Assembly: GCA_963662155.1 (NCBI GenBank)
Contig: OY759261.1
Location: 50,471,414 to 50,535,413, forward strand
Source of the DNA: Lamellibrachia columna
Taxonomy: Eukaryota > Annelida > Polychaeta > Sabellida > Siboglinidae
Length of the DNA stretch: 64,000 nt
Direction: 5' to 3'
Each line of letters opens with the position of its first letter. The first letter of the stretch is position 1. This document shows positions 1 to 64,000 of the stretch, in pieces. Under the pieces are notes generated by a model. That model did no database searches, was not told where the DNA came from, and worked only from the letters and a program-made list of their open reading frames with translations. The position numbers and the translations under genes were made by a program.

Positions 1-1061
1 ACCCACAACTACATGTTTCCTTCTTCCTGACGACGAATGTGACTTTGAGAAATGTCATACGCATATGACATTTAACCCCCGTATGTATGTGCTAGTGACA
101 GTGTTGTACCGTGGGGTCACGGTCGAAACCAGCCAGGCGTGTATATGTGACACATACATCAACCGTACATTTGCCTGTACGTTTGACACGATGTCATTGA
201 GTCAACTGATGCCAACACTAAATTAACATCACATGTTAATATTTTATTCTTAAATGTGTTGTGTTTGTTACGTTCGATATTCCCCTTCAAGTCGCCAGTG
301 AGTTGTTCACCCCCGAGTCTGTCACGCCTCGGTAGACTGCCCGACAACAACGACGTCACAAACATGCCGACATCGAGCCGTACGGTCATGCATACGTGAC
401 TCAGCCGATAGTATCCGCCTGGCGGGTGTAAGAGCAAATTGCGCAGCATGATTATCAGCATACAACCATTCCTTAAACTTGAACATGGATCACTACTTGA
501 TTTGAGTTTTGAGTTGCTTTATTCTATTACATTTTTTTCAGCCACTTAAACCCCTATATCACGTATACGAGTCTCAACACTGGCCTTCTCTTCTTCCAGA
601 CCAGTCATTTAATGTGCATATATTCACAGTATTGTTACCTGGCTGTATTTTAGTCTGATTGGATGCTTGGCTCTCTGTCTCTGTGCGTGTCTTTTTTGTG
701 TCTGTTTGTGTCTTTCTGCGTCGGTTTGTGTTTTTTTGTCTGTCCGTCTGTCTGTCTGTCTTCCTGTGTGTCCGTCTGGCTGGCTGGGTGCGCGAACAAA
801 ACTCCCTCCGGCCAAAAGCGCCATCACCTAAATTCTTGCTAAATACTGTTCTCATACCCAGCCAAATAGGAAATACTATTATAGTAATTACATAATGCAA
901 GTTACCATTCTGTCTATCTGCAGTGTCTGGACAAATCAGCTTGCAATAACATTTTACAATTTACTTTTTATAAGTAAAATGCTCTGACACGTTGTACATT
1001 TATAACCTATGCCTCTGAGCATACGAACATCAAGTATATGTGCCTGCAACATTAAACTTCC
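1..1061. other. Unique AT-rich DNA, no gene seen
   Basis: No coding region is supported. A degenerate TCTG/TGTG pyrimidine-rich microsatellite lies at about 690-785 and explains the low-complexity Ser/Val/Phe- or Lys/Thr/Asp-rich frames on both strands there. Confidence 0.6.
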
Positions 1062-1064
1062 ACC

Positions 1065-1177
1065 ATTGTAAGGGATGATCTCAATACACGACACAACACT
1101 TCATTGTAAGGGGTGATCTCAATACACGACACAACACTTCATTGTAAGGGGTGATCTCAATACACGACACAACACTT
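1065..1177. repeat. 38-bp tandem repeat, 3 copies
   Basis: Three nearly identical direct copies of a 38-bp unit beginning CATTGTAAGGGGTGATCTCA. The first copy differs by a small indel. No coding sense is visible. Confidence 0.9.
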
Positions 1178-1989
1178 CTCTGCTGCGGGAAACTGAGTTA
1201 CGTCGACCTGTGCTCAACTTCTGGGACTTCGTATTCGCCAGCTTCCAGACCAGTACCTCGGCCTACACAACGTATTCGCCAGGTGGCGCTTCAGCCTACA
1301 CAACGCACCACTTCCTTTATGCGCTTAAATTGAGCACCTTATGAAATGCACTCAAACATAAACAGTGTGTTGGACGATGTACGACGCTAAGCAAAACAGC
1401 TCTTACCGCCGCCCCCCCTTCCCTCCCACCCCTCCCCTCCCCCTCTCCTCCGATAGTGAGTCTTTTCTTACATATAATTGTAGGTCTCGCGTTGCTGACA
1501 TACCTGCCTCGTGTTTACAAATACTGATCAGCTGATGCAGTGTGTACATGGTCACGCCTGGCCACTCATGGCACAGATACGGGCTACGGCACGCAGGTGT
1601 GTGGCTGACACTTGACAGGTGCGTGTATGTCGGGCGTACAACAATTTAACAAGATTTACCCCGATTGTTGAATTCACTTACATCTAAAATGTCAATTGTA
1701 ATTTCTGTACGAGTCTGTATGGCATACACTGGAATGGGTGTGTTCTAGATGGCCTGCCTGTCTGGTCTCCTGTCTGCTTACAAACACACAACAGGTGATT
1801 TAGCGTATACCTGGTGGTCATAGTTCGCTACACATACATCAGCCCGACTACATACCCTGGGTATGGCACGTGGGCGCATGGCTGACTGGGAAATGTACTG
1901 CTAGTCCGTCGCAGGCTTGTTAGCAAAAGCTTGTTAACCCATTTAAATGCAATTTAAAACAAAAACCTTATTCAGATGTAACTGTTCTG
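1178..1989. other. No recognisable feature
   Basis: A C-rich tract occurs near 1409-1450. Otherwise I see no ORF, repeat or promoter that I can support. Confidence 0.5.
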
Positions 1990-2265
1990 AGTGGGGCGCG
2001 ATGGCATACAGGTTAGAAGGCCGGACTCTCAATCGGGAGAGTCCCGATTGAGAGTCCACAGTTGCCACTCAGCTGTATAGATGAGAAATATAGACAGTGG
2101 TGGAAATGTGAACGAATAATCTTCGCGCAATTGCAGCGTGGCTGAATGCTTCCCAGAGAAGTTGAGATGGCCTTGGAATGAACAGGTCTGCCAGGGGTGA
2201 AGTGTAAAGCGCCTTGAGCGGTCTTACGGACTGAATACCGCGCTATATAAGAACGTACCTTTTAA
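1990..2265 (+). mobile_element. tRNA-derived SINE (copy 1)
   Basis: The 5' part resembles a tRNA head: an A-box-like TGGCATACAGGTTAG followed by an anticodon-arm-like region. The 3' part (about 2200-2262) ends AAGCGCCTTGAGCGG...GCGCTATATAAG, a tail type shared by many SINEs mobilised by L2/CR1-type LINEs. The copy at about 40173-40310 matches head and tail but keeps a B-box-like GGTTTGAATCC. Here the B-box position is replaced by an inverted copy of the anticodon arm (2023-2057). Confidence 0.7.
2023..2057. repeat. Perfect 16-bp inverted repeat in SINE
   Basis: GGACTCTCAATCGGGA (2023-2038), a 3-base loop GAG, then its exact reverse complement (2042-2057). The sister SINE lacks the second arm, so this looks like a foldback duplication specific to this copy. 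Confidence 0.9.
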
Positions 2266-2889
2266 CTGTAATTTTCTAGGATCGCATTTATATGGAAATG
2301 TTTTTGAGTCGAATTCTAACGTAAGAGCAACAATACGCGCACACATCACAACATCAGTGTTTATTACTTATATACTTGATACTTGGGTCCATATACAGCT
2401 GATCACATTAAACTGGGGTTGGTGCGGTGAGTGACGTCAACAGTCAGTGAACAATAACATAGACGTAGAAAGTGATATAGACAAAGATAAACAAAAGTGA
2501 ATAAAAACAAAGGTTGCACCATATACAGGAACTTGGCAACAGGATGTGGACGTCATGCAAGGGTAGCATTTCCTTGATGGCTGCATGCGACACACGGGAA
2601 GGCTGGTAGTGGTGGAGTGGTGTGTAGAACAGCCGGTGCGTGGTGACAGTCTGTTTCGTATGGAACAGTCTACTATACTGCGAGGTAGAATACATGTTGC
2701 ATAAACTGATGGTTGCAGTGACTGTGTTGATATATTTAAGCGGATGAGCGATTTTATTGACGATATGTGTGACATGCTGGAAACATACGGGAAGGCTGGA
2801 GGATGCTTGCTTGATGAAGCGACGTGTGTAGAGTGAGTCCAGGTTAACACACTATTTAAAATAAGATTTGTTTTCATTAATCAACACGG
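2266..2889. other. No recognisable gene
   Basis: A 146-codon open frame runs 2877-2437 on the minus strand. It is Ser/Thr/His-rich with no family signature I recognise and no clear splice context, so I treat it as chance or undetermined. Confidence 0.4.
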
Positions 2890-3065
2890 GCACATCAAGT
2901 ATACACTGTGTAGTCATATCAACTAATAATGTTTTTAATGTTATTAGTGAAACCAAACACAATGCGTTTGGGGCGTTTTCGCCCGCTTGCTTTTCCCAAA
3001 GCGCGTTGACGTAGCGATGGTTAAAATAGCAGATACAATTACAATATGTAATTAAATGCAAAAGT
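2890..3065 (-). repeat. Dispersed repeat, copy 1 of pair
   Basis: About 180 bp that reappear at 4075-4262. Shared blocks include TTATTAGTGAAACCAAACAC, GGGGCGTTTT, a CCCGCTT/TTCCCAAAGCGCGT block and ACGTA(G/A)CGATGGTTA. Both copies have a short minus-strand frame starting M-x-LIT and containing NHRYV(N/D)ALWEK, which may simply follow from DNA identity. The family is not recognised. Confidence 0.7.
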
Positions 3066-3508
3066 TGTCATACAAAGTGTAGAACAGTTGTTTTGTCGAT
3101 ATACGAATTAGATGTTCATCAATACAATCGACGACTCCGCTACTAGTGTTGGCAATCACACATATTCGTCACTACCACATTTGTCGTGGCGACGTTGTGG
3201 GCTTTGACACCAATCCTCAATTGGTCAGTCTTTTCGTGCAACTCGCTATCCTGCAGTGAAGTGAAATATATATCCGAAACTCACCGCCTTTGTAGGCATC
3301 TGGTTGTGGTGCATTTGGGGGATACGGCGGGGTGTGGTTTAGGAAAAATAACCAATGACATTAAATCGGCCATTTATTAAAAACATTTATTCCGAAATGA
3401 AATTCCAATAATGTGCGTATGCTTCTGTAATAAAATGTAACTACTAAGAATGTTGTGGTAAACACTCATTCACATTCATTTTAAGGGCTATCGATACATT
3501 ATATCACG

Positions 3509-3725
3509 CTATTTTTTACGCATATGAGACGCCACCCCCTTACACCGCATGTATTCAATTTGGTTCACGGTTCCTCCACCAGGTGGAATCCACCTCGCTC
3601 TCCTAGTGTTGACATGTTGAAACACTGAGTTGACAATGACGAGGTCATTTTTGACACAAAACTGCATGAGTCGCACGGCCCAGTCCAAACTTTCCAACAC
3701 CTTCTGGCCATAAAGAAATCTCCCT
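3509..3725 (-). pseudogene. RTE-type LINE endonuclease fragment
   Basis: Minus-strand translation gives a region starting LMQFCVKNDLVIVN, then FQH, then R-R-x-R-W-x-P-P-G-G and NQIEYM. This matches the C-terminal part of the APE-type endonuclease of RTE/CFDP2-like elements, where the pattern runs L-x-x-F-C-x-x-N-x-L-x-I-x-N...W-x-S-P-x-G...NQIDYI. The upstream part is in another frame, so it is a broken remnant. Clade assignment rests on the motif only. Confidence 0.5.
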
Positions 3726-4074
3726 GAACCTGTAGTTCTTCACGATGCAATCCCGGGACTGGGGACCGCCTTCGTCGGTGTACTGGCGTGGTAGGTGTGT
3801 TTTGGCCCTAGGGGATCATAGCTACATACCACGGGCACTCGCTGGGGCATCCCAAAGCCACTATCTGCCCATAGTTAGGGGACTGGATTAGTGAGCGCCG
3901 GGACGTGTCCACACAAAGGTCGACCCTGCACATTGCACCTATGGGGTAATTGGGGTTCCAGTCTGCTCCCAGATACCTATCGTATTATCATGGGGGCGCA
4001 GGGTGTCCAATATCAGTGGTTTAGTTAGTATTGTGTATGAAGAGACTATGTGTCATCAAAACAATGTACCAGCA

Positions 4075-4265
4075 AATAAACATTCTGGACACATATCGAC
4101 TGATAATAATAATATTTTTTTATTAGTGAAACCAAACACAATGAATTTGGGGCGTTTTGGGGAGAACGTCCCCAAAAGTGCCCGCTTTTCCCAAAGCGCG
4201 TCGACGTAACGATGGTTACAACACCAGGTAAAATTACAATGCTTAGCTGTAATTAAAGGCACAAA
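4075..4265 (-). repeat. Dispersed repeat, copy 2 of pair
   Basis: Second copy of the repeat at 2890-3065, in the same orientation. It has a small internal near-palindrome GGGGAGAACGTCCCC at about 4158-4172 that the first copy lacks. It may be the end of an unrecognised element. Confidence 0.7.
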
Positions 4266-4825
4266 AGGTGAGCCAGCTGGTGGCTGCAGGTGAAAGATAG
4301 AGAGCGATGCGCATGCGCTTCAAACTATTCACTGCACTACAGCACTAGATGCGTCACGCAGACCTGGGTACATACACACTCACAACACCACTGGGGTATA
4401 TGTGTTTAACATAACGTAGATTATTACTTTGTATATACCTTCATATCTCCGTCAGTTTCGCGTGTAGGGGGCTGAGCTTGTGTACGTCTGCCCGGGGGCC
4501 CATTGTGATGGTTCGTACATAAAAAAAGTTAAAACATTTCCCCGGGGGTGGGAGTATTACGTATGTGGACGTTTGACGTAGATTACATAACTCAGAACAA
4601 TAGTACGTACAATTGTTAGCAACACTGTGCGTCATAAGGAGTCATAAGCTCTGGCATTGCCTGCTTTTTTGTCCCGAGGAACGCCGGTCAACTCGGCTAG
4701 GTTCACATAAATGGCCAGATCCCTACTGCAGGATGGATCTGCTACTTTTACCACGTTTTTTTATTTTGCTCATGGCCTAATGTGACACAGGAACAGTGAC
4801 GTCAGCGTTCTTACTGTTGATGCTT
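4266..4825. other. No recognisable feature
   Basis: Unique sequence. Short frames only, none with family motifs. Confidence 0.5.
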
Positions 4826-4847
4826 TAAGCGGTGGACACACCTATAT

Positions 4848-5010
4848 ACTTCCGTCATTTGTCGTCGGTTGTCTTAACGCAGACGAACCTGCAACTTCGT
4901 CCGCTTCCGCAGAACTCGGTCTGGGAGCGGTGTGTGTGGAAGCGGACGACCTGGCGGCTCGTCTGTGTTAAAACAATGGACGACGTAGTACGTATGACGG
5001 AAGCGGACAG
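4848..5010. repeat. Imperfect long inverted repeat
   Basis: The arm at about 4850-4915 (ACTTCCGTCATTTGTCGTCG... GTCCGCTTCC) is complementary, with mismatches, to about 4938-5008 (GGAAGCGGACGAC... ATGACGGAAG). The spacer is about 25 bp. It resembles a small foldback or MITE-like element, but I see no clean target duplication. The 77-codon plus-strand frame across it is probably a by-product. Confidence 0.6.
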
Positions 5011-5076
5011 ATGTGTTCGCCGCTTTACGCACAGAGATACGTATGTCTCTATGGTTTTACGCTAGTCGCTGTACGT

Positions 5077-5220
5077 TTATAAAAAACAACGTGACTACGT
5101 CAGCACTTGCGCACTTCTTTCTTTAATAGCGATATTACTGGACTGTTCCGTTTTACAGCAAAAGAAGCGCTGGTTTGAAGATAATGGATTCAATCTTAGA
5201 GAGTCATTCGTTCGGTAAGA
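5077..5220 (+). promoter_or_regulatory. Candidate TATA promoter with short first exon
   Basis: TTTATAAAAAA sits at 5077-5087. About 100 bases downstream, an ATG at 5185 opens ten codons that run into TTCG|GTAAGAA, a strong 5' splice-site match, with GT at 5216. TATA, short leader, ATG and donor would fit the start of a gene reading rightward, but I found no convincing second exon. This is inference from signals only. Confidence 0.3.
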
Positions 5221-6110
5221 ATTGCACTTGTGTTTGTGTTTACTTTTATAAGTGCTTGCTTGCATCCCCGAAAAAGCTTAACGCGAAATGCGGTTTGAGG
5301 GCATCCGAAACGGACGTATTTTAATTAAAACTTTGGTTTGCATACCCCATTTAATGCTAAGAATGTTAATTGTTTAATAAAATGTGGTTATTTCCATATC
5401 ATGCGGCACAGAGTTAATTAATAAAGTTGGAAATGTACATGTAAGCCCTCTTGTAACACAAGCACAAACGATGTGTAATTCAGTAAAGTAATTCAGCCGT
5501 CCAATAAAAAATATAAAGAAACAAGTATTTTAATGTCACAAACACATGGTATTAATACTAAAAAAACATACGAAATAACTTATTAATCTTGAAATGTGGG
5601 GTAAGGGTGGGGGTTGGGCACAAACTTATGAATTAATTTATGTTCATGTATGAGCATATGCTCATGAACCCTACCTGTATGACACATGCACCTGTCACCC
5701 GGCAAAACGTCAACCATGGGGTGGGGGGCACACTGACATTAATAACATTAACACAAAGTCGCGATATGTTTTAGCATATTATAAGTTTTCGAAATGAGGG
5801 GAGTGTGGGGGTCCAGGAACCCCCCCCCAAAGGCACGAGGGACCTCCCATAAGAAAGAACAATGTAAGCTTGGGGGGTTCCCACATTTTATCGTTGTACC
5901 CATGTATTTACCCTTCCGCTGTTGCACCTGTTGTTACGTGTGAGGCTACTACTACTTCTGGTTCGTCTCTGCTAGAACTCGACGGTTGTCGCAAAACTAG
6001 ACAGTTTTCGCTCAGCTCACTCTTTTGTCATTCATCCTTGGCATTTTACCTCTCAGAAATACAGAGCACTGTGCTTGCAAGCGCATTACTCCAGTAACAA
6101 TGGTTTAGAC
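5221..6110. other. No recognisable feature
   Basis: AT-rich unique DNA with C- and G-homopolymer tracts near 5815-5830. No supported gene. Confidence 0.5.
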
Positions 6111-6114
6111 CAAA

Positions 6115-6175
6115 ATTTACAATTTAGCCATTTAGCAGACGATCTTATCCAGAGCGACTTACAACAAGTGCATTC
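6115..6175 (+). repeat. Teleost-type interspersed repeat fragment
   Basis: Contains CATTTAGCAGACGATCTTAT followed by CCAGAGCGACTTACAA. This closely resembles a short motif very common in fish interspersed repeats, from memory of the motif. Only this core is recognisable; the flanks are not. Confidence 0.5.
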
Positions 6176-6465
6176 AACCTAAGTTGGTAAAATAACTACA
6201 GGTCGCTATGCCAGCAAGTCTTTTCACAAAAATAGGCGCTAATAGCCATTACAGTGCCTGAAAAGATGATTTTTAATAAGACTTTTTTCGGGGGAGGGGG
6301 ATGACCAATATTTTTAGTGGACCCCCAAGAATCACTGGTCATTTCGAACACTGCATATAATGTGTACACATGTGCCCTCTATTGTAGTATACAATACACA
6401 AGCAAGACACTTGTCAAACACTTATCAGACACTTAACTTACCCCCCCTTAAAGACATCCATCACA

Positions 6466-6471
6466 CACACA

Positions 6472-6527
<56 letters not shown>

Positions 6528-6650
6528 CACACGCACACACACACACATACTCCATATGAAAATACATCCACCACACACGACACACAAACCCAGTCATGCA
6601 GTCTTAAAGACATCCACCACACACGACACACAAACCCAGCCATGCAGTCT
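6466..6650. repeat. (ACGC)n microsatellite and 47-bp duplication
   Basis: An ACGC/ACAC run at about 6466-6547 is followed by two copies of an approximately 47-bp unit (CATCCACCACACACGACACA...CAGTC) at about 6565-6652. The frames across it are low complexity. Confidence 0.9.
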
Positions 6651-7012
6651 TAATAAGTCCTACCTCCATGCGGCAAGTAAACGCACAGCATTTATTTTTT
6701 CCGGCATAATAATATTTGAACCGTGCAACTGTTTACCTAATTATTATTGTTATTCTTAGACTATAGTAAGCGCAAATTCGAATAAAGGTAACGAAAACAT
6801 AATTAAATATATTCATAAGGTCGGTATATTGTTCATGTATTTTTATTGACGCACGTGTGGTTCTCTGTCAATGAAAATAATATCAGGAAATCAGTAAAAA
6901 AAAGCAAATAAACATGATTACAAAAGCGTTTGTCTTTTCCAACAACGTGGTTTCCAGAACTTAATCGAAATCTGATGTATCACCAATGTACACACGAAAG
7001 AAACATACGTGT

Positions 7013-7317
7013 TAAATACCATTACCAGTGTTAAATACCATTACCAGTGTTAAATACCATTACCAGTGTTAAATACCATTACCAGTGTTAAATACCATTA
7101 CCAGTGTTAAATACCATTACCAGTGTTAAATACCATTACCAGTGTTAAATACCATTACCAGTGTTAAATACCATTACCAGTGTTAAATACCATTACCAGT
7201 GTTAAATACCATTACCAGTGTTAAATACCATTACCAGTGTTAAATACCATTACCAGTGTTAAATACCATTACCAGTGTTAAATACCATTACCAGTGTTAA
7301 ATACCATTACCAGTGTA
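7013..7317. repeat. 19-bp minisatellite, about 16 copies
   Basis: Near-perfect tandem copies of TGTTAAATACCATTACCAG. The array stops just before TTTCTTCGTGCAG|A at about 7327-7341, a good 3' splice-site match. Each unit also contains an acceptor-like CCATTACCAG. Confidence 0.95.
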
Positions 7318-7340
7318 ACAACGTACGTTTCTTCGTGCAG

Positions 7341-8450
7341 AAATGACGTGGACTCAAAAGTTACAGATCGACGTTGTCGTGATGGGGCTGATTGTGGTGT
7401 TTCTACTCCTGTTGATCGGCTGTCCCGTTGGTGCTTGGAAGGTATGGATTACATTGTGATCTTTATAACAAGCAAGACATGTCGTCATCATCCATTGTTG
7501 CTATGACGAACGAGACCATAAACATCGCCAACGTGACTGATACCCACGCGTTCGTCGGAACAGTCCAAAGTCTTCGACATCCCGTGCATGGAGTTCAACT
7601 ACTCACATCAATTTACTGATATCAATCTGTCATCGCTGTACAGTGACAACAAGTGTCCGTAATTTAATATCTACGACGGTGATGCGACATCTTACAACTT
7701 AATGAATGGTGACTTGTAGACATTGTTAACCGTCACCTAGGTGTAACACAAACTCACGAATTGCTGTAGATTGGTTCGTGGTATTGCCGCACGTCGGAAA
7801 CATTACCTACCACGTTGAGCGAGCGCCGAGTCAAATTCGCATCGACCGCGGAGGTGAGGTTATTTATACCTGATCCTTCGGAAATCCCCAAGCGCCGTAG
7901 ACGCTATGGCAAGCGCCCCCAACGCGACACCGTCTTGCAGTGGGCCGGACAAGTCTTCGTGTTCACACTATGTGGTGGACCACAAACCCCGCCACGGCCA
8001 CGGAACGAGTTCCAAGAATTCGTCGTTGCTGTACGGCGAACGTTGCTCGGTAGGTAAGGAGAGTGAACAAGACTGGGGAACACGAGCGTCGTGACCTGAT
8101 GCTGACCCTCGAGAGTGAGGAGCTGTGTGTCTGACCTGGCGACGTTGACCTCGAGGAACAACGGCTCGAGCGTGCGGTCCAGCACGGCGATCTTCTTGAC
8201 GGTCGAAGAGAGAATCCACGGCCGGTTGAGATGCACCGTCTTCGAGTAGACCTTGCCGCCGCTAGTTCTCTTGTGGTCGACGTTTTCCTTCAACGGTTTC
8301 GACACGATCCCGTGCAGGTGGCAACGCGGTCCACGTCCGGGTGGCCGTAATACTCAAACAGCTTGTTCGGCAGGCCGGTGAGGTTCCCCAACTCCCCCGA
8401 CGTTGTCCATAGTCTGCTGGTAGGACGAGAAGGGTTGATGACTATGTAGT
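7341..8450. pseudogene. Frame-broken gene relic of unknown origin
   Basis: GC-richer than its surroundings and strongly protein-like in short pieces on both strands. On the plus strand, after an acceptor-like CAG at 7340, a frame starting MTWTQKLQIDVVVMGLIVVF continues into a hydrophobic, signal- or TM-like stretch and reaches AAG|GTATGG at about 7440. From 7479 a second frame starts MSSSSIVAMTNETINIANVT, then shifts frame near 7567 and has stops further on. On the minus strand, 8592-8290 and 8305-7904 form two overlapping frames that look like one protein split by a frameshift near 8300. I recognise no family. It could be a lost host gene or cargo of a large mobile element. Confidence 0.35.
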
Positions 8451-8545
8451 CCAATACCATTAAGATTGAATATGGATATAAATAGTACAAAGCTAATTTG
8501 TTCAGGATAGTTGCAAAATACCGTATTGAGCAACACATCAAAAAT

Positions 8546-8546
<1 letters not shown>

Positions 8547-8589
<43 letters not shown>

Positions 8590-8592
8590 CAC
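8547..8592. repeat. (ACGC)n microsatellite
   Basis: About eleven ACGC units followed by an ACAC run. It is the same microsatellite type as at 6466. Confidence 0.95.
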
Positions 8593-8657
8593 ACACGACT
8601 GCGCGTATATGAGGCAATCAAGTACGAGGCAGCCGGGCCTTCTCAGGGCGGCATCGA

Positions 8658-9878
8658 TTGGCTAATAATCTCAGTCATTTGGATCATCACAGGTTGATAC
8701 AAACCGAAACGTGCAGCAGCGGACGGTATCACCACGCCGATCAGCAGTTACTCGCTAGGTGCCACCACGCCGATCAGCAGGTACTCGCTAGGTACCACCA
8801 CGCCGATCAGCAGGTACTCGCTAGGTACCACCACGCCGATCAGAAGGTACTCGCTAGGTACCACCACGCCGATCAGAAGGTACTCGCTAGGTACCACCAC
8901 GCCGATCAGCAGGTACTCGCTAGGTACCACCACGCCGATCAGCAGGTACTCGCTAGGTACCACCACGCCGATCAGAAGGTACTCGCTAGGTACCACCACG
9001 CCGATCAGCAGGTACTCGCTAGGTACTACCACGCCGGCCAGCAGGTACTCGCTAGGTACTACCACACTGGTCAGGAGGTACTCGCTAGGTACCACCACAC
9101 CGGTCAGCAGGTACTAGCTAGGTACCACCACGCCGATCAGCAGGTACTCGCTAGGTACTACCACGCCGGCCAGCAGGTACTCGCTAGGTACTACCACACT
9201 GGTCAGGAGGTACTCGCTAGGTACCACCACACCGGTCAGCAGGTACTCGCTAGGTACTACCACGCCGGTCAGCAGGTACTCGCTAAGTACTACCACACCG
9301 GTCAGCAGGTACTAGGTAGGTACCAACACACCGGTCAGCAGGTACTAGCTAGGTACTACCACACCGGTCAGCAGGTACTCGCTAGGTACTACCACACCGG
9401 TCGGGAGGTACTCGCTGGGTACCACCACACCGGTCAGCAGGTACTCGCTAGGTACTACCACGCCGGTCAGCAGGTACTCGCTAGGTACCACCACACCGGT
9501 CAGCAGGTACTCGCTAGGTACTACCACGCCAGCAAGTACACGCCTTGCAAAGCCGGGAAGGTGCTTGGAATTGCGCTGATTGCCGCAGCCGCGCAACGAA
9601 CAGCTCCGGTGGCGCCACCTTCTGGCAGCATCATACTAACGTCGGCCATTTGGCCCCGTAAAAAAATGCTGTTGGATCGTGGTCAACGACAGCCGTATCT
9701 TCACGAGTTCTGCTCTCACGTTGGTAGAACGGGTTGGCGGCGAGCATCGACTGAAGGGTTGAAGACGATGCATGTCCGAATGGGACCACAAACCAGGTGG
9801 GTGGAATTAGAGGGGCGCTTTCACATAACGTGTACATATTTAATCGCTCGCAGAAATAAACATTCAAAGACAACATAA
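8658..9878 (+). CDS. Long frame across 33-bp array (doubtful CDS)
   Basis: A 406-codon frame covers about 30 non-repeat residues, the 11-residue repeats (YHH[AT][DG]Q[QKE]VLAR) and about 115 non-repeat residues to the stop at 9878. The tail includes a small hydrophobic patch GKVLGIALIAAAA. Arguments against coding: the antisense strand is equally open, repeat variation does not obviously favour silent changes, and there is no homologous family I know. The simplest reading is that a unit length of 33 without stops created the frame. Confidence 0.2.
   Translation: MANNLSHLDHHRLIQTETCSSGRYHHADQQLLARCHHADQQVLARYHHADQQVLARYHHADQKVLARYHHADQKVLARYHHADQQVLARYHHADQQVLARYHHADQKVLARYHHADQQVLARYYHAGQQVLARYYHTGQEVLARYHHTGQQVLARYHHADQQVLARYYHAGQQVLARYYHTGQEVLARYHHTGQQVLARYYHAGQQVLAKYYHTGQQVLGRYQHTGQQVLARYYHTGQQVLARYYHTGREVLAGYHHTGQQVLARYYHAGQQVLARYHHTGQQVLARYYHASKYTPCKAGKVLGIALIAAAAQRTAPVAPPSGSIILTSAIWPRKKMLLDRGQRQPYLHEFCSHVGRTGWRRASTEGLKTMHVRMGPQTRWVELEGRFHITCTYLIARRNKHSKTT
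8730..9537. repeat. 33-bp minisatellite, about 24-25 copies
   Basis: Direct copies of a 33-bp unit, CTCGCTAGGTACCACCACGC followed by CGATCAGCAGGTA, with variants (TACTACCAC, CCGGTCAG). Since 33 is divisible by 3 the array stays open. The plus frame encodes an 11-residue repeat YHHADQQVLAR, and the minus strand is open too. Each unit contains AGGTAC and CAGGTAC, which resemble 5' splice sites. Confidence 0.95.
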
Positions 9879-9925
9879 ACGATACATTACAATAAGAACA
9901 AATCCATTGCGCCGAAATCTTCGAG

Positions 9926-10297
9926 AACCCGAACTCAGCAGCGTTAATCTCAAATCGAACTCAGCAGCGTTAATCTCAAACCGAACTCAGCAGCGTTAAT
10001 CTCAAATCGAACTCAGCAGCGTTAATCTCAAACCGAACCCAGCAGCGTTAATCTGAAATCGAACTCAGCAGCGTTAATTTCAAATCGAACTCAGCAGCGT
10101 TAATCTCAAACCGAACTCAGCAGCGTTAATCTCAAACCGAACCCAACAACGTTAATCTCAAACCGAACCCAGCTGCGTTAATTTCAAATCGAACTCAGCA
10201 GCGTTAATCTCAAATCGAACTCGGCAGCGTTAATCTCAAACCGAACTCAGCAGAGTTAATCTCAAATCGAACTCAGCAGCGTTAATCTCAAATCGGT
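9926..10297. repeat. 26-bp minisatellite, about 14 copies
   Basis: Tandem copies of CGAACTCAGCAGCGTTAATC plus TCAAAT/TCAAAC, with substitutions such as CCCAGC and TTTCAAAT. No coding role is visible. Confidence 0.95.
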
Positions 10298-10729
10298 TTA
10301 TAACTTTTAAGTCAACAACTGTTGAATGAGGAGCTCAGGAGGATAAATAGGTGGGTCTTCAGATGACGCCGACATCACGTCTCGGGGTCCATTGAACATG
10401 GACAGCACGAGGTTCGATACAGAAATGTACCATAATACATGCTGACAAATATTTGCAATGTAGTGTGTGCGTGCGTGCGAGGCGAGGCGTGGCGTGGCGT
10501 GGCGAGGCGAGGCGTGGCGTGACGTGTGCTGGTTGGTAGGCATACATATGAACCTTTTGTGAATGGTATGGTGCCTGCCGAATCGATTTTCATGGACTGC
10601 AAGTAAACGAATCGCGCATCAGTTCGACATCTTCATTGCCGACAGAGGGCCGTCCAACTTCTCGTCGCTGTAGCACAATGCCAGTCTCCACGAACGTCTC
10701 CCAGACGGTGGCTCCTTCCTGTTTGGGCG
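10298..10729. other. Unique DNA with short GGCGTGGCGAGGC repeat
   Basis: A G-rich degenerate short repeat (GGCGAGGCGTGGCGTGGCGT) lies at about 10484-10525. The Arg/His/Ser-rich minus frames here are low complexity. No gene is supported. Confidence 0.6.
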
Positions 10730-10734
10730 TCTGT

Positions 10735-11545
10735 AATTATTACACAGCACCACAAACATTGACTTTATTTACAATTTCTAAAACGTCAACATTCATGTCA
10801 AGTTCAAAATGTTCACATTTATATAGATCTTTCTTGACTTGTTTTATAAACAGTGTTTTAAAACATTTTACAGACTTCGAATTTCTAATGTGTACTGGGA
10901 TAGTGTCCCGCAGTGTCACTCCTCTATATGCAAATGTACGCTGCCTTACAGATAGGTTGCATTTTCTAACATAGATGTTTGTGCAGCTGCGGGCGTGATG
11001 GCCGTGCACACTATTGTTTAGTATGAATATATATGTAAGGTAAGCTGGGGCAAGCCCGTGTATGATGTTATACATTACTATCGCTTTAAAAGTAAAATAC
11101 CATATGCGAACATCGATTGGTAGCCATCCTAGATTACAAAATAGTGTTACTGTTGAAATTTGTCGTTTGTATTTTACATTTAGAATTATACATGCATATT
11201 GCTTCATCATTTTATGAAAATTCATAAGCAAAGATTGACCGCAGCTTCCCCATATCATGCACCCGTAGTCAATTATCGGTTGCACAATCCCTGTAAAATA
11301 CAACTTCCGTGCATGTAGTGGCATTAATCGTTTCACCTGATTGAACAGGCACATTCGGCTACGCAGCTTAGAACATAACTTTGTCACGTGTACATTCAAA
11401 CTACGGTTACCGTCAACATGACTGTACTCCAAGCAGCCTGTGCGTCTTAGCTCGTGTTACGTCATCGTTGTTGCCGCATACACAGAAATTCGCATTTGCT
11501 CATCGCAGTTTTTGTCTGGTGCCTAGTAGCATGCATTCGGTCTTA
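10735..11545 (-). pseudogene. LINE reverse transcriptase C-terminal relic
   Basis: A 230-codon minus frame (11432-10740) reads from just after the RT catalytic region through the thumb/connection part of a CR1/L2-group ORF2. Recognisable elements are the L-[HN]-x-H-V-x-x-L-C-S-K-L-R-S-R cluster, LMPLHARKLYF, QPIIDYGCMIWG, LGWLPIDVRIWYF and a C-terminal HHARS...FAYRG block. A short upstream piece (DKTEC-like, about 11545-11510) belongs to the same element. The palm domain is missing, so it is 5' truncated and dead. It abuts the plus-strand LINE that follows, nearly head to head. Confidence 0.75.
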
Positions 11546-13800
11546 TCTGGTCTGACACCCGAGTCGGCTGAAATGTATGAACAATACAGACATAATTATG
11601 AATCAGACCCCTTTGCCGAGGATACCATCGAGGCGGAAGAGGAGCTGATGAATACTATCTCAGAGGAACGCCGTAAATCATGGCAGACTCTGATTGAATC
11701 AACGGACATGACACAAGAAGGAGGAAGGCTTGGGCAACGATACGAAAACTTTGTAACGATCCACGAAAGGCAAAGCAGCTCTACAACACTACAGCAAACC
11801 AAGACGCTCACCAACTGCTACTAAATGGACGTAGACGCCAAACGAAAAGCCCAAAGCATGACTTGATCGGAAAAGGTACTCCAATGACCCGGGGTTTACA
11901 AGACCCTTCAACGAAACCGTAATCAAAACAAATATCAGCGCACTGAAGAACGGCAAGGCAACATGTCAAGATGATATCCAAACAGAACTCATAAAACATT
12001 TCGGACCGAAGGCCAGGGATTGGCTGCTACGTTTTTTTGTTCAACAACTGCGCCAATAGCAACAAAATCCCCAAGCTCTGGCGGAAAGCAGAAAGACCCG
12101 TCCGAGGCGAAGAGTTTCAGACCCATCTCCCTGCTGTGTCACACCTACAAGCTGTTTGAGCGACTGGTTTTAAACCGGCTCGCCGAACACGTTGAGAGCA
12201 AAATCATTCCAGAGCAGGCTGGATTCCGTCCAGGAAAATCGTGCACGGGCCAGCTACTCAATCTGACAGGACACATCGAAGACGGCTTTGAAAGAGAACT
12301 AATCACCGGAGCTGTCTTCGTCGACCTGTCGGCAGCATATGACACCGTCAACCACCGACGCCTCCTTGCCAATGTGCTAGAGATGACTGGCGACCTACAT
12401 CTAACCGACCTAGTATGCAACATGCTTGAAAACCGGCGATTTTTCGTTGTACTGAATGGCAAAAAAGAGCAGATGGCGAATATTATGAAACGGGTTACCC
12501 CAGGGAAGTGTACTGGCGCCAGTGTTGTTCTACATATGCACAAATGATAAACCTGTCCACCTCGAAACTCGCAGCTTCATTTATGCTGATGAGATGTGTG
12601 TAACATCCCAGGGCAGAGACTTCAACAAAATCAAAGCAACACTTACATCAGTGCTAGGAACCATGACAACATACTACAAGCTGAATCAACTACGCGCAAA
12701 CCCATCCAAGAGCCAGGTGTGTACTTTCCATATGAGGCACAGAGACGCTAAGCGCGAACTAAACGTCACCTGGAACGGTACCGGACTGGACAACACATCA
12801 ACACCAGTGTAACCTTGGTATCCATCTTGACAGAACACTATCACACAAAACACACATGTGTAACTCCAAACAGAAGGTGGATGCACGAAACAACATCATC
12901 CGCAAACTTGCCAACTCTAAATGGGGAAGCAGAGAACCGACGCTAAGATCCAGCGGCCGTTTCCTTTGCTATTCTGCTGCCGAATATGCATGTGCTGTAT
13001 GGGAAGATCAAATCATGCAAACAAGCTTAACTCTGCCCCAAATGACTGCTGCCGCCTCATAAAGTGCTGCCTGAAACCTACCAACATAGACAGCCTACAC
13101 ATGCTGGCTGGCATAGCTCCACCGGACATCAGGCGGACTGTTGCTAGTCGCACAGAAAGATCAAGACAAGCGGTAGATACAAAGCACCAACTATACAACC
13201 ACATATCTGATATGAGCGGATTAAAGTCACGGAAAGGTTTCCTAAACTTCACAAAACCGCTTAACTCATCGCCCAACAACACCAGACTGGAAATGTGGGA
13301 AACACGACTGCAAAAAAAACATCAACGGTCATAAAATGGGATTGCAGCCAACTGAATCCCAACCAGCAGGGTCTGACCAATCATCTGATGGCGTCCACTT
13401 AATTGGCTACGTCCCGGAGTCGGCCGAGCAAAGACCAACATGAGGAGATGGCACTACATTGATGAGACGCAGTCAACGAAGTGTGACTGCGGAGTAGAAC
13501 AGACATTGCCCCACCTCATCTGAACAGATAATGTCCCACCTCCTCTGAACAGACAATGTCCCATCTCCTCTAAACAGACATTGCCCCACCTCCTCTGAAC
13601 AGACATTGCCCCATCTCCTCTGAACAGACATTGCCCCACCTCCTCTGAACAGACGTTGCCCCTTCTCCTCTGCTGCCGGCTGCTGGACGATCCTTGCCCA
13701 CCGAAAGACCTGGACACTGCCACGGACCGTGCGGAGACATGGGCCGTAAAGTGGCGACACCTTGTGTGAGGGACACGAAAAGAAGAAGAAAATGTTTTTG
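11545..13800 (+). pseudogene. Jockey-like LINE ORF2 relic
   Basis: Frames at 11546-11821, 12020-12547, 12522-12812, 12856-13062 and 12921-13334 form one degraded ORF2 with several frameshifts. The RT palm part has FRPISLLCHTYKLFERLVLN, PEQAGFRPGKSCTGQLLNLT and F-V-D-L-S-A-A-Y-D-T-V-N-H. The catalytic block appears as FIYADEMC (YADE, so the second Asp of YADD is replaced). Downstream blocks are LRANPSKSQVCTFH, ARNNIIRKLANSKWG and AGIAPPDIRRTVASRTERSR. The C-terminus is interrupted by a 25-bp array (13499-13673) and resumes at LLDDPCPPKDLDTATDRAET before a stop and an A/AG-rich tail at about 13768-13795. Confidence 0.8.
13499..13673. repeat. 25-bp minisatellite inside LINE ORF2 end
   Basis: Seven copies of ACAGACATTGCCCCACCTCC + TCTGA. 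The unit derives from the LINE codons for an EQTLPHLI stretch at about 13497-13520. ORF2-like coding resumes immediately after the array, so the array expanded within the retrotransposon. Confidence 0.85.
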
Positions 13801-14119
13801 TGATTGTTACACTAAAAATGCGTTCTTACATTTGTATATATTAATGTTATTTGGTAAACTCCCAATGTTTATGAAGAAATCTCCCAATGTCAGTTGCATA
13901 GGTCTACAATTGTAAATAGAACTGCATGTGCATTGCAAATGTAACTAGAGAGTAGAGACACGATAAAGTCCGCTTTTTATGAAATTATTTAATGTGCTGA
14001 AGTGCACACGTGCAATGACGTAACAAGTCGTAAACAACAATGGCGTTACACTGTCTTTCAATCGTGTATAAGACTCCGCAACTGTCATTTGGAACTTATA
14101 ATCAAGTTGTGGCAGTGGT
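13801..14119. other. No recognisable feature
   Basis: AT-rich sequence between two LINE relics. No motif found. Confidence 0.5.
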
Positions 14120-15720
14120 GATATCGTGAATGGCGCACTGCTGGAGCTTGGACATAGTTGATAACAAATCACCGGGAGTGGATGGGATTCCTCCAAAATT
14201 ACTAATGGAAACAGTAGAACAAATCAGTATACCACTTGCAATAGTATTCAACTTGTCATTAAAAGAGGGAGTTGTTCCGTTTGAATGGAAAGAAGCAAAC
14301 ATCATACCATTATTTAAAAAGGGTTCGAGAAATAAGTCAGGGAATTACAGACCAGTGAGTTTAACGTTAGTGATTTGTAAATTATTAGAAAGGTTAATTA
14401 AAGACCATATGGTGGACTTCCTCGTTAAGCATAAATTATTAAATTCGTCTCAACATGGATTCCTTAAAGCGAGGTCATGCTTAACAAATATGTTATGTTT
14501 TTTGGAAGAAATCACTAAGTGGATAGACGTGGGATCGCCAGTAGATATTATTTACTTAGATTTTCAGAAAGCTTTTGACAAAGTGCCACATCAAAGATTA
14601 CTACTTAAATTAAAAGCCCATGGTATCGGGGATAGCATAACTGACTGGATAGAACAATGGCTGACTGACAGAAGACAACGAGTTGTAGTAGATGGAGAAG
14701 TTTCAAATTGGTAATCGGTTTTGAGTGGTGTACCTCAAGGATCAGTATTAGGACCTATATTATTCTTAATATAATTTTTTATATCAATGACTTGGACGAC
14801 AATATAACAAGTAACGTACTGAAATTTGCGGATGACACAAAACTGTTTAGAAAGGTTAATACTGATGGTGATAAACAACATTTACAAAACGATCTAGACA
14901 GATTAGTGAAATGGTCTGAGAAATGGCAGATGTTGTTCAATTTTGGGAAATGTAAATGCCTACATACAGGACATGGGAACTTGAATGTAAACTATAAAAT
15001 GGGAGATACTGTTTTGGATACTACTGTAAAAGAAAAGGACTTAGGAGTTACAATAAGCGCTGATATGAAAGTTTCAGAGCAGTGTGGTATTGCAGCTTCA
15101 AAGGGTAATTAAATTCTTGGATTGATTAGAAGAAACATAACATACAAGGGAAAAAAGTTAATTATACCTCTTTATAAAGCAATAGTTAGACCTCATTTAG
15201 AATACTGTATACAAGCATGGAGACCATATCGTAAGAAGGATATAGATACGCTTGAACGCATACAAAGGAGAGCACCTAAAATGATTCCAGAACTGAGAGA
15301 CCTTAGTTATGAAGAACGCCTGAAAGAATGTGGTTTAACAACTCTAGAGATAAGGAGGTTAAGAGGAGATCAGATTGGTTTTTAAGATATTGAATGGGTA
15401 TGAAAATATTGATAGAAATATGTTTTTCTCACTCAAGAAGGATAGCAGAACTAGAGGACATGAGGTAAAATTAGTAAAGGATCAATGTAGATTGGACATC
15501 AGGAAGCACTCGTTCTCACAGAGGACAATAAATGAATGGAACAAATTGTCTACAGATTGTGTAACTGCTAGCAGCGTGAATATGTTTAAAAACAAGGTTG
15601 ACACATATCTCAGGAGGGCGGGTTATAAATAGATGAACATTGTTGGACTCTCGATAAGCCAATGGCTTTCTTGTCCACTTGCCATCTGGGCCTTTTGCTT
15701 GGATGGCAAATCTTGTTAAA
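14120..15720 (+). pseudogene. CR1 LINE, 5'-truncated, RT relic (family A)
   Basis: RT from KSPGVDGIPPKLL onward: NIIPLFKKGSRNKSGNYRPV, SSQHGFLKARSCLTNMLCFL, DFQKAFDKVPHQRLLLKLKA, GVPQGSVLGP, KFADDTK (FADD at 14825-14836), PHLEYCIQAWRPY and the C-terminal FSQRTINEWNKL. Lesions: an in-frame stop at 14712-14714, an insertion near 14769-14780, a stop (Gln to TAA) at about 15110 and a 2-base deletion near 15375. After the terminal RRAGYK stop comes a 3' UTR with GTTGGACTCTCGATAAGCCA and a GATGGCAAATCTTGTTAAA end. Family A has at least five other pieces in this window. Confidence 0.9.
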
Positions 15721-16180
15721 GTGTGGGATAATATAAGTTGAAGTGGCGCCCTCTATTGAGTAGCTCATCACACAATCCGCTCACCGTTTCCGACAGGTAG
15801 GAAAGCATACCGAACAGCGAACATGCAGCTAGGTAATGTTGTTTAACTTCAAAATAACATCCTAATTTCACTTTAATTTGTACAGAAGCCACTGTATGTT
15901 ACCTAGTCTTGTGTAAATTACGGAGTGTAGTATTTGTCCCATTTAATAATGTCATTGTAGCGAGCATTGAAGACGTTGAGCGATATTATGGTACAAATGC
16001 CATGCCCATGGGCCGGGGTATCGGATGGTTAAACCAATGCCAGCCATTGTTGGCCGAATTACGTTTGTGTTAATACTATAGGCTAGTAGGCCAATTCCAG
16101 TTTCTCCATTTTTGAAATTTGGACTAAAGCATGTCTTGCTAGCTGTGCAGCAAGGTTCATATAATTGTCTGCATAATACT
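15721..16180. other. No recognisable feature
   Basis: Unique DNA between the CR1 tail and the MULE-like element's target duplication. Confidence 0.5.
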
Positions 16181-18093
16181 ATCAACAATCGAAGTGGCTA
16201 TTCGCCCAACCATCGTGCGAATAAGGCGTACGACCTATCTTATCCGCCCAACCGTTGTGCGGACAACACCGCATAATTTATTATTCGCCCAACCACTAAC
16301 GTCCAATCAGGTGCTTGCACTTTCACATCCGGTGTTTTAAGCGCGCAAATATGGACGAGAGCGTCTTAGCGAAATTGCGGAACAGCGCTGATTATGATTG
16401 CTATACTGATTTATTCATAGTAATAGTAGGACAGTTCAAAATGCGAAAAAAAAAATTGTATCAAACTGCTAAAGCGTATTCATAAAAATTTGTGTATACA
16501 TTCATCGAGCTAACGTGCAAGCACTATGGCAAACCACAAGTGGCTGGCAAGGGACACCGTCCAAACCAAAGGTACATGTCATAAGCGCACTCACTGATAA
16601 AACAGACGTAGTATGGTGTGATTGGGCGAAAAGCCTTTGCATAAAAAATAGTTAATATTTCCCCGCTAGTGCCGGGCGTTATCAGCTATATAGCTTGATA
16701 GAAAAACGGCTGGCGAACATGAACATTGAGTTCTTGCTGAATATAGACATGTACTAGTAATATGTGAAACATCCATGAATGACAGGGAGATCGAAGGACA
16801 ATTAATGGTTAAAAAAAATGTTTTTAATTTCTTACAGCGATTTTTAGAATTTATAAGCTCATTGTTGAATTAGTTTCATGAGCGTATTCAATGGTATTTT
16901 TTATTGGTTATCAGGAAACCCCAAAAGTTAATTAACTTAATTGCTGTATTCCTTTTGAATTATATGTATGTATTATTTATGTATTGGAATACTTTTAAAA
17001 GACCTAAACCAGTTTTTGAGTTTTGGTCTATATGATGTTGACGACTTACTTTAGAGTATATGTCTACATGCATAAAATGTATTTGTTATATCCAAAATTC
17101 GTTATATCTGAAATTGACCACCAACTCGGTCATAGGGGAAGGTCGGATAAAGTGGGCCCCTTAAGCGCAGATTGTCTGAAGTGTTTTAAAAGACACCCAT
17201 TTCTTTATTGAACAAAACATGGCAGCCAAAGTGGGACCCCCGCAAAGAGGTGCGATGCCATTTAATAATCGATGCAAATTTCGCACATAAACCCGCCACG
17301 CTCATACCCGGCACACTCACGGTGTGCCCACTGGCCACACTCCCCACACTGCACCCAGCTTTCGCCTCTTCTGCTACTGGAATATAATTCCGAATAGTAT
17401 AGATAAGGCGTAGTGCTGTTGTCTTCCTTTTCTTATTTTTCTTCGATGTTTTATCAGCTTTCGAGTGCCCTCTCTTCTTTGAACTACATGACCTTTGTTG
17501 TGGGCAGGTTACATTTGGCTTCCAGTGCGGTCTTGTATCGACTGCCCGTACTGATGCAGGTCTTCCCTCTCTTTGTTGCTTTCTGCACCGTAAGCCTTTA
17601 TTGCATATATGTTATGCATCAGCTATCGCATCAATTAGTAATTAAGACATCTACAAATATTCATGACCTATGAAAAATGAATAAATGATTTTGTGACGTT
17701 TTAGTCAGTAACTAGTTTTTCTTACATTTATTATTCTACAATAAGATAAAAATTATCCGCACAAAGGTTGGGCGATTAGCACATATCGTTAGTAGGCCTA
17801 TAGATCGTACGCTTATCCGCATAACAGGTCAATTAACAAAGATCGTACGCTTGTCCGTATAATGGTTGGGCGAATAGTATTAGTCGTACGCTTGTCCGTA
17901 CAACGGTTGGGCGAATACGACAGATCGTACGCTTATCCGCACAACGGTTGGGCGAATAAGACAGATCGTACGCTTATCTGCACAACGGTTGGGCAAATAA
18001 GACAGATCGTACGCTTATCCGCACAACGGTTGGGCGAATTAGACAGGTTGGGTGAATTAGACAGTTGGGCGAATAGCCTTTACCATCAACAAT
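16181..18093. mobile_element. MULE-like non-autonomous DNA transposon
   Basis: The element spans 16190-18084 (1,895 bp) and is flanked by a perfect 9-bp direct repeat ATCAACAAT at 16181-16189 and 18085-18093. A 9-bp target duplication is typical of Mutator-like elements. Termini are inverted: the left begins CGAAGTGGCTATTCGCCCAA and the reverse complement of the right end begins GGTAAAGGCTATTCGCCCAA. The right terminus is a tandem array of about seven 41-bp units (17757-18075: CCGCACAACGGTTGGGCGAA, then TAAGACAGATCGTACGCTTAT); the left has about two units. No transposase frame is visible inside. Confidence 0.85.
17757..18075. repeat. 41-bp subterminal array of MULE-like element
   Basis: Seven degenerate units carrying ATCGTACGCTTATCCGCACA and ACGGTTGGGCGAAT. 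The left terminus (16196-16275) carries the same units inverted. The asymmetric copy number implies expansion of one arm. Confidence 0.9.
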
Positions 18094-18459
18094 AGTCACA
18101 ACTTTGGCACTCAAAATCAAATTCTTGACACTAAAAACAGTGCAGCCTAGACAAATACAATATAAAGCACTCAATAATGCAATTGATTTTGAAAATAATC
18201 ATTGAGACTTCTTTAATAAAAACAGCAATCATCTAGATCCAGTATTGCCTATTGGACAAAACAACAATATGAATTTTCTAGACTGAGCACAACGTAATCG
18301 TTCATGGTTTGCCTGTCGTTTGAGTTTTCTTTCATCAACCAGGAAACTGATGCCGATAGTACATTCTGGTTGTACAGGTCTGTGAATCGGAGTCCAGATC
18401 CAAAGTTGACCGCAATCGTGCCTGGGCCACTGCAGAGTGTGCTAGTGATGGTCGACAAT

Positions 18460-18795
18460 TAAGATATTGAATGGGTATGAAACTATTGATAGAAATATTT
18501 TTTTCTCACTCAAGTAAGATAATAGAATTAGCATGAGGTAATATTAATAAAGGATCAGTGTAGATTGGATATCAGGAAATACTCGTTCTCACAGAGGACA
18601 ATCAATGAATGGAACAAATTATCTACAGATTGTGTAACTGCTAGCAGTGTGAATATGTTGAAAAACAAGGTTCGCATATCTCAGGAGGGTAGATTACACA
18701 TAGAGTAAAAATGTTGGACTCTCAATAAGCCAATGGCTTCCTTGTCCACTTGCCATCTGGGCCTTTGTCTAGGATGGCAATCTTGTTAAATACAG
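18460..18795 (+). mobile_element. CR1 family A 3' fragment
   Basis: Starts at the ATATTGAATGGGTATGAAA block of ORF2, passes TCTCACAGAGGACAATCAAT and AATGAATGGAACAAATTAT, and ends with the family 3' UTR (TTGGACTCTCAATAAGCCAA ... GATGGCAATCTTGTTAAA). Truncated at the 5' end and frame-broken. Confidence 0.85.
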
Positions 18796-19149
18796 TAGCA
18801 CCTTTGTTACTAGGGCCAGGCACATCAACACTGTGGATTTCCAGCACTGTAACAAAGGATGTGGAACAAGAATGCTGCTGTTGTTCGTGTTTGCGAAAAA
18901 GTATCACTTGTCTGGAACTTTGAAGTTAACTTGACATATCACAGCTTCTTACATGGAGGGAGGCCTGGGGACCAGATGCGAGTCTCAGTTTTGAGAGTGG
19001 CTCCACAACATCTGGGTGACAGGGTTGTTTCTGCCAATGACAGTGTCGATAAATAGACACTGGGAAATCCCATAGAAGCACAGCCAATGACGTATAAATT
19101 TACAATAAATACATATCAGCATATCCCAACACTGATCAATATTTTGTCA
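18796..19149. other. No recognisable feature
   Basis: Unique sequence with one 65-codon frame (18859-19056) lacking known motifs. Confidence 0.4.
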
Positions 19150-20305
19150 ATGTGACTTTTCTAGTTGTTCATTAAAACTTATTCCAAGAAAATTAAATTC
19201 AAACACTAATATTTGTGTTATTTATTTTTAGTAAAAGGGAAGTTGCAACTTTTCTTTTGATTGTTTTGAAAAGCATATACTTAGTTTTGTTTATGTTGAG
19301 AGACAATTTGTTTAGTCTTAGCCATTCATTAACTTTGTTCAGTTCTAGGTTTAATAAAAAAATCTGCATTTCCATTTTGTTCACATGTGTAAAATGAATC
19401 TAGTGTACTTGAGAGTGGTGTCATCAGCATACATTATAAAATTGAACTTTTGGCTGGCCTTGGCAAAGTCATTAATATATATAATAAACAATAGTGGGCC
19501 TAGAACCAAACCTTGAGGTACGCCTGTTGAAATATTAAGCATGTCTGATTTGGCATCCTCTATTTCCACGTACTGTTTTCTATCTATTAGATAATTTCTA
19601 ATTAAACTTAAAGCTTCTCCCTTTACACCATGATATTCCAATTTTTCTAATATCATATGATCCAGTGTGTCGAATGCTTTGGAAAGATTTAAGTAGACAT
19701 TTATAGGGATTTCATTTTTTTCCATTTGTGCAATTATTCTATTGGTTAATTCAACAGCAGCAAATTCCGTGCTATGTTCCGTTCTGAATGTATATTGGTT
19801 ATCGAACAAGAGATTTTGCATTTTAAGAAAGATATCTAGCTGGGTGTAAATTATCTTTTCAATTACTTCTGAAATACCTGGTAAGAGGTATATTGGTCTG
19901 TAATTGTCAAATTGGGTATTGTCACCTTTTTTAAAATACTATTTTAAAATAGGTGACAATATGCCAAAGTAATTCCTATTATAGGAATTACTTTGGCAGT
20001 TTTAAGTTTGTCCGGGAATATACCTGTGGCTAATATTTGGTTTGTAATTAGTGTTAATGATTTTATCAGCGCCGTTTTCAATAATTTTAATATTCATGAA
20101 GAAATACCATCATACCCACAGCTTGTTTTTGGGTGAATATTATTTATTGCTTCAGAAATTCATCAGTATGTTAAAAATTTAATGAATTGGTATTTTTCTC
20201 TTTCAGGTAGTATATGAAAGTTTTATTTATGGGATTGCATATTTGTTTTGCTAGATTTGGGCCAATATTGGTAAAAAGTATTAGATGTGTTTGCAATAAC
20301 CGTCT
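19150..20305 (-). pseudogene. CR1/L2-group LINE RT relic
   Basis: A minus-strand RT running from about 20300 down. An early palm region around 20110-20080 matches a T-S-C-G-Y-D-G-I-S motif. The 146-codon frame 19821-19381 then carries NQYTFRTEHSTEFAAVELTN, NLSKAFDTLDH (first catalytic Asp position changed to Asn), GVPQGLVLGPLLFIIYINDF and MYADDTTL (YADD at 19420-19431). The next frame (19384-19199) has LNKLSLNINKTKYM. Stops and shifts separate the pieces. An inverted micro-duplication at 19920-19998 disrupts the FKKGD region. Confidence 0.8.
19920..19998. repeat. Quasi-palindromic inverted micro-duplication
   Basis: Two adjacent palindromes, GTCACCTTTTTTAAAATA / TATTTTAAAATAGGTGAC (about 19921-19956) and CCAAAGTAATTCCTAT / ATAGGAATTACTTTGG (about 19963-19995). 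On the minus strand the ancestral LINE text would run from AAAGTAATTCCTAT into TTTAAAAAAGGTGAC. The extra DNA is an inverted copy of both halves, as expected from a template switch. Confidence 0.85.
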
Positions 20306-20312
20306 TGTTTGT

Positions 20313-20874
20313 TGTGATGTCGTAGCGGCGTGGTTTGTTTTCTCTCTCTAAATAAATATTATTACGACAACGGGGGGGTACCGATATCAAGAAGAACTAT
20401 CAAATAAAACTTCACTGTATTAACCAACCTTAATCTTTATTATAACAATCAATATTAAACCCTAACAGTCTACCAGCTCCAGCCAAACTTACAACACCTA
20501 TCAGCAGCTCACCAGCCTACCCAGCCCTTGGCTGAGAGGGAAACCCTCCTCAGTCTACAACACTATATAACATCCAAGCCTGTCTCACCAAACACTCATT
20601 AGCCAATCATTATCTCTCACTTTCCTGCCTTCTAGTTTGAATAGACTAACACCACTTGTTTTTCATGAGGCAACAGTGCCTGGGTAATTAATTAACATTT
20701 AATGCTTATCAATCTGGTGACACTGGACCTTGGCTCTTATCTAACACATCCCAGAACTGACACTGGCAGGATAAACACGTAGTTAGATATACTAAGTATA
20801 ACTTATATCAAACTGATGACATAATTATATTATAAAACTGATGTGGTAACAGTTATATTATAATGAGCACCGCA
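20313..20874 (-). mobile_element. Probable Gypsy-type LTR
   Basis: Read on the minus strand: a purine-rich GAGCGGGTGGATGG just outside (plus coordinates 20875-20890), then TGCGGTGCTCATTA... at 20874. Inside is TTATATAGTGTTG as a TATA candidate (about 20565) and AATAAAG as a polyadenylation signal (about 20440). The end is ...TACGACATCACA at 20313, giving TG...CA termini and about 562 bp. The preceding GAGGACGAATTTAGTTGAGC resembles the end of Gypsy pol followed by a polypurine tract, so this would be a 3' LTR with its internal part truncated near 20930. No matching 5' LTR lies in the window. Confidence 0.5.
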
Positions 20875-20930
20875 CCATCCACCCGCTCAACTAAATTCGT
20901 CCTCAAATTTAAATATAATTATTGCAAATA

Positions 20931-23780
20931 CTTATATAATAAGTACTAATACTGCACAAAATATGTCATGCACATATTATAACCACATCAAGTCTAAACG
21001 TCTGGTGATCAGTTGGGTAGAATTCAGACATTTATCAACCGATGTTCAATATTGTGTTCAAACAGAAGAGCGACATTCTATTTCTGTTGATTTATGTGTA
21101 GTTAAGGTATATATACTTGTCGTTGCAGGCCTGTCCTCTGGGTTTTTGAAAAGGGGGGTTCGAGTATACACAATCAGCCGGGACGATTTCTCAGTTGTTT
21201 TACAGTTAAACAAATTCTCTCAAATAGCAGGGGTTCATTCCACCACCTCCTTCCCCTACCCCGGAGGGTGGGCATGAGTTGATGCGTTTGTGTTGAGGCA
21301 AATCGGCAGTCTGGTACAACATGAGAAGTAACAATTTCTGCTTGTTTTCATGGGACTGAACCGACACGTTCACGTTTTATACTATATGCTTCGATGGTCC
21401 TCTGTGTTTGACATTGTGGACTTTCTGTCGTTGCCATGGCGACTGGAAATGCGAATATGTCAAACTTCGGGTTATAAAAATGGACACAAAGGTGAAGGAC
21501 ACAGCCGTGACATTTTGGAATCTGAAGTTCACGTTCAACAAATGGATTACTTGCCGTTCTGAGGGTGTATGTACGAACTAGACGGGCACGATCACGGTTA
21601 CTATTGCTTCCATGTTATATCATGCCTGATGTTGCGACGTTATTGTACTGCTGCCGACCCATGGAAATGCGATCGAATTTGTGAATTTGACGGTTATCAA
21701 AATGGGTACAAATGTGAAGAGCAAGGTCCGGTCGAAACAGCCTTATGCCTTCCATAGATGGTACATTCTAAACTGTTGTGTCCATCCTAGAAAGTGGGCT
21801 GTGTATGCTTCCTCGTTTGTTGTTACTCCTGCTGGTGTTACATGTTATCATTCACATGCTTTGGGCGATACACAGTCTGCTTGGTTCTTCAACTTACATT
21901 AAGCTACTTTATTGGAATCACAAATCCTGTCGTCTTATTACTGACAGTTATATTTGTAATTAAAAAGCTATGTAGGACAAGCACCAATGGAAACGTATGG
22001 TTAGCAACTATCAACGGATTGGCGGGGTTTCCGTTCACTAGGTTAGTTCAGGTCTAGTTGGAAAGCCCCATTTCTATAATTCAACGCTTGTCAGTGGTAA
22101 TTGGCTAATTGCATAAATGAACAGGACAAGGACAAGTTAAAAAAAATAAACATTTAATATGTGATAGCTACTCAGTAATTTAAAAGAAAACAAATAGAAC
22201 CCTGGGTGTATGTAATTATTACAAGTGAATAACTCTGATTCTGTATTAATCAGACAGGGAATTATTCACCCTGTGATATACATATCTACTATATATACAA
22301 CAGGAATGTCGTCTCGCTAGTGGCGTTTCGACATCGCTTTGCCGTTCATATTATGTCATGTTTCATATTATGCCAAGTTTAACATAATTCTTCCTGGATT
22401 TCATGTTATGTCATGCACAATGAAAGTATCACAATGCAATTTTGGCCCTAACATTCCATAGGGAACACATAGGGAACACGTGTGTAATTAAACAAATAAT
22501 GTAATTCGTCAGTGGCTTGTCCCATCTGCAACACTTTAGCCCAACATTTTAAATACCCTTTAACCTGAAGTTATCAAATAGCAGATTTGTTGTGTGCTTT
22601 TCTTGGTGCAAGCTGCTTCATACTATAAAAAAAAATTACTTTTTAAGATATTAGAAAGTTTGGGAAATTTTTTTAAAGCTTCAAAATGTTTAATGTAAGT
22701 TAATCAGTCGAAGTCCCATTTATCTTTCACACATTGAGTGGATAGCTCTCTACCCAAAGATTTGAATCTCCTCTACAAAAAGCCTACATGTGTGAGATGA
22801 GTGAAAATGTCCATTTTGTGACATAATACAGAGCAGTGTCCACTGTTTAACTATGTCAGCCATCTTACAGTTGTGTGTTTTTGCCTTTAGCAGACAAGAC
22901 GTGACACTGTTGACACACATTGGAGCATTGATGAGTCTCCGTAGACCAACAGCTTTAGGGAAATTAACATGGTAAGTATTAAAATATCTCCAAGGGCCCT
23001 ATTGGAGAAACCACTGTAAGAAAATAATGCCCTAATGTTGTAAAGAAGCTTACTACACCCATATGTAAAATTGGATAGATTGTACATGTTCATGTGAATT
23101 GTATTGTATTTGTAATTATGGTAGAGTTACAATACGTTGAAATTGAATTCTACTGCTACATATGACCCAGAACAGGCATAGGGCAATTAACTTGAAAAGT
23201 TAATTAATTTAATTAACCTGACATTTTTCGTGTAAATTAAGTTAACCTACCAAATTCGTCCATTAAATTAACAATTCATTTTAATTCAGTTAACAATTAA
23301 ATCGTGTTGGTAGAAATATGTACACGTTTCAAACAGTTCTAAAATCACAAGACAGAAATGCAAAAAACTTGTTGGAAAGAGATTTGCTCATACTCATACT
23401 CACATACATGCCAAGACATTTCTTCATGGGGCATTTGATTACATTAAAAAAGTAGTAGATGCTTGTTAAAAGATTAATTATTTTTCTGAAACGAATAATA
23501 AAAAAAGATGTGGCTGAAGATTTGCAGGTGTGGTGTTTCCTCCTATATTCAAACACCAAATTAACAGAACCAGGCAACTACTTACATAATTTCTATGCAC
23601 CAAGTTGCTATTTATGCAGTGTTTTATTCTAAATGATTAGATTTACCCATTATATACTAGCATTTAAATATAATCACTATGCATGTTTTTTTAATTTAAG
23701 TTGACAATGTAAAAGATCCCAAACTGAAGCTCTTACCTTTCTCTACATCTCCCCATTAACGGTTATATGTACACCCACAC
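20931..23780. other. No recognisable gene
   Basis: AT-rich unique DNA. Frames of 60-104 codons occur (for example 20963-21277) without motifs. I see no element boundaries. Confidence 0.5.
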
Positions 23781-23789
23781 AATGTGTAG

Positions 23790-24030
23790 AGGCATAAGTC
23801 TAATGGCCCCACTTGGCTGCATGTTGCTTGCCCCAAATGTTTACTTTAAACAGAGATTTGCAGAAGCCAAAATTAGCCATCAAGTTACCAGAGGAAATTC
23901 TATTGTCTAGGCCTTCCCTCCAATTCACAGATGCCTGAATAACCAACCCCCCCCCCCTCCCAGTTGGTACAGAGCATGTCTGCTCTGTGTTGGTCTCCCT
24001 TCCATTCACACAGGCCTGAACATGATCTCT
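23790..24030. repeat. Diverged relative of hAT interior at 63.1-63.3 kb
   Basis: Shares CC(C/G)AAATGTTTACTTTA, TTTG(C/T)AGAAGC, CATCAA, ATTCTATTGT and a CCCAGTTGGTA block, in the same order, with 63140-63312 inside the hAT element. An old, diverged copy of part of that element is likely. Confidence 0.55.
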
Positions 24031-26200
24031 ATCAGACTAGTGGCTGGAGTAGTGAGTGCAGGCCTTCTGAAACCATATGTACAGCATGGCTGTAATATCA
24101 ACTATGAAATGAGCACTTAATTGAGAAAAATGGGATTTTGTCAATTAAATTAACCCCTTTTGGTAAAGTTCATTAACAAAGTTAAGGCGACACGATTGTC
24201 GGAAAATCACCTCATATATATATATATATATTTAACTTAGAGAACTGAAACTTTCAGAGATTGTATGGTGTGTCCAAGTAAACGCTGTGAATTTTAAATG
24301 ACATGAGCCCCATTTGAAAACTACTTGTCATAGATGACCCAGAATTGGCATGCAGTTACCTTACACAACCCTAATGAGCACCTATAGAATGTTTTTTGAA
24401 TATTTGGTAAAACTTTTTTTTGGCGATTTATTTTTCAATTTTTTTTATCGGAAATGGAGGTGTCTGTCTACACACACAGTTCATTTTGTGATAACAGGTC
24501 AGCTTTCCAAAAAATTAATCTATAGGCATTAAAAAGGAAACTATCAAGATGAAGTGTGAGAAGTTTCAAGCTATTCTGTTGAGAAATAACAAAATGGGGC
24601 TCAGTTGCAGATAACAAGCAAAGTAAAAAACACGTTTTTGAGAAAATCGCATTCAAAGTTTATATACATTAGGCAACACAGTTCAACTTCTAAAAACACA
24701 TCCAGATGGATGAAACTTTGTATATATGTCATTCAAACTGTCCTCTATCATATGACACCAATATAAGCCATCATATTTCACAGAAATTATAACATGTCCA
24801 AACCTAAGCAGTTCACAGCAATAGGAAGACAAAAAATGTGTTCCGAAAATGAACATATTAATGTACAGTTCACTGCACAAATCTGGAGAGCAGATGTCCT
24901 TTGACCAATGAACAACTAATATAATAATGTATATTGATCATAAAAACTGCCTTTACAAAAATAAAACTATTGTATTTTGCAGAAATAACATGCAAAACCC
25001 ATTTCATAGGAATAACGGGAGAAAATGTCAATCCTCACAGGTCACTGCATGTCTGTATATATCTGGAGAACAGAATGATGTCCACTGTATCCATAATGTA
25101 TATTTACACACACAGAATGTTTCTAGAATGCCCCTGGTTCATAGTTGGCATCCTGGGCATGAACATGACGTGTCTCCCTCGTGCTGCTTTGCAATCATCG
25201 TCGAGAGCACCTTTTCACCATCTTCATCTGGAAAGTGCATCACTCCTATCTTTTCCAGAAGTTTGCCATAGCCAAACTTCCTCTACATCGCTGATGTCCT
25301 TCAAGAAACAAATGGTTCTGCATGACCTGATATCTGGAAATAGATAATAAACATATTGTAAATAAATGCTGCTGACAAAATACAGCATTGTTGTACGTAT
25401 AATTATTATCTCTGTTGCATTGCTAGAAGATGTACATTGAATAAAATTCAAATCCGTGCTGTACAAAACAATGTTATATTGTACAAAAAATGGGACAATA
25501 TAGGAGTCAGACCACAGTTGGGAATTGCATTGGTGGCCATGTTAACGTTTTGTCTGATTATAAGAAAACCTGACCACTAAAAATTCTGAAACTTTTTCAC
25601 AGCAACTGTCATCACCTCACTGACATGCTGGCCAAATTTTATCAAAATCACATACCTCCAGCTCTTTTAAAATGCCCCGACGTGCGATGCCCGTCAATAT
25701 TGAAAAAAATTGCCATGTATTCATGCGCCCACGTGGCCCATAGCAGAAAAATTCCCATAAATCCTTCCGCCAGTTAAACTCTCCAAAAAATGCACTATTT
25801 CACAGCCAATAGCTTCTATAAACAAACTTGTGAATATTCATGCTCAAAGGTACTCATGTCACATAATATGAATTTATTAAGTTCACATTTCACAATTTCA
25901 CGTGCCCTACATTCGTGTGAAACAGTAAACAGGAAGGTCAACTGTGGTCTTACCCCTATAGTATACACCCACTGGCACTGATTTGAGTAAACATGGCCCC
26001 TGGATAATACCCCTGGATGAACTGCTACGGTAGTGACTTGGACGTATGTCAACATTCAACTACGTATATATCGTGATTTATGAACTAATCTGCTGGGACA
26101 CAATGATAGTAAAGATATATAACAAAATTATTTGCCGTGTCAGTATATCGCACATGAACTGAACTTACTTCGCGTGCCATTGGCATTGTGACCGTCATAA
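24031..26200. other. No recognisable gene
   Basis: (TA)n at about 24214-24232. Two overlapping plus frames (24927-25347, up to 137 codons) and minus frames around 25466-25224 have no family signature I can identify. Confidence 0.45.
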
Positions 26201-26280
26201 GGGCCTGTATATTAGCCGGAATGAGCCCGGAACGAGATTGAATTGCTAATAGCGTGGATTGCGTGATCTATATAATGATT

Positions 26281-26533
26281 TCACTGGAATGTGTGGTTAG
26301 ATAACGTAATAATGCAACTTTCCGCCAAGTGGGAAATAATTACACGTACATTAAGATATGTTTTGGGCTCCCGGAACGATGACTTATTGACGATCGGCGG
26401 CCGTGTTTTGGCTGTTCCGTCTATTGAACATCACCTAGTGGGCGGCCTTACATTAGTGGGGTTCATACACCATCTACTGCAGTAATACTAGTAATCACTG
26501 ATTGGGATGTGTACTGGTATATGAAATAATTTT
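26281..26533. repeat. About 250-bp inverted repeat, left arm
   Basis: Nearly identical in inverse orientation to about 29222-29474, including GATCGGCGGCCGTGTTTTGG and ACTAGTAATCACTGATTGGG. The few differences include CGCCAAGTGG versus the partner's CACCAAGTGG on the same strand. Confidence 0.95.
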
Positions 26534-26559
26534 ATAACAAAATCATATATCCATGATTA

Positions 26560-26755
26560 GAAACACTGTATAAACGTTATTGAAAAATGTTTTATTAAAA
26601 CATTTTTATATAACATCATAAAAACATTTCCCTGAAATATCATGAAAATGTTATATCAAAATGTTGGCTCTTGGAAACATTGTAAAAACGTTTTTGAAAT
26701 GTTTTATTATAACATATATATAACATCATAAAAACATTTCCATAAAATATTGTAG
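26560..26755. repeat. Two direct copies of an AT-rich ~100-bp unit
   Basis: About 26562-26640 and 26678-26755 share GAAACA(C/T)TGTA(T/A)AAACGTT, AACATCATAAAAACATTTCC and AAAATAT. They lie just inside the left inverted-repeat arm. Confidence 0.7.
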
Positions 26756-26764
26756 TGTTGGATA

Positions 26765-27135
26765 CTCCTCTTCATGTTGTGTTTCTTCGAAGAGTCTTCA
26801 CAATTTGGGCAGCAGGATTTCGGCCAGACCTCACCTTTCTTTTAATATGTTGCATATAGTTTTCATATTTCTGATGCGCCACTATCTAGATCTCCAAAGT
26901 GTTGTGCTTCTCTTGCAATGTGTGCAAGTGTGTGCACATTATAAACTAAGAACTCCCTTCCATACAGCTCTGCACATTTGCTGACAAAATGTTGCAGTAA
27001 TTGGTGAGCATAGTTGCCATACTGTGTAGTCAATTTGGAATTGACTAAAATGCACATGGCCACACACACAATGCTGTTGATTGCCTGAGTTGTAATTGCA
27101 GTAGGTACTGAACCCTGAATAAACAAGGGGTCCAT
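26765..27135 (-). pseudogene. EnSpm/CACTA-type transposase C-terminal relic
   Basis: A minus frame from 27135 reads ...FVSKCAELYGREFLVYNVHT and LAHIAREAQHFGDLDSGAS. After a one-base frameshift near 26880 it continues KYENYMQHIKRKVRSGRNPA and AQIVKTLRRN. The order Y-G-x-x-F-x-x-Y-N-V-H-x-L-x-H-[LI]-x-x-x-x-x-x-[FY]-G-x-L-D-[SN] then [FY]-E-N-[YF]-[ML]-x-x-[LI]-K-[RK] is the conserved end of animal EnSpm-like (DUF4218-type) transposases. A TTGTTTATTCAG|G acceptor-like site precedes it at about 27121, so it may be a terminal exon. The frameshift makes it non-functional. Confidence 0.75.
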
Positions 27136-27737
27136 TAAACAATAAGTAAGAAATTAAAGTACTAGTATGCACAGTTACAAAGAACATTTTGTGGATTCAC
27201 AAGTCAGACAATGATTCAATAATCTGACCATTACAAAGCACATTTACAAAGAACATGTTGTGAAGTAGATTTCCTTAACGATAAATAACAAGTATGCATA
27301 GTTACACGGGCGCGTTAGGTACACAACATGAGAGAGGCCCAATATAAAATTGTGTATAAAGTTCAGAATCTAACATAAATAATTATTCCATAATTTATTC
27401 TTTTAAATTCACTCAAAAATTGCGTTAAGCACAACAACAAAAGGCCGCTCCTAAAAAGCATTTAGTTGTAGTGTTCATTGTGTAACACTAAAGAATTAAA
27501 AACACTGCCATGTAGCATACAATGTTTTAATAAATATTTAATTTTCTAAAAAAAAATTGCTTTACATAATAATGTAATATAACACCAATATTCAATACGT
27601 GGAATGAAAGTTTTATTGACCAATAGTGTACTAGAAAAAGGGTTAACAGAAGAAGTGTAATATAGTTACCTGTAATAAAATTAATATATAAAGTAAATTA
27701 TAATACATAGTCAGACATAATGTACAAAATGATGTTT
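27136..27737. other. AT-rich spacer inside composite element
   Basis: No coding motif recognised. It may be transposase intron or degraded interior. Confidence 0.4.
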
Positions 27738-29185
27738 AACAAGATTGCCATCTCGAACAACAAGTTCCAGATGGCAAGTGGACAAGGAAGCCATTGGCTT
27801 ATCGAGAGTCCAACAATTTTCTCATCTATGTGTAGCCCGCCCTTATCAGATATCTGTCAATTCTATTTTTAAACATATTCACACTACTAGCATTAACACA
27901 ATCATTTGGCAGTTTGTTCCATTCATTTATCACCCTCTGTGAGAAAGAGTACTTTCTCATGTCCAACCTACACTGCTCCTTAACTAATGCTGCTTTGTGT
28001 CCTCTGGTTCTACTGCCTTCTTTAAGTTTGAAGAACATATTCCTATCAACATCCTCATAACCGTTCACTATTTTAAACACTTCTATTTGGTCTCCTCTTA
28101 GTCTCCTGGTCTCTAGTGTTGTCAAACCACATTGTAATAAGCGACTTTCGTAACTAAGGTCTCTTAATTCTGGAATCATCTTAGTTGCTCTTCGTTGTAT
28201 TCTTTCTAGCTTATCTATGTCTTTTTTACGATATGGCCTCCATGCTTGAATACAATATTCCAAATGTGGTCTAACTATTGCTTTGTACAGGGGTACAATT
28301 AGATGTTTCTCCTTATACGTGATAGTTCTCCTAATTAGCCCTAGAATTTGATTTCCTTTCGAAGCAGCAATCCCACATTGCTCTGAAACTTTCATGTCAG
28401 CATTAAATGTTACTCCTAAATCCTTTTCTTGTGTGGTTCTACCTAGTACAGCATCCCCCATTTTATATTCCTCGTCCATATTTCCATGTCCTATGTGTAT
28501 ACATTTACACTTCCCAAAATTGAATAACATTTGCCATTTTTCTGACCATTTAACTAATTTTTCTAGATCATCCTGTAAACTTTGTTTATCTGTATCATTA
28601 GTAACCTTTCTGAATACTTTTGTGTCATCTGCAAATTTGAGTACTTTGCTAGATATGTCATCCTCCAAATCATTTATATATATTAAAAACAGTATAGGGC
28701 CTAACACTGATCCCTGTGGTACCCCACTCAAAACAGATTTCCAGTTTGAAATCTTACCATCTACTATTACTCTCTGTCCTCTGTGTGTAAGCCACTTTTC
28801 TATCCAGTTGATTATATCATTGCCTATACCATGGGCTTTTAGTTTAAGTAACAATCTTTGATGTGGCACTTTATCGAAAGCTTTCTGAAAATCTAAGTAG
28901 ACAACATCCACTGGTGACCCGTCATCTACCCACTTTGTAATTTCTTCTAAAAAACATAAGAGATTGGTTAGACATGACCTTGCTTTTAGGAATCCATGTT
29001 GAGATGTATTTATTAATTTATGTTTTATGAGGAATTCCACCATGTGGTCTCTAATTAATGTTTCGAGTAATTTACATACAACTGATGTTAAACTCACTGG
29101 TCTGTAATTTTCTGGCTTCTTCCTCGATCCCTTCTTAAATAGCGGCGTAATGTTTGCTTCTGTTGTATAGAAGGGTGTAGTTAAA
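27738..29185 (-). mobile_element. CR1 family A copy, RT frame still open
   Basis: A 423-codon minus frame (29097-27826) has no stop from YRPVSLTS to the natural terminus LIRAGYT. Visible: SQHGFLKARSCLTNLLCFLE, YLDFQKAFDKVPHQRLL, SGVPQGSVLGPILFLIYIND, FADD (28624-28635), the KCKCIHIGHGN palm/thumb block, QCGIAASKGNQILGLIRRT and RPHLEYCIQAWRPYRKKDI. The endonuclease and first RT part are absent (5' truncation near 29185), so the copy cannot move alone. The 3' UTR ends with the family tail at 27738. It lies between the long inverted-repeat arms and is the youngest-looking family A copy by frame integrity. Confidence 0.9.
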
Positions 29186-29221
29186 CTATCATTTCATATT
29201 TACTCCATTTTATCTAGATAT

Positions 29222-29474
29222 AAATTTCATATACCAGTACACATCCCAATCAGTGATTACTAGTATTACTGCAGTAGATGGTGTATGAACCCCACTAATG
29301 TAAGGCCGCCCACTAGGTGATGTTCAATAGACGGAACAGCCAAAACACGGCCGCCGATCGTCAATAAGTCATCGTTCCGGGAGCCCAAAACATATCTTAA
29401 TGTACGTGTAATTATTTCCCACTTGGTGGAAAGTTGCATTATTACGTTATCTAACTACACATTCAAGTGAAAGT
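29222..29474. repeat. About 250-bp inverted repeat, right arm
   Basis: Partner of 26281-26533. Its outer edge continues into GAAAGTCTGCGGAAGTATGC, which is found inverted near 32570-32606, so this arm is joined to sequence from another terminus. Confidence 0.95.
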
Positions 29475-30424
29475 CTGCGGAAGTATGCATTTTGCGTATT
29501 GCGCATGCGCGCGTAAACGCAGTGGATGACATGCAACCCGCGTGATCAACGTGACCTCAGGTAACCCGATCAACTTTGACCCCGTGCCAGAAGTATGCAG
29601 ACTCCGCTGACCCGTATGACCCCACGATGTTTACCTTATTTTGTCAGCGAGCTCGTAACACGAGGCCTTTTTAAGAAAGTTGTAAGTAATTTGATTAGAA
29701 AATGGAAAGTGATGGAGCATCAGAAGAAATGAAAGAAATTATTTGGTAATACCCATTATTTAAAATCACTAGTAGTGACCAGGTGTAGGAGTGCAAGCAC
29801 CCAAATGAAATGTTAGACAATTTGTATTTGAAAGAAGTACGATTATCAAACGACGAAAGGACGTGGCTATTCGCACAGCTGCTCAGCAGGCCCCTCTATT
29901 GATTGCCAAAAGTGTGGTTGTTATTATTTGCAGAGCTGCACTACCTTTTGGCATTGCAGAAATAGTTATTGCTATTTGCAAAATTATCATATTGGTATGG
30001 TCATTAATGATAACGTTAATGATATGTTGTGTCACTTATGGCTTCTTACTTGAGGCTTGTATTGCTGTTCCCACATAGTAGAAAATTAAATGGCTTCACT
30101 TCTTGTGTAACAGTCCAGTAAGCTACTTCTTGTTCACTGGTTCAGTAGTGCACATGTATTATTAAGTTAGAGCAGAGTTGCTGTGTTACAGCTTTGCAAA
30201 GTTTACATCTACATGCTTCGAGACGGAAGAAAGAGGAAGAAATCCCTTTCTTCCAGGCGTCCCCTGTTGACTATCACAAAAAATATACTTTTAATTAAAT
30301 AATTGCTATTTATATTGTAATTGCCCTTATTGAGTAGTATGTTTATATTGTTATTTTGGATTTGGCCATCTGGACCATCAAACATTGGTTACGTTTGTGA
30401 CACTGTATTTTTATTAAGGGTAGC

Positions 30425-30490
30425 TGCTAATGTCTCGGCTTTTGTGGTCGGTTCGAATCCGACTGGTAAATGCACTTTGTGCAAACATAC
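30425..30490 (+). repeat. tRNA-like/SINE head fragment
   Basis: A perfect B-box GGTTCGAATCC at about 30451-30461 lies about 30 bases after a weak A-box-like TAGCTGCTAATG. No full cloverleaf can be drawn. Probably a SINE remnant. Confidence 0.35.
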
Positions 30491-30921
30491 CCCTGGCATG
30501 GGCTTATTGACCGATACATTGCATCTCCTCTTATGATTATTTTGAAATTGAATGAAAATGCACTTACAATGATCCATATTAATATATACATAACATCTGA
30601 TCCATCTCATGTTAGCTTTATTTACCAAAGCCCACAAAAAAACAGCTCAACATTTAACAGCATTTATAGTGCTAAACTTCATTGTGGAACTAATTTAACA
30701 AGCATGTAGTTATGTCAAGCTATCAAAATACAATGATGACATTGTGTGATTGACTTAAACTTGATAGGGGCTATATACCTATACATCAGACAGATGTCAT
30801 ATGGAGTGCCTATGATGAATTTATGGAAACTTTTTGAACTGCTGAAATCGGCTGAATATATATATATATATATTGGTTCATGTTTGGTGCTATAGAAATC
30901 TTCTTTATTGAATTGTACTTC

Positions 30922-31030
30922 CTACCACACATACAACTCCACACAGCCTTCTTACCACACATACAACTCCACACAGCCTTTCTACCACACAGACAACTCC
31001 ACATAGCCTTCCTACCTCTCAGAAGACTCC
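30922..31030. repeat. 30-bp tandem repeat, about 4 copies
   Basis: Direct copies of CTTCCTACCACACATACAAC + TCCACACAGC with increasing divergence to the right. Confidence 0.85.
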
Positions 31031-31992
31031 ACATCTCTAATATATTATGCTTGCTTGAGTTAGATTGAGCATGTGGAAATGTGCTCTGCTAAATGCTTCA
31101 ATTAAGCCAATTTTATTTTTTAACATTACTATACTACCAAGTTGGTTTGTGTAAAGTATTATTATATCTCACAAAAATTATGAAGAAATATTTGACCTAC
31201 AATTATATTAGGGGATCATAGTAAAGTTTTCAGATAAGTGTGTTATTTATGTATGGAAATGTTAATGCTAAAAATAAAAAATGTGTTTGATTTAAGAATG
31301 TTCATCTATATTCGAGAATGCCAAGGCAATCAGTGATGGGATACAGCCATGCGTTATGCGTCAGTGTCACGTTGATGCATTCAGAAAGGCTGTCTTGGCA
31401 CAGCTCCTCCAGCATCAAGAATAAACCATGTATCATCATCTCAGACAGTGATGACAGTTGACTACTTGCTTGTTTAAATGTCATGTTGTGGCAGTTTTGT
31501 TGAAATGGGTGTTGTCTGCCAGCGCATCATTATACAGAGCTTGGATTGTTGTACATGTATGTCACTCTTCACATTAAAAACATTTATTTTGCTAATGTTA
31601 TTTGAACTGTTCATGTGTTTAAAATCATACTTGCACGTAGAAGAAGGCCACTTACTTAGTCTAGATATTTGATGTTTAAGGAATAATGTTGTTAGAAGGT
31701 TCACTGGATATTCAAGGTTAATATAATCACAACCACAGTTTTATAATTGTTTCATGGGGATCTCCTCAGTTTAATTTACTGTCTACTAAATGGTTCATAA
31801 TGCGATGTAAATACAGCCTGTATGTGTGACCAGAAAAGTGTGTCTATGTTATCTATGAGTTAATTATTAATGAAAAAACATAATTGTATTTTTGTATAAT
31901 TGGTTGTTATTACTTGTTGGATTAAATATTATAATAGACCATATTTGCATAAATGTTGTGATTTCTGCCAGTGCAGTATTATACATATGTCA

Positions 31993-31995
<3 letters not shown>

Positions 31996-32029
<34 letters not shown>

Positions 32030-32030
32030 T
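31996..32030. repeat. (TA)n microsatellite
   Basis: About 17 TA units immediately upstream of the ORF1-like FP domain. Confidence 0.95.
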
Positions 32031-32048
32031 GACAAAAAGACGGAAATC

Positions 32049-32205
32049 ATGCGAAAACGGAAAATGTTGAAAGGTAGTGCAGTCTTCCTGAATGACCATC
32101 TTACCCAGAAGAATAATGAACTGTTTGCGGAGGCCCGATGGCTCAAAAAAGAATGGAAAATAGTTGGCACATGGACGATGAACGGCAACATCTTTGTGAA
32201 AAAGA
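32049..32205 (+). pseudogene. LINE ORF1 FP-domain fragment
   Basis: Reads KRKMLKGSAVFLNDHLTQKN, then ELFAEARWLKKEWKIVGTW and TMNGNIFVK. This is the hallmark C-terminal block of CR1/L2-group ORF1 proteins of the FP (baculovirus FP-like) type, K-L-K-G-x-x-[IV]-F-[IL]-N-[ED]-[DH]-L-T...N-x-x-[LI]-[FL]...A-R-x-L...W-T-x-x-G-x-I-[YF]-V. Its N-terminal part is lost at the TA microsatellite. Confidence 0.8.
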
Positions 32206-32349
32206 CTTGTCTTGTATTGCAAATTCTGCAAACTTTGTGTTTTGTGAACATAGTTTTATGGACTCTTGTATTTTACTATCCAGTGTCTGGTAGTGCAAAT
32301 CCTGAAAATTTTTCTATGTTGATATATGCAGTATTATCACATTTAATTT

Positions 32350-32550
32350 ATGATGGCTAATACTCAGATCAAATTAGACTCATGTCTAATATGTAACCAA
32401 ACGTTAAACAGTTATGCCATAAAATGTGATCTATGTGAAGCAGTTTATCATAAACGATGCGCAAAAATAACACAAGAACAATTCAGATTAATCCGTTGCA
32501 AAAATGTAAATTATCAATGTACATCAGGTTGTGAAGCACCGGCACTGCGC
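32350..32550 (+). pseudogene. PHD-type zinc finger fragment, likely LINE ORF1
   Basis: From ATG at 32350 the frame gives LDSCLICNQTL, then IKCDLCEAVYHKRCAKI and a later Y-Q-C-T-S-G-C. The spacing C-x2-C...C-x2-C-x4-H-x2-C...C-x3-C is a PHD-like finger, common at the N-terminus of CR1-type ORF1 proteins. Here it lies downstream of the FP block, the reverse of the usual order. The frame runs on into the composite element's right end and stops at 32664. Confidence 0.55.
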
Positions 32551-32655
32551 ATAAACAGCATGCGCAATACACAAAATGCATACTTCCGCAGACTTTCGGC
32601 ACGGGACTACTCTGGGCCCGTTACACCGGCCTCGTTCCGGCTAATATACAGGCCC

Positions 32656-32954
32656 AGGCATTAGTAACTGCAATACCAAACGGGTGTACCATATAGGTAC
32701 TAGGTAAACTAATTAGGAAGTAATATAGACGTATGCAAGTTTGATTTAATTGTATAAAGACGTATAATCAATTTATTAAAATAATGCTTTACTAAAAACA
32801 AGGGGTAAGAGCCCCAAATCACACTTATTTTCACCTGTTTTCATGTGCCTTTTTTAGAACTAACTTGATTGCAATGCAAACATGAACCACGAGTGACATG
32901 AGAAATCTGCGTTACCGTAATAGTCAGCCATATGCTATATGTATGAAGCTTAAA
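32656..32954. other. No recognisable feature
   Basis: Short AT-rich spacer right of the composite element. Confidence 0.5.
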
Positions 32955-33300
32955 TCAATACAGTGGCTTACCCGTATCAATAGCGCTTCCGCTCAGCTTC
33001 GGGTGAACCGCGCCACCAAGTGACAAGTCCAAGGCCCATCGTGTGTAGTCTTTCTTCCGATGACCAACAGTAAATAAAAGGCAACACCATGTCAACGTGT
33101 GCCAGCCGATATTGCCGGGCAACTTATCAAGTACACGAGGGAGAACTGTGTATATGAGGGTTTCTCCGTACCCTGTTGGAAGTATTCCCATCCCATAACG
33201 TCCATCAGTAATGTTTTGGATGCAGGCAAACTGTTGCAAATTCTAAATTTAACGACTCTTGCTCTGTCGATAGCACGTGCGATTCGTAGCGACGCCATTT
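32955..33300 (-). pseudogene. RecQ-like helicase N-terminal fragment
   Basis: From an ATG at 33295 a minus frame reads MASLRIARAIDRARVVKFR. After a frame break, a second frame continues QQFACIQNITDGRYGMGILP, TGYGETLIYTVLPRVLDKLP. This resembles RecQ helicase motif I context (A-x-x-x-x-x-x-G-x-D-x-x-x-x-L-P-T-G-x-G-K-S-L-x-Y-x-x-[LI]-P-x-[VL]-x-D), but the Walker A Lys is Glu and the following Ser is Thr. A donor-like ACGG|GTAAGCC at about 32963 could end the exon. I read it as a decayed RecQ-like gene or a copy carried by a transposon. Confidence 0.5.
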
Positions 33301-33371
33301 GTATTTCTGTAGGCGTTACCGGATGAAGTGCCAGCAGCCAATCAGCGTCATCATCGAGCTTAATGAGCTAC

Positions 33372-33406
33372 TTATGTATGCGCCCATAATCTGGGCGCAT
33401 ACATAA
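33372..33406. repeat. 15-bp perfect hairpin
   Basis: TTATGTATGCGCCCA (33372-33386), loop TAATC, and its exact complement (33392-33406). It lies about 75 bases beyond the putative start of the RecQ-like frame. Element terminus or chance foldback; no function assigned. Confidence 0.9.
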
Positions 33407-33900
33407 TTACCGTCACAATGGGCACCCCACTCTGTGTCCAGGCGATGATGTGTGCGACAAACGGTGGCGCCACAGCGCGGAGCCTGGATAATCGAGTCTA
33501 AACGATATCTTGTGGTGTGCTTTTCGAGCGTTTACTTCACGTTCATAACCATTACAGTCAGAATGGTGAAAATGAGCCCAGAGATGAAACAGAGGGTGAC
33601 AACAGTGGTGAATGTCGCAAAAACGTGCTTTCACTGGGGATTCATCCCCACAGTGCTGTACTTAGGTATTGACTTTGTATTATCGCTCAAATCAGCAAGG
33701 GTCATACCGCAAAATCCACCAGAGGGCGTTTACCTTAAAGTACCTTAAGGTGGTTCTGATCGCAGGATTCTTGGGCACGGACCACAGTCAGAATCCATCC
33801 GCCATTAAATACATAGAGTCCCAAGGAAAAAATAAATTGTGCAGATAGGGTTTATTTGTGAGATGTCAACGCGTATCTCGTAAACGCGTCAACGCGTATC
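33407..33900. other. No recognisable gene
   Basis: A 98-codon plus frame (33452-33748) contains a hydrophobic stretch but no known motif. A direct repeat AACGCGTATCTCG at about 33870-33905 may belong to the 5' UTR of the following LINE. Confidence 0.4.
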
Positions 33901-34021
33901 TCGATCAAATCTCAAAATTAAACCAAAATATTATGCCCTAACTTTGAATCCCCGAATTAAATTCCCACCCAAAATCAAATTCAAATCAGACATTGTTACA
34001 CATCTGTACCTCAGCAGACTG

Positions 34022-34060
34022 ATAGCACTCTCAGGCGACATCCACCCAAACCCTGGTCCA
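34022..34060 (+). other. 2A-like ribosome-skipping motif in LINE ORF2
   Basis: Residues 27-39 of the first frame read IALSGDIHPNPGP, with D-I-H-P-N-P-G-P at 34037-34060. The 2A consensus is D-[VI]-E-x-N-P-G-P preceded by hydrophobic/Gly residues. His replaces Glu here. 2A-like motifs are established near the N-terminus of some CR1/L2-type LINEs. It would separate a 38-residue leader from the endonuclease-RT. Confidence 0.7.
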
Positions 34061-35130
34061 TATGGGCGCCCAATTCCAAATATTACCACTTCTCCATCTA
34101 GAAATGAGCAATCCATTTCTACCAACACCCAGTCTGACAGCTCCACGCTTAGTACCCCAACACTCCACACATCACAAAATGCAGGCTTAATTTTCGCCCC
34201 AAACCCCCAAAACACTTCAACCCCCGAACGCCACAAGAAAACCCAAGGAAACACACTTAAAGGAATTTTTATAAACACCAACAGCGTTAAGAGCATAGAA
34301 AAAGCAACCCAACTAAAGGCAACTATTCAATATAATAACCCAGACATCATATTTCTAGTTGAAACTAAATTAGATGCAAACTATGCTACATACTCTTTCC
34401 TACCACCCAACTATGAGGCCATCAGAAAGGACAGGAATGCCCATGGCGGTGGAGTCCTTATAGCCTTCCGTGACAACATTGTAGCTGAACCCCTCGAACC
34501 CCCTTGAAGCTCTCCACGACTCCCTAACTAAACTATATAGATCACAAAAAACTCCCCCTAACGTAGTCATAGCTGGAGATTTTAACCTCCCTGATATCAA
34601 CTGGACAAATCACCAGACCACTAATAACAGCACTGCCAGCAAGCATAACAAACTACTAGAAATAACTAACGACTTTGGGCTGCAGAACATGGTAAACGAC
34701 CCCACACGCATCGCTTCTGGCAACATTCTTGACCTCATACTCACCTCAAATCCCTCCATTATCATCAACACCCACACCACTCCTGGTATGAGCGATCACG
34801 AATCCGTGACCTTCAATGTCAACCTAAACCCAGTTCGCAACAAGAAACCCCCCCACCAAGTTTATAGTTACAAATCAGCAGACTGGGACCAACTCAAAGA
34901 CGACATAGACAAACTAAATCTTGAGTACTTCGACATCGACCCCAACTCACAAGATATAGACATAAACTGGACCTTTTTCCGCGAACGTCTGACTACCTTG
35001 ATTAACAATAACATACCTAGACGATACACAAAAGCTAAAACCCACCTACCCTGGATAACACGTGAACTAATTAGAATGCAGAGAAGACGAAATAAAAGCC
35101 ACAAAAAGGCAAAGCAAACTGGACTAAACA

Positions 35131-36957
35131 GTGACGGAAAAATTTAAGGAACTCCGAAAGCAAGCTACTAAAGCATTAGCAAAATCCTACAAAGACTATG
35201 TTAACAACCACATTGGAGACAGCCTGAAAACTAATCCAAAACGATTCTGGTCATTTATTAAGGCAAATAAACGAGAAAACATTGGCATCCCCACACTTCG
35301 AGTAAACAACCAACCAATAATTAATGATCGAGATAAAGCAAATGCCCTAAACAACCAATTTAGCTCTGTATTTACCAAAGAAAAGCACCCCATCCCCCAA
35401 ATAGCCCCCTCTACTTACCCCAACATCCCCCTTCTCGAAATTGGCATAGATGGCGTAATAAAACAGCTGGAAAATCTAAACCAGAACAAAGCTACAGGCC
35501 CAGATGAACTCCCAGCCAGAGTCCTTAAAGAAACTGCAAAGCAGATAGCTCCCATCATCACCCAAATTTTCCAACAATCATACAACACAGGTAAACTTCC
35601 TAATGACTGGCTACAAGCATTAGTAACTCCTATACACAAAAAGAGCCATAAATCTGACCCAGCTAACTACAGACCCATATCACTAACCTGCATCCTTTGT
35701 AAAGTAATGGAACATATCATCCTAAGCAACATGTGGAAACTCCTGCACAAGCATAACATCATTCTCCACTTCCAACACGGATTCCAGTTGGGACTGTCTT
35801 GTGAATCTCAACTCATTGAGACAGTCCACGACTGGATGACTGCTATGGACAACAAGACCCAAATTGACGCAATCCTGCTTGACTTTGCCAAAGCCTTCGA
35901 CAAAGTGCCTCACCTACGTCTGCTATCAAAATTGACCTCCTATGGAATCACTGGAAACACTCAAGATTGGATCAAATCTTTTCTATCCAACCGCAAACAG
36001 AGAGTCTCAGTTAACGGTGCCCTGTCGGACATCACAGATGTCACATCTGGTGTCCCACAGGGTTCAGTTCTGGGACCTGTCCTCTTCTTACTCTACATAA
36101 ATGACATAAATGGGAACATCAAATCTTCTATACGCCTTTTTGCAGATGATAGTATTATATATCGTAAAATTTCTTCCAAAACTGACCACGAAATTCTCCA
36201 AACTGACCTAAGCCAACTCCAAACATGGTCAGACAAATGGCAAATGGAATTTAATGTATCTAAATGCGTCCACCTTCCAATAACAAACAAAACTAAACCC
36301 AGCACACACAAGTACTCGCTTTCTGGCCAGCCATTATCCACCGTATCCAGCCACTCATACCTCGGAGTAAAATTGGATTCCAAATTAACCTGGACAAATC
36401 ACGTCACTGACATAACTTCAAAATCTTCGAAATGTTTAGGCATGATTAAACGAACTCTTGGCCCATGTAAACCCGAAGTTAAACAAACAGCCTACAACAT
36501 GCTAATCCGGCCAAAACTTGAGTACTCTTCACCCATATGGAATCCCCACACCTTTTCACAAGTTAAAAGCCTTGAAAGAGTGCAACACTCTGCTGCCAGA
36601 TTTGTTAAAAATTATTACAGACGGAACACAAATCCAGCAGATCTAATTACTGCCCTTGGATGGCCAACCCTCGAACGAAGACGCATTATCAAACAAGCCA
36701 CTACCTTCTACAAAATTCTAAACAACATTATTGAGATCACCCCCCCTCCAGGCCTACTAACTCGCTCTCGAACCCGTGGACAATACATAGCCCCCAAGTG
36801 TCGTATAAATGCAATGGTCTTTTCATTTTATCCCAGAGCCATTCGCATATGGAATATGATTCCATCAAAAATTACCAACATAAAAAACCCAAAATCATTT
36901 CAAGAAGCTATTATGGAACTCCCTTTCACCACACCTCCTCACCTAAACTGCCTTTAA
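35131..36957 (+). CDS. CR1 reverse transcriptase frame, 608 codons
   Basis: Longest uninterrupted frame of the window. It starts inside the linker between endonuclease and RT (first Met not authentic; true upstream coding is in the frame ending at 35147). RT motifs in order: KATGPDELPARVL (about residues 119-131), YRPISLTC (about 180), FQHGFQLGLSCESQLIE, DFAKAFDKVPH (about 250-260), GVPQGSVLGPVLFLLYINDI, FADD (337-340), FNVSKCVHLP, SYLGVKLDSKLTW, RPKLEYSSPIWNPHT, LGWPTLERRR and FYPRAIRIWNMIPS. All catalytic Asp positions appear intact, suggesting fairly recent activity, but the upstream breaks prevent a full ORF2. Confidence 0.9.
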   Translation: MTEKFKELRKQATKALAKSYKDYVNNHIGDSLKTNPKRFWSFIKANKRENIGIPTLRVNNQPIINDRDKANALNNQFSSVFTKEKHPIPQIAPSTYPNIPLLEIGIDGVIKQLENLNQNKATGPDELPARVLKETAKQIAPIITQIFQQSYNTGKLPNDWLQALVTPIHKKSHKSDPANYRPISLTCILCKVMEHIILSNMWKLLHKHNIILHFQHGFQLGLSCESQLIETVHDWMTAMDNKTQIDAILLDFAKAFDKVPHLRLLSKLTSYGITGNTQDWIKSFLSNRKQRVSVNGALSDITDVTSGVPQGSVLGPVLFLLYINDINGNIKSSIRLFADDSIIYRKISSKTDHEILQTDLSQLQTWSDKWQMEFNVSKCVHLPITNKTKPSTHKYSLSGQPLSTVSSHSYLGVKLDSKLTWTNHVTDITSKSSKCLGMIKRTLGPCKPEVKQTAYNMLIRPKLEYSSPIWNPHTFSQVKSLERVQHSAARFVKNYYRRNTNPADLITALGWPTLERRRIIKQATTFYKILNNIIEITPPPGLLTRSRTRGQYIAPKCRINAMVFSFYPRAIRIWNMIPSKITNIKNPKSFQEAIMELPFTTPPHLNCL

Positions 36958-37115
36958 AACACAGTGCTCAGCGTAAAATTATCCATGGTGTGGGTATGGA
37001 GGCTGTCTATGTGTGCATGTAGCAAGGCAGCGACAGTATCTATACACACAACCAACCTATTAACAATTTTCGTTAAACATCCTATACATAAAATAAATAA
37101 AACTATCAGATAAAA

Positions 37116-37710
37116 ACCATTTCAGCAACATTAATGATACTAGTCTTTTAATCGAATGTACCACCCACAGCGCATGCGCACAGTCCACCACAAACTCCTG
37201 CGTTAGCCCAAGTTTGGGCTGTTTGGAGTAAACCACTTGAGACTTGAGAGCAGAAATTGTGTAGATGAGTGAGTGAAAGTGATGTTTTTGTGCACAGTAG
37301 CATCTAAGCTTTGAAATGATGCCATTTGTCAGTAGGTATACCAGTTGCGTAAGGACACAGTGGCTGTTAGGCAGGATGTACTCATATTTTGGAAACCGAG
37401 GAATTTCATGGCAGAAATGCAGGGGCGTCATGCGTTGAAGCAATTGGTGCGAAAAGGAGGTATGTCATTTTCACGAATTTTACACACCAGGTGTCTTAGT
37501 GGGTCTGTCATTTTCTGTGAATTAAAAAAAAATTGTAGGATAAATTTTCAATGTAGGCGCAAGAACGTTATAATGGTCGTCTATGGGAAAAGTGACTGTG
37601 GTCCGTGCCCTCTTGTGACTCCTCAGTGATCAGATCTTCTTCGTCGTCTTTTAATAGTTTAAGAATTCCGGTTCCTATTTTTAATGGTGCTTTGAAATTA
37701 TAAAAAAATT
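37116..37710. other. No recognisable gene
   Basis: A minus frame 37443-37060 (127 codons) and a plus frame 37345-37629 lack recognisable motifs. Confidence 0.4.
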
Positions 37711-38553
37711 GGTAATCTTGCATAAACAGGGCCCTTATTGCTTATTATTACGGCTTTGTTTTTCACTCTTAGCTCGCTTTATCTATCCCAAGCCCTTCAT
37801 TATATCATATTACATCACTTTAGGTGCCCAAATGGCACATGATTGTCAAATATTGTGTTTTTGGGCAGAATTGCTACGAACAGCAGCATTTGCATATTTT
37901 CATTCATTCTCAATATGGCGCGTTTACAGAATGAGCACTAATTATACTACAATCAACAGTCAACACACAAAGGGGTGAAATAAATATTTATTAAAAACAA
38001 TGAAGTAATATTTAATTTGCTCTGCATGGCACGAAATAGATAATGGAAATATTCCGAACAGTTTTCACACGTAATTTGTAGAGCACTACCAGGCACTTTA
38101 AAAAAAATTAATGTTTAAAAAATGCACTTGTAATTATCTTAAATATTATTTTTAAATGCCTGTTTGTGTTCTACAAATAATGTGTTTGATGTGAAAATTG
38201 TTTGGAATATTTCCATTTCGTGCCACGCAGGGCAAATTACATATTACTTTGTTTACATTGTTTTAATAATATTGATATGACCCCTTTGTGTGTTGACTTG
38301 CCTTTGCGATTCTGATGCAATTGTAATATAATTATGCGCCATGTTGAGAACGAATGAAAACACGGCAGACACTGTTGTTCGTAGCAATTCCAATAGCTAA
38401 AACTGCCCGAAAACACAATATTTGACAATCATGTGCCATTTGGGCACCTAAAATGATGTAGTATGATATAATGAACGTCTTGGGATAAATAAAGTGAGGT
38501 AAGAGTGAAATACAAAGCCGTAATAATAAGGGCCCTGTTTATACAAGATTACC
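37711..38553. mobile_element. 843-bp palindromic (foldback) element
   Basis: The left end GGTAATCTTGCATAAACAGG + GCCCTTA is inverted at the right end (TAAGGGCCCTGTTTATACAA + GATTACC). The arms stay complementary almost to the middle. Matched landmarks: GGTGCCCAAATGGCACATGA with TCATGTGCCATTTGGGCACC, CAACACACAAAGGGGT with ACCCCTTTGTGTGTTG, and CATGGCACGAAAT with ATTTCGTGCCACG. The centre is near 38130. Arms are about 400 bp each with scattered mismatches and no coding. A foldback or MITE-type DNA element is the best reading; no clear target duplication. Confidence 0.85.
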
Positions 38554-39060
38554 CAGAATTTCCTGATTGGACCAGAAGTGGTCCAGGCGGTTTTTAAAAG
38601 TATTTAAAGATGTTGCTTGAATGACTGTTTCCGGGAGGGTATTCTAAGGTTCAGTCACTCTGACGGGAAAGCAATTTTTCTTATATTTGTTTTTGCTCTT
38701 TGAGTAAATAATTTTAGAGTATGACCTCTATTTCCTGTCCTGAAGGATGCATTCTCCCATTTTAAGAGTTTAGGTGAAGATTCAATGTCGCATAGATTGT
38801 ATATAATTTTTTTAAACTTCAATCATATTGCCTCGTAGACGTCTATATGATAATGAGGGAAGTTTTAGTAATTTTAATCTTTCTATATAAGTTGAGTTTC
38901 TCATCCCTGGTAATTCTTTTGTTGCTCTTCTTTGAATGTTTTCTATTGAAATAATGTTTTTTTGTAAGGATACCCTACTGCTATGGCATAGTCAAGATGT
39001 GTTCTTACCATTGTGTTATATAATGGCAAGAACGCATCTTTGTCAAGAAATAGGAAAGTT
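38554..39060 (-). pseudogene. CR1 3' ORF2 fragment (third CR1 family)
   Basis: Minus-strand pieces match the CR1 RT C-terminus: DAFLPLYNTMVRTHLDYAI + AVGYPYKK, then an RG-x-T-L-K-L...K-T-N-I-R-K region, and a final short TTSGPIRKFW block next to the palindrome. Many stops. More divergent than family A. Confidence 0.65.
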
Positions 39061-39379
39061 TGCAAAAATCCATCATTTACGCTGATGATGGGTAATCCTG
39101 CATAAATGATAAATCATTTAGGCCACTAAACAATATGCTTATCTCATTATTCTGTTATATCCTAGCCTGCCAGGGGATCTTTCCATTAATTCCATCGTTC
39201 TACATCAATTAATGTACAAAAAGGCACATATTCTTTTTAAATATTGTGTTTTCGTTGTCCAAATAGGCAGTGATACCCACAAGCACAGAAGATGCTGACA
39301 GACGCTGGTTCTGCAATTCACAGTGCAATTTGGACCACAAAAAACCACAATATTTGAAGATTATAAATTATGCCTTTTT

Positions 39380-39380
39380 G

Positions 39381-39415
<35 letters not shown>

Positions 39416-39426
39416 TATACATATGC

Positions 39427-39468
<42 letters not shown>
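39380..39468. repeat. (TA)n tract with ATATGCATAT centre
   Basis: Two TA runs flank ACATATGCATATGT, making a near-perfect AT palindrome of about 85 bp. Confidence 0.95.
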
Positions 39469-39470
<2 letters not shown>

Positions 39471-40172
39471 GCAATAACCAACACAAGTCCGATGTAGGAG
39501 AGAATTGAAACAGGCCAAATAAATGACGTTTTTTATTGCAAAGTGGACTGCTTATCACGCAGCCACTTTGGGAAGAACATTAACAGGAATGTGAGCTCCT
39601 CTAAGCAAACCCGACAGGAACTGAACACATGTACAGCCCCGTCCGGCAAGTTTCTCAGAGCTCACATTCCTACAAGCATGACGATAACATATATACATCA
39701 AGAAGTCGTCATGAACACGTAATGCAAAGAATACAGACATTCCACCACCAATACACAAATTTAATTACAAACAGGTGGGGCCATTTCGCTAACCTATATA
39801 AACATAAGCCAAGAATACCGATGAAGAAACAGGAAGCCTGTCTGCGCAGAAAACCCCATGAACACCAAATACTAGGGGACAAACCCCCGTGTTCATCTTA
39901 TATTAGGCCAAAAGTGGGGAAAGCGGTTTATATGGAATGAACTCATTATCATCTAAAAATGAGGTAAGAATTTTTTTTAAATAATTTAGGCCAGTCTAAA
40001 ACAGGATTTCAAGCCAAGTTCAACATTGACTCCATAAGTCGAAGCCATTAATTATTAAAGATCTTGTGTCATCCTTATATTTTAATGTACTTTTGTATAC
40101 ACACTTGATAGATGTACAAGTCACATGTTTTGTTGATTCATCAATAAATCAGTTAATCAACATTATTAATAT
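39469..40172. other. No recognisable gene
   Basis: A 103-codon plus frame (39629-39940) has no motif I recognise. Confidence 0.4.
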
Positions 40173-40310
40173 TAATTGTGGTTAGGACACCAGACTCTCA
40201 ATCGAGAGAAACTGGGTTTGAATCCTCTTGGGGGTGAAGTGCAAAGCATTTTCAGCAGCCCTGCTGACTGGATACCATGCTATACAAATTTAAGAACATA
40301 CCTTTTTAAT
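40173..40310 (+). mobile_element. tRNA-derived SINE (copy 2)
   Basis: GTTAGGACACCAGACTCTCA, then a B-box-like GGGTTTGAATCC (about 40215), then GAAGTGCAAAGCATTTTCAG and a CCATGCTATACAAATTTAAG tail followed by AACATACCTTTTTAA. It is the same family as 1990-2265, with a different mutation load. Confidence 0.75.
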
Positions 40311-40555
40311 ACAACTTTGTTTAGTAAAATCAACATTAAATTATTAATGTATGTAGACTATTAGCCAAAGTTATACTAACCAGTGATGACATGCATGGTG
40401 TGTTTGGATTTGCTTATGTGAAGTGTAAACATTCTGCCCTCACAGCCTGTATCCACTGTTTTTGCCATTTTATATCGATAGGAAATACATGATACAATAG
40501 CTTTTTTCAAACAAAATTACAACAGTGATCACGTACATGTATGAAAGTCTTTATT

Positions 40556-40932
40556 CCTAGGCCCAGATGGCAAGTGGACAAGGAAGCCATTGGCTTACCG
40601 AGAGTCCAACATTTGTAATCTATGTGTAATCTGCCCTCCTGAGATATGTGTCAACCTTGTTTTTAAACATATTCATGCTGCTAGCAGTTACACAATCTGT
40701 AGATAATTTGTTCCATTCATTGATTGTCCTCTGTGAGAACGAGTACTTCCTGATATCCAATCTACACCGATCCTTTACTAATGTTACCTCATGTCCTCTA
40801 GTTCTATTGTCTTTCTTGAGTGAGAAAAAAATGTTCTATAAATATTTTCATACCCATTCGATATCTTAAATTTGATCTCCTCTTAACCTCCTTGTCTCTA
40901 GAGTTGTTAAACCACATTCTTTCAGTCATTCT
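40556..40932 (-). pseudogene. CR1 family A copy split by insertion, 3' part
   Basis: Minus-oriented 3' UTR (CCCAGATGGCAAGTGGACAA at the left) and the end of ORF2 up to the codons for LKECGLTTL. The sequence stops abruptly at CCACATTCTTTCAG. Its continuation, LRDLS, is found at about 42052, so this and 42050-42775 are halves of one copy interrupted by a plus-oriented CR1. Confidence 0.85.
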
Positions 40933-42040
40933 AAAAGCCCATGGTATAGGCAATGATGTAATCAACTGGATAGAAAAATGGCTTACACACAGAAGACAGA
41001 GAGTAATAGTAGATGGTGAAATTTCAAACTGGAAATCTGTTTTGAGTGGGGTACCACAGGGATCAGTATTAGGCCCTATACTGTTTTTAATATATATAAA
41101 TGATTTGGAGGATGACATATCTAGCAAAGTACTAAAATTTGCAGATGACACAAAAGTATTCAGAAAGGTTACTAATGATACAGATAAACAAAGTTTACAG
41201 GATGATCTAGAAAAATTTGTTAAATGGTCAGAAAAATGGCAAATGTTATTCAATTTTGGGAAGTGTAAATGTATACACATAGGACATGGAAATATGGACA
41301 AGGAATATAAAATGGGGGATGCTGTACTAGGTAGAACCACACAAGAAAAGGATTTAGGAGTCACATTTAGTGCTGACATGAAAGTTTCAGAGCAATGTGG
41401 GATTGCTGCTTCGAAAGGAAATCAAATTCTAGGGCTAATTAGGAGAACTGTCACATATAAGGAGAAACATCTAATTGTACCCCTGTACAAAGCAATAGTT
41501 AGACCACATTTGGAATATTGTATTCAAGCATGGAGGCCATATCGTAAAAAAGACATAGACAAGCTAGAAAGAATACAACGAAGAGCAACTAAAATGATTC
41601 CAGAATTAAGAGACCTTAGTTACGAAAGTCGCTTATTACAGTGTGGTTTGACAACACTAGAGACCAGGAGACTAAGAGGAGACCAAATAGAAGTGTTTAA
41701 AACAGTGAACGGTTATGAGGATGTTGATAGGAATATGTTCTTCAAACTTAAAGAAGGCAGTAGAACCAGAGGTCACAAAGCAGCATTAGTTAAGGAGCAG
41801 TGTAGGTTGGACATGAGAAAGTACTCTTTCTCACAGAGGGTGATAAATGAATGGAACAAGCTGCCAAATAATTGTGTTAATGCTAGTAGTGTGAATATGT
41901 TTAAAAATAGAATTGACAGATATCTGATAAGGGCGGGCTACACATAGATGAGAAAATTGTTGGACTCTCGATAAGCCATTGGCTTCCTTGTCCACTTGCC
42001 ATCTGGAACTTGTTCGAGATGGCAATCTTGTTAAATCTCT
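40933..42040 (+). mobile_element. CR1 family A copy inserted in another CR1
   Basis: 5' truncated at the LKAHGIGNDVINWIEKW codons (about 40935). RT is open to the stop at 41947 (within a 375-codon frame that begins in the older copy, at 40820, and is therefore chimeric). FADD at 41138-41149. The 3' UTR ends GATGGCAATCTTGTTAAA at about 42036. It is nearly identical to the 27738-29185 copy over shared positions, implying recent spread. Confidence 0.9.
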
Positions 42041-42049
42041 TGTTAAACT

Positions 42050-42775
42050 AAGGTCTCTCAGTTTAGTTGCTCTCCTCTGTATTCTTTCAAGTGTATCTAT
42101 ATCCTTCTTACAATATGGTCTCCAAGCTTGTACACAGTACTCTAAATGAGGTCTAATTATTGCATTATACAGTGGTATAATTAGCTTTTTCCCCTTGTAT
42201 GTTATATTTCTCCTAATCAAACCAAGAATTTGATTACTCTTTGAAGCTGCAATACCACACTGCTCTGAAACTTTCATATCAGTGCTTATTGTAACTCCTA
42301 AGTCCTTTTCTTTTACAGTAGTACCCAGAACAGTATCTCCCATTTTATAGTTTACATCCAAGTTCCCATGTCCTGTATGTAGGCGTTTACATTTCCCAAA
42401 ATTTAACATCTGCCATTTCTCAGACCATTTCACTAATCTGTCTAGATCGTTTTGTAAATGTGTGTCAGTGTTAGTGTTAACCCTTCTCAAGACTTTTGTG
42501 TCATCCCCAAATTTCAGTACATTGCTTGTTATATTATCTTCCAAGTCATTGATATATTTTAAGAATAATAAAGGTCCTAATACTGATCCTTGTGGTACCC
42601 CACTCAAAACTGATTTCCAGTTTGAAACCTCCCCATCTACTACTTCAACACGCTCTCTTCTATCAGACAGCCATTGTTCTATCCAGTCGATTATGCCATC
42701 CCCGATAACATGGGCTTTTAATTTAAGTAGTAATCTTTGAAGTGGCACTTTATCAAAAGCTTGACCTGGAAACAT
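42050..42775 (-). pseudogene. CR1 family A copy split by insertion, 5' part
   Basis: Minus frame from about 42760: AFDKVPLQRLLLKLKAH, GVPQGSVLGPLLF, then KFGDDTK, so the catalytic FADD has become FGDD. The frame runs on to IQRRATKLRDLS at the junction. The 317-codon frame 42784-41831 continues out of this element into antisense of the inserted copy and is chimeric. Confidence 0.85.
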
Positions 42776-42944
42776 GAATGACATAAAAAAGGTTTACATT
42801 CGTAAATGTTGCTTACTGAGTGGTGCATAGTTACTATTACTATCTGTCCAAATATTATTTCACCGAAACAACCAACATTTCAGTCAGGTTGTTTGCTCAA
42901 ATTATGCTTACATTCATATAAGTAACATTTCACAAGATTTCCAT

Positions 42945-43240
42945 CTGAAGCCACATGCTCCATGTGGCAAGTGAAGAAGGATGCCGTTGACTTATCAAGA
43001 GTCCAAGTTTTTATCTATGTACATAGCCCGCCTTAAATCAGATATCACATAATGTTTTAAGCATATTCACACTTAGCTCTAGTACCAGGAATTTATTCAA
43101 TGTATCTAATTTGTTCAGTTAATCATCCTAGAAGCAGAACTGTGAAAATTATCACTTCTTTATATCCAGTCTACTACACTGTTCTTTTATTAACGCTGCT
43201 TCATGCCTGACATGATCTATTGATTAACTTTTAAATCGTG
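42945..43240 (-). mobile_element. Old CR1 family A 3' fragment
   Basis: Diverged minus-oriented 3' end: CACAAGATTTCCATCTGAAG, GGCAAGTGAAGAAGGATGCC, GACTTATCAAGAGTCCAAG, AGCCCGCCTTAAATCAGATA and CATATTCACACTTAG. Many indels. Confidence 0.8.
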
Positions 43241-44005
43241 ATACAAATATGTCAACCACAAACAATTTTCAAGTCCCTGAACTTCAGAGGTTTTGTGCGA
43301 CATAGTTTTCATCTGCTTATTTATGCTATTATATGACATACATGAATTTTAGTATATCCTGTACTGGCATCCCTCCCCCCACCTCTGTGAAATGTTCTTG
43401 TTCTTCTTGCAGCCTTCTTTGGCAGTGACATCTGGAAAGACTCGAATGACATCACACACAGATGTGCACACCAACAATGATAGCTGTGCATCATATGCCT
43501 GCCAGACGATCAGAAACATTTTCAGTGTGTTGAGACATTAGATACATCCTAAACCAAGCTGTCTGACCACCATCCGGCATCTGGTTTGCTGTGTATATTG
43601 TGTATAAAGATGGTGTACTCTGTGTGGTGTACTCTGTGTGGTGTACTCTGTGTGGTGTACTCTGTGTGGTGTATGATATGTATTTTATGGAGAAGACAAG
43701 GTCAGTTAAGTCCTAACCTCTACTCTATCTACTACTACTACTACTACCGGAATTGAGACGTACATTGAATTGAACACACGTGAAACAAATGAACAGATGT
43801 TTACACACAAGTTTTAGTGTTTCATACAGAACAAGGCGCCTCATATATACATAATAATTATATTGTCATGTTTTCTCCTAACCAAAACAATACCATTCTC
43901 AAAATGTTTAATAAAAATTACTATTGATTGTAGAACTCTCATTGTTTAGTTGCCGCAGTGTCTGAGTGGTAGGTGTTGGTTGATGTAAGTTGAGAGGTTA
44001 TTCGA
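43241..44005. other. No gene; short repeats
   Basis: A 14-bp repeat TGTGTGGTGTACTC occurs about 4 times at 43618-43672 and (ACT)n at 43728-43747. A weak tRNA-Leu-like A-box (GTCTGAGTGGTAGG) is at about 43960. Confidence 0.6.
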
Positions 44006-44013
44006 GTAATACT

Positions 44014-44162
44014 TAGGGGTTCCTAAACTTGGGGCTACCACGTAGTTCAGGGGAACCTTGGCAAACCTGCACAGTTATTTTAGAACAACACATAACTTGT
44101 GACACATGAAGCTGTGGAACTCTGTCAGAAGACGGACATTGAAAAAGTTTGGGAACCCGTGA
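44014..44162. mobile_element. Short hAT-type MITE
   Basis: Ends (T)AGGGGTTCCTAAACTTGGGG and, inverted, CACGGGTTCCCAAACTTTTT. The GGTTCYYAAACTT terminus is typical of hAT (Charlie-like) MITEs. About 149 bp; the 8-bp target duplication is not clear. Confidence 0.55.
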
Positions 44163-44620
44163 ACTAGATCAACACTCGTTGACTACAGTTAGTTAACCTT
44201 GTCAGCCAATTAGCTTCATTATTTGATGCGGTGCAGCACATAAAGTCCATCATTGTTTGTTGTCGTCAGTACAGATATACTACTTCAAACAGATGTACAT
44301 AATATACAAGCATCATGCATGGGTGTGTTTCATTTGTGCGATACACTAACGTATGCAATCGCCTTTATAGAAATCATTCGATATTTTATTTTAACCTGTA
44401 AAGAAAGACTACCCAAAATAACCGCTGGCGCCTCTGGTGGATAATATAATACTACATTTGTCATCACCTGTTATTTACACAGTGATTTTTGTCCAGTTTG
44501 TCAGCTGACAGTGTCACATGATATCGTGCTACAGAACCTGTCCTACACAGTGACTGTCACCCGACAAATCGGGACAAAAATATTTTGTATAAACCCGCCT
44601 TTAGAGTGTTTGCTGAACAA
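44163..44620. other. No recognisable feature
   Basis: Unique AT-rich spacer. Confidence 0.5.
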
Positions 44621-44635
44621 TCGTATATCCATAAC

Positions 44636-45480
44636 AACGCGTGCCTGATCCTAGTATGCCCAGAATACATCATACCAACAATCGTATATCCACAACATGT
44701 GCCTGATCTTGATATGCCAAGAATACATCATACCAACAATCGTATATATCCACGACAACGCGTGCCTGATCCTAGTATGCCAAGAATACATCATACCAAC
44801 AATCTGATATATCCACAACAACGCGTGCCTGATCCTAGTATGCCAAGAATACATCATACCAACAATCTGATATATCCACAACAACGCGTGCCTGATCCTA
44901 GTGTGCCAAGAATACATCATACCAACAATCATATATCCACAATGTGTGCCTGATCCTAGTATGCCAAGCATACATCATACCGACAATGATCAATCGTATA
45001 TCCACAACACCGCGTGCCTGATTCTAGTATGCCAAGAATACATCATACCAACAATCTGATATATCCACAACAACGCGTGCCTGATCCTAGTGTGCCAAGA
45101 ATACATCATACCAACAATCTGATATATCCACAACAACGCGTGCCTGATCCTAGTGTGCCAAGAATACATCATACCAACAATCTGATATATCCACAACAAC
45201 GCGTGCCTGATCCTAGTGTGCCAAGAATACATCATACCAACAATCTGATATATCCACAACAACGCGTGCCTGATCCTAGTGTGCCAAGAATACATCATAC
45301 CAACAATCTGATATATCCACAACAACGCGTGCCTGATCCTAGTGTGCCAAGAATACATCATACCAACAATCATATATCCACAACAACGCGTGCCTGATCC
45401 TAGTATGCCAAGCATACATCATACCGACAATGATCAATCGTATATCCACAACACCGCGTGCCTGATTCTAGTATGCCAAT
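44636..45480. repeat. 63-bp minisatellite, about 13 copies
   Basis: Unit of 63 bp: AATCTGATATATCCACAACA, ACGCGTGCCTGATCCTAGTG, TGCCAAGAATACATCATACC, AAC. Variant and truncated units lie near 44690, 44935-45010 and 45420-45480, and the ACAATGATCAATCGTATATC variant occurs twice (44985, 45430), a higher-order pattern. Since 63 is divisible by 3, both strands show long open frames (21-residue repeats), which I do not take as genes. Confidence 0.95.
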
Positions 45481-45689
45481 AATACATTATATTTTGAAAG
45501 TGATCGAGCAAGCATTGTCATAAATGTAGCATTGTTTGAGCACACAGCAAAACAATGATGTCAGTTGTTTAGGTGTCTTAACTGTTTGTTTTATTCCAAT
45601 TACCCAAGTATGTCAATCACTCAATGATATAAATATACCACAACGGTAAATGGCCGGAATACTCCCTTGTCTGAATGCACCATCACAGT

Positions 45690-46473
45690 GTCCCAACTGC
45701 TTAGTCGGAATGCGCCAACCGCTTGGTCGGAATGCGCCAACCGCTTGGTCGGAATGCACCAACCGCTTGGTCTGAATGCGCCAACCGCTTGGTCTGAATG
45801 CACCAACCGCTTGGTTGGAATGCACCATCCGCTTGGTAGGAATGCACCAAACGCTTGGTAGGAATGCACCAACCACTTGGTCGGAGTGCTCCAACCGCTT
45901 GGTCGGAATGCACCAACCGCTTGGTCAGAATGCACCAACCACTTGGTCGGAATGCACCAACCGCTTGGTCAGAATGCACCAACCGCTTGGTAGGAATGCA
46001 CCAACCACTTGGTAGGAATGCACCAACCACTTGGTAGGAATGCACCAACCACTTGGTAGGAATGCACCAATCGCTTGGTAGGAATGCACCAACCACTTGG
46101 TAGGAATGCACCAACCACTTGGTAGGAATGCACCAACCGCTTGGTAGGAATGCACCAACCGCTTGGTAGGAATGCACCAACCGCTTGGTAGGAATGCTCC
46201 AACCGCTTGGTAGGAATGCACCAACCGCTTGGTAGGAATGCACCAACCGCTTGGTAGGAATGCACCGACCGCTTGGTAGGAATGCACCGACCGCTTGGTA
46301 GGAATGCACCAACCACTTGGTAGGAATGCACCAACTGCTTGGTAGGAATGCACCAACCGCTTGGTAGGAATGCACCAACCACTTGGTAGGAATGCACCAA
46401 CCACTTGGTAGGAATGCACCAACCACTTGGTAGGAATGCACCAACCACTTGGTAGGAATGCACCAACCACTTG
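45690..46473. repeat. 22-bp minisatellite, about 36 copies
   Basis: Unit GCTTGGTAGGAATGCACCAA + CC, with GGTCGG variants concentrated at the outer (left) side and GGTAGG inside. It is the expanded left inverted terminus of the MULE-like element; the same unit occurs inverted at 47482-47575. The unit is open in all frames, so the long minus frames (up to 247 codons) are not genes. Confidence 0.95.
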
Positions 46474-46491
46474 ATGCTCCACTGATTTTAA

Positions 46492-47472
46492 TACGTTATT
46501 TACACATTTATGTATTTGGATAAAAAACAGTTAACAACATCTTAAACTACTATTAATAAAATTTTAATGTAGAATAAAGACGATGTTCATCATCATTAGC
46601 TGGTCGTCCAGACAGATCCCATAACAGTTGTTCACAATACGTCTCCATTGATGTCAGTCCTCATGGGTGATGTTAGTGAATCTGATTTTAATCAGAACTT
46701 TTTGAACTTGTGCTCTGTGCGAGAGACTCCCTTTGAAGTCAATAGATGCGATTTACAGATGACGGAAGATCTACTCATGTCCTCATCTCCATTCAAAGCA
46801 TTCATGGTCGACGAGAGGGCTAGTAGGAATTTCCACTAGTTGGTGTTTAACGGATTAGCACGTATTTTGAGCATTGCTATTCCTGCACTAGTCATCAAAG
46901 GAAAGCCATGTCTGTTTTACATCATCCAAAGCTTTATCTCATAAAATAGCCAGGTGTTAATAAGACACTATCACTTCACATTCGCAAGCACAGTCGCCAG
47001 GACCCAGTACTTTAGTCTGATGGGAAATATTGTATTGATCAAAGACAGTTGGCTTTGTTGCATTAACAAACAGAAATTGTTTATTGTTCCGTCTATGGCA
47101 AATCAGAAAATGTGGCGGCGAATTCCATCTATGGTTAATTGGCTATGGCTACGGTCTGGCCATGGGAAATATTGAACGAAGCATAAGTCACGCAGATGTT
47201 TCATAAAAAGAACACAAAATAAAAAAAAAATAACTGGTTTTATATTCGAAATGAGAAAACAAAAATAATGTATAATTTATTATCATCGTAATGACCTGAG
47301 CATAAAAATGGTGAAATATAACGCTGTAATTTATAGAAAATGGACACTAAAATGGCTGAAGGAAGCCTTAAAAAACGGTTCAAAAGTTACAATTTCGAAG
47401 TAATAGAAGTAGTGTTCTGGTGTAATATACTGATATACATCCCTTAGTTGTTTGTATATATGTTTGACAGTA
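46492..47472. other. Interior of MULE-like element, non-coding
   Basis: No frame above 75 codons and no transposase motif. Confidence 0.5.
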
Positions 47473-47624
47473 TTAAAATCAGTGGAGCATTCCGACCATC
47501 AGTGGAGCATTCCGACCATCAGTTGGGCATTCCGACCAAGCGGTTGGCACATTCTGACTAAGCGGTTGGGGCATTGCGCCGGTGCATTCAGCAGAGGGGC
47601 ATTCCGACCATAATTCACCACAAC

Positions 47625-48241
47625 ACATACTGACGAACGGTGCAGCACCACAATGAAAAGTCACTCTGTCAAAGGAAACATAGGCCTCATGCATTTTATG
47701 AAAATCTAGATGAATCCAAGATGCCTTACATTAAGATGCATTCGCCATCTGTAACTATTTCAGGTAGCCTCTGTTCTAGTGAATAACAACACGGAAAAAA
47801 CAGCTGAGAATTCTGAAATAAAATTGGTGGATGTTTAAAAAGTCACAAACCATATATCAGTAAACAATGCCTGCAGCTGATATTGGGCTGGAGATGCCAG
47901 ACAGTTTGTCTTGGTTTTCTTGGCTTTCAAAGCATAAATAATTTAATACAGCAATTAAGAATTAAATAGAGAAACAGCTCGTGTCTACAACTGTAGCTTT
48001 GTGCGACGTCAACTTTATTCCTGATTGATGTAGTTTCTGATGATAAATATTCTACAGCAATAAAATTTCAAAGCACAACGTATAATATTGTTCAATTAGA
48101 TGTACTTTGAGATGGAAGAGTTAAGAGAATTGATGAATTTTAATCATACAAAATGCCTAAAATGAACTAGCTGTGTATCAGCTAGTTAACCAGTGACACT
48201 TGTTGTACATTCCCTTTAGCTCTATGACCAACACATTTGTT
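47625..48241. other. No gene; likely 3' flank of host gene
   Basis: AT-rich. It lies downstream of the stop codon of the minus-strand host gene at 48242, so part may be its 3' UTR. AATAAA-type signals on the minus strand occur (for example TTTATT near 48011-48017), but which is used cannot be told. Confidence 0.4.
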
Positions 48242-48665
48242 TTACTTGAGTCTATTGACATGACGATTACGACTACTATGACGACTACTACTACCAGACT
48301 GATCGAAACTCATGATCGAACTGGCTGCTTCGAGGATGATAATAGGGATGTCCGCCTGGTTGAGCGATCTCGACCTGTGGGGGGATTTTGAGGACTCGAC
48401 CAGTTCCTGGGATGACTTCCATTCCACCTGAAACTTCTCGTGGGAATGCTTCGTGGAGTCGGAGATGGAATTTGGTGTCTGCGGTTGATGTGGTTCGCAA
48501 GTCGTGCTACCATGTGACAGTGAATGGAAATGGCCTCGTCTCATAGTCACTAATGTATGTGGCACTACCAGTGCCCGACCAACCTCACTCTTCTTGTGGT
48601 TCTTGTGCATTGTAATCCTGTCTCGAGTGCTGTGGCGCCGTACTTCCATCATCTTGCGCCTTTCA
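48242..48665 (-). CDS. Host membrane-protein gene, last coding exon (E5)
   Basis: Acceptor ...AAATGCAAG|TGAAAGG with the exon starting at 48665; stop TAA at 48242-48244. It begins with one base that completes the TG left by E4 (phase 2), so the join reads ...QNH-C-ERRKMMEV. It encodes about 140 residues of basic, Ser/His-rich tail (HKNHKKSEVGRALVVPHTL, PHRSRSLNQADIPIIILEAA, then Ser/Arg/His-rich to NRLK). No domain recognised. The correct phase, a long open frame without low complexity, and a 40-bp array starting right at the acceptor support an authentic terminal exon. Confidence 0.6.
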
Positions 48666-48898
48666 CTTGCATTTATACTCTTGTTGTAGCGGCCGCTGGA
48701 GTCACAAGACATTTATACTCGTCATAGCGGCCCCTGCAGTCACAATACATCTATACTCTTGTTGTAGCAGCCGCTGGAGTCACAAGACATTTATACTCTT
48801 GTTGTAGCAGCTGACTATTCAGTCACAATACATTAATAATCTTGCTACAAAACGTTTATGCTCTTATTGTTGCAGCCCCTGCAGTCACAAGACATTTA
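48666..48898. repeat. 40-bp minisatellite at E5 splice acceptor, part 1
   Basis: About 6 units of ATTTATACTCTTGTTGTAGC + GGCCGCTGGAGTCACAAGAC with variants. On the minus strand each unit ends GAGTATAAATG, and the innermost ends GAGTATAAATGCAAG|exon E5. The array is interrupted at 48898 by a LINE and resumes at about 54576. Confidence 0.9.
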
Positions 48899-49221
48899 TT
48901 GAATTGAATTTTCATTATATTCAACATTTCAACAACATATATACAAACATACAACATAGTGAATGCAGTAAAGATTTATATGACAGCAGCATTAAGCTGC
49001 TATACACTGTAATACATACTGAAAACCTATATTTAAATGTTGAAGGTAAATGCAAGAAGTGTAATACTTATAATTAACATTTCCCATTTCATAATACATA
49101 CATGAATTTATAGATGATTTGACAAATGAAATAAATATAATTAATCTAAATAAATTTGACACACGATTAAAATTAGAAAGTAGTCACCCAAAAAATGTAA
49201 TGTAAAAGAAGACTATAATTT

Positions 49222-50514
49222 TTATATTGTATTTACTGACCAATAATGATATGTACCTTTTCTTAAAGCAAAGACATTAGTGCAATGTTTAATATTTTTA
49301 TTTAAGCAATTCCCCATATTTGCACCTTTCACATTGATACACACAGATTTCAATGTTGTTCTGCAATACTTAGTTTCAAAGTTATTTTCTTGGTGTGTAT
49401 TGTGAGCATGAGTGGTATGTACCATTTTAAAACAAGAAGGACAATTATTTGGCATTAATTTGTGTCAAAAATAGTAAGTGCATTAAATTTAAAGAAAGCT
49501 GGTTTAGAGTGAGCTGTGTATTCCAATTGACCACACATTCTGATTGCACGTTTCTGTAAGATATGCAATGGCTGAATTCTATTTTTAAGTGTTCCCCCAT
49601 ATTTCACAACAGTAGCCAATATAAGGTAGTACAAGTGAACAACATAAAGTGTACAGAGCAGTCCCATTCAACAGCCATTTAACACGACGCATTACTGAAA
49701 GATTCTTTGCAATTTTAATATGTATAGTATTCACATGTTTAGACCATGTGAGTTTACAATCAATTTATATACCAAAGAACTTAATACAATTTACTTAATT
49801 CAATTTTAATATTGTCTATGGAGATATTATATTCACATGGGATATTTGTTTTTCAGAAAACCATGAAATTTGTTTTTGATAAATTAAGTGAGAGCTTGTT
49901 TACTTTAAACCATGTATATTGTTTGTCCATTCAGTTGACACATTGGTACACATTTCCAACAAATCACTTCCTTCAACAAAAAAAAACTGGTGTCATCAGC
50001 GAACAGTATGGATTTAAGTGTGAAACATTACATAAGTCATTAACATACATAATAAAAAGAGTTGGCCCTAGAATTTACCCTTGTGGTACATCACAAGTAA
50101 CAGTGGAATAACTTGAATTCATACCATTGAAACATACCTACTGTTTCCTGTTACCTAAATAACTACAGCCATTGTTGGCTACACCCTAACACCATAATGA
50201 TCAAGTTTATCAACAAGAATGTTGTGATGCACCATGTCGAAAGCTTTCTTTAAACTAATAAAAACAACAATGGTAAGCTTTCTCTTATCCATTGCATTTG
50301 TAATTTCCTCCACTAATTCCATAATTGCCATGGAAGTGGACATATTTTTCCTAAAACCATACTGACGGATATACAATACTTGTTTTGTATTTAGAAAATT
50401 CATTATTCTGTATTTGAATATGTTTTCTAGAATCTTAGAAAATTGAGGTAGTAGAGATATAGGCCTATAATTGAAGACAATTTGGTCGTCCCCTGATTTG
50501 AATAAAGGAATCAC
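49222..50514 (-). pseudogene. RT domain of intronic LINE
   Basis: Frame 50514-50179: MIPLFKSGDDQIVFNYRPIS, FRKNMSTSMAIMELVEEITN, then FISLKKAFDMVHHNILVDKL, where the first catalytic Asp (F-x-D-L) is Ser. FADD codons remain at 49992-50003 in another frame. Frame 49667-49455: KNRIQPLHILQKRAIRMCG, EYTAHSKPAFFKFNALTIFD. Frame 49455-49222 continues the C-terminus. Several frameshifts; dead. Confidence 0.8.
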
Positions 50515-50919
50515 TCGGGCAATTTTTCATATCATCTGGAAACACACCTTGTTCTAATGAAGAGTTACATATATGTTTTAATGGAGCTAATATATGAGGA
50601 ATGATTGTTTTATTAAATGTATATCAATGCCATCATAACCTTTAGACTTTTACATTTATGCACAATAGTTAATAATTCATCATCAGTGACTGATTTCAAA
50701 AATAATGTTTCTTCCACTCTGTCACCTAAGAAAGACTTGTATTACATTTCGGTATACTTTTAGCTAATGTTGGCCCATGTTAAAAAAAAAACTGGTTGAA
50801 ATGTTCTGCAGTATTCTTATACCCTGAAGTAGTTGATCCATCGTTTTTAAATTCAGATGGATAAGATGAATTTTTTTTAGATTTTTTATTCAATAATTTG
50901 TTAATGATTTTCCATGTTT

Positions 50920-51165
50920 CCTTAATATTTTGTTTACTTTCTTCTAACAGGTTAAAGAAATACTTCTTCCTTAATATTTTGTTTACTTTCTTCTAACATG
51001 TTAGAGTAACACTCCTTCCTTAATATTTTTTTTACTTTCTTCTAACAGGCTAAAGTAATACTCCTTCCTTAATATTTTTTTTACTTTCTTCTAACATGTT
51101 AGAGTAATACTCCTTCCTTAATATTTTGTTTACTTTCTTCTAACAGGTTAAAGTAATACTCCTTC
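50920..51165. repeat. 49-bp tandem repeat in LINE, 5 copies
   Basis: Units CCTTAATATTTTGTTTACTT + TCTTCTAACAGGTTAAAGTA + ATACTCCTT. Alternating CAGGTTAAAG and CATGTTAGAG variants suggest a two-unit amplification step. It lies between the endonuclease and RT regions. Confidence 0.9.
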
Positions 51166-51241
51166 TCACAATGTCTCAAGATAGATGCGAGTTTATTCTT
51201 ATATGTTTTATATCAAACTTCAGCGACATCACTTCTTGTTT

Positions 51242-51442
51242 TTAGGAAACGTTTGTACAGTATATTATTTTTTTACATGCATTTTTAAATCCTGAAGTCA
51301 TCCATGGTTTATGTCGAATTTTATCCTTTCGAGAAATAGTTCTAACAGGAAAACTAACCTCGTAAATATTTTTGAACATTTCTATAAACTTCTTATAGCA
51401 TGACTTAACATCATCGTTGTTCAATATTTCATCCCATTTCAT
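51242..51442 (-). pseudogene. LINE ORF2 linker region
   Basis: Reads MKWDEILNNDDVKSCYKKFI, EMFKNIYEVSFPVRTISRK and HKPWMTSGFKNACKK. This matches the endonuclease-RT linker of CR1/L2-type ORF2 (W-x-x-[IV]...[DN]-x-[ND]-x-x-[YF]-x-x-F...P-W-[MI]-T...). It fixes the order of pieces within the LINE. Confidence 0.7.
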
Positions 51443-51641
51443 AATTGCTAATGTATTGATAAATGCCTGTAATTGTTCTCCATTGATTGACCTTGTTTTA
51501 AAAGACTGGTTTACAATTTGATGAAAGTTATCAACATAATCACAAATTTGGAAAACAGGTAAGTGGTCACTTAGATCATTTATAAGTAAGCCACTAACTG
51601 TGGACTCTGTTGTAAATATGTCATCTATAAGTGTTGCACTA

Positions 51642-51828
51642 TGCTTTGTTATTAAAGGGTGTAAACCACAACTATATATACTTTGTTATTAAAGGGTGTA
51701 AACCACAACTATATATACTTTGTTATTAAAGGGTGTAAACCACAACTATATATATTTTGTTATTAAAGGGTGTAAACCACAACTATATATACTTTGTTAT
51801 TAAAGGGTGTAAACCACAACTATATAAG
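51642..51828. repeat. 37-bp tandem repeat in LINE, 5 copies
   Basis: Units CTTTGTTATTAAAGGGTGTA + AACCACAACTATATATA, nearly identical, embedded in the endonuclease region of the LINE. The unit continues the LINE text on its right side (GCACTATGCTTTGTTATTAA). Confidence 0.9.
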
Positions 51829-52046
51829 TGATCTATGAAATTGTTTGTAGCAGCAGGATTTTTGTATTGCAGGAGATCTACATTAAAATCTCCACATAAA
51901 TACACTGTTTTACCATTGCAGTTATTAAACATATGATCTATATGTTCATTTAATATTTAATAATAAAGCTAGATCAGTATTTGGTGCACGATAGACAAAT
52001 GCATTACTAGTAGTGATTTCTTCACAAATAATTTCTGCACAGTTTT

Positions 52047-53262
52047 TTATACACTTTGATATAGTAGTTAGGGGTTTGTGTTTTCTATACACTTTGATAT
52101 AGTAGTTAGGGGTTTGTGTTTTCTATACACTTTGATATAGTAGTTAGGGGTTTGTGTTTTCTATACACTTTGATATAGTAGTTAGGGGTTTGTGTTTTCT
52201 ATACACTTTGATATAGTAGTTAGGGGTTTGTGTTTTCTATACACTTTGATATAGTAGTTAGGGTTTTGTGTTTTCTATACACTTTGATATAGTAGTTAGG
52301 GGTTTGTGTTTTCTATACACTTTGATATAGTAGTTAGGGGTTTGTGTTTTCTATACACTTTGATATAGTAGTTAGGGTTTGTGTTTTCTATACACTTTGA
52401 TATAGTAGTTAGGGGTTTGTGTTTTCTATACACTTTGATATAGTAGTTAGGGTTTTGTGTTTTCTATACACTTTGATATAGTAGTTAGGGGTTTGTGTTT
52501 TCTATACACTTTGATATAGTAGTTAGGGGTTTGTGTTTTCTATACACTTTGATATAGTAGTTAGGGGTTTGTGTTTTCTATACACTTTGATATAGTAGTT
52601 AGGGGTTTGTGTTTTCTATACACTTTGATATAGTAGTTAGGGGTTTGTGTTTTCTATACACTTTGATATAGTAGTTAGGGTTTGTGTTTTCTATACACTT
52701 TGATATAGTAGTTAGGGGTTTGTGTTTTCTATACACTTTGATATAGTAGTTAGGGGTTTGTGTTTTCTATACACTTTGATATAGTAGTTAGCGGTTTGTG
52801 TTTTCTATACACTTTGATATAGTAGTTAGGGGTTTGTGTTTTCTATACACTTTGATATAGTAGTTAGGGGTTTGTGTTTTCTATACACTTTGATATAGTA
52901 GTTAGGGGTTTGTGTTTTCTATACACTTTGATATAGTAGTTAGGGTTTGTGTTTTCTATACACTTTGATATAGTAGTTAGGGGTTTGTGTTTTCTATACA
53001 CTTTGATATAGTAGTTAGGGGTTTGTGTTTTCTATACACTTTGATATAGTAGTTAGCGGTTTGTGTTTTCTATACACTTTGATATAGTAGTTAGGGGTTT
53101 GTGTTTTCTATACACTTTGATATAGTAGTTAGGGGTTTGTGTTTTCTATACACTTTGATATAGTAGTTAGGGGTTTGTGTTTTCTATACACTTTGATATA
53201 GTAGTTAGGGGTTTGTGTTTTCTATACACTTTGATATAATAGTTAGGGGTTTGTGTTTTAGA
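52047..53262. repeat. 38-bp minisatellite in LINE endonuclease, ~32 copies
   Basis: Unit TTCTATACACTTTGATATAG + TAGTTAGGGGTTTGTGTT, with GGG (37-bp), GGGTTTT and AGCGG variants. Variants recur in the same order (for example TAGCGG units at about 52790 and 53055, each following a GGG unit), a sign of segmental duplication within the array. On the minus strand the unit corresponds to the KHKPLTIISKCIENT codons of the endonuclease at 53262-53210. A 38-bp unit breaks the frame. Confidence 0.95.
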
Positions 53263-53441
53263 GACTTATTTATATACAATGCAACTCCACCTCCAATCCG
53301 TTGGTTTCTAGAAGTGTAAAAACAATTTTCTAACTGGAATTTATCATTTTCATTCATCCAGGTTTCTGAAAATGCAATGACATCAAAAGTACAGTCTAAT
53401 AAAGAAATACATGCTTTTAGTTTGTTAAAGTTAGCAGACAT
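53205..53441 (-). pseudogene. LINE endonuclease domain fragment
   Basis: Reads MSANFNKLKACISLLDCTFD, VIAFSETWMNENDKF and RNQRIGGGVALYINKSLKHK. The I-x-x-[SF]-E-T-W motif holds the metal-binding Glu of APE-type endonucleases; G-G-G-V-A-x-Y-[IV] is the next conserved strand. Coding then runs straight into the 38-bp array. Confidence 0.85.
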
Positions 53442-53905
53442 ACTTCTGACATTAAAGTGTATTATTGAAAAATTGGATCAGCCTTGATTTTTCGGTACAA
53501 TTTTGGTATTGAATTCATTCTCCGTAAAGTAAACACTATCAGCATTAACTCTGTTATATAAATTGTTGTCTGGGTCTATATCATCATTAATAGAATGCTC
53601 ATTTTTCTCTAAGTAAATGGTGCATAGTTAAGGTGTGCACATTGTTCATACAAGTCAATTATATCATCATCGACACCTAATAAATAAAAAAAAATTTCTT
53701 GATCAGTTAAATCAGTCTTTACAAGCACAACAAAAAAGTAAACTGTTCATTTGCAAGGTTTGCACACTAACAATGCACCCAAAGTTTACGTTGGTCACAA
53801 AAAAATGTTATTTAAAATTTTTGAATGCATATGCTACAAGGATATTTTGTAGCCATAATGAAATATTGAGTGTTCACAAGGAGAGAAAATGAGGATGAAA
53901 GTTCG

Positions 53906-54545
53906 CTACAGATAAAACCCGAGTCCCTTCAATTTCTCCTCAGCCCACCCGATGATAAAGAGGTCATTTGGAGAGACGATCTTGAAACATTTCTCTTCAT
54001 TGTTCGGCATTTTCTTTACACAGAATAGCTTGCAGTCAAGTGAATACGCCATCTCGTCATCCTGCTTGAGTTCGTACAGTAGTTTCGCTCGCATTTTGGT
54101 GAGATCATCGGTCATGAAAACTCTCAACCCGGTATCACTTCGATAATTTTACTTCTTGCGCATAAAGTCTGTTTTAATCATTCTCCTCACGAATTTCGCA
54201 ATGATCCAGCGTGGCTTGCCACTTGATCGGTTTCCAGGCAGCCGATGGGCAACACTGATGTCGTTCTTGGTGACTGTCATGCCCGCCTTGCGTGCTAACT
54301 TCACCACTTCGTCAGCTGTATCCTCGTTATCGCCCATCTCCGGCAGCCCGTGAATAAGAATGTTTTCCTTTCCATCTCATCAAGTTTGAAGTGCTGGAGC
54401 TGTGTCTGTTTCTTGTCCAAACATTCAGTATCACACCGGGTGCTGGCACGGTCAGTTCATCATCATTCTTGTCATTCTCGTCATTCTTGTCATTCTCGGC
54501 GAGTTTTTCGTACTGATTTGTAGATTTTTTTTCCCGACTCCGCAC
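53906..54545 (-). pseudogene. LINE ORF1 (FP type) of intronic LINE
   Basis: Three frames in order: 54545-54327 (Lys/Glu/Asn/Asp-rich, including NDKNDENDKNDDELTVP, coiled-coil-like), 54337-54149 (MGDNEDTADEVVKLARKAGM, ISVAHRLPGNRSSGKPRWII, AKFVRRMIKTDFMRKK) and 54127-53906 (VFMTDDLTKMRAKLLYELK). I-x-x-A-H-R-L...P-R-x-I-I-x-[KR]-F followed by V-[FY]-[MI]-x-[DE]-D-L-T is the signature of FP-type ORF1 RNA-binding proteins. Broken by frameshifts. Confidence 0.85.
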
Positions 54546-54575
54546 TTGAAAGATGGATTCTGCCTGTCACCATTT

Positions 54576-54655
54576 TTATAATATACTCTTATTGTTGCAG
54601 CCCCTGCAGTTACAAGATGTTTATACTCTTGTTATAGCTTCAGTCACACTATATT
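54576..54655. repeat. 40-bp minisatellite at E5 acceptor, part 2
   Basis: TATACTCTTATTGTTGCAGC + CCCTGCAGTTACAAGATGTT, then a degraded unit. It is the continuation of the array at 48666-48898 on the far side of the LINE. Confidence 0.85.
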
Positions 54656-54724
54656 TGATATTTTATTCAGTATGACCTACTGTACAACTTGGGCAGGAAA
54701 ATAACACTAAAAAAATCGTATCAA

Positions 54725-54885
54725 CCTCCCTCCCATTAATTAACTAACTATAATTGAGATGTTATAAATTCTCTCAATCTCCCTTCCCTTAATTAACTAA
54801 CTATAATTGAGATGTTATAAATTCTCTCAATCTCCCTTCCCTTAATTAACTAACTATAACCGATATGTTATAAATTCTAATAAAT
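54725..54885. repeat. 53-bp tandem repeat, 3 copies
   Basis: Units CTCCCTTCCCTTAATTAACT + AACTATAATTGAGATGTTAT + AAATTCTCTCAAT. Located about 110 bases beyond the donor of exon E4, inside the same intron. Confidence 0.9.
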
Positions 54886-54993
54886 TCAGTGTTTCAATTA
54901 ATACAAAACAGTCATTCAGTTAACCAATGAAAATTTTACATTCCTTTTAAATAAGGAAAATTCACTTTAATTTATTTATTACTAGCAACTCAC

Positions 54994-55196
54994 CAGTGGT
55001 TCTGACGTGTATTATGTGTCAGCATAGTTTGTTTATGCAAGCGTGCCGACACTTTATGACTGAGCAACTTGTCACTTTTGACCACAGGAGGCAATTCAAA
55101 TTCCACCGTTGAACGATCTGATATTGAATTTTGAGTGTCGTCAAATTCGCTGTCGGTCAAAGCAACGAGCTTGACAATCTTGCGCCTTGCATCCCA
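54994..55196 (-). CDS. Host membrane-protein gene, exon E4
   Basis: Acceptor TTTGTTTTGTCCTGAAG|TGGGATGC and donor CACTG|GTGAGTTG. It starts in phase 0 after E3 and ends with two bases (TG) that E5 completes. The 67 codons begin WDARRKIVKLVALTDSEFDD, a basic stop-transfer cluster right after the TM helix. Then TQNSISDRSTVEFELPPVVK, then a Lys/His/Arg-rich end. This places the tail in the cytoplasm. Good splice signals on both sides and phase agreement with both neighbours make this one of the better supported host exons. Confidence 0.7.
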
Positions 55197-55469
55197 CTTC
55201 AGGACAAAACAAAGAAGAATCAAATTTAAGTACATAAAATATCTGTTAAATTTATAATAAAGGATATAGACCTTTGAACACATTGATATAATTTGCCTTT
55301 GGAACCTTTCTGAATACCTGCGATGTGGAACTATAAAACATTCATACAAACTACCAAAATGTTACAAAAAGTTAAATTTAATCACTGGTATTTCTGATAA
55401 ATTTATGTTATTGTGAAAGGAATTTAACCCCAACTGAAACTTGCGGTACCAGCCAGGAGGTACAATAAG

Positions 55470-56235
55470 TACCAAACCTATGACATGTGATAAGTAGCAA
55501 ACCAATGACTGCTGTGATAAGTAGCAAACCAATGACTGCTGTGATAAGTAACAAACCCATGACTGTTGTGATAAGTAACAAACCAATGACTGCTGTGATA
55601 AGTAACAAACCAATGACTGCTGTGATGAGTAACAAACTAATGACTGCTGTGATGAGTAACAAACCAATGACTGCTGTGATGAGTAACAAACCAATGACTG
55701 CTTTGATGAGTAACAAACCAATGACTGCTGTGATGAGTAACAAACCAATGACTGCTGTGATAAGTAATGACCTCTGACTGTTGTGATATGTAACAAACCA
55801 ATGACTGCTGTGATAAGTAATGGCCCATGACTGTTGTGATAAGCAACAAACCAATGACTGCTGTGATGAGTAACAAACCAATGACTGCTGTGATAAGTAA
55901 TGACCTATGACTGTTGTGATATGTAACAAACTAATGACTGCTGTGATAAGTAACAAACCAATGACTGCTGTGATAAGTAATGGCCCATGACTGTTGTGAT
56001 AAGTAACAAACCAATGACTGATGTGATAAGTAACAAACCAATGACTGATGTGATAAGTAATGACCCATGACTTTTGTGATAAGTAACAAACCAATGACTG
56101 ATGTGATAAGTAATGACCCATGACTTTTGTGATAAGTAACAAACCAGCAACTGCTGTGATAACTAAAAAAACTATGACTGCTATGATAAGTAGCAAACCC
56201 ATGACTGCTATGATAAGTAGCAAACCAATGACAAC
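55470..56235. repeat. 27-bp minisatellite copied from TM exon end, ~27 copies
   Basis: Plus-strand unit AACCAATGACTGCTGTGATA + AGTAACA. On the minus (gene) strand it reads TTGGTTTGCTACTTATCACA + GCAGTCA, matching the E3 text AGTCTGCTACTTATTATAGC at about 17 of 20 positions. The array starts about 8 bases after the E3 donor. Translated in the exon-like register it repeats a 9-residue hydrophobic unit IGLLLI(I/T)AV, resembling the TM helix SLLLIIAAIA. Variant units (GACCCATGACTTTTGTGA) form higher-order pairs. Confidence 0.85.
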
Positions 56236-56242
56236 TACAAAC

Positions 56243-56343
56243 CTTGTAGGCAGCAATAGCAGCTATAATAAGTAGCAGACTGGTGACAGATACATAGAAG
56301 ATGAAGACAATTGGTAGTGGGTCGGGTCCTGTCATTGACATCG
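56243..56343 (-). CDS. Host membrane-protein gene, TM exon E3
   Basis: Acceptor CTGTTTATTATTTCAG|CG and donor TACAAG|GTTTGTAG. 101 bases: two bases completing a codon begun in E2, then 33 codons, ending in phase 0. It encodes MSMTGPDPLPIVFIFYVS followed by VTSLLLIIAAIAAYK, a single hydrophobic helix of about 23 residues ending in Lys. The joined product reads Cys-rich ectodomain, helix, YKWDARRK, as expected for a type I membrane protein. The next intron opens with the 27-bp array derived from this exon. Confidence 0.75.
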
Positions 56344-56559
56344 CTGAAATAATAAACAGTGCAAGTATGATAATGTTCAGAATTATACAATTTGGTTCTC
56401 ATAAAATAGCACAAACCAATGTGAATAGATAACCAGTGTTTATTGTTTTATCTTAATTCTATGTATATACCCCCAAGGCTCTGGATGTCCCTAAAATCTA
56501 CCTACATGGGTATGCCCCTCAAAGCTACCTACTTGGATGGTATTCAAATAATAATAATA

Positions 56560-58390
56560 ATTAACCTCTATGGTGCCTATATCCTCAGGAACCTGAGCTC
56601 AGAGGCGCAATAAAACAGAATCATTAAGCATAATCGTGAACAGGGACGCGCAAACGTCAGCATCAGAACGAGGGACAACCGAACATTGGTGGAAATGAAA
56701 TTTGGAATAGATGTCTTGAGTTTTTTTTGGAAAATAGCAATAGTTTCAGATGTTTTCAAGGTGATAGGGAGTTCATTCCAGACCCTAGGCACAGCGACAG
56801 AGAAAGCACGTTTGCCCAAGTTAAGTTTTGTTTTCGGTACAATAAGTTGTTGTGAAATTGATGATCTTAGCTGCGTAGGGATATTTGAAAGATGCAGGAG
56901 ACTAGCCAAGTAGGATGGTTGTTGTGTAGATAGAGCACGATATATGTAAGAGTGGACAGCTTAAAATCAATTCGATAAGAAACAAGAAGCCAGTGTAACT
57001 GTTTAAGTAGTGGTAGTGACGGTGAAAACCGAGGTGCCCTGAGAACCATACGTGCCAGACAATTTTGTACTCGTTGGAGTTTAGCCAATTGTCTCTTAGC
57101 AATGTTATTTAGTAGTGAATTGCAATAGTCAAGGCGGCTACTAATTAATGCCATTGATATTGTTTTAGCAGTAGATATAGATATGTGACGCCAAATTCGA
57201 CGGAGATCACAAATATGATAGAAACAGGATTTACATACTTGAGAAATATGCTGGCGAATGTTGAAGTTACTATCAAAGACAACACCAAGATTACGAACAG
57301 TATCTGATGGGAATGTATCACTGCCAAGCAGTTTAACTGGAAAATGGTTGATGACCCTATTTCGTTGTTGTTTAGTGCCAATAATAATAAGGTCTGTTTT
57401 ATCTGGATTAAGCTTTAGCTTACTTGATTCCATCCACAGCAAGATATCAGTAAGACAATCACTTAAAGTCGATACATATTCTTGTGCATTTGATGACTGA
57501 GATTATGATTAGTAATGACTTGGCTGAGCGATGTAGTATATAAGCTGAACAGAACAGGGCCAAGGACGGATCCTTGCAGCACTCCAAATGGAAGGTGTTG
57601 TGGGCAAAATAATGTGCCAGATATGTTAATACTTTAATATCTGTCTGAAAAATATGATTTGAACCACCGAAGAGCTGGACCAGAAATGCCAAAATATCTA
57701 TGGAGGCGTTGTAAAAGGATTGAATGATCAATTGTATTGAAAGCAGTTGAGAGATCAACTAAAGTGAGTGCTGTGACTTTGCCATTGTCCATGTTATCAA
57801 CTATATCATTGTGTATCTTGAGAAGAGCTGTTTTGGTAGAGTGGAATCGTTTATATGCAGACTGTAGATCATTTGATAAGTGATGGTTGTAAATATAATA
57901 TGAAGGCGATTAGCAACCACGTTTTCCAATATTTTTGACAGAAAACTGTGATCAATCAATCAATCAATCAATGTGAGTTTATTTGGTCACTCATTTACAA
58001 TGTTGTTACAGGTATGGTCATAAATAAGCTGATTTAGTAACTCAGGAGATTCTCTGGAAACCCCAAGGGGCTTATTGCGAGAACCACCCATGATTATGTA
58101 TAGTAATCTTGTCATGGAATGATGCTGCCAGTTGGCAATTATGTTAATAATACTAGATATGAAGCAAATAAAAAATTACAACTTGGCATCTTAATCCATC
58201 AATCTAGTACAATCTAACAACTTGTTAATTGAACAATATAGTGAATATTCGTTAGTATATGCAAAAAATATGTTAATAATAGTAAATGTGACGCATATAG
58301 AAATTACAAGTGGTTGTACTCCATCATTCTAGCACAATATAACAACGTGAGGCCCAAAACTAGTTGAACAATATAGTGATGATTCGTTAG

Positions 58391-58421
<31 letters not shown>

Positions 58422-58920
58422 TTGGAGATAGGACGATAATTCTTTAGGTCATTTTTGCACAAAGTTTGTTTTTTAATAAGAGGATTTACAAGAGCTTGTT
58501 TGAAATCCCACGGAACAACTCCACTCTGCATTGAAAGGTTTATAATAGTAGTAATGGGAAATATAAGCTGATCAATACAGCTTTTTACTAGAAGTGTTGG
58601 AAATGGGTCAAGATCACACGATTTGTTAGGATATTTTTAATAATAATGAGAACTTCATTAGTAGTTGCAGGTGTGAAACTCTGTAGTGTTTTTTCAAAAA
58701 GTGGTGGTTCAGGGAAATCATAGTCATTATCATTAATGAAAAAATTTGATCGAATACGAGCAATCTTATCTGTAGAGTATTTTGAAAAAGAACTACATAA
58801 TGTATCCAATGAAGAATGTTCAGGCAGAGCTTTTAATTTCTGCCGATGTAGAATTATGTTTACAGATTTCCACATCTGGCGAGGGTTTTCAGAATTTATT
58901 GAAATAAAATATGTATGAAG
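56560..58920 (-). pseudogene. L2-type LINE ORF2 relic in host intron
   Basis: From right to left: frame 58875-58588 (MWKSVNIILHRQKLKALPEH; DFPEPPLFEKTLQSFTPAT), then GVVPWDFKQALVNPLIKK (58520), a foreign insertion at 57951-58421, then palm text (57950-57520) with L-V-D-L-S-T-A-F and GVLQGSVLGPVLF. The YADD-containing segment is deleted near 57505: NHNLSHQ runs directly into the downstream region. Then MLWMESSKLKLNPDKTDLII, NLGVVFDSNFN, SRLDYCNSLLNNIAKRQLAK and the terminal RAFSVAVPRVWNELPITLKT. The order and motifs are those of L2 elements abundant in fish and marine invertebrates. Catalytically dead. Same sense as the gene. Confidence 0.85.
57951..58421 (-). mobile_element. LINE 3'-end insertion within the L2 relic
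   Basis: It begins (plus strand) ATCAATCAATCAATCAATCA and ends with A27 at 58395-58421, and is absent from the flanking L2 reading frame. Read on minus it ends AATAAACTCACATTGATTGA..., a typical LINE 3' tail with a GATT microsatellite. The A27 tract would then mark the 5' end. The alternative is a plus-oriented poly(A) retrocopy with an ATCA repeat at its start. Confidence 0.55.
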
Positions 58921-58957
58921 CTAACGACTTGGAAATGACCCTGGGTGACCTTCAAAG

Positions 58958-59565
58958 CTACCAACTTGGGCAAGGCCCTGGACGACACTCAAATCTACCT
59001 ACTTGGGTATGACCCTGGATAGCACCCAAATCTACCTGGTTGGGCATGGCACTGGATGGCCCTCAAAGCTACCTACCGGTACTTGGATATGGCCCTCAAA
59101 GCTGCCTACTTGGGTAGGGTATGGCCCTGGATGGCCCTCAAAGCTACCTACTTGGGCATGGCACTGGATGGCCCTCAAAGCTACCTACTTTGGTATGGCC
59201 CTGGATGGCTCTAAAAGCTACCTTCTTGGGCATGGCCCTCAAAGCTACCTACTTGGGTATGGCCCTGGATGGCCCTCAAAGCTAGCTACTTGGGCATGGC
59301 ACTGGATGGCACTCAAAGCTACCTACTTGGGTATGGCCCTGGATGGCACTCAAAGCTACCTACTTGGGTACGGCACTGGATGGCCCTCAAAGCTACCTTC
59401 TTGGGCATGGCCCTCAAAGCTTACTACTTGAGTATGGCCCTGGATGGCCCTCAAAGCTACCTACTTGGGTATGGTCCTGGATGGCACTCAAAGCTACCTT
59501 CTTGGGCATGGCCCTCAAAGCTACCTACTTGGGTATGGCCCTGGATGGCCCTCAAAGCTACCTAC
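58958..59565. repeat. 37-bp minisatellite of exon E2 end plus 5' splice site
   Basis: About 16 units. On the gene (minus) strand each reads GGGCCATCCAGGGCCATACC + CAAGTAGGTAGCTTTGA. The last bases of exon E2 and its donor are GGGCCATCCAGGGCCATACT + ACA|GTAGGTAGCTTTGA, so each unit is a copy of the exon end, the donor and the first intron bases. Variants change GGCCCT to GGCACT or drop 12-14 bases. Confidence 0.9.
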
Positions 59566-59730
59566 TGTAGTATGGCCCTGGATGGCCCATCATTCCAAAG
59601 TAGCACATGGAAACGTTTGCACAGAAAGACTCCTCATGGAGTGGCTGTCCTTGAGAGTTGACAGAGCACCAGCGACAGACGACGTGTAGGTGGCACTCCC
59701 TTTCAATATGAGACGAACATTTAGTTTCTG
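59566..59730 (-). CDS. Host membrane-protein gene, Cys-rich exon E2
   Basis: Acceptor candidate AATCGGTCAG|CAG and donor TACTACA|GTAGGTAG. The frame reads ETKCSSHIERECHLHVVCRW, CSVNSQGQPLHEESFCANVS, MCYFGMMGHPGPYY and ends with one base, matching E3's two-base start. Six cysteines in 54 codons indicate a disulfide-bonded extracellular, membrane-proximal segment. C-R-W-C...F-C...C-[FY]-x-G-x-x-G loosely recalls the juxtamembrane region of cache-domain proteins (CACHD1/alpha2-delta group), but I cannot verify that. The exon end is the founder of the 37-bp array. Confidence 0.65.
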
Positions 59731-61050
59731 CTGACCGATTACATTGTTTTCAAGATACGCATAATATAAAAAAAATAATATGCAAAGTTATAATTATGCA
59801 ACAAACACTTCTATAATTATGTAGAACCAAGATTAATTATTTTTAGTTAAAACCTCCAAATATTTTTTACCAACACAAAGCTTGAATTCAGTTTTAGCTA
59901 CATAACTGTTTATAATTAAATATTTGCTGACCAAGATGCATTACTGGTTGTGTTTAAAGGAATGTACAGCAATTTTTATTGGTCACTATAAACCGACATG
60001 GGGTTTCACATAATTAAAATGCCCCCAATTATCTGAATTTTTTATTTCAAAGTTCATATACATGATAAATGGTATACTTGATGTTTTAATCTTTATTGCT
60101 GTAGTACATCTATCATCAGAAATTGGTGGTTGTGAACAAGCGAGGCTGCTGGGAAAAGGTGCAGACCAAATTTAAGACGGGAACACTGCATAAACATGTA
60201 TGTAAGAAAGGCAGAGGATGATGAAAAATTTAGGGAAAAGCTGGTGGTAGGTTATTACAACTGATCGGCCTCATCCCTTTTATACAATGAACCTAGAGGA
60301 AGAACATGCACATACCTACATGGAATTAAAGCATATGCCAAGGAGGCTAACATCATCACTGTCAAACATTGTAAACAGATTGACTCACTCGCAACTTCTG
60401 GTTGATCACTAACATGAGCCAAGCCTGGCATCCCACTCCCTCTGATAAGAATAATCTCACCCCATAGAACCAACACTCCTGTGTAACCACCAGGTGGCAG
60501 CACTCTTGAGAAACAACCACAACTAAGCCCGGAAGAAGGAAAGAAAGGTGACTTTGTACTTAGACGTGTGGTAACTCCTGCAGGTTGTAGGGTAGCAATC
60601 CGGCAAAGTAACCAGGAGTTCCCTTTCATGATTAACTAGGGCATCGTTGTCGTATGGGTGGTACTGTCGCTGTAGGCAGGCCGTCCAGTTAGCATACTTG
60701 TTACTGTCGCAGACCAAACACACAAACCAATGTCACGTGATAGTGTTGGATTGCAGGGCATCAGTGACTTAAAGCTGGTCATATTTAAGGCCTTTTTAAG
60801 ACAAATATTTTTTTAATGTAAGACATTTCCCATGACAAGTTCAATATAAAATAGCAGTGACATTTAATTCACCATTTAATCATTTGGCCTCCTTTAGTAG
60901 TAGTTATATTAGAGTTCATGGCTGTGTTTGGTGAAATTAAATTTAAGGTGGCCGATTACCCAGAAATAAAAGTAATTAAACTGAAACATTTTTAATGGTT
61001 GTTTGAAATCCAATAGACCACACAAGCCCAACAAATTTGGGGGGTGCAAT
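59731..61050. other. Host intron, no element firmly assigned
   Basis: At 60250-60730, minus frames of 124 and 66 codons and a TTGTATAAAAGGG box (about 60280) suggest a decayed promoter-bearing repeat, possibly an LTR. No family was confirmed. Confidence 0.35.
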
Positions 61051-61815
61051 CGCAATCAGTCGTAACACGAGATTGATTTACTATTCAAATATAAAACTTG
61101 CAGGAATATTGCAAATTGATATGTTCATATTATATAAAGCATAATATGTCAAACTTGCATAATAAAAATGGTAAAAAATTATTTATTTTAAGTATTTTAT
61201 TTAAGTCAAAATAAAACCATAATTTTACTAAATTGTTACAATATTCAACACACAAGGAGTAACACCACTTCAGTAAAACTTGACGCTCATTTATTATTTA
61301 TCTCTTTGTCTAGGCAAAAAAAGTTGGTTGATCCTGTGCAAATTTCTTAAATATCTGACATAGTAACAGCTACATCGACAGCAAAATTATAAATACTGTG
61401 CTCTCATCATAATCAGTCATACCACGAGATTTATTTACTATTTAAGTTTTGATATGTTTATATTATATAAAGCATAACATACAAAATATGCACTAAAATT
61501 GTAAAATTAATTGTTTTATGTAATTTATAGTCACGGAAAACCATATTTTAGCTCAATTTCAACCATATTCAATATCTGACCCACAAGGAATAATATCATT
61601 TCAGTAAAACTTGGCCAAAATGTTTGTTTATTATTTATCTCTATGAAAATGCAAACTTTGTAAATATCTGACATAGTAACAGCTACGTCAGCAGCAAAAG
61701 TAGTAAACATGTTATCGAAAGCCTACTTTTACCCACAATGGAATACCGGGAAATGTCATTTAAGTAAAAGTTGGTTGAAACGTTAATTTATTATTCATCT
61801 CTATGCACATAGAAA
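61050..61815. repeat. Degenerate ~350-bp tandem duplication
   Basis: 61055-61400 and 61405-61715 share, in order, AATCAGTC(G/A)TA, CACGAGATT, TATATTATATAAAGCATAA, TTTCAGTAAAACTTG, TTTATTATTTATCTCT and ATCTGACATAGTAACAGCTAC. A third partial unit (61740-61815) repeats GTAAAAGTTGGTTGAAACGT and TTATTATTCATCTCT. Confidence 0.75.
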
Positions 61816-62282
61816 AAACTACTGCCTGGTCAAAAAATCAGGGTTTGCTATCTTAAGAACACACAAATTCTAAACTAAGTTTTCTTTAACAAATTTACAA
61901 CACACATTGTCTGCTGGGGGGGTTCCACTGGTTGTACGTTAAATTTATATTATTTTCAGTTCTTTTTAATGTTCTTTTACAAAAAAACATATCATTTGTG
62001 TTTACTATTGGCATAAAGGGTGTGGTTTCAAACAACAGTATAACTTGTGTGTTGATTTCATGTTACGACCATGATGCACAGACCAGTGTGCTGTGTGCTT
62101 GATTTCAAGGTAGCCACCTACCTTAAGACATTTCTTTGAAAGTTCCTATTTGATGTCCTTTTCAAAGACTTAAGAATTTAAGATGTAGACCTAATTAAAG
62201 CCTACTCACACCATGTGTATATGCATGTGTGGACTAAATCAACATCAGCAATTTTTCATCATGTGGAAACAGCAGATGTACA
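61816..62282. other. No recognisable feature
   Basis: Host intron sequence with a G9-like run near 61916. Confidence 0.5.
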
Positions 62283-62285
62283 TAT

Positions 62286-62500
62286 CCAATCATGAACTGT
62301 GATCCAAGTCAGCACCCTTATGAATTGTGATCCAATCAGCACCCTTATGAACTATGATCCGAATCAGCACCCTTATGAACTATGATCCAAGTCAGCACCC
62401 TTATGAACTATGATCCAAGTCAGCACCCTTATGAACTATGATCCAAGTCAGCACCCTTATGAACTCTGATCCAAGTCAGCACCCTTATGAACTATGATCG
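62286..62500. repeat. 28-bp minisatellite, about 8 copies
   Basis: Units TATGATCCAAGTCAGCACCC + TTATGAAC. The first two units are more diverged. Located in the host-gene intron. Confidence 0.9.
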
Positions 62501-62629
62501 GGAAACAACATTTAAAAAAAAAACACAATGTACAATGCTAAGCGAAACAGTGAAACCAATGTCCCGCATTACTACACACACTATCCAATACACAGGAACA
62601 GTTATGATTTCATAATCGGACGTGTGCGA

Positions 62630-62893
62630 TTACGATGGAACTATTTGTTTACAAATAGGTGCATGCGATGATGACGGAACTATTGCGTACAAAATGGCAG
62701 ACAAACATTTGAATTGTTTTAAAACCGGACGAAAACCGACTGCGATAGAGAACATCCCAAACTTTGAATTTGATAAAACCATTAGTCGCGAGAAATAAAT
62801 AAATTGGCCTTGTCCAATTGTTCGTGCAACTCCACCACCATCTCGGACGATTACATTTACGGGGATGCAATTGGCAAATGTACCATTTGACAT
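62630..62893 (-). other. Unassigned 87-codon frame beside hAT element
   Basis: Starts at ATG 62893, seven bases from the hAT border: MSNGTFANCIPVNVIVRDGG, then IGQGQFIYFSRLMVLSNSK. It has a balanced composition unlike the repeats, and an overlapping second frame of equal length. Its upstream part would be cut by the hAT insertion. Phase and splice evidence are lacking, so I do not assign it to the host gene. Confidence 0.25.
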
Positions 62894-63764
62894 ATTTATT
62901 AGTGCCCTGCAAGGGCCGGGCCTGGGCCTACATTTTACAGGCCAGGGCTAAAATATATTAAACACATTGGGCTTAGTGTGAACGGACCGGGGCCTGGGCC
63001 TAATAAAATATTAATAAAAAACCCATACATATTACTACTTCATAGTACATACAGATGTTACAGATGCATATTTTTGGCATGAATGTAGCCTAAGTTTGCA
63101 TAGATCTATTGGCCGGTTAAGTTCACTTGGTTGGATGTAGCCAGCCCGAAATGTTTACTTTAGACATATTTGTAGAAGCAATCAAGCCATGACTAACCAT
63201 CAACGTATCACCCTTTGACCCTACCAGTAGACATTCTATTGTTTCAGTCTTCCATCCAAATCTTGCCTGTCTGAATGACCTACCCACTGCCCACTGCCCA
63301 CCCCAGTTGGTATTTGGAATTGAAATATCAATATTAATGTTTTTTAATGTTATTTAATAAAACAATACATTTGTATTACAGTTTATTTGTATTAAACATA
63401 ATTACCTCTCAAGAAACTTGGTATTCGATTTGAATATTTCGACCATATCCCTCGGTCGTCTTCAGCAGAGAAACTGGATCATCTATCCATTCAAAGTTTA
63501 TTTGTGTTTTGTTTCAATTATAAGATAATAGGTTTATCTTTAAAAAAAATTAGCGGGCTTGCGGGCGCGGGCTTATCCATCTTTGGCCAGTGGGTATGGG
63601 CCTAAATTCTAGTTTGCGGGCCTGGGCTGGGCTGGGTTTGACACATTTTTGTGGGCCTGGGCTTGACGCATTTTTGTGGGCCTGGGCTGGGCTGGATTAT
63701 AACTGCTAATTGTGGGCCGGGCTTTGGCTCAAATTATAGGCCTGTGCAGGGCACTAATATATAT
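62892..63764. mobile_element. hAT-type non-autonomous element
   Basis: Element 62900-63756 with terminal inverted repeats TAGTGCCCTGCA (left) and TGCAGGGCACTA (right), fitting the hAT terminal consensus YARNG. It is flanked by near-identical 8-bp repeats ATATTTAT (62892-62899) and ATATATAT (63757-63764). Subterminal DNA is very rich in GGGCCTGGGC/GGGCTGGGCT. The middle (63140-63312) is related to 23790-24030. No transposase. Confidence 0.75.
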
Positions 63765-63828
63765 GTGTCATACATCAATATTTTGTGATCACCCCTAAGA
63801 TAGATCACAAAAAAAGATTCACATTCAC

Positions 63829-63935
63829 CTGTTGGTATGTTGGTTCTCACAAATATTCACCCCCGTTATCCTGTAGCAGGGACATTCACACTCGCTAGGT
63901 GGCTTCTCTTTACACTCGGGCATTGTCTTCATGTT
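63829..63935 (-). CDS. Host membrane-protein gene, upstream Cys-rich exon E1
   Basis: Acceptor CTCAATTGTAG|AACATG and donor ACCAACAG|GTGAATGT. The frame reads NMKTMPECKEKPPSECECPC, then YRITGVNICENQHTN, with five cysteines. It ends with two bases, which does not fit E2's one-base requirement, so at least one exon between 59731 and 63828 is unseen, or E1 belongs to another transcript. The cysteine-rich composition and shared strand suggest an ectodomain exon of the same gene. Confidence 0.45.
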
Positions 63936-64000
63936 CTACAATTGAGATAGCATTAGGAGGAAGTTAGGAAATGGAGAAGAAAACCAATTATTAATGGTCA

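Follow-up and report, generated by a model that had tools for sequence, protein, structure and literature searches.

A probable “mirage”-type minisatellite at an exon–intron junction of a CACHD1-like gene in the annelid Lamellibrachia columna

Introduction

“Mirage” minisatellites have been described in lancelets, where they occur in the genes for Adh3, the globins BflGb6 and BflGb9, troponin C and PGBD5 (PMC3087553, PMC3902484). As described in the accessible text of these reports, they may lie at either boundary, their length varies between haplotypes or copies, and the repeated junctions are reported not to disturb splicing. Somatic variation in repeat length is reported at the Adh3 locus of lancelets. 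Intron 1 of an earthworm metallothionein gene, by the accessible part of its report, carries ordinary intronic minisatellites (PMC12783039).

The array described here (array 1) has in common with the lancelet repeats, to the extent that the available portions of those papers describe them, a tandem repeat that spans an exon–intron boundary and a splice signal in many of its units (PMC3087553, PMC3902484). It is made of 18–22 units, compared with 6 and 3 in two haplotypes of the lancelet BflGb6 as given in the same portions, and it differs further in its gene (CACHD1-like), in the LINE within the array and in its annelid host. With the earthworm metallothionein locus it shares, judging from that report's accessible text, annelid intron arrays of minisatellite size as well as coding sequences that are alike between tandem copies while the arrays differ; exon sequence or splice sites within the units are not mentioned in that text (PMC12783039), whereas array 1 has both.

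Array 1 lies in a stretch of 64,000 nucleotides (the window). In the mitochondrial contig of the same assembly (C30, 16,783 bases), cox1 is open under genetic codes 5, 9, 13 and 24, but not under code 2, in the stretch read. The gene order of this contig, read by eye with part of the sequence reading N, is cox1-cox2-atp8-cox3-nad6-cob-atp6-nad5 and nad1-nad3-nad2-cox1, which we take to be the annelid ground pattern.

Results

The junction and its host gene

The gene part within the window comprises two exons and, further upstream, one candidate:

59566..59730, minus strand: exon E2 of the CACHD1-like gene, the C-terminal end of the ectodomain (...CYFGMMGHPGPYY), with its start as placed by the first-pass annotation
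56243..56343, minus strand: exon E1, with a phase-compatible TTTCAG acceptor and a hydrophobic frame, carrying the transmembrane (TM) segment ...PIVFIFYVSVTSLLLIIAAIAAYK
63829..63935, minus strand: candidate upstream exon (ECECPC peptide), with no score support

The last full codons of E2 spell GHPGPYY; one more coding base precedes GTAGGT, and the phase-1 join of E2 to E1 opens a transmembrane frame. The joined E2+E1 peptide matches CACHD1 (PDB 8s7c_A, residues 1037-1096; E = 3.3e-5), and it is because of this homology that E2 is taken to be coding. The match extends a few residues beyond the E2/E1 join; we infer the join from phase, from hydrophobicity and from this short stretch of homology over the junction. 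A Cys-rich C-terminal ectodomain followed by a single TM segment, as in CACHD1, is found here in the frame that follows the phase-1 join, and the host gene looks like a CACHD1-like gene, whose VWA and Cache domains would fall upstream of the part within the window. The same peptide found no homologue in a large protein collection and no family in Pfam. The candidate exon at 63829-63935 scored 2.6 bits against CACHD1 (independent E > 1000) and, when added, worsened the match, the E-value rising to 1.2e-4; it is out of phase with E2, so that, if it is real, another exon would have to lie in between. CACHD1-like genes look expanded in this genome, with 15 places at E < 1e-4 to one exon, spread over contigs C1, C3, C8, C12, C14 and C15.

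Structure of array 1

The array is divided by a mobile element into a main part and a remnant:

58918..59588, minus strand: array 1 (TRF), 18 units of 37 bp (some of 27 bp), each with exon end, donor and intron start
56550..58917 (edges approximate), minus strand: a broken LINE in array 1, with an RVT_1 piece, an ATT-rich tail and array sequence on both sides
56485..56536, minus strand: remnant of array 1 beyond the LINE (TRF), about two units, with two exact copies of GTAGGTAG

The array, the exon and the donor that the first-pass annotation placed here were borne out, with corrections. The array had been said to begin exactly at the end of E2; TRF puts its start inside the exon, within the last 23 coding bases. 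Each unit (approximately 23 exon and 14 intron nucleotides) reads GGGCCATCCAGGGCCATAC, then CCAA, then GTAGGTAGCTTTGA, and the shorter, 27-bp units are missing ten bases that lie between a pair of internal GGGCCAT copies. The count of 18 includes the exon's own copy, and the degenerate rest before the LINE is set apart. About 16 near-identical donors had been proposed: that there are many holds true, and the number was slightly too high, since in the unit alignment 14 of 18 units carry GT at the donor position and 10 carry the exact GTAGGT. The 8-mer GTAGGTAG is found exactly 12 times in the window, on the minus strand only: 10 times in array 1 and twice in the remnant.

That an exon–donor junction was amplified into a minisatellite, as had also been proposed, agrees with the match of unit to exon, which scores 39, whereas none of 1000 dinucleotide shuffles exceeds 23; 19 bases of the unit are identical to exon sequence and code for a motif conserved in the paralogues. 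The unit that belongs to E2 itself departs from the consensus of the array at three of the four bases before GT (TACA vs CCAA), and the exon end and the array have thus diverged.

The LINE, which the first-pass annotation had not noticed, splits array 1 and separates about two units from the rest. Its RVT_1 match (E = 4.9e-6, in one ORF piece) reaches 26.8 bits, below the Pfam cut-off of 29.6. A piece ending in 27 A's (57952-58421), which adjoins TCAA repeats, is apparently inserted in the LINE.

Three copies of the locus

The locus is present three times on contig C1, at 50.53, 58.01 and 58.53 Mb. In the longest alignments, copies 1 and 2 are 95.7% identical, copies 1 and 3 are 92.9 to 94.6% identical, and copies 2 and 3 are 92.8 and 94.3% identical; E2 differs by 0 or 1 nucleotide across the three. 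The LINE lies inside the array in every copy, and the array thus predates both the LINE and the triplication. Array 1 measures 678, 678 and 834 bp (from 30 nucleotides inside E2 to the LINE), or 18, 18 and 22 units, and so has evidently changed in length since the triplication. Three features of a mirage minisatellite are found at this locus: a tandem unit that spans an exon–intron boundary (the boundary being placed by homology and phase), a splice signal in many, not all, of the units, and a length that is unstable across the three gene copies.

A second array lies on the other side of E1:

55465..56232, minus strand: array 2, a 27-bp minisatellite (TRF) of 28.7 copies, directly after E1

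At the two sister loci, array 2 counts 249.7 and 70.7 copies. Its unit bears a weak resemblance to the stretch of E1 that codes for the TM segment (a score attained by 15 of 1000 shuffles), and its status as a second junction array is plausible but weak. E1 may read on into array 2, with an open frame of 155, 96 and 153 aa in the three gene copies. In five candidate paralogous TM exons the open frame continues past YK/YR, the apparent end of E1, which suggests that array 2 may have replaced an old exon end; among these five, a donor after the extended frame is visible in L031 only.

Donor sites and reading frames

59560..59565, minus strand: the first donor, ACA/GTAGGT, phase 1; probably the authentic one, with a place and phase like those of 12 of 12 paralogous exons

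The pre-mRNA would indeed carry many donors, as the first-pass annotation foresaw: by a hand-entered donor weight matrix, the first donor is outscored by 10 of the 13 other units that bear GT (CAA/GTAGGT, present in seven units, reaches 6.70 bits vs 4.33 for ACA/GTAGGT), and 25 of the 47 other GT sites in array 1 score at least as high as it does. A transmembrane frame with E1 is obtained from the first donor only. The next GT, at 59561 (4 nucleotides beyond the first donor), shifts E1 out of that frame, and donors from the second unit on (those at 59528 and 59464 were translated) lead to GPYYSR and then a stop, in any unit. The earlier idea that additional units could give rise to length variants of the protein therefore fails: the later donors would yield no length series, but either a single truncated product or an mRNA marked for decay. 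Over the 58 units of the three gene copies, the donor columns match the consensus at 93.5%, compared with 93.6% for the other columns, and the T of GT is among the least kept (79%); the donor columns are thus kept no better than the rest, and we see no sign of selection on the repeated donors.

Paralogous exons without the array

A search of the genome (879,693,805 bases, 30 contigs) with the E2 peptide gave 17 matches, three of which are the copies of the array locus; 12 of the 14 others (E < 1e-4) were read as loci L014-L025, the two weakest (E 0.02 and 1.6) being left out. The alignments of these 12 end at residue 51, 52 or 53 of 54, and all 12 have a phase-1 donor at the exon end when read by eye (11 GT and 1 GC), located 4 bases after PY, PH or LY in nine and 10 bases after a GHYG variant in three. 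An array starting within 25 nucleotides of the exon end was found in none of the 12; the repeats closest to these exon ends lie at +29 (a TG repeat) and +54 (an array with a 19-bp period). Twelve paralogues with a like exon end and phase, and without the array, indicate that the junction is ancestral and that the array is derived from the exon; by this comparison the exon is evidently old and the array grew out of its junction. A candidate phase-compatible TM exon was seen 3' of 5 of 10 paralogous E2-like exons, using 9.9-kb stretches (three of nine holding N) and a hydrophobicity filter without a false-positive control.

Junction arrays elsewhere in the genome

The sample comprised 85 exons, 60 from P450 and 25 from kinase genes, with exon ends taken as the ends of profile matches. 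The P450 exons were hand-picked from the 93 matches listed (20 for spread and 40 more, by no fixed rule); many are clustered paralogues and so not independent, and one (L054) has no upstream flank. The kinase exons are the first 25, in listed order, among 136 matches that pass a filter (match at most 330 bp, no stops, open frame at most 330 aa), the filter having been applied to the 136. Clearly exon-derived arrays were found at four of the 85 exons (1 of 60 P450 and 3 of 25 kinase), with 0 of 1000 shuffles reaching the score in each case:

L123, donor side: repeats of 31 bases along with GTAC (exon end set by eye)
L093, acceptor side: 23 bases repeated
L105, acceptor side: about 14 exon bases plus the acceptor, tested with a piece that included a few bases of intron
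L122, a kinase exon start (C5:56576685-56577396), acceptor side: six units of 63 nt, every one holding an open frame and a CAG that resembles an acceptor

The upstream acceptors of L122 could add 21 residues each. In light of these four exons, and of the lancelet cases described in the accessible text of the published reports (PMC3087553, PMC3902484), the word “unusual” that the first-pass annotation had applied to such an amplification is too strong.

Several other candidates were set aside. The arrays at L049, L060 and L098 all start at the exon edge by TRF; L049 shares only about 8 of 9 exon bases with its array (a score reached by 28 of 1000 shuffles), and the exon content of L060 and its paralogue L098 is not beyond chance (571 and 705 of 1000). 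L060 and L098, on contig C13, carry 26-bp arrays at two paralogous P450 genes, the first unit reading on from the donor. Arrays that start inside the intron (L042), that contain the intron end only (L075) or that end at the edge with exon content not demonstrated (L106, L107) were not counted.

Within 60 exon bases of the edge, arrays cover 0 to 2.5% on the donor side and 1.2 to 4.5% on the acceptor side; the shares are 5.2 and 5.7%, respectively, over the first 10 bases of the intron and reach 11 to 18% more than 30 bases into it. Since coverage is lower at exon edges than deep in the intron, junctions are not array hotspots, and we rejected the idea that splice sites preferentially seed arrays; the pattern fits random birth of arrays combined with selective removal from exons. 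An apparent donor-side bias in the first 20 P450 exons (three arrays touching or near the donor vs none at the acceptor) vanished in the larger sample. The window itself (1-64000) contains many other minisatellites, with 12.7% of it in arrays of period at least 9.

Discussion

Array 1 is, in our judgment, probably a “mirage”-type minisatellite that arose when the E2–intron junction was duplicated and that lengthened afterwards, the first donor being used and the later donors being decoys without effect in what is a neutral passenger. Such an array would have started with a duplication of roughly 23 coding and 14 intron bases and may have grown by slippage or unequal exchange. The first donor would be picked by exon definition and is predicted to be the sole donor that keeps the transmembrane frame; the later donors would have no effect, and the array would simply be carried along, kept off the exon by selection on coding sequence.

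An unlikely alternative is that the decoy donors are used, so that the mRNA ends in GPYYSR and a stop and is either lost to nonsense-mediated decay or translated into a secreted, unanchored ectodomain, with array length tuning the fraction. The higher scores of most other GT-bearing units (by the hand-entered matrix), the common stop before the TM exon into which all donors from the second unit on read and the varying array length among gene copies would all suit such a role; against it stand the donor columns, which are not specially conserved, and the lancelet mirages, which the accessible portions of the published reports describe without aberrant mRNA (PMC3087553, PMC3902484).

Two further readings were weighed. 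It seems very improbable that a dispersed satellite or part of a mobile element landed at the exon by chance, its likeness to the exon being secondary: this genome is rich in minisatellites (to judge by the share of the window given above), but the exact exon bases in the unit code for a paralogue-conserved motif, and a whole-genome search with the array region gave nine matches, all at the three gene copies, although this search skips very common words and is not proof. That the array is an artefact of assembling a repetitive region is likewise very improbable; tandem arrays are hard to assemble and the three near copies lie on one contig, but the same array edge, the same LINE and a unit-by-unit correspondence recur in copies that are about 4 to 7% apart.

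The mirage-type reading of array 1 touches on two open questions: how a splice site is chosen among many near-identical ones, and whether introns can be born by duplication of a junction. More tentatively, it is possible, though we would not yet call it probable, that minisatellites spanning a junction form a class found throughout the genome of this annelid, occurring at a few per cent of its exons and providing a lasting supply of spare donors and acceptors, in some cases also of spare in-frame exon pieces (as at L122), from which new introns, exons and protein repeats could arise. A single genome here offers several junction arrays, paralogues with and without the array, and copies that differ in unit number as objects for testing these questions, and the finding would extend the phenomenon from lancelets, as known from the accessible text of those reports (PMC3087553, PMC3902484), to another phylum.
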